From a virus: a stretch of DNA of 21,104 bases. Made by a program: the position numbers and the translations under genes. The stretch covers positions 1 to 21,104 of IMG/VR virus record IMGVR_UViG_3300050821_004671; one strand, written 5' to 3'. Positions within the stretch are counted from its first letter, which is position 1, and the number at the start of each line of letters is the position of its first letter. The notes beneath the pieces are model-generated. The model did not search any database. It was given only the letters and a program-made list of their open reading frames with translations, and was not told the DNA's origin. Below are positions 1-21,104 of this stretch, one piece after another.

Positions 1-635
1 TGAACGATGCCGGAAACGTGTACTGCGATGGGGTCGCGACCGCACTGCTCGGCAACGTGGGCAACACCACCCAGGTGATCGGGCTGCCCGCAGCCGTCGA
101 TGACGGCACGAACTCGGTGATTTACGGCAATCAATCGCGAACTACCAACCCATGGCTCAAAGCCAAGCGGTATGCTGCCGGCGGCACGAATCCCACCCGC
201 GCGTTGGTAGCGCAATACATCACCGGCACCTTCAAGTACGGCGGCGAGCTGCCCACCTTCGGGATCATGGGCCCGGCGACCTGGCAAACCCTGCAGAACG
301 ACTTTCTGCCCAACGAATCCTATGTCGTCACGCCCGAGAAGGGGTTCGATGATGAGCCTTGGGGGGCGCGCTCGGCGTTTCGCGCCTGTATGGTCTCAGG
401 CGTACCGATCTATATGGATCCGTACGTGCCGGAGGGGACGCTGTACCTGCTCAACACCGGGTACCTCGCCTTCTACATTCACGAGCGCGCGGCGTTTGCC
501 TTCACGGGCTTTGAGTCGACGCTGTCGAACAACCAGATCGGATTTATCGGAGCGGTGCTCTCGCTGCTCGAGTTGGTACTGGCCAAGCCGAAAGTGTGCA
601 CGGTGGTGACCGGGTTCACGTTCGTGCCCATCTAG
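1..635 (+). CDS. Probable major capsid protein, C-terminal part (5' end outside window)
   Basis: The frame is open from the first complete codon at position 3 (N-D-A-G-N), so the gene begins upstream. The GTG at 18 is an internal valine codon, not a start. 210 residues are visible. The tail of the protein reads as an extended beta region (YLAFYIHERAAFAFTGFEST, then NNQIGFIGAVLSLLELVLAK) and ends in a short hydrophobic strand, TGFTFVPI. Pieces of this kind occur at the C terminus of capsid proteins of short-tailed phages, and the position just ahead of the adaptor and nozzle genes is where the major capsid gene normally sits. The family call is inference from context and general appearance, because the N-terminal part that would show the HK97 fold is missing. 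Another virion shell protein is possible. The AGGAG at 634-638, which serves the next gene, overlaps this stop codon. Confidence 0.6.
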   Translation, partial: NDAGNVYCDGVATALLGNVGNTTQVIGLPAAVDDGTNSVIYGNQSRTTNPWLKAKRYAAGGTNPTRALVAQYITGTFKYGGELPTFGIMGPATWQTLQNDFLPNESYVVTPEKGFDDEPWGARSAFRACMVSGVPIYMDPYVPEGTLYLLNTGYLAFYIHERAAFAFTGFESTLSNNQIGFIGAVLSLLELVLAKPKVCTVVTGFTFVPI

Positions 636-644
636 GAGTAGACG

Positions 645-1985
645 ATGTCTTTCAACAAGATCAGTGGCCAGGCCAGCAACCCCCCGAACTTGGTCTTTGG
701 CTTAGGCGCCGGCGAGTACCAGTACCTGCCCGCGGGTCAAGGCATTGTCGGGCAGTTCGGCAGCGTGCTCTCCCCGCAACTGGCGACCAACAACCCCGTC
801 TCCGGGCAGTACTGCCTGGAATTGGGCTGGTACACGAACCTGCAGCAGTACGACCAGGGCATGAACTACTGGCAGAACGTCCAGGTCAACCCACAGTCGC
901 AGGTGACGATTTCCTCGGACGGTACCAATTACCGGCTGGTCAATTCAACCGGCTGCCCGGTGGGCGCGGTCATCACCAACGCGGGCGCCTCCTATACCAA
1001 CGGCTTTTACGGCTATGCGCAAGGCCCCGGCGATGCGGGGATCAACCCGTTGGGCTCGGCGATCACCATTCAAAATGGCATTGTCACGATTGGGCAGACG
1101 TACCTGACCATCACGCCGTCCGCTGGCGGATCGCTCTGGAATGCGATCATCGGGGGTGCGGTCAACACCACGATGTCGTTCTCCGGCACGGTGTTCAACG
1201 GCAATCTGGGCAACATCAACGGCTTCGGGCAGACGAGCGCGGCGGGCGGCATCACCGCCTCCGCGGGTTCGCTCTACACCAAGCCGCCGATCATTGTCTT
1301 CTCGCCGCCGTCGAACCAGGGCCAACAGCCCTATATCCTGCCGACCGCGATCTGCGCGATCTCGGGCGGCGCGATCTCCTCGATCACCGTTCTTGACCAA
1401 GGCGCCGGGTTGCTTTCCCTCCCCGGCATCACGGTCGTCCCACAGCCGGGGGATACCACGGGCGGCGGGGCGGTGTTGGGCTGGCTCTTTGGCAACACCG
1501 GCACCGCGGGCTTGGGCGCCGGCGTCGGCGCGGGTTCGATCTTGGTGATGTGGCCCGCCTACTACGGCACGCCGTTGACCGCGGTCCCGACCTTCACCTT
1601 CTCGCCCGCCTCGACCACGGCGGCGACCGCGATCATGAATTTCTCGATCACGAGCATCACCAACACCACCCCGGGAGTGACCTACACGGGTGCCTATGCG
1701 GTGTGGCAGGGCGGCATTGTCGCGGCGACGCCGGCGACCAATGTGTCGCAGCGCTATGCGCAGTGCATCAGTAATCCCATCTTCCCAGTGCTTTCGGTGG
1801 CCGCAACCACCGGCGTGACGACGCTTGCGGGCGCTGCGGGCTACGCCTTCTCGGGCGTCAACATCCAGGCGGTGCCGACGATTGCCCTAGGGACCCAGCT
1901 CGCTGCGGGCACCGTGGGGACGGTAGCGGTGCAGACGCCTGTCGTCGGCGGGGTGAATGATGTCAATAAGTTGCTCTCGTTCTGA
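645..1985 (+). CDS. Beta-rich, Gly/Thr-rich structural protein, possible capsid decoration protein
   Basis: 446 residues starting at ATG 645, with AGGAG at 634-638 six bases upstream. Almost no charged residues are present; the composition is Gly, Ala, Thr, Ser, Asn, Ile and Val, as in stacked beta domains. After an N-terminal region rich in Tyr, Gln and Trp (to about residue 100), Gly-rich units recur. One begins near residue 106 (PVGAVITNAGASYTNG). A second runs from about 206 to 265 (SLYTKPPIIVFSPP, then GGAISSITVLDQGAGLLSLP). A weaker one lies near 300-350. The pattern 'aromatic-T-x-P-P-x-I/V ... GGAI/V-x-SI ... G-x-G ... P-x-I' is the same as in the insert of the adaptor gene downstream. 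Its place directly after the capsid gene suggests an abundant shell-surface protein. No enzyme motif is visible. The role is inferred from position and composition; the sequence family is not recognised with certainty. Confidence 0.6.
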   Translation: MSFNKISGQASNPPNLVFGLGAGEYQYLPAGQGIVGQFGSVLSPQLATNNPVSGQYCLELGWYTNLQQYDQGMNYWQNVQVNPQSQVTISSDGTNYRLVNSTGCPVGAVITNAGASYTNGFYGYAQGPGDAGINPLGSAITIQNGIVTIGQTYLTITPSAGGSLWNAIIGGAVNTTMSFSGTVFNGNLGNINGFGQTSAAGGITASAGSLYTKPPIIVFSPPSNQGQQPYILPTAICAISGGAISSITVLDQGAGLLSLPGITVVPQPGDTTGGGAVLGWLFGNTGTAGLGAGVGAGSILVMWPAYYGTPLTAVPTFTFSPASTTAATAIMNFSITSITNTTPGVTYTGAYAVWQGGIVAATPATNVSQRYAQCISNPIFPVLSVAATTGVTTLAGAAGYAFSGVNIQAVPTIALGTQLAAGTVGTVAVQTPVVGGVNDVNKLLSF

Positions 1986-1987
1986 GG

Positions 1988-2015
1988 AGCGCCGACACTC
2001 GCGCTGCCGTTTTCT
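1988..2015 (+). terminator. Weak hairpin followed by T-rich tract, possible attenuating terminator
   Basis: In the 54-base gap after the 446-residue protein, AGCGC (1988-1992) can pair with GCGCT (2001-2005) across an 8-base loop, followed after four bases by TTTTCT (2010-2015). The stem is only 5 bp and the T tract is short and interrupted, so it is a weak candidate. Partial termination here would let the capsid genes be transcribed at a higher level than the downstream tail genes, as in many phages. It may also be chance in GC-rich DNA. Confidence 0.25.
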
Positions 2016-2039
2016 ACCACCACCCGGAGTTGACCATCC

Positions 2040-2369
2040 ATGGGTAATCAGATCTTCGTTACCAATACGAACGAGTTCGACCACGTCGACCGCTACGACG
2101 GCGAGGAGTACATCTTCCCGCAAGGCGAGCGGGTGATGATCCCGTGGGAGGCAGCGGTACACCTGTTTGGCCATAACCTCAAGGACAAGACCGAAACGCT
2201 GGTGAGGCTCGGCTGGGCGATGCGTTACGACGAGGGCAAAAAGCAGTTCGTGGAAGATGCGGACGGGGTGCGCAAGCTCGGGCGCTTCGTGTTCGAGGAA
2301 GCCGTGATGGTCTCCAAATCCTCGCTCGAGCGCAAACTCGCGGAAACGGCGGCGGCCCAGCACCAGTGA
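2040..2369 (+). CDS. Small conserved-type head/neck-region protein, function unknown
   Basis: 109 residues from ATG 2040, preceded by GGAG at 2026-2029. The protein is acidic and soluble, with no membrane segment. A central stretch contains FPQGERVMIPWEAAVHLFG and then LVRLGWAMRY; the combination 'F-x-x-G-x-x-V-x-I-P-x-x-A-A-x-H-x-F-G ... L-x-R-L-G-W' recurs in small proteins encoded between capsid and neck genes of short-tailed phages. The C-terminal 40 residues (RKLGRFVFEEAVMV onward) look helical. Its fixed position between the capsid proteins and the adaptor suggests a head-completion or capsid-associated role, but nothing in the sequence proves this. It is the first gene after the only gap in the cluster, so it may head a separate translational unit. 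Confidence 0.7.
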   Translation: MGNQIFVTNTNEFDHVDRYDGEEYIFPQGERVMIPWEAAVHLFGHNLKDKTETLVRLGWAMRYDEGKKQFVEDADGVRKLGRFVFEEAVMVSKSSLERKLAETAAAQHQ

Positions 2370-2372
2370 TCC

Positions 2373-3242
2373 GTGACCTTTCTCGCCCCTGTAGCAACGC
2401 CCGGCACGTATGAGTTTCAGGTCGCAGACCTTCTGCACGACCCGCTCCTCAACAAGTGGACCGAGGCGCAGATCGACGGCTACATCAACGAGGCGCGCCG
2501 CCAGCTCGTCATGGACACGGGGTGCCTTAGGTCCCTGCAGCAGTCCTTCATCACGGGCGGCACCGAGCAGTACATCTTCGGCGCAGTTTCGGGCGCCGCA
2601 ATCATTACCGGTGGGAGCGGCTATACCGCGCCCACGGTCGCTTTCAGTGGTGGTGGGGGAAGTGGAGCGGCGGCGACCCTGACGCAGAGCGGCGGTGCGG
2701 TCAACTCCATCGTCTTTACGAACACCGGCTCCGGCTACTCTTCCGCCCCCATCGCCACTGTCTCGGATCCTACCGGCATCGGCGCGTCGATCCAGGTCGG
2801 CGTCATCAACATCAACACCTACGATGTGTTGGGCGTGCAGCCCTTGTGGGGCACGCAACGTTACTCCTTGGACTGGTTCCCTTTTTCGCTCTTCTCGGCG
2901 CGCTACCGGCCCTACACGGCGGCGGCGTTCCAGCGCCAGCCAGCCGCGTGGGCGGTATACGGGGAGCAGAGCCTGTTCATCGGCCCGACGCCGGACCAAA
3001 CCTACGCGCTTGAGTGGGATACGGTGGTACTCCCGACCCCCTTTGCGGTGGGGGATACCACTACTCAGGACCCAATTCCGATCCGCAATCAGGATCCGAT
3101 CAAGTTCTATGCGGCGCATCTCGCGAAATTCAACGCGCAGAACTACGGCGAGGCAGAGACCTTTCAGAACAAGTACCGCCAGCGCCTGCTCGAGGTGTGT
3201 GCGAGCTACACGCGCCGGATAGGCTCGATCTATGCCACCTAG
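2373..3242 (+). CDS. Head-to-tail adaptor protein (P22 gp4 / T7 gp11-like role) with inserted beta module
   Basis: 289 residues from GTG 2373, three bases after the previous stop. The N terminus has the layout expected of podoviral adaptors: a helical start ([20 protein letters not shown], then [20 protein letters not shown]). The C terminus has a long helix ([20 protein letters not shown] followed by [13 protein letters not shown]), also expected. The protein should form the ring that joins the portal to the nozzle. Residues about 71-143 do not fit that layout. They form a Gly/Ser/Thr-rich stretch ([19 protein letters not shown], then [11 protein letters not shown]) inserted between YIFG and the strand [14 protein letters not shown] that would normally follow closely. 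Family assignment rests on the flanking helices and on position before a nozzle-like gene. The gene overlaps the next one by 11 bases. Confidence 0.75.
2583..2801 (+). other. Gly-rich beta module inserted in the adaptor gene
   Basis: Residues about 71-143 of the adaptor. Two half-units read [15 protein letters not shown] and [18 protein letters not shown], joined by a strand pair around GGAVNSIVF. This matches the recurrent 'G-S-G-Y-T/S-x-P-x-V' module in the 446-residue protein upstream. Boundaries are judged by eye from where adaptor-like sequence stops and resumes. Confidence 0.6.
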
Positions 3243-5238
3243 GGGGGCCGGTACCGGCGGGCAGAACCCAGAGTTCGTGCTGCAACAGTTCAAGGGCATG
3301 AACAACGTCGATGCGCGCGAACTCATTGAGGACGATGAGTTCTACTGGTGCGAGAACGCAATCCCGATCGGCTCGGGCACACTCTACCCGGTGCCGAGCG
3401 GTTTTTTGATGGGCGGTTCGATTGCTGAAGTGGGGCCGCCGAAGTACACCATGATGTACACCGATGGCACCGCCAACTACGTCTTTGCGGTGTTCTCTTC
3501 GGGAAACGGGTATATCTGCAAAATCTCAGGCTCCGGCGGCACTTTTACCTCGACCTTGATCCTTGCCGGATTGGTCGCCCCGTCTGCGATTCCCTTCAAC
3601 AGCGGCGTGCTCATCATCGATCAGACCGGGTATTGGGATTATAGCGTCACCACCTTGAACACGCTCACCCCGCAGAATGGCACGCTGGCCTTTGCGACCC
3701 TCACGGGCACCTCCTCCTTGGTGCCGATTGGCGCCTCCTTGCGTCAGAACTTCGCACCCGCCACGGGCTCGGGCGGCACCTATCGCAACAACTACCAAGT
3801 GGTGAGCCTTGTCTTGAATGCCGCCGGCACCGGTTATGCGGTCGGCGACCAGATCAACTTGGCCGACAACAGTCCCACCACCGCCGCGCAGGTGATCGTA
3901 GCGACGATCGGAGCGGGCGGCGCGGTCGCGACCTTCACGATTGCCACCGGCGGCTCATGGCCGGGCCCTACCAGCATCACGCCGATTGCGGTAGGACCTT
4001 CGGGGACCGTGACGACCACCAGCGGCGGCGGCACGGGGGCGACTTTTACCGGCAATATGCAGGCGTTTTCGACGACGATCGTGACATTAGGCCACGGCTA
4101 TCCACTCTCCACGTCGGGCGTCGACCAGATCTTCCGTGGCGGGGTGTGGGTGCCCATCACGTTCGACACGGTCACCTCGAGCGGGGTCATCAGTGGCTCA
4201 TCGATTGCCAGTTACGCTGGGCGGGTGTGGATTGCGTTCGGCAAAGTGGTGTTCTTCACCGATATCAACAGTTACAACGGATTCGGCGGGGTGGGTGGCT
4301 CCTTCACCATCAACGATGCGTATCTGATCGGCGCTATCACGGCGCTGTTCTCGGCGAACAATTACCTCTACATCTTCGGTCAAACATCGATCGATGCGCT
4401 CTCAAATGTCACGGTCACCTTGGGTGTTACCGCGTTTTCGCGCATCAATTTGACCGCCTCGGTGGGCACGATCTTCGCGACCTCCATTTTCTCCTATCTG
4501 CGCGCGGTGGTGTTCTATAACCAGGCGGGGATCTGGTCGCTCTCGGGAGCGACACCCGAGAAGATCTCGCAGAAGATTGCGGGCATTATCCAGGGCGCGA
4601 GCATGTTGGGCGGTGCACAGGTCTACGGCGCTCCGGTCATGTTCCGCGGGGAGCTGTGCGCGGCACTGCAGTTGACCTTTATCGATACGATCACGGGCTT
4701 GGGTGCGCGTCCGGTCATTGTGATGTACTTTCGCGGGCGCTGGTGGGTGCACACGATCCCGTTTGTGGCGCCATACTCGTACAGCACGGCGATGGCCTCC
4801 ATTCCGGGGACGATTGGCTCGACCGAATACGGGCTCACCAACCTGTACGTGTGGCGGGGCGGGGCCACTGCGGCGACGCTCTACCTCGCCCTACAGCCGG
4901 CGCCCTTAACGCCGCTCGCGACCTGGATCTTGAAGACCAAACTGTGGGATGGCGGCGCGCCCTTGAAGGAGAAGCAATCCTTGAACGCGGCGATCGCCGG
5001 AGTGTTCTCCGGGACCCTGGGGTCCGGTGTGACGTGCACCATTGATACCGAGCGAGTCTCCTCGGCGCCTTTGAACCTGATCCCCAATGGCGAGCCCACG
5101 GGGTATAACTTGGATGTGATCGCGGCGAATGAGGGCGGCAGCCAGTTTTTGGGGATGACCATCACGGGCGGGGTCGAGATGACGCAGATCGATCTGATTG
5201 CGCTCAAGGGTAAGGCGGACCGGGACATGCTGTCGTGA
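3232..5238 (+). CDS. Tail nozzle-like protein (T7 gp12 / P22 gp10-type role)
   Basis: 668 residues from ATG 3232, with GATAGG at 3218-3223 upstream; the start lies inside the end of the adaptor gene. An early signature, [20 protein letters not shown] followed by [18 protein letters not shown], is typical of large beta-propeller-like proteins encoded directly after podoviral adaptors ('F-K/R-G-x-N ... W-x-x-N-x-x-P-x-G-x-G-x-L-x-x-V-P'). The middle (about residues 290-480) alternates strands with Y, F and G motifs such as [18 protein letters not shown] and [13 protein letters not shown], consistent with propeller blades. The product would form the narrow tail tube onto which tailspikes dock. 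Residues about 190-275 are a Gly/Ala/Thr-rich insert. ATG 3298 is an alternative start, but it would remove the conserved QQFKG segment. The stop overlaps the next GTG (GTGA, 5235-5238). Confidence 0.7.
3799..4056 (+). other. Gly/Ala/Thr-rich beta module inserted in the nozzle gene
   Basis: Residues about 190-275 of the nozzle. The segment begins with a [10 protein letters not shown] motif ([16 protein letters not shown]), continues with a [20 protein letters not shown] strand pair and ends with [13 protein letters not shown]. The layout 'G-T-G-Y-x-V-G-D ... GAGGAV ... G-T-G-A-T-F' is a self-contained beta unit, and the propeller-like sequence resumes at [14 protein letters not shown]. Boundaries are approximate. 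Confidence 0.5.
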
Positions 5239-5639
5239 ACATCGACGCCGCGGCGAGTACTCAATTTGGTGATGCCGATGGCCTGCGGCAATTCAACTTG
5301 GTGCACCGCTTTGTGCACGAGCAGACGGGCGCCGCGCTTACCAAGAAGTTCGCCGTCCCGGTCAATGTGTACGGCGTCGACGATCCGACCGCCTTGGGGG
5401 CGTGGATCGCCGCCATGCGTTCAGGGCAGAAGGGTCAGCCCGTCCCGCTGGCGCTCCAAGATTGGCTCTTTCTGCACTCGCAGATTCACGTCAACACCTA
5501 CGTGCTCCTCGGGCAGAGCATCACGGGCGCGCCGGACTTGAGCCAAGTGGACTTTGGTGATGAGCAAGCATTCAATGACTGGATGTACGCCCACCAGCAG
5601 ATGCATGATTACGAGCAACAGCAACTGGGGCTCACCTGA
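5235..5639 (+). CDS. Small tail-region protein with three W/F-x3-H-x3-H repeats, function unknown
   Basis: 134 residues from GTG 5235, coupled to the nozzle stop by a GTGA overlap. Three copies of a ten-residue motif stand out: QFNLVHRFVH (19-28), DWLFLHSQIH (76-85) and DWMYAHQQMH (115-124), each with an aromatic residue at position 2 and His at positions 6 and 10. The second and third copies are both followed by L-G eight or nine residues later, so they look like a true internal duplication. An HxxxH pair on a helix places two imidazoles on one face and could bind a metal or stack at an interface. No signal peptide or membrane segment is present. The position between nozzle and ejection genes suggests a virion component, but the function is unknown. 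Confidence 0.75.
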   Translation: MNIDAAASTQFGDADGLRQFNLVHRFVHEQTGAALTKKFAVPVNVYGVDDPTALGAWIAAMRSGQKGQPVPLALQDWLFLHSQIHVNTYVLLGQSITGAPDLSQVDFGDEQAFNDWMYAHQQMHDYEQQQLGLT

Positions 5640-7252
5640 TGGCCAGTCCTAATATCACGCAGCAGACCCAGCAGGTCGTCAATGACCTGAACACCAATAA
5701 TTTCACCGGGGCGTGGGATACCGCGTTGGGGACCGCGCCACAATTCGGCACCAACATGAGCGCGCAGACGACCGACCCCTTGCTCAAAGACCTGGAGAGT
5801 TCCAGCGGCCTGAAGCAATTGGACCCCAGCAAGCAGTGGACGCCGGCCGAGACCGCGCAGTTCTATCAGGCATTCAATCAAACCCCGGCCTTTCACGGGC
5901 AGGGCGGCGCGGATATGTTGGGACAAAACCCGTACGGCGTGTGGGGCTCGGCGGCGGGTATTCCTGGCGACATTCAAGCGAATATCTCTCAAGAAGGCGC
6001 GACACCTGATGTGGGGCGGTTCGCCGGAGCTCGTCCGGACCAAAGTTTTTGGGGCAAATACGGTACAGATATTGAACTTGCTGCGCTGGCGGCGGGCGCG
6101 GTTGCCACCGGGGGTGCGGCCTTGGGCGCGTTCGGTGCGGCCGATGCTGGGGCTGCAGCGGGAGCCGCCGGCGCTGGTGCGGGAACGATCGGCAGTGGAG
6201 TCGCGGGGGATATTGCCTTGACGGATGCGACGGCCGGCATCGGCGATTTGGCGGCGACGAGTGCCGGAACAGCGGCCAGCGAGGCGGGCTTGGGCGCCGC
6301 CGGGGGGCTCGCAGCGACGGGGGCTACGGGCCTGACCACGCTGCCGGAGGTCACTTCGCTCGGGACTGCGATCCCCGCGGCGACTGCGGGTGGCTCGTCG
6401 CTTGGGGACTTGGCTGGCGGCGTGGGCTCAGGGTTGGGCCTCGCGGGCCTTGCGCAAGGGGCGGCTGGCGCGCCACCGACCGCCGGCGGGTCTCCCGCGG
6501 ACTTCAGCGGCGCGTTTGCGAGCAATACCGGGGGTTTCCTCCCCGCGACCAGTGAAACTTCGGTCTCTGGCCTCTCCCCCGATATCATGCAGTCCCTAGG
6601 GATCAGCCCGCCAGATGCCTCGATGACCGATGTGGCGGGCCTCGATGACGCGAATCCCGGGTTTGGACCGATGAATGTTGCCGACCCGACGATGACCCAG
6701 GGACTGCAGGGGTGGGCTTCCAACCCTAGAAACATGGCATCGTTGGGCCTCCTAGGGATTTCCGGCATCGAGGGGATGACGAAGCCGAAACTCCCCGGCG
6801 CGGCGTCGACCGCCAACGCCAACGCGAACGCCCTGAGCGCCAGCGCCCTACCCGTGATCCAGTCGGGGGGCACCGCGACCCCGCAGTGGCAGAGCCAAAA
6901 AGCCACGATCGATGCGAGCATCGACAATCAGATCAAGCAGCAGTCCGAGGCGCTGCAGCAGGCGGCGGCCAATTCCGGCATGGGGAACCAGAACTCAGGC
7001 GTGGTGCAGCAACAGATCGCGCAAATGACGCAGCAAGCGAACCTGCAGCGCCAGCAGCTCTACCAACAGGCGCAGCAGCAGAATGTGTCGAATGCGGTGA
7101 GCGAACTGACCGGCGCTGATCAGGTGCTCGGGCAGATTGCGGCCATGCAGTTGGCACAGCAGGATCAGGCGCGCGCGGCGGCCGGGCAGACGGCGGAACT
7201 TGCGCTACTCCTCGCGAGCGGCACGAAATTACCGGGGCAGCCCGGGCCATGA
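5639..7252 (+). CDS. Putative internal virion / DNA ejection protein 1
   Basis: 537 residues from ATG 5639, overlapping the previous stop by one base (TGATG). Three regions are visible. Residues 1-140 are polar and mixed. From about 146 a long Ala/Gly-dominated stretch begins (IELAALAAGAVATGGAALGA onward), hydrophobic enough to insert in or cross a membrane as glycine-zipper helices. The C-terminal 150 residues are rich in Gln and Ala and probably helical (IDNQIKQQSEALQQAAANSG; ANLQRQQLYQQAQQQN). This composition is usual for podoviral proteins that are packaged in the head and ejected to form a channel through the cell envelope. It is the first of three such large proteins in a row, again a podoviral habit. 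No catalytic domain is visible. The stop is shared with the next gene (ATGA, 7249-7252). Confidence 0.65.
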   Translation: MASPNITQQTQQVVNDLNTNNFTGAWDTALGTAPQFGTNMSAQTTDPLLKDLESSSGLKQLDPSKQWTPAETAQFYQAFNQTPAFHGQGGADMLGQNPYGVWGSAAGIPGDIQANISQEGATPDVGRFAGARPDQSFWGKYGTDIELAALAAGAVATGGAALGAFGAADAGAAAGAAGAGAGTIGSGVAGDIALTDATAGIGDLAATSAGTAASEAGLGAAGGLAATGATGLTTLPEVTSLGTAIPAATAGGSSLGDLAGGVGSGLGLAGLAQGAAGAPPTAGGSPADFSGAFASNTGGFLPATSETSVSGLSPDIMQSLGISPPDASMTDVAGLDDANPGFGPMNVADPTMTQGLQGWASNPRNMASLGLLGISGIEGMTKPKLPGAASTANANANALSASALPVIQSGGTATPQWQSQKATIDASIDNQIKQQSEALQQAAANSGMGNQNSGVVQQQIAQMTQQANLQRQQLYQQAQQQNVSNAVSELTGADQVLGQIAAMQLAQQDQARAAAGQTAELALLLASGTKLPGQPGP

Positions 7253-8667
7253 GCACGCCCGCGGCCTCGTTACAGCCTAATCTTGACGCGATTTCCGCCG
7301 ATCAGGTGCGATTGCGTCAGGAAGCAGGGGCGGGATTGGCCTCCGTCACGGCGACCGAAACCGGCATTCCGGAGGCGAAAAAGCGCGATCTAGCGCCCTT
7401 GGAGCAGCAGCAGGACGCGCTTTTCAAAGAAACGACGGCGATGCAGCCGCCGGGCGCGGCGAAGTTGCCAGAAGCGCCCAATAAGCCGCTGGTCGATCCG
7501 AAAGAGTACGAGACGCTGTCGTGGGGGCTCATCGGCATGGCGTTGATCTCGGGCGTCGCGAGCCGCGGGAACTGGTACGGCGCGTCAGCCTCCTTGAACG
7601 GCGCGCTGAAGGGATACCTCGAAGGCAACCAGGCGCGCGCGGAGAACGATTGGAAGAAGTACCAGGCGGACTTCGACAAGGCGCTGGAGCAGCACAAGGA
7701 ACAGCAGCAGTCCTACCAGGACACGCTCAACAACAAGAAGCTCACCCTGAACCAGATCGCGACCGAGATCAGCCGCAAGGCCGCGCAGTACGACGATCAG
7801 TACATGCGTGCGGAAGCACAACGCAAGTCCTACGACGGGATGCTCGCCAGGGCGGATGCGATGGATGTCTCGACGGCCAAGCTCGTCAACGACCATGAGA
7901 GGGTGGTAGCGCAGATCGATAAGATCAAAGGCGGCGCGGGCGGCGATGATCCGCGCGTGCGCGAGGTCTACGGGGCGATGGCCGATGCGGGGATCTCCTT
8001 CCCGCCCGGCATGCGCTCGGTCAAGGCACAAAACGAGACCATCCAGGGACTTTTGGCCGCGCATCCGGATGACTCGGCCACGCAAATCGCTGCACGGGTG
8101 CGCGCGGGTGAACTATCCACCAAAGCCGCCGGCACTGAGGCTAACGTTGTTGCCCGACGAGAGGGCCAAGCCGCTCCAGCGATTGAAGCGCTCAACATGC
8201 CGGGTGGTCTTTACGATCAATTGGCGGAAACGGCCAAAAAAGTGAATATGGGTAGCGCCAAAATCGCCAACGGAATGAGGTTGAAGGCTCAGGGAGAAGT
8301 CATCGCGGATCCCGATATTTCGGAGTATGTGAACGCGCTCACCGATACTCGCGCGGAGTTTGCCTCTGTTCTCGCCCGCGGTGGTCAAGTCACGGACTCA
8401 GTGCGCATCGCTTCGGAGCATGCATTTCCAGAAAAAAGCTCACTCGCGGAACTGCAGAGAAACATCGCTCGGTCCAAGAAAATCGCTAAATCAATTCAGG
8501 ACGGCAATAGCCGAGTCCTGAAAGCTATTGAGGAAGGCAAAGACATAGAGGACATCGACAAAGCCGCGGTGGCCACCGCAGCGGCCCCCAAGGCGCCGGC
8601 GCCCTACGACGATGCGGCGAAGGAACAGCGATACCAGGAGTGGAAGCGTGCCCATCCCACTACATGA
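7249..8667 (+). CDS. Putative internal virion / DNA ejection protein 2
   Basis: 472 residues from ATG 7249 (ATGA overlap). A short hydrophobic segment at about residues 90-105 (LSWGLIGMALISGVAS) is followed by NGALKGYLEGNQARAENDWK and then a long charged helical region to about 215 (FDKALEQHKEQQQSYQD and onward) that reads as coiled coil. The rest is helical and Ala-rich, ending in EQRYQEWKRAH, an aromatic-basic tail also seen at the end of some phage virion proteins. A hydrophobic patch followed by 'A-L-K-G-x-x-E-G-x-x-A' and a coiled coil is a common arrangement in ejection proteins. No transglycosylase or peptidase motif was found. The call rests on architecture and on the gene's position as the second member of the ejection set. 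Confidence 0.6.
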   Translation: MSTPAASLQPNLDAISADQVRLRQEAGAGLASVTATETGIPEAKKRDLAPLEQQQDALFKETTAMQPPGAAKLPEAPNKPLVDPKEYETLSWGLIGMALISGVASRGNWYGASASLNGALKGYLEGNQARAENDWKKYQADFDKALEQHKEQQQSYQDTLNNKKLTLNQIATEISRKAAQYDDQYMRAEAQRKSYDGMLARADAMDVSTAKLVNDHERVVAQIDKIKGGAGGDDPRVREVYGAMADAGISFPPGMRSVKAQNETIQGLLAAHPDDSATQIAARVRAGELSTKAAGTEANVVARREGQAAPAIEALNMPGGLYDQLAETAKKVNMGSAKIANGMRLKAQGEVIADPDISEYVNALTDTRAEFASVLARGGQVTDSVRIASEHAFPEKSSLAELQRNIARSKKIAKSIQDGNSRVLKAIEEGKDIEDIDKAAVATAAAPKAPAPYDDAAKEQRYQEWKRAHPTT

Positions 8668-10204
8668 AGAGGAGGAGTTCGAGTTTCGCGCGCGCGCTGA
8701 AGCCGAAGCGGTTGCCCCCCCCAAAGAAAATTTGCCAGATGCTGCAGCGCAGCGTGAGAGTGAGATTGCGGCGGCGAATAAAGCGGCGAATGCACAACCT
8801 GAGAAGCTACCTGGCGTGTCCGATGTCGCGGGTTTCGTCGCTGGGCTTCCGGAGGGATTGAGCCAAGGTGCGCATGGCGTAGCGGACCTTGCGGCCGGCG
8901 CGCTCGAGCACCCCATTGACACTAGCAGGAAGATCGGCGGCGGCATTATCGATGCAGCATCTTCCGGCATCGACAAAGTGATGCATCCGATCGATACCGC
9001 GAAGGCGGCGGGCCAGTACGTGCGCGACTTGACCGGGCGTAAGGTCGGGAATCTGGTCGGATCTGGCTTGGTCGGCGGCGCAGCAGGCAAGGCGGCCGGC
9101 GTGCTCGGCGATGTCGCCGGCCCCTCAGTCAAGGCGCTTGTGGGCGGCAAGCCCGTATCGCCGACGATCCGCGAGCTCGCGAACAAGGGCGTTGTCACGA
9201 CCCCAGGCCAGCGCGGCGGGCGCATGGCCAGCGCGATCGAGCAGCGCTTGACCAGTGAACCGATCTTGGGCGATTCCATCGCGGCGGCGCGCGGCAAGGC
9301 GACTGAACAGTGGAACCGCGCCGAGATCAACGATGCGATCAAGGATGCGGGCGGCAAGCCGCTCCCGGAGAACCGCAAGGGGCGGGATGCGATCTTCCAC
9401 GCGAAGAAGGAGATGAACGCCGCCTACGCGCGCGTGCTGCCGAAAATGCAAGGCTCGCTCACCTCGGCGGACGCCAACGGCATCACCTTCCGTCAACAAA
9501 TGTCGGATACGGTGGGCAATAACCGAAAACTGGATCCAACCCACTCGAAGCTAGTCCACAACATCATCGACAATGACATCGTGGCCAAATTCAAGTCCTC
9601 GGGCGGGTACACCAAGGGCGATACGATCAAGGAGATCCAGGAGACCTTGCGCACGGAGGCGGACGGCCTGCGGCGCGGCACGTATCAGGAGCGCCAGGCC
9701 GCGCAGGTGATCGATCAGATCCGAACACACTTCAGCGATATGCTCAAGCGCGAGAATCCCAAACTCGCCCCGGAGCTCGACAGCGTCGATAAGGGCTACG
9801 CCAAATACACGCAGATCGCGCGGGCCTCGCGCTATTCCAAGAAAGGCGAGGGCCAATACACGCCTGCGCAGAAGTTGCGCGCGATCGAGGCCAAGGACAA
9901 ATCGAAAGACAAGGGGCGGTTCGCCACAGGGCAAGCGCACGGGCAGAAGGAAGCCGAGGCGGTGGAAAAGGTGCTCGGCAACACCGAACCCGACTCTGGC
10001 ACGCCTTCGCGCCTCATGGTCGCCGATGCGCTGCGCCATCCGCTGCGTTACGGGGTCTCGGCGGCGACCTCGCCGATCTACTCACAGCCGGTGCTGAAGT
10101 TGCTGCAGAATCGCGCTCTCAAGCGTGGCGGCCCGTACACGCCGATCGGCGGCAAGAAGGCCGCGACCGTGGGCGCGATCTTAGGGGCCAGTGATGACGA
10201 GTGA
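8648..10204 (+). CDS. Putative internal virion / DNA ejection protein 3
   Basis: 518 residues. I chose GTG 8648 because AGGAG lies at 8636-8640, seven bases upstream. An ATG at 8612 in the same frame would add 12 residues (MRRRNSDTRSGS) that merely read the previous gene out of frame, with no ribosome site. The N terminus is acidic (LHEEEEFEFRARAEAEA). Residues 70-150 are Gly/Ala-rich with HPIDT repeated at 88 and 113, spaced 25 residues. The remainder is polar and helical, with a central stretch around 250-400 (for example RAEINDAIKDAGGKPLPENR) and a basic C terminus. It is the third large protein of the ejection block. No enzymatic motif is evident. It overlaps the previous gene by 20 bases and the next by 11. 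Confidence 0.65.
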   Translation: MPIPLHEEEEFEFRARAEAEAVAPPKENLPDAAAQRESEIAAANKAANAQPEKLPGVSDVAGFVAGLPEGLSQGAHGVADLAAGALEHPIDTSRKIGGGIIDAASSGIDKVMHPIDTAKAAGQYVRDLTGRKVGNLVGSGLVGGAAGKAAGVLGDVAGPSVKALVGGKPVSPTIRELANKGVVTTPGQRGGRMASAIEQRLTSEPILGDSIAAARGKATEQWNRAEINDAIKDAGGKPLPENRKGRDAIFHAKKEMNAAYARVLPKMQGSLTSADANGITFRQQMSDTVGNNRKLDPTHSKLVHNIIDNDIVAKFKSSGGYTKGDTIKEIQETLRTEADGLRRGTYQERQAAQVIDQIRTHFSDMLKRENPKLAPELDSVDKGYAKYTQIARASRYSKKGEGQYTPAQKLRAIEAKDKSKDKGRFATGQAHGQKEAEAVEKVLGNTEPDSGTPSRLMVADALRHPLRYGVSAATSPIYSQPVLKLLQNRALKRGGPYTPIGGKKAATVGAILGASDDE

Positions 10205-10373
10205 GGATTCCCCGAACAAGCAGCTCGACAGCGCGATCAATCAGTTGCTGAAGGACTCTAAAGATCAGCCCTTCGACATGCGCTGCAAGGCCATGAACAC
10301 CGCGATCGCGTGGATGAAGGCCAAGCACAGTATCATGGACAAAGGCGACGGCTTCGACCCTGACGAAATCTGA
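10194..10373 (+). CDS. Small hypothetical protein (59 aa)
   Basis: Starts at ATG 10194 with AGGGG at 10183-10187 six bases upstream. GTG 10191 would add one residue but sits too close to the ribosome site. The protein is predicted helical and soluble (LDSAINQLLKDSKDQPFDM, CKAMNTAIAWMKAKHSIMD) and ends in an acidic tail, GFDPDEI. It overlaps the end of the third ejection gene. Short helical proteins in this place are common in phages, but I do not recognise a function. It could be a virion-assembly helper or a regulator of the lysis genes beside it. Confidence 0.6.
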   Translation: MTSEDSPNKQLDSAINQLLKDSKDQPFDMRCKAMNTAIAWMKAKHSIMDKGDGFDPDEI

Positions 10374-10382
10374 GGTCACTTT

Positions 10383-10568
10383 ATGAATTTACTGGTTCAC
10401 ATTGTTGTGATCTTGCTGATAGCTGGATTGGCCCTGTGGGCCATTATGTCTCTGCCGTTCATCGATGCGACGATTAAGCAGATCATCAAAATCGTCATCA
10501 TCGTGGTGGTGGCGTTGTGGATTCTAGGACTAGCGTTCGGATACTTCCCGGCGAGGATGCACTTATGA
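10383..10568 (+). CDS. Two-helix membrane protein, candidate holin (Thivi_2564-like)
   Basis: 61 residues from ATG 10383, with GAGGT at 10372-10376 six bases upstream. Two strongly hydrophobic segments are seen: VHIVVILLIAGLALWAIM (about residues 5-22) and IIKIVIIVVVALWILGLAF (about 34-52), separated by a short polar turn with P, D and K (PFIDATIKQ). Size and topology fit a class II holin, which lets the cytoplasmic endolysin reach the wall. The sequence also resembles the short bacterial 'Thivi_2564' membrane family, whose role is unknown, so the holin call is inference. The lysozyme gene lies about 10 kb downstream, at the other end of the adhesin block. The stop overlaps the next start (ATGA, 10565-10568). 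Confidence 0.6.
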   Translation: MNLLVHIVVILLIAGLALWAIMSLPFIDATIKQIIKIVIIVVVALWILGLAFGYFPARMHL

Positions 10569-10897
10569 AGATGAAAAAAGAGTTATTCAGTCGCGGGGTG
10601 CGCATGACCCACCCCTTCGAGCAATTGATCGACCGCCAAGATCCACTCGCCACGCAGACCTTCGATATGCCGTGGCCGCGCCGCGTCGATGATCTATCGA
10701 AGCGGGCGCCGGGGCACCCGTGCACCAGCCAAGATTACGGTCTGCATAACGACCGCAACGACTCATCGCCCGTAGTCAAGCCGAATGGAAAGTGCGCACA
10801 CTCGGACGGACCCGCACCCGATTACGCGATGATCGAGGCACGGCCGGTCCCGGTAGGCACGAAGCGGCGCTTCGGACCCCTAAAGACGGACAAATAG
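10565..10897 (+). CDS. Hypothetical basic protein (110 aa) with a H-x-C ... C-x-H pattern
   Basis: I place the start at ATG 10565, inside the ATGA of the membrane protein and ten bases after GAGG (10552-10555). An ATG at 10517 would require reading through most of the membrane gene in another frame. The protein is polar, Pro-rich and basic at both ends (MKMKKELFSRG; GTKRRFGPLKTDK). His51 and Cys53 face Cys77 and His79 with His61 between, a mirrored arrangement that could hold a zinc ion. No signal peptide, lipobox or membrane helix is seen, which argues against a spanin. The function is unknown. Confidence 0.6.
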   Translation: MKMKKELFSRGVRMTHPFEQLIDRQDPLATQTFDMPWPRRVDDLSKRAPGHPCTSQDYGLHNDRNDSSPVVKPNGKCAHSDGPAPDYAMIEARPVPVGTKRRFGPLKTDK

Positions 10898-10899
10898 CC

Positions 10900-11235
10900 A
10901 TGCAACTCTATCCCTTCTCGCCATCGGGAAATACGGTGCTCTCTGGCGTCACCAACGCGAGCGCCACGATCAACGTCGCCAATGCGGGAACGAATAAAAT
11001 TCCGCAGCAGATTCTGATTCAGAATCTCTCGACGAACGTGGTGTACTTCGCCTTCGCGGCGACCGTTGCGATTCCGGTAGCGGGCACACCGGCGAACGGC
11101 ATTCCGGTACAAGCTGGAGTGACGGTGGTCTATACGCCCACGGGCGGTGATGCGACATTGGGCGCGACCATCTCGGTGATTGCGGGCGTCGCGGGCCCTT
11201 CCAGTGTCACCTTCACGCCGGGTGAAGGGTCGTGA
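10900..11235 (+). CDS. Small beta-sandwich-like structural protein (111 aa)
   Basis: Start at ATG 10900, two bases after the preceding stop. An in-frame ATG at 10792 would only read the previous gene in another frame. The chain is almost free of charge and alternates Val/Ile/Thr strands with Gly/Asn turns: LYPFSPSGNTVLSG at the start, IPQQILIQNLSTNVVYFAFA in the middle, then PVQAGVTVVYTPTGG. Small proteins with 'V-R/Q-I-x-N-x-x-x-N-x-V-F/Y-V/F-A-F-G/A' occur beside tail fibre genes in many phages and are thought to be minor virion components. A decoration or fibre-base role is plausible. The last codons overlap the next gene (GTGA, 11232-11235). Confidence 0.6.
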   Translation: MQLYPFSPSGNTVLSGVTNASATINVANAGTNKIPQQILIQNLSTNVVYFAFAATVAIPVAGTPANGIPVQAGVTVVYTPTGGDATLGATISVIAGVAGPSSVTFTPGEGS

Positions 11236-12140
11236 CCTTAAAGGCGGTTTCAACGAGCAGCTCGGGCGGCGGCGTTACTTCAGTCGCCGCTGGCACCGGA
11301 CTTAATGGCGGTGGAACGGGTGCCGTCACGGTCGGCATCAACCCTGCCTTATCCGTGGGCTACACGGTCGCCCAAAGTATTACGACGACCCCCGCGTCGA
11401 ACACATCGAACGATGGCTTAAGCCTTATTGACGCTACGCCTGCGACTGCCGCCAATCAGCAATTCTCGCCGCGCCTGCATCTCATTGGTCAGGGATGGGG
11501 GACCACTGGATCGGCTTCGGTCCCGGTTGACTGGATCATCGAGAACCAGCCCACTCAGGGCGCTACCGCCGGCACGAACTTGGTTCTTTCCAGCCAGATC
11601 AATGGCGGCGGCTACTCGGCCAGCATGACATTGTCCCAGGGTAATGCGGGCGTCAGTTTCGCAGGCACTGTCACGAGCACTGCGGGCAGCGGTTTTGTTG
11701 GGGCAAACCTCGCGGTCAATGGCGCTAACGTTCCAGTCGTTGGCGTCTACCGACCCGTGGCTAGCGTCTTAGGTTTTTCCACCGTCTCCGCTGCGCGCGG
11801 CAGCTTCGACGCCAACGGAAATTTCATTACGCTGTTCGCGACCGCCGATCAATCGAAGTCGGTACAGACGCCTACCACGGGGTTCTCGATCACGATCGGG
11901 AACAACACGTCCACTTTATATCTGACCCCGGCAGGCACGCTCGCCACTGGATCAATCGCTCTTCCAACCACCCCGATCGACGGCCAGCAGGTACAGGTCG
12001 GCAGCAGCCAAATCATCACGGCGCTCACCGTCACGTCGTCGCAGACTATCAACAACGCGCCGACGACGATTGGCACAGCCGGAAGCGGCTTTAAGTACAT
12101 CTACCACTTAGCGACGACGACCTGGCTCAGATTGTATTGA
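11232..12140 (+). CDS. Tail fibre-like protein
   Basis: 302 residues from GTG 11232. The N terminus contains VTSVAAGTGLNGGGTGAVTV, a Gly/Thr-rich repeat of the kind found in fibre shafts. The body is Ser/Thr/Gly-rich with few charges, as in trimeric beta fibres. The C terminus (SSQTINNAPTTIGTAGSG, then FKYIYHLATTTWLRLY) has the form 'V-x-N-A-P-T-T-I-x-x-G-S-x-F-x-Y-x-Y-x-x-x-x-x-x-W-x-R-L-Y', which commonly closes phage fibre and spike proteins. It probably belongs to the host-attachment apparatus. The receptor and exact position on the virion cannot be told. It is the first of the larger adhesin genes. Confidence 0.65.
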   Translation: MTLKAVSTSSSGGGVTSVAAGTGLNGGGTGAVTVGINPALSVGYTVAQSITTTPASNTSNDGLSLIDATPATAANQQFSPRLHLIGQGWGTTGSASVPVDWIIENQPTQGATAGTNLVLSSQINGGGYSASMTLSQGNAGVSFAGTVTSTAGSGFVGANLAVNGANVPVVGVYRPVASVLGFSTVSAARGSFDANGNFITLFATADQSKSVQTPTTGFSITIGNNTSTLYLTPAGTLATGSIALPTTPIDGQQVQVGSSQIITALTVTSSQTINNAPTTIGTAGSGFKYIYHLATTTWLRLY

Positions 12141-12141
12141 A

Positions 12142-14811
12142 ATGGCCGATATTCCCTTAATTTCAACAACTCCCGGCGCTGGCGAGGACGCCCCGGACGC
12201 TGCGAACTTTTCCCTGAACCCTGCGATCGTAGCTGTCAACCTCTTGAACGACACGACGATCCCCGCGCTGCAGGCGAACGCCGTTTCGGCAGCGGCGGCC
12301 ATCGTCGCGTTGCAAAACGAAGTCGGGGTAGGCCAAAAGATATCGCAGATGACCGCAGGCGGTGCCCTGCAAAACGGCGACCTACTCCCAATCGAGCGAG
12401 GAGGTAACAACTTTAGCATCCTCGGCAGTTCCGTCCTTAGCGGCGGCGGCGCGCAACAGGTAATCCTCAGCCGATCGGCTGGCATCGACCCCACGGGAGC
12501 AAGCGACAGTTGGGCGGGCTTCGTCGCGGCCTACGGGGCGGCACTCGCGGCTGGCCTGCCACTGGTGATCGATTGCAAGTGCCTTTTGACAATCGGCATC
12601 AATGATGCGAGGTGTATCTTCGTGCGCTCTGGTACGTACCTGTTGGGTACCCCGGGTGGGGAGTTGATAGCCGATAACTCGTATATCCCTTTCTTTGTGC
12701 TGCACCACACTACCGACTTCGTAATCCGTAATTTGAATATACGCTATATCGGCGGCGCCCCGTGGGACGACACTATCGGGCCATATCCAGCCTTACTGTC
12801 GCACTTCAACGATGTCGTTATGAAGGGGGATATGGCGGCGAACTTCGGCAACACGTTCTCCGGTTCCGGCTCATCGAACTTCACCGGCCACACCAACCCG
12901 CAGGCCATCTTTCGGATCATCGGCGGTGTGACACGCGGGCTCTTCGACAATGTGCATATTTATGTACCGCAAGGTGCGAATGCAGCGAATTTCGTGCCAG
13001 TGGCTTTTTCTTTGGATGCGCAGTGGCTGCCCAATACCCTGGTGCCGAACAACAATCAGGCGGTGAATGCCACGACCGCAATCATCCCTTCCGACCTCGA
13101 TGTGAATAATTGCCGCATCGACGGCGGCTACATGGGGATTGTAGGGCAAGGTGGTATTCGTATCACAAATCTGGTATCGATTCGCTATTCCGACTTGCAG
13201 AAGTCCGATGGCACGGGAGCGGGGGGTAATGCCCTGTATTTTGCACCGCCTCACCTGATATACCTCTCGGACCCAGATCCTTCTTTCGTCAACTGGCAGC
13301 GCAAGATTACCGACACCTACGACTATGGCCAGTATGTAGGCGGGGCGACCCGGCGGGCCTCGACGTCAGGATCCTTGCTGTCCCTCAAGATCGCACCCTG
13401 CTTGAACACAGTGGTAGACGGATACGTAAGCCTACGTCCCGATGGCTTCACTGACATCTTGACTAACAACTTTGGCAACCAGTTCGGTTCGATGAAGAAT
13501 CTCTATTTCACCTACGACACTTCAGTCGTGACCTCGGATGCAGCATCAGTGTGGGGCGTTCGTTTCCCCTCTATTAATCCATACAACTATCTGACCATAG
13601 AAAACATGACTGGCCGCGACGTAGCAGCATCGCCGAAGCAGTTCCCCATCGTCGGCATGACGAATGTCAACAATCAGAACTGCGATTTCAAGGGCGTCAA
13701 GATGTATTTGAACACCTGGCCCACCGGTTCGACCGCAGCCCCCGGCTTCAGCATGTCAGGCAACAACATGACGTTGGATGCAGATTATTATTTCAATTCC
13801 TATGATGCGGATCAAACCTTCACTGGGTCGATGCTCAACCAGGGTTCCGCGCTCATCACGAACTCTGATGTCAATATCAGAGTCCATGGCTATCGACTCT
13901 TTCCGGTCGTGTTCGCGACGCCTCCTTCGGGCACATCGACCCCGCTTCTCGCCAATTGGGGCCACTCGACGGGCCTCTATCTGCTGCAGTTCTCGGACAA
14001 CGAAGTGCGCTATGCGACGCTCACCAATGCCGCAACTACTTGCACCTGGGCGGCGACCGGTGGAGGTGCCTTAGCCGGCACGGCGACCACGGGAGCGTCC
14101 GGCACGGGCACTGTGGCCACCGTGACCTTCTCGGGCTCCGGCGGTGCGGCGGCGATCGGCTCCTCCGTGACTATTTCCGGTGTCACCCCTGCGGGCTACA
14201 ACGGCACCTTCACCGTGACGGCCAGCCAGCCGGGCTCTGTGTCTTTCGCGAATGCCACCACGGGGGCGCAGACGGTTGCAGGGACCATCGGCTGTTTCGT
14301 GAACGCAACGGCACAGAATGTCTTGGGCCCCAATTACGCAGGCTACAAGCAGCGCATGCTTCTCATGCAGGGCGGAAAGGCAGTAGGCAACCGCATTCGA
14401 ATCATGGACGTGACCAATGGGCTGGAGTCGATCTGCGAAAACGGCTGTGTGACAGATAACTGGTCTCAGGTCTGGAGTGGCACTCCTCCCGCCGGACTCA
14501 CATTCGATCTACCGATCTCTATCCCAGCGACTCATAATCCCGATCGTGCGGCGGTTGTCGTCACAACCTCCTTGGGCGTCTCTGGAGGACTCACCAGTTT
14601 CGCCTTGGGGTGGGCGGCTACTTCGGCCGCCCTGCTTAATACCATTGCTCCAGGTGCCGGCGCATCCACGACCGCCCTTGGCGCACCCGTGACGACTAAC
14701 GCAGGCACGCTTCGAACATTGCGCTTGACCGCCACGGGCGGTACCGGCTTTGATGGTACTGGTGCCCTTATCGTCAGCGTGCGCTCGGTAAGTATTACAG
14801 GAGCAGGATAA
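12142..14811 (+). CDS. Tailspike candidate, pectate-lyase-like beta-helix
   Basis: 889 residues from ATG 12142, the largest protein here. The N terminus (1-60) is Ala-rich, perhaps helical, and likely the particle-binding part. It is followed by ISQMTAGGALQNGDLLPIER, a segment shared by many phage tail proteins. At about residues 113-150, GIDPTGASDSWAGFVAAYGA matches the 'G-x-x-x-x-G-x-x-D-x-x-A-F-x-x-A' start of the pectate-lyase-like fold. The next several hundred residues carry short beta turns with Asn and Gly (FVIRNLNIRYIGG; IENMTGRDVA) as in a right-handed beta-helix. Residues about 650-720 form a separate Ig-like module. The C terminus (about 720-889) is another beta domain. The role would be binding and possibly cleaving a surface polysaccharide. 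No catalytic residues can be named. The stop overlaps the next start (TAATG). Confidence 0.7.
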   Translation: MADIPLISTTPGAGEDAPDAANFSLNPAIVAVNLLNDTTIPALQANAVSAAAAIVALQNEVGVGQKISQMTAGGALQNGDLLPIERGGNNFSILGSSVLSGGGAQQVILSRSAGIDPTGASDSWAGFVAAYGAALAAGLPLVIDCKCLLTIGINDARCIFVRSGTYLLGTPGGELIADNSYIPFFVLHHTTDFVIRNLNIRYIGGAPWDDTIGPYPALLSHFNDVVMKGDMAANFGNTFSGSGSSNFTGHTNPQAIFRIIGGVTRGLFDNVHIYVPQGANAANFVPVAFSLDAQWLPNTLVPNNNQAVNATTAIIPSDLDVNNCRIDGGYMGIVGQGGIRITNLVSIRYSDLQKSDGTGAGGNALYFAPPHLIYLSDPDPSFVNWQRKITDTYDYGQYVGGATRRASTSGSLLSLKIAPCLNTVVDGYVSLRPDGFTDILTNNFGNQFGSMKNLYFTYDTSVVTSDAASVWGVRFPSINPYNYLTIENMTGRDVAASPKQFPIVGMTNVNNQNCDFKGVKMYLNTWPTGSTAAPGFSMSGNNMTLDADYYFNSYDADQTFTGSMLNQGSALITNSDVNIRVHGYRLFPVVFATPPSGTSTPLLANWGHSTGLYLLQFSDNEVRYATLTNAATTCTWAATGGGALAGTATTGASGTGTVATVTFSGSGGAAAIGSSVTISGVTPAGYNGTFTVTASQPGSVSFANATTGAQTVAGTIGCFVNATAQNVLGPNYAGYKQRMLLMQGGKAVGNRIRIMDVTNGLESICENGCVTDNWSQVWSGTPPAGLTFDLPISIPATHNPDRAAVVVTTSLGVSGGLTSFALGWAATSAALLNTIAPGAGASTTALGAPVTTNAGTLRTLRLTATGGTGFDGTGALIVSVRSVSITGAG
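14089..14301 (+). other. Ig-like module within the tailspike gene
   Basis: Residues about 650-720 of the tailspike. GTVATVTFSGSGGAAAIGSS is followed by VTISGVTPAGYNGTFTVTAS and ANATTGAQTVAGTI. The pattern 'V-x-I-S-G-V-T-P-x-G-Y-N-G-T-x-x-V-T' is a recurrent Ig-like unit of phage surface proteins. It sits between beta-helix-like and C-terminal sequence and is strikingly uniform (Gly/Thr/Ala/Val) compared with its surroundings. Confidence 0.55.
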
Positions 14812-16646
14812 TGGGATTCATGCTCCTTGAAAGCGGCGGCCCAATCCTCCTGGAATCAGTCCTTGGCTCGATCGCGCTAGACATCAACCCCTTCCCGCCG
14901 ATCGTCATCACGACGACCAGCCCCTTGAATTTTGGTGCGTTGGGGCATCCTTACACCCAAACGATGGCGGCCTCGGGTGGCTCAGGGGCCGGCCGCGTCT
15001 GGTCGATCACGGCAGGGACGCTACCCACCGGGATTTCGTTTTCAAGTGCTGGCATCTTCTCCGGAACCCCGACACAGGCGCCCTACACGGTCACGCTCAC
15101 GCTCAAGGTAACCGACAGTTCATTGCTGACCGCTTCTGGCAATTTCAGCTTGACGATCACCGGCGCGCCGCTCTCGATCACCACGACCTCGGTCCCGCAA
15201 GGCAACGTCGCTAGTCCGTATTCGTACACTATGACCTCTGCTGGCGGCTCAGGGATTGGCGTCAACTGGTCGGTGAGTGCCGGAACGCTCCCCGCCGGTC
15301 TCTCGCTCTCAGCCGCGGGAGTCCTCTCAGGCACGCCGACCACGACTACCGCGGGCACCAGCGTCACCATCCAGGTCAACGATAGCTTGGGCGTTCCGGC
15401 TTCCAAGGCATTCACCTTCGTCATCAACGCAGCGTTGGCTAATCTGGTCGTTTACTCGAACGGTACGTGGGATGAGACCGACTTCCCCTCGGGCGCCCCC
15501 TACGATCTGTCATTTAGTTGCGCCGAAACGCCGGGCTACACCACGAACCCGAAGCCGGGACACACCAAGTCCCTGCAACTCGTCTTTGCGGCCCCCTTCG
15601 GGGGAGGGCTGCAACGCGCATCGAAATGGGACCAGGTCCCTGCGGTTGGCGTTGATATTTCCGCTTACACGCAAGTACAGATGTCCATCCTCACGCCGAC
15701 TTCTACATCACTCTACGCGAGCGACCACTACTCGCGCGCGAGCGGCAACGATATCGGCACGGCAACTGCGGCGACACAGCTCTCGACTTGCTGGAACGGG
15801 ATCACGTTAAATTCGTGGTCGACGTTGACAATTCCCTTCTCATCGCTTGGCCGCTTGTCCTCGTACAACTATTACAAGGGCAATCAGCCTGGATCGAATG
15901 CCGCTCTGACGTGCCAAGTCGATGACATTATTTTCTTGAAGGGCAACACGGGGTGGATCTTCCGCGGGCGTCCCATTGGCTTGGAATCCGGCTGGACCGA
16001 TGCATCGACTGCAGGCGCTAACTACGCGTTCCTGCCGAACCCGACTTTAAACGCCAACTGCTACTCGATCAACAATGCTCCCGATCCCGCGGCGCAGTTC
16101 ACCGGCTCCGTAAGTGCCGGAGGCGTGTTGACCATCACCACGCTCTTGAGCGGTGCCATTCGGATCGGCGATACCCTGTTCTATAACGCAGGAACGAAGG
16201 GAACAATTGGCATCGGTTCAGGCTTGGTGTGGCCAGTTACGGGTTCTCCCGGCGCGCAGCCGTTGACCAATATGGCCACATCGACCGCGCCGGGAATCAT
16301 CCCGGTCGTGAAGATGACGCCAACCGCAACCAACCAAGTCTGGAAGGCCACCCACGCGGGCTTTTCGATCACGCCCTATACGAATTTCACCTTTGGGCTC
16401 ATCAAGCCGAGCGGTGGAACGTTTACGGTTCAGTGTTACGCGCCAGGCGGAGCGGCCATCGGCAGCGCGATAGCCATGTCATCGACCTACACCCAGTTCG
16501 ACTTTGGCACCTCGACCTCCAATTGGACGGTTTACAATGTCCCGTGGACCGCGTTTGGCGCCATTGGTACCTCGATCGGCGGCATCTCGATCCAGTCATC
16601 GCTCAACGCCCTCTGGTATCACTGCGCCGTAGGAGCCTGGTCGTAA
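14811..16646 (+). CDS. Adhesin with two Ig-like (He_PIG) domains and two lectin-like domains
   Basis: 611 residues from ATG 14811, with AGGAG at 14799-14803. A short lead (MGFMLLESGGPILLES) precedes two putative Ig domains. Residues 31-117 carry GTLPTGISFSSAGIFSGTPT, and residues 121-207 carry GTLPAGLSLSAAGVLSGTPT, the hallmark 'LP-x-G-L/I-S ... G-x-x-S-G-T-P' of the He_PIG family. The rest contains two galactose-binding-like domains. Each has a Tyr-Thr strand start (Y286, Y523) and, about 50 residues on, W336 in NSWSTLTIPFSSLG and W572 in SNWTVYNVPWTAFG. Such domains usually bind carbohydrate. There is no enzyme motif. The protein probably contributes to host-surface binding as part of the tail or as a head fibre. 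Function is inferred from domains. Confidence 0.65.
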   Translation: MGFMLLESGGPILLESVLGSIALDINPFPPIVITTTSPLNFGALGHPYTQTMAASGGSGAGRVWSITAGTLPTGISFSSAGIFSGTPTQAPYTVTLTLKVTDSSLLTASGNFSLTITGAPLSITTTSVPQGNVASPYSYTMTSAGGSGIGVNWSVSAGTLPAGLSLSAAGVLSGTPTTTTAGTSVTIQVNDSLGVPASKAFTFVINAALANLVVYSNGTWDETDFPSGAPYDLSFSCAETPGYTTNPKPGHTKSLQLVFAAPFGGGLQRASKWDQVPAVGVDISAYTQVQMSILTPTSTSLYASDHYSRASGNDIGTATAATQLSTCWNGITLNSWSTLTIPFSSLGRLSSYNYYKGNQPGSNAALTCQVDDIIFLKGNTGWIFRGRPIGLESGWTDASTAGANYAFLPNPTLNANCYSINNAPDPAAQFTGSVSAGGVLTITTLLSGAIRIGDTLFYNAGTKGTIGIGSGLVWPVTGSPGAQPLTNMATSTAPGIIPVVKMTPTATNQVWKATHAGFSITPYTNFTFGLIKPSGGTFTVQCYAPGGAAIGSAIAMSSTYTQFDFGTSTSNWTVYNVPWTAFGAIGTSIGGISIQSSLNALWYHCAVGAWS

Positions 16647-16647
16647 C

Positions 16648-17352
16648 ATGTGGTACTTCGACTCGACCGCAATGACCTTCGACAACCCGGCGTACAAGTT
16701 CGACGGCTCCTCCCCATCGGCGCCGCCCGCAATACCCGCTGGCGGGGCCTTTGGCACGAACCTGTGGAGTGCCGACGGCAACTATAACTGGACTGCGGAC
16801 GGCTACACGGGGTGGAGTGCGGACGGTTACGAGCCCACGAATCTAGAGGTGGCGACGGCGGATCTTGCCTCATTTGGCGTCAACGTCGGACCCTTGACCT
16901 ATCAATACGACCCTTTAGTCCCACTTGGCTACGTCATCACGGGCTACGTGCCGTTTCTGAATGTGAACTATGCAGGGCAGTACATCCCGCTCGTCATCTC
17001 CAACGGGCCCGCGCCGGGATCAACTATTCTGACCGTGCCTAATTTGGTGGGGCTGTTCTACTACGATGCGCAATTGGCGATCAACGATGCAGGGCTTTTG
17101 ATCGCTCCGCCGATCTGGGTGCTGACCTCTCCGCCAGCCCCGCCGAGAAGTGATTTCGCATTTGGTATCTCGGGGTTTGGCGTCGGGTCGTTTGGTGTAA
17201 CGCCGCTGCCTCCCCCGGGGGTTTTACCCCAGTACGTTGTTTCGCAGTCGATCCCGGCATTTACGCAACTGACGCAGGCGACGCAAGTGACAATTACCGT
17301 ATCGGGGTTCACAGCTATCAATCAGCCCAACATTCCGACGGCGGTTCCATGA
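16648..17352 (+). CDS. Accessory structural protein with PASTA-like segments and an octapeptide repeat
   Basis: 234 residues from ATG 16648, with AGGAG at 16631-16635. Three parts are visible. First, residues 40-63 are three copies of an eight-residue repeat starting W-S/T-A-D-G. Second, residues about 66-119 resemble a PASTA domain lacking its first strand (FGVNVGPLTYQYDPLVPLGY, then IPLVISNGP). Third, residues 129-220 start with TVPNLVGLFYYDAQLAINDA and AGLL and end with VVSQSIPAF and VTITVSG, which match both ends of a PASTA domain. They are separated by an extra Pro/Gly/Phe-rich loop (about 158-193; FGISGFGVGSFGV). PASTA domains in bacterial proteins bind peptidoglycan fragments. A phage version could bind wall material or simply serve as a spacer. 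The stop overlaps the next ATG (ATGA, 17349-17352). Confidence 0.6.
   Translation: MWYFDSTAMTFDNPAYKFDGSSPSAPPAIPAGGAFGTNLWSADGNYNWTADGYTGWSADGYEPTNLEVATADLASFGVNVGPLTYQYDPLVPLGYVITGYVPFLNVNYAGQYIPLVISNGPAPGSTILTVPNLVGLFYYDAQLAINDAGLLIAPPIWVLTSPPAPPRSDFAFGISGFGVGSFGVTPLPPPGVLPQYVVSQSIPAFTQLTQATQVTITVSGFTAINQPNIPTAVP
16765..16836 (+). repeat. Three tandem 24-base repeats encoding W-S/T-A-D-G octapeptides
   Basis: TGG codons begin at 16765, 16789 and 16813, exactly 24 bases apart. Each unit encodes Trp-Ser/Thr-Ala-Asp-Gly plus three variable residues (NYN, YTG, YEP). At the DNA level the first 15 bases of each unit differ at only a few positions, so the units look like recent tandem copies. 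Confidence 0.9.
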
Positions 17353-18518
17353 CCGGCCAAGTCCCCAACGGCGGCATTACCCCAGGCGAAGTATGGACCA
17401 CTCCGCAGTGGATTACCGCGTGGCAGAGCAAGGCGGATGATGCTAGCGTACTGACTGCGGCTATAGTGCCATTCACGACTCCAGTGATAGTGCCGGTCAT
17501 CCAAGGCGGCGCGGGCAAAGCCGCCTCGATCAGCGCCGTCTTTGGTCAAGGTAACCAGACGCCCGTCGCCGGTTCCCTCATGCAGATCGATAATCTCATC
17601 GAGTCTTCCCCAGACTATCCGCTTGCAAATGAAGGGAGTATCTGGCCGCAGACCACCTATAGCTATGCGGCATTTTCCAAAGAATTCAACGCATTCGCAG
17701 GTGCTGGCGGTTCACCGCTTGCCACTCTCTTTGCGTTTGCCAACAACAATAATTCCGGTGGAGATGTCACTGCGATTATCGGCGATGCGGTTGACCGCAC
17801 GGGCTCATCGACAGTCTTTGGCGGCAATCTCATCGCACGTAATGGCGCGGGGATTTCTGGTTCAAAGCTCGTCGGCCTTGAGATCGATGTGGAGCCAGCC
17901 GCAGGTACTACGCCTAGCAGCAATTCGTGCGGTCTGATCTTCAATATCTACAATGTGGCGGCGGCGGATCCCACTCCCGTGTGCACCGTGGGCGGTGTCG
18001 GCGGTGGCATCTGGGGTAATGGTTTCCTCACCTCTCACATTGCGGGTGCCCACTTCGCGGTGCAGTCGGGAGATCCGGTGCAGGCGCACAGTTTCATCAA
18101 CACGACTAATGCAAGTTCGGGGTTTATCTCTGCCGCGATCGTGCTGGGACAAGGCGCTGCGCAGAGTATCGACTTTGGTGGCTCAGCCTTCGGCACATCA
18201 CCCTACGTGTACGGCGATTCCTCGGGTAACTTGAATTTCAACGCTGGCACCGGCGGCTTGCTCGCGCTGCGCAACACGAGCGGGAGTCTCACGAGCACCT
18301 GGAGCGCCATCACCGGTGTAAAAAATCTGGCTGGCACTTCACCCGCATTGCAGGTCGCCGGTACGCAAGTGGTGGGTGCTCAGCAAACAACCGCGGTCGC
18401 GGCCGCTGCGTTCGTTCAAGTCGATACTACGACGGCAGTTTCAACCGACAGCACGTTCGATGGCTACACGCTCAAGCAGGTCGTCAAGGCTTTACGGCTA
18501 CATGGACTACTCCAATGA
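17349..18518 (+). CDS. Tail fibre-like protein
   Basis: 389 residues from ATG 17349. The N terminus (GEVWTTPQWITAWQSKADDA) has tryptophans spaced as in attachment segments of phage fibre proteins. The body is rich in Gly, Ala, Ser, Thr and Asn with very few Lys residues, consistent with a beta-structured shaft and head. The end, STFDGYTLKQVVKALRLHGL, is a characteristic closing helix ('F-D-G-Y-T-L-x-Q-V-V-K-A-L-R') found on many phage fibre proteins. It is a likely receptor-binding or fibre component. No enzyme signature is seen. The last base pairs overlap the next gene (ATGA, 18515-18518). Confidence 0.65.
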   Translation: MTGQVPNGGITPGEVWTTPQWITAWQSKADDASVLTAAIVPFTTPVIVPVIQGGAGKAASISAVFGQGNQTPVAGSLMQIDNLIESSPDYPLANEGSIWPQTTYSYAAFSKEFNAFAGAGGSPLATLFAFANNNNSGGDVTAIIGDAVDRTGSSTVFGGNLIARNGAGISGSKLVGLEIDVEPAAGTTPSSNSCGLIFNIYNVAAADPTPVCTVGGVGGGIWGNGFLTSHIAGAHFAVQSGDPVQAHSFINTTNASSGFISAAIVLGQGAAQSIDFGGSAFGTSPYVYGDSSGNLNFNAGTGGLLALRNTSGSLTSTWSAITGVKNLAGTSPALQVAGTQVVGAQQTTAVAAAAFVQVDTTTAVSTDSTFDGYTLKQVVKALRLHGLLQ

Positions 18519-18709
18519 TTTTAGATAATGAACAGCAGCGCAAGTTTTTGCTGGAGATGATGAAGGGGGTGAACTTCCCGGGCGCGGTGCTTGAGGATGC
18601 GTACGAACTGAAACAGGCGGTTCTCAAGGCGACCATCGGCGCGCCGCCAGCGCCCCCAGTTCCAACCGCCCCTGCGCCAGGTCTATTGACGCCGGGACAG
18701 GGCGACTGA
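18515..18709 (+). CDS. Small hypothetical protein (64 aa)
   Basis: Starts at ATG 18515 inside the stop of the fibre-like gene. The first 45 residues are a helical, mixed-charge domain (LDNEQQRKFLLEMMKGVNFP, then EDAYELKQAVLKATIG). The end is a Pro/Ala-rich, probably flexible tail (APPAPPVPTAPAPG). Proteins with 'N-x-x-Q-R-x-F-L-L-x-x-x-x-x-x-x-F-P-G' occur next to fibre and lysis genes in several phages, and no function is known to me. It may be a chaperone or linker for the neighbouring adhesins, but that is conjecture. Confidence 0.6.
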   Translation: MILDNEQQRKFLLEMMKGVNFPGAVLEDAYELKQAVLKATIGAPPAPPVPTAPAPGLLTPGQGD

Positions 18710-18765
18710 TGACCTCCCACTACCTCCTCGAAGACGGCTCGGGCGCGTATCCTGACCATCCATGA
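18709..18765 (+). CDS. Possible 18-residue micro-ORF bridging two genes
   Basis: An ATG at 18709 overlaps the previous stop (TGATG) and reads MTSHYLLEDGSGAYPDHP before a TGA at 18763-18765 that overlaps the ATG of the next tailspike (ATGA, 18762). The frame exactly fills the gap and is coupled at both ends, as are the real genes here. LLEDGSG resembles the LLESGGP lead of the He_PIG protein at 14811. It may be a translated linker peptide, or a remnant of a longer gene. There is no strong ribosome site of its own, so translation would depend on coupling. Confidence 0.35.
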   Translation: MTSHYLLEDGSGAYPDHP

Positions 18766-20981
18766 CACAGCAGATCATCAATGTTGGCACACTTCCCGGC
18801 GATGGCACGGGAGACCGTGGTCAAGTTCCGTTCAACAAGGTGAATGCGAATTTTACCCAACTCTTTGCGAGCGTGCCTACATTCCCCATTGTGATTGGCA
18901 ATGGGGGAACAGGAGCGACGACGGCTGCAGCCGCACTAACGGCCCTGGGTGGCACGACATTGGCGGCGGTGAGTCAGGCTTACATAGGGAGCCAACTCTA
19001 TCCGCAGACCGCCACCGAACTCGCAGCGGGCGTGACCCCAACGAGTTATGTCTTCAATCCGGATTTTCTTGATCCACGGCGCTACGGGGCGCAGGGCATC
19101 GGCAGCAGCCACGACGACAGCACCGCCATGACCGCATGGGCCACGGTAGTCAATGCCTCCACCAATCCGACATCGACGTGGCCTAAGAGTCTGACGATCT
19201 ATACCACCAACATTCCGACGATCACGGCCGCGAACTTCACGTTAAATGCCAATGGCGGCACCATTCTCGCCAAGCCGATCACATCGACCACCCCGACCGT
19301 CACGCTCTCGGGAACCAATGCGGCGGTGCGCGCGCTGACCATCAATGGCAACCAAGCGAACTTCGCCGCGGCCTATAGCACCGGACTTCAGATCACCGCG
19401 AACAACCCGACGCTCGAGGACGTGACCATTACGCAGACGAGTGCCTACGGGCTCGTCATCGATTCTATTTCGACGACCAATACCACGGTGACTGGTGGAA
19501 ATCTGGTCAATGTCACGCTCCTCAATTGCGCCTCTACGGGGTACCAGTTCAACAATTGCGCCTATTTCAACATCGTCAACCTCGTGGAGCAAAACAACGG
19601 CTGGGGCTTTCAGCAACCCTTCACGCAGCCGGGGTTTGCGTTCGGCGGCACAGTGCGCTTTCGCTCGCACCACATCACATTCACCTCCTGCCAATCGATG
19701 CAGAACGGGCGCGAGGGGTTTAACACTAACCAGGGCGCCTATGCCATCAAGTACGAGAATTGCCTCTCCTGGATGAATGGCGACGGCGGCTTCACGCTGG
19801 CTGGGGACAACACATCGACGGGACGTTTAGGCGAGGGCGAATTCTGCTGGGACATCGAACTCATCAATTGCGAGGCGTACAACAACTGGGCCGGCGGCTT
19901 GGTGGGTGAGACGACCGTCAAGAACCTGACCGTGCTCGGCGGGCGCTACTACAACAACGGGCGCGGCTGCGGCATGTTGGGCGCCTTGATCCAGAGCATC
20001 CCCTCAGGCATCTTCATGAACACGACGGGCTCGCTGGGCCTCGTCATCAAGACCAAGTGCTACGACGACCGGCAACTATGCGCCATCACAGCGAACTCCT
20101 CTGGCGTCCTGACGGCCACCAACTGGGGCTTAGGGGGCGGTGCGGTGTTCGTCCCAACTGCCGCGAACTACCCGCGCGTGGCGCTCTACAACGCGGCGAT
20201 GGCCTTCCAGGGTTACGGCACGATCACGGCGGAATCCTCTGGCTCCGTGACGATTGTGACCACGGCATTCAATGGGGTGACCATCGCGAGCATTGCATCA
20301 GGGTGGTTCATCTCGCAGCGCGTGCAGCACAACGGCTGCTACATCGGCGCCGGCAATCAGGGCATCGTCGACATTGACGGATTCGGGAACCTGCCGAGCG
20401 TGGGGGTGGACTACGGCTACAAGGTGTTCTCATATTCTCCCAACAATGGGCAGAATATCCGCAACGTCAATTCGGAGCTGGCGGTATCGCCGGAACTGCT
20501 ATCGAACCCCACCTTCGATGCGGGAATCGTCTCGGGCTGGACCTATACCACCCCTTCTGGCGGCTCCGCTGCGGCCTACACGACAGCGGGCGAGAAACTC
20601 TATTCCCCTGGCGGGTTGCAACTGGTGGGTGGTTCCTCAGTGCAAAGCTCGGCATTGGCCACGCTCATCGCGAACGGCAACAACTACTTAGTCGATTGCT
20701 GGTTCGAGGTGTCCTGCATCGTGTGGGCGCAAAACGCCGGAGATGCCGGGATTGTCGCGACCTATACGGGAGGCGCGAATGCGACCACGCTCTATCATCC
20801 GGGCGGGGGTACCAGGCGACTCGTGATCGGCGGGTACCTCATCGGTGCCAACACGCTCACGCTGACCCTGTTCTCCTCGGTCGGCAAAACCGCCTGGTTC
20901 GATGAGGCGAGCATCAAGATCAAGCACGAGCCCACCGACTCGAGAGATTACTTTTATCCCACGCGAAATCTGCCGGTTTAA
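18762..20981 (+). CDS. Tailspike candidate, beta-helix with C-terminal carbohydrate-binding-like domain
   Basis: 739 residues from ATG 18762. The N terminus (INVGTLPGDGTGDRG, then FNKVNANFTQLF) is a common phage tail-fibre lead. GNGGTGATTAAAALTALG, a widespread fibre linker, follows at about residues 46-63. At about residues 81-125, YPQTATELAAGVTPTSYVFN followed by RRYGA and DDSTAMTAW fits the entrance to a pectate-lyase-like domain. Residues about 150-450 show repeated short strands with Asn/Cys/Thr turns (VTLLNCASTGYQFNNCAYFN; YAIKYENCLSWMNGDGGFTL; IELINCEAYNNWAGGL) as in a right-handed beta-helix. The last 150 residues start SNPTFDAGIVSGWTYTT and end DEASIKIKHE, matching a carbohydrate-binding jelly-roll module. 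The likely role is attachment and possibly depolymerase activity. The active site is not assignable. Confidence 0.7.
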   Translation: MTQQIINVGTLPGDGTGDRGQVPFNKVNANFTQLFASVPTFPIVIGNGGTGATTAAAALTALGGTTLAAVSQAYIGSQLYPQTATELAAGVTPTSYVFNPDFLDPRRYGAQGIGSSHDDSTAMTAWATVVNASTNPTSTWPKSLTIYTTNIPTITAANFTLNANGGTILAKPITSTTPTVTLSGTNAAVRALTINGNQANFAAAYSTGLQITANNPTLEDVTITQTSAYGLVIDSISTTNTTVTGGNLVNVTLLNCASTGYQFNNCAYFNIVNLVEQNNGWGFQQPFTQPGFAFGGTVRFRSHHITFTSCQSMQNGREGFNTNQGAYAIKYENCLSWMNGDGGFTLAGDNTSTGRLGEGEFCWDIELINCEAYNNWAGGLVGETTVKNLTVLGGRYYNNGRGCGMLGALIQSIPSGIFMNTTGSLGLVIKTKCYDDRQLCAITANSSGVLTATNWGLGGGAVFVPTAANYPRVALYNAAMAFQGYGTITAESSGSVTIVTTAFNGVTIASIASGWFISQRVQHNGCYIGAGNQGIVDIDGFGNLPSVGVDYGYKVFSYSPNNGQNIRNVNSELAVSPELLSNPTFDAGIVSGWTYTTPSGGSAAAYTTAGEKLYSPGGLQLVGGSSVQSSALATLIANGNNYLVDCWFEVSCIVWAQNAGDAGIVATYTGGANATTLYHPGGGTRRLVIGGYLIGANTLTLTLFSSVGKTAWFDEASIKIKHEPTDSRDYFYPTRNLPV

Positions 20982-21104
20982 ATGAGCGCCATCGATCTCG
21001 CCAAATCCTTCGAAGGCTGCAAACTCACCGCTTACCAAGACCCCGTGGGCGTGTGGACCATCGGCTACGGTCACACCGGCAAGGAAGTCCACGAAGGTCT
21101 CGTG
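20982..21104 (+). CDS. Endolysin, GH24 (T4-type) lysozyme, N-terminal part (continues past window)
   Basis: ATG 20982 directly follows the tailspike stop, and 41 residues are visible. The sequence SFEGCKLTAYQDPVGVWTIG followed by YGHTG is diagnostic of phage lysozymes. Glu11, Asp20 and Thr26 lie at the same residue numbers as the catalytic triad of T4 lysozyme and fit the E-x8-D-x5-T pattern. The enzyme hydrolyses the glycan strands of peptidoglycan to burst the host. The visible start shows no signal-anchor (SAR) or signal peptide, so it should stay in the cytoplasm until a holin opens the membrane. The frame is open to the last base. There is no strong ribosome site just upstream, suggesting coupled translation. 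Confidence 0.93.
   Translation, partial: MSAIDLAKSFEGCKLTAYQDPVGVWTIGYGHTGKEVHEGLV

Follow-up and report, generated by a model that had tools for sequence, protein, structure and literature searches.

The adaptor gene and its family

The window, a stretch of viral DNA of 21,104 nucleotides, carries a gene for an SU10-type head-tail adaptor. A gene for a nozzle-type protein follows directly downstream (Table 1), and this order fits an adaptor lying between portal and nozzle. The adaptor product matches the Pfam family SU10_adaptor (PF24175) with an E-value of 2.4e-7 and 31.8 bits, above the family cut-off of 27. The match is split into two stretches, the better of which covers residues 152–278. 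The same family is found in 29 of the 32 aligned relatives (E up to 5; best 4.6e-20).

Table 1. Coordinates of the adaptor gene, its parts and the neighbouring gene in the window
Feature	Position	Strand	Basis
SU10-type head-tail adaptor gene, 289 aa, GTG start	2373..3242	+	Pfam PF24175; model matching adaptor rings
Adaptor N-terminal part, residues 1–69: two helices and first strands of the fibre-dock-type beta domain	2373..2579	+	DSSP of model; alignment with insert-free adaptors
Inserted gp18-domain-I-like beta-barrel module, residues about 70–148	2580..2816	+	Absent from 53/177 distinct relatives listed; model; VIA-align to gp18 domain I
Repeat unit 1 of module, residues 73–107, motif GGSGYTAP at 80–87	2589..2693	+	Unit profile; motif scan
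Repeat unit 2 of module, residues 111–145, motif GSGYSSAP at 119–126	2703..2807	+	Unit profile; motif scan
Adaptor C-terminal part, residues 149–289: rest of beta domain, helices 3 and 4	2817..3239	+	DSSP of model; Pfam PF24175
Nozzle-type protein, 668 aa, VGD-type module variant at about residues 190–280	3232..5238	+	Module profiles; sub-threshold Pfam Gp18_dom_I at 192–239

The AlphaFold2 model of the whole protein has a mean pLDDT of 85. In VIA-align comparisons, the model matches the solved adaptor rings of GP4 (Z 15.7), A4 (14.8), SU10 (12.3), DEV gp83 (9.7) and T7 (9.3), and the alignments with the GP4, A4 and SU10 rings span 186–198 residues. Both the helix bundle and the beta dock domain of the solved rings are present in the model. 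SU10 gp11, T7 gp11 and KP32 TTPA share this ring-protein fold, but they have 181–243 residues, whereas the window adaptor has 289. Going by family membership, twelve copies of the adaptor would make up the ring. Matching genomes in the phage collection are limited to two from uncultured spring-water phages, and the genome collection yielded no confirmed related locus.

A module inserted into the adaptor core

The central part of the adaptor differs sharply in composition from the remainder. Residues G, S, T, A and N account for 67% of the module and 32% of the remaining adaptor. The module holds a single charged or His residue against 38 elsewhere, no Trp against five, and two Tyr. It consists of two tandem repeats of about 36 residues, recognized with i-Evalues of 2e-12 (73–107) and 1e-14 (111–145) by a repeat-unit profile seeded in part with the window's own two repeats. 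Across 20,000 shuffles of the adaptor protein, two GSGY..P motifs never occurred together. In the model, the module bridges strand 66–68 (YIF) and strand 149–159. A reading made from the sequence alone had proposed a beta module inserted in the middle of the adaptor, at about residues 71–143. The unit is real, with edges slightly wider than proposed, at about residues 70–148 by alignment and model.

Scans of viral contigs and two phage records gave 240 loci, which reduce to 179 distinct adaptors; all but two of these are full length. Among the matches listed, 53 of the 177 distinct full-length adaptors have no insert (length 210–214 aa), the GxGY module is present in 21, and the other 103 have a different module, located one loop earlier; these counts depend on the queries, come from the best 80 hits per scan and do not represent population frequencies. 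The cleanest pair is an insert-bearing adaptor (L016) and the insert-free adaptor of phage MW202825, and because the two are 68% identical outside the insert, we regard the difference as a clean insertion or deletion. In the alignment the insert falls precisely at the junction of the strand '..E.Y.F' with '..NT.D', and both edges are clean. Residues 70–148 are an insertion relative to the adaptor core. Since homologues exist without it, the module stands outside the core fold, and it is dispensable for the adaptor's basic task, which the insert-free relatives manage without it. The sequence-only reading had suggested looking for homologues that lack the segment, and would have been refuted had all of them carried it in the core fold; homologues that lack it are found. 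Its view that the strand turn after YIFG tolerates an insertion also holds.

The different module is found one hairpin turn before the GxGY site, where the same short strand has its other end. In about 100 adaptors besides L002:3642-3905 and L035:2184-2441, it shows conserved Trp and Tyr, YVFSNIFIYQV and APPYP. Against solved structures this module has no significant relative, the chitin-binding region 3wx7 reaching only E 0.97.

In an unrooted tree of the core, the window adaptor groups with seven others in a clade of strong support, and all eight keep the insert; a second insert-bearing clade is nested among insert-free adaptors. On a quick tree the GxGY label needs three changes, two of which are forced by well-supported branches. 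Repeated independent gain of the GxGY insert was considered and dropped, as a single clade is compatible with the AU test (p 0.37). The insert-free state is probably the older one, because the solved adaptors matched by the model are mostly 180–245 residues long. Within the window clade, the module has diverged about as much as the core, and its motifs are intact.

The fold of the module and its probable relationship to gp18 domain I

Through the insert, block means of pLDDT are 90–95 in the whole-protein model, and the module modelled alone reaches 91.5. DSSP assigns six strands to it (72–79, 88–92, 97–106, 109–120, 127–131, 139–144), and in the confident model they form a barrel composed of the two repeats. 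When the module alone was compared by VIA-align, the only matches with Z of at least 5 were domain I of gp18-type tail sheath proteins, in five entries (3foa 6.1, 3j2m 6.0, 3fo8 5.9, 9ev2 5.4, 9f4a 5.0) aligned over 72–74 residues with 18–19% identity; the next row has Z 2.4. The same domain is also found from the whole-protein model. For so small a barrel, Z values around 6 are moderate, and sequence comparison therefore served as a second, independent line of evidence. Run with the module by itself, Foldseek returned noise only and lacked the gp18 match, which accordingly rests on VIA-align and sequence. Ig-like chains appeared in Foldseek only at E 7 or worse and are not among the VIA-align rows.

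Direct sequence searches of the module in PDB, Pfam and NCBIfam gave no significant match. The Pfam profile Gp18_dom_I (PF22639), which matches 6 of 16 proteins scanned, T4 gp18 among them, does not match the adaptor. Because no profile match exceeds the Pfam cut-off, we call the module 'gp18-domain-I-like' and not a PF22639 member. Since the direct profile comparison between the adaptor module and gp18 is weak, the sequence link runs through the variant of the module in the nozzle-type proteins. The adaptor module matches the VGD-type nozzle modules in hhalign with a probability of 93% and E 3.6e-7, and these match gp18 domain I at E 5e-5. A search with the VGD-type profile retrieves T4 gp18 with an E-value of 2.7e-5, better than any of 2000 shuffles, the best of which reaches 1e-3. 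By the structure match and this chain of sequence comparisons, the module is very probably akin to gp18 domain I. The adaptor is a known kind of head-tail adaptor joined to a known kind of phage barrel.

Like the module, domain I of T4 gp18 (PF22639; 3fo8, 3foa) is a six-strand barrel of two related halves with GxxY turns, and is itself inserted into another domain; it lies on the exterior of a tail ring, as the module very probably does. Unlike the module, it has an extra helix and a longer second half and sits on a contractile sheath, whereas the module is part of an adaptor and no sheath gene is seen in the window. In T4, the barrel and helix of domain I are inserted into domain II; domain I protrudes outward, makes no sheath–sheath contacts, and binds the baseplate and the retracted long tail fibres (PMC3004832). 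The gp18 mutations G106S, S175F and A178V inhibit retraction of the long tail fibres (PMC3004832). With the initiator Met counted, these positions are G107, S176 and A179. By alignment, G107 is the first Gly of a GxGY-type turn, S176 and A179 fall in a [ST]GxxA motif, and both motifs are conserved in the module.

The module also occurs beyond adaptors. Its profile finds the same GxGY module in phrog_460 (head closure Hc2, a neck protein), phrog_701, phrog_708 and other PHROG families; in these families the match is confined to the module, and the remaining protein differs from the adaptor. The PHROG matches of the segment are to unlike virion proteins (head closure Hc2, baseplate wedge subunits, large structural proteins), and families of tail fibres and baseplate proteins hold the repeats as well. 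Domain exchange among phage neck proteins is already known (PMC10684548).

We also notice a weak profile match (E 0.027) to residues 443–512 of PDB 28lx chain A, from tailspike Dpo31/Dpo36. This segment has the same G-x-G-Y repeat pattern and is perhaps another solved member of the family. In the window itself, the 446-aa protein encoded at 645-1985, between the major capsid and adaptor genes, shows loosely similar G-x-Y patterns; its match to phrog_460 is weak (E 0.0016), and the unit profile does not detect it.

The module family in the nozzle-type protein

The label 'nozzle-type' is based on position after the adaptor, on size and on homology among the relatives; the profile of these proteins has no solved relative by sequence. 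GxGY units are present in the nozzle-type protein at 142 of 148 loci, in tandem and mostly three to six at a time. In the window clade they take the form GxGYxVGD, which comes nearest to domain I of T4 gp18. The window's own protein scores 13.6 bits against PF22639, below the cut-off of 27. The nozzle proteins paired with insert-free adaptors still hold four to six units.

We reject an origin of the window's insert by copying from the phage's own nozzle gene. Among the 148 nozzles scored against the adaptor insert, that of the phage itself comes 147th (37% identity), whereas nozzles of insert-free relatives match at 56% identity.

The SU10 nozzle and the crAss001 muzzle have beta domains inserted in the propeller, and the nozzle-type protein of the window resembles them as a tail-tip protein with inserted beta domains. 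Their inserted domains are described as Ig-like, whereas that of the window is gp18-domain-I-like and occurs in the adaptor too. One nozzle-type protein (L002:4331-6319, MW202753) is annotated as 'baseplate wedge initiator'. This is likely a misannotation, which probably arises from the shared module matching baseplate families.

Placement of the module on the particle

We strongly infer that the module faces outward, because the beta dock domain faces out in relatives and because twelve modules are too large for the ring channel. In DEV gp83, the segment inserted between H2 and H3 points outward (PMC10925440), and the beta domain of the T7 and SU10 adaptors is the fibre dock (PMC6702177, PMC9509320). 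Twelve modules would occupy about 126,000 cubic angstrom, about twice the channel volume of about 63,000 cubic angstrom, which was calculated from a diameter of 40 angstrom given in the T7 paper and an assumed length of 50 angstrom. A module on the outer surface, as the sequence-only reading had it, is therefore very probable from the DEV, SU10 and T7 analogues and from the volume. That proposal is modified in two respects, as the module can be identified as a gp18-domain-I-like barrel and the site already lies in a beta domain of the outward fibre-dock type.

The adaptor gp83 of the N4-like phage DEV has an outward beta insertion between H2 and H3, termed 'lectin-binding', and in this layout resembles the window adaptor. 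However, the insertion in gp83 is the dock domain itself, while the window adaptor has such a domain and, within it, an additional barrel. For the dock domains of SU10, T7 and KP32, the literature searched describes no barrel of the gp18 kind. More generally, a gp18-domain-I-like barrel inside an adaptor was not found described in the literature searched, which includes only a minor part of the subscription journals.

Possible roles of the module

We slightly favour the idea that the module is a gp18-domain-I-type mobile barrel in the outward fibre-dock domain of a dodecameric adaptor, where it docks fibres or braces the nozzle. In such an arrangement, the mobile six-strand barrel would be plugged into the outward fibre-dock beta domain of an SU10-type adaptor, and up to twelve barrels would project radially around the neck as an outward collar. 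Their partners may be tail fibres or spikes, for which 12142-14811, 17349-18518 and 18762-20981 are candidate genes in the window, or else the nozzle barrels underneath. Docking would be analogous to the way in which gp18 domain I holds the retracted long tail fibres on the T4 sheath. Taken alone, fibre docking as the main role of the module is plausible but somewhat doubtful. The conserved loops lie near the T4 fibre contact but are also structural, which makes the docking argument suggestive only, and the three T4 mutations may exert their effect through a disturbed fold.

The main rival gives fibres no part and takes up the suggestion of the sequence-only reading that the decoration might steady the nozzle. 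The adaptor barrels would pack on those inserted in the nozzle-type hexamer and make the 12-to-6 joint stiffer, or lock it. The module family is present in the adjacent downstream protein at nearly all 148 loci, the adaptor and nozzle module profiles are homologous, gp18 domain I contacts the baseplate as well as fibres in T4 (PMC3004832), and the inserted beta domains of the SU10 nozzle protein touch one another around the tail (PMC9509320). But the nozzles paired with insert-free adaptors keep their four to six units, which argues that a partner in the adaptor is not needed, and we consider a pure brace rather unlikely. A further alternative makes the module a tolerated mobile beta repeat from other virion genes, which has no specific partner and adds at most stability or a bland surface. 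The spread of the module over many unrelated virion families (head closure Hc2, baseplate wedge, tail fibre) fits such a neutral decoration, as does the occurrence of adaptors with the module, with none or with another one. Its retention with intact motifs and core-like divergence across the window clade speaks against neutrality, so we hold this alternative to be unlikely.

The sequence-only reading had also raised binding of host glycans, for which we find no positive support. A ring of barrels might act as a low-affinity, high-copy glycan binder; the beta domain of the KP32 and DEV adaptors is termed lectin-like (PMC5440376, PMC10925440), and the module repeats are shared with tail fibre and baseplate families in PHROG. 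On the other hand, the module lacks Trp, has only two Tyr and one charged residue, and matches no carbohydrate-binding family in Pfam or NCBIfam. Host-binding tips usually vary faster than the core, whereas the module diverges about as the core does. Given this composition and conservation, host adhesion is the less likely role, and we regard it as quite improbable.

A wider reading is more tentative, and we offer it as a possibility that is more doubtful than not. The dock domain may be a plug-in site across this phage group, holding a gp18-domain-I barrel, the Trp-bearing module or nothing. Together with the barrel arrays of the nozzle, it may form an exchangeable collar for fibre docking or bracing that shares a building block with the contractile sheath. 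The comparison connects neck and tail-tip decorations of SU10/T7-type tails with the outward domain of the contractile sheath in T4. A repeat family whose PHROG labels are spread over neck, baseplate and fibre proteins, with a corresponding risk for annotation, thereby gains an identity. Because adaptors with the module have natural counterparts that lack it, the function of the neck decoration is directly testable.

Further downstream, the window encodes three candidate surface proteins: a pectate-lyase-like protein at 12142-14811 (phrog_11548, E 2.9e-48), a protein with putative Ig repeats at 14811-16646 (He_PIG, E 3.5e-19) and a PASTA-like protein at 16648-17352 (E 1.1e-7).
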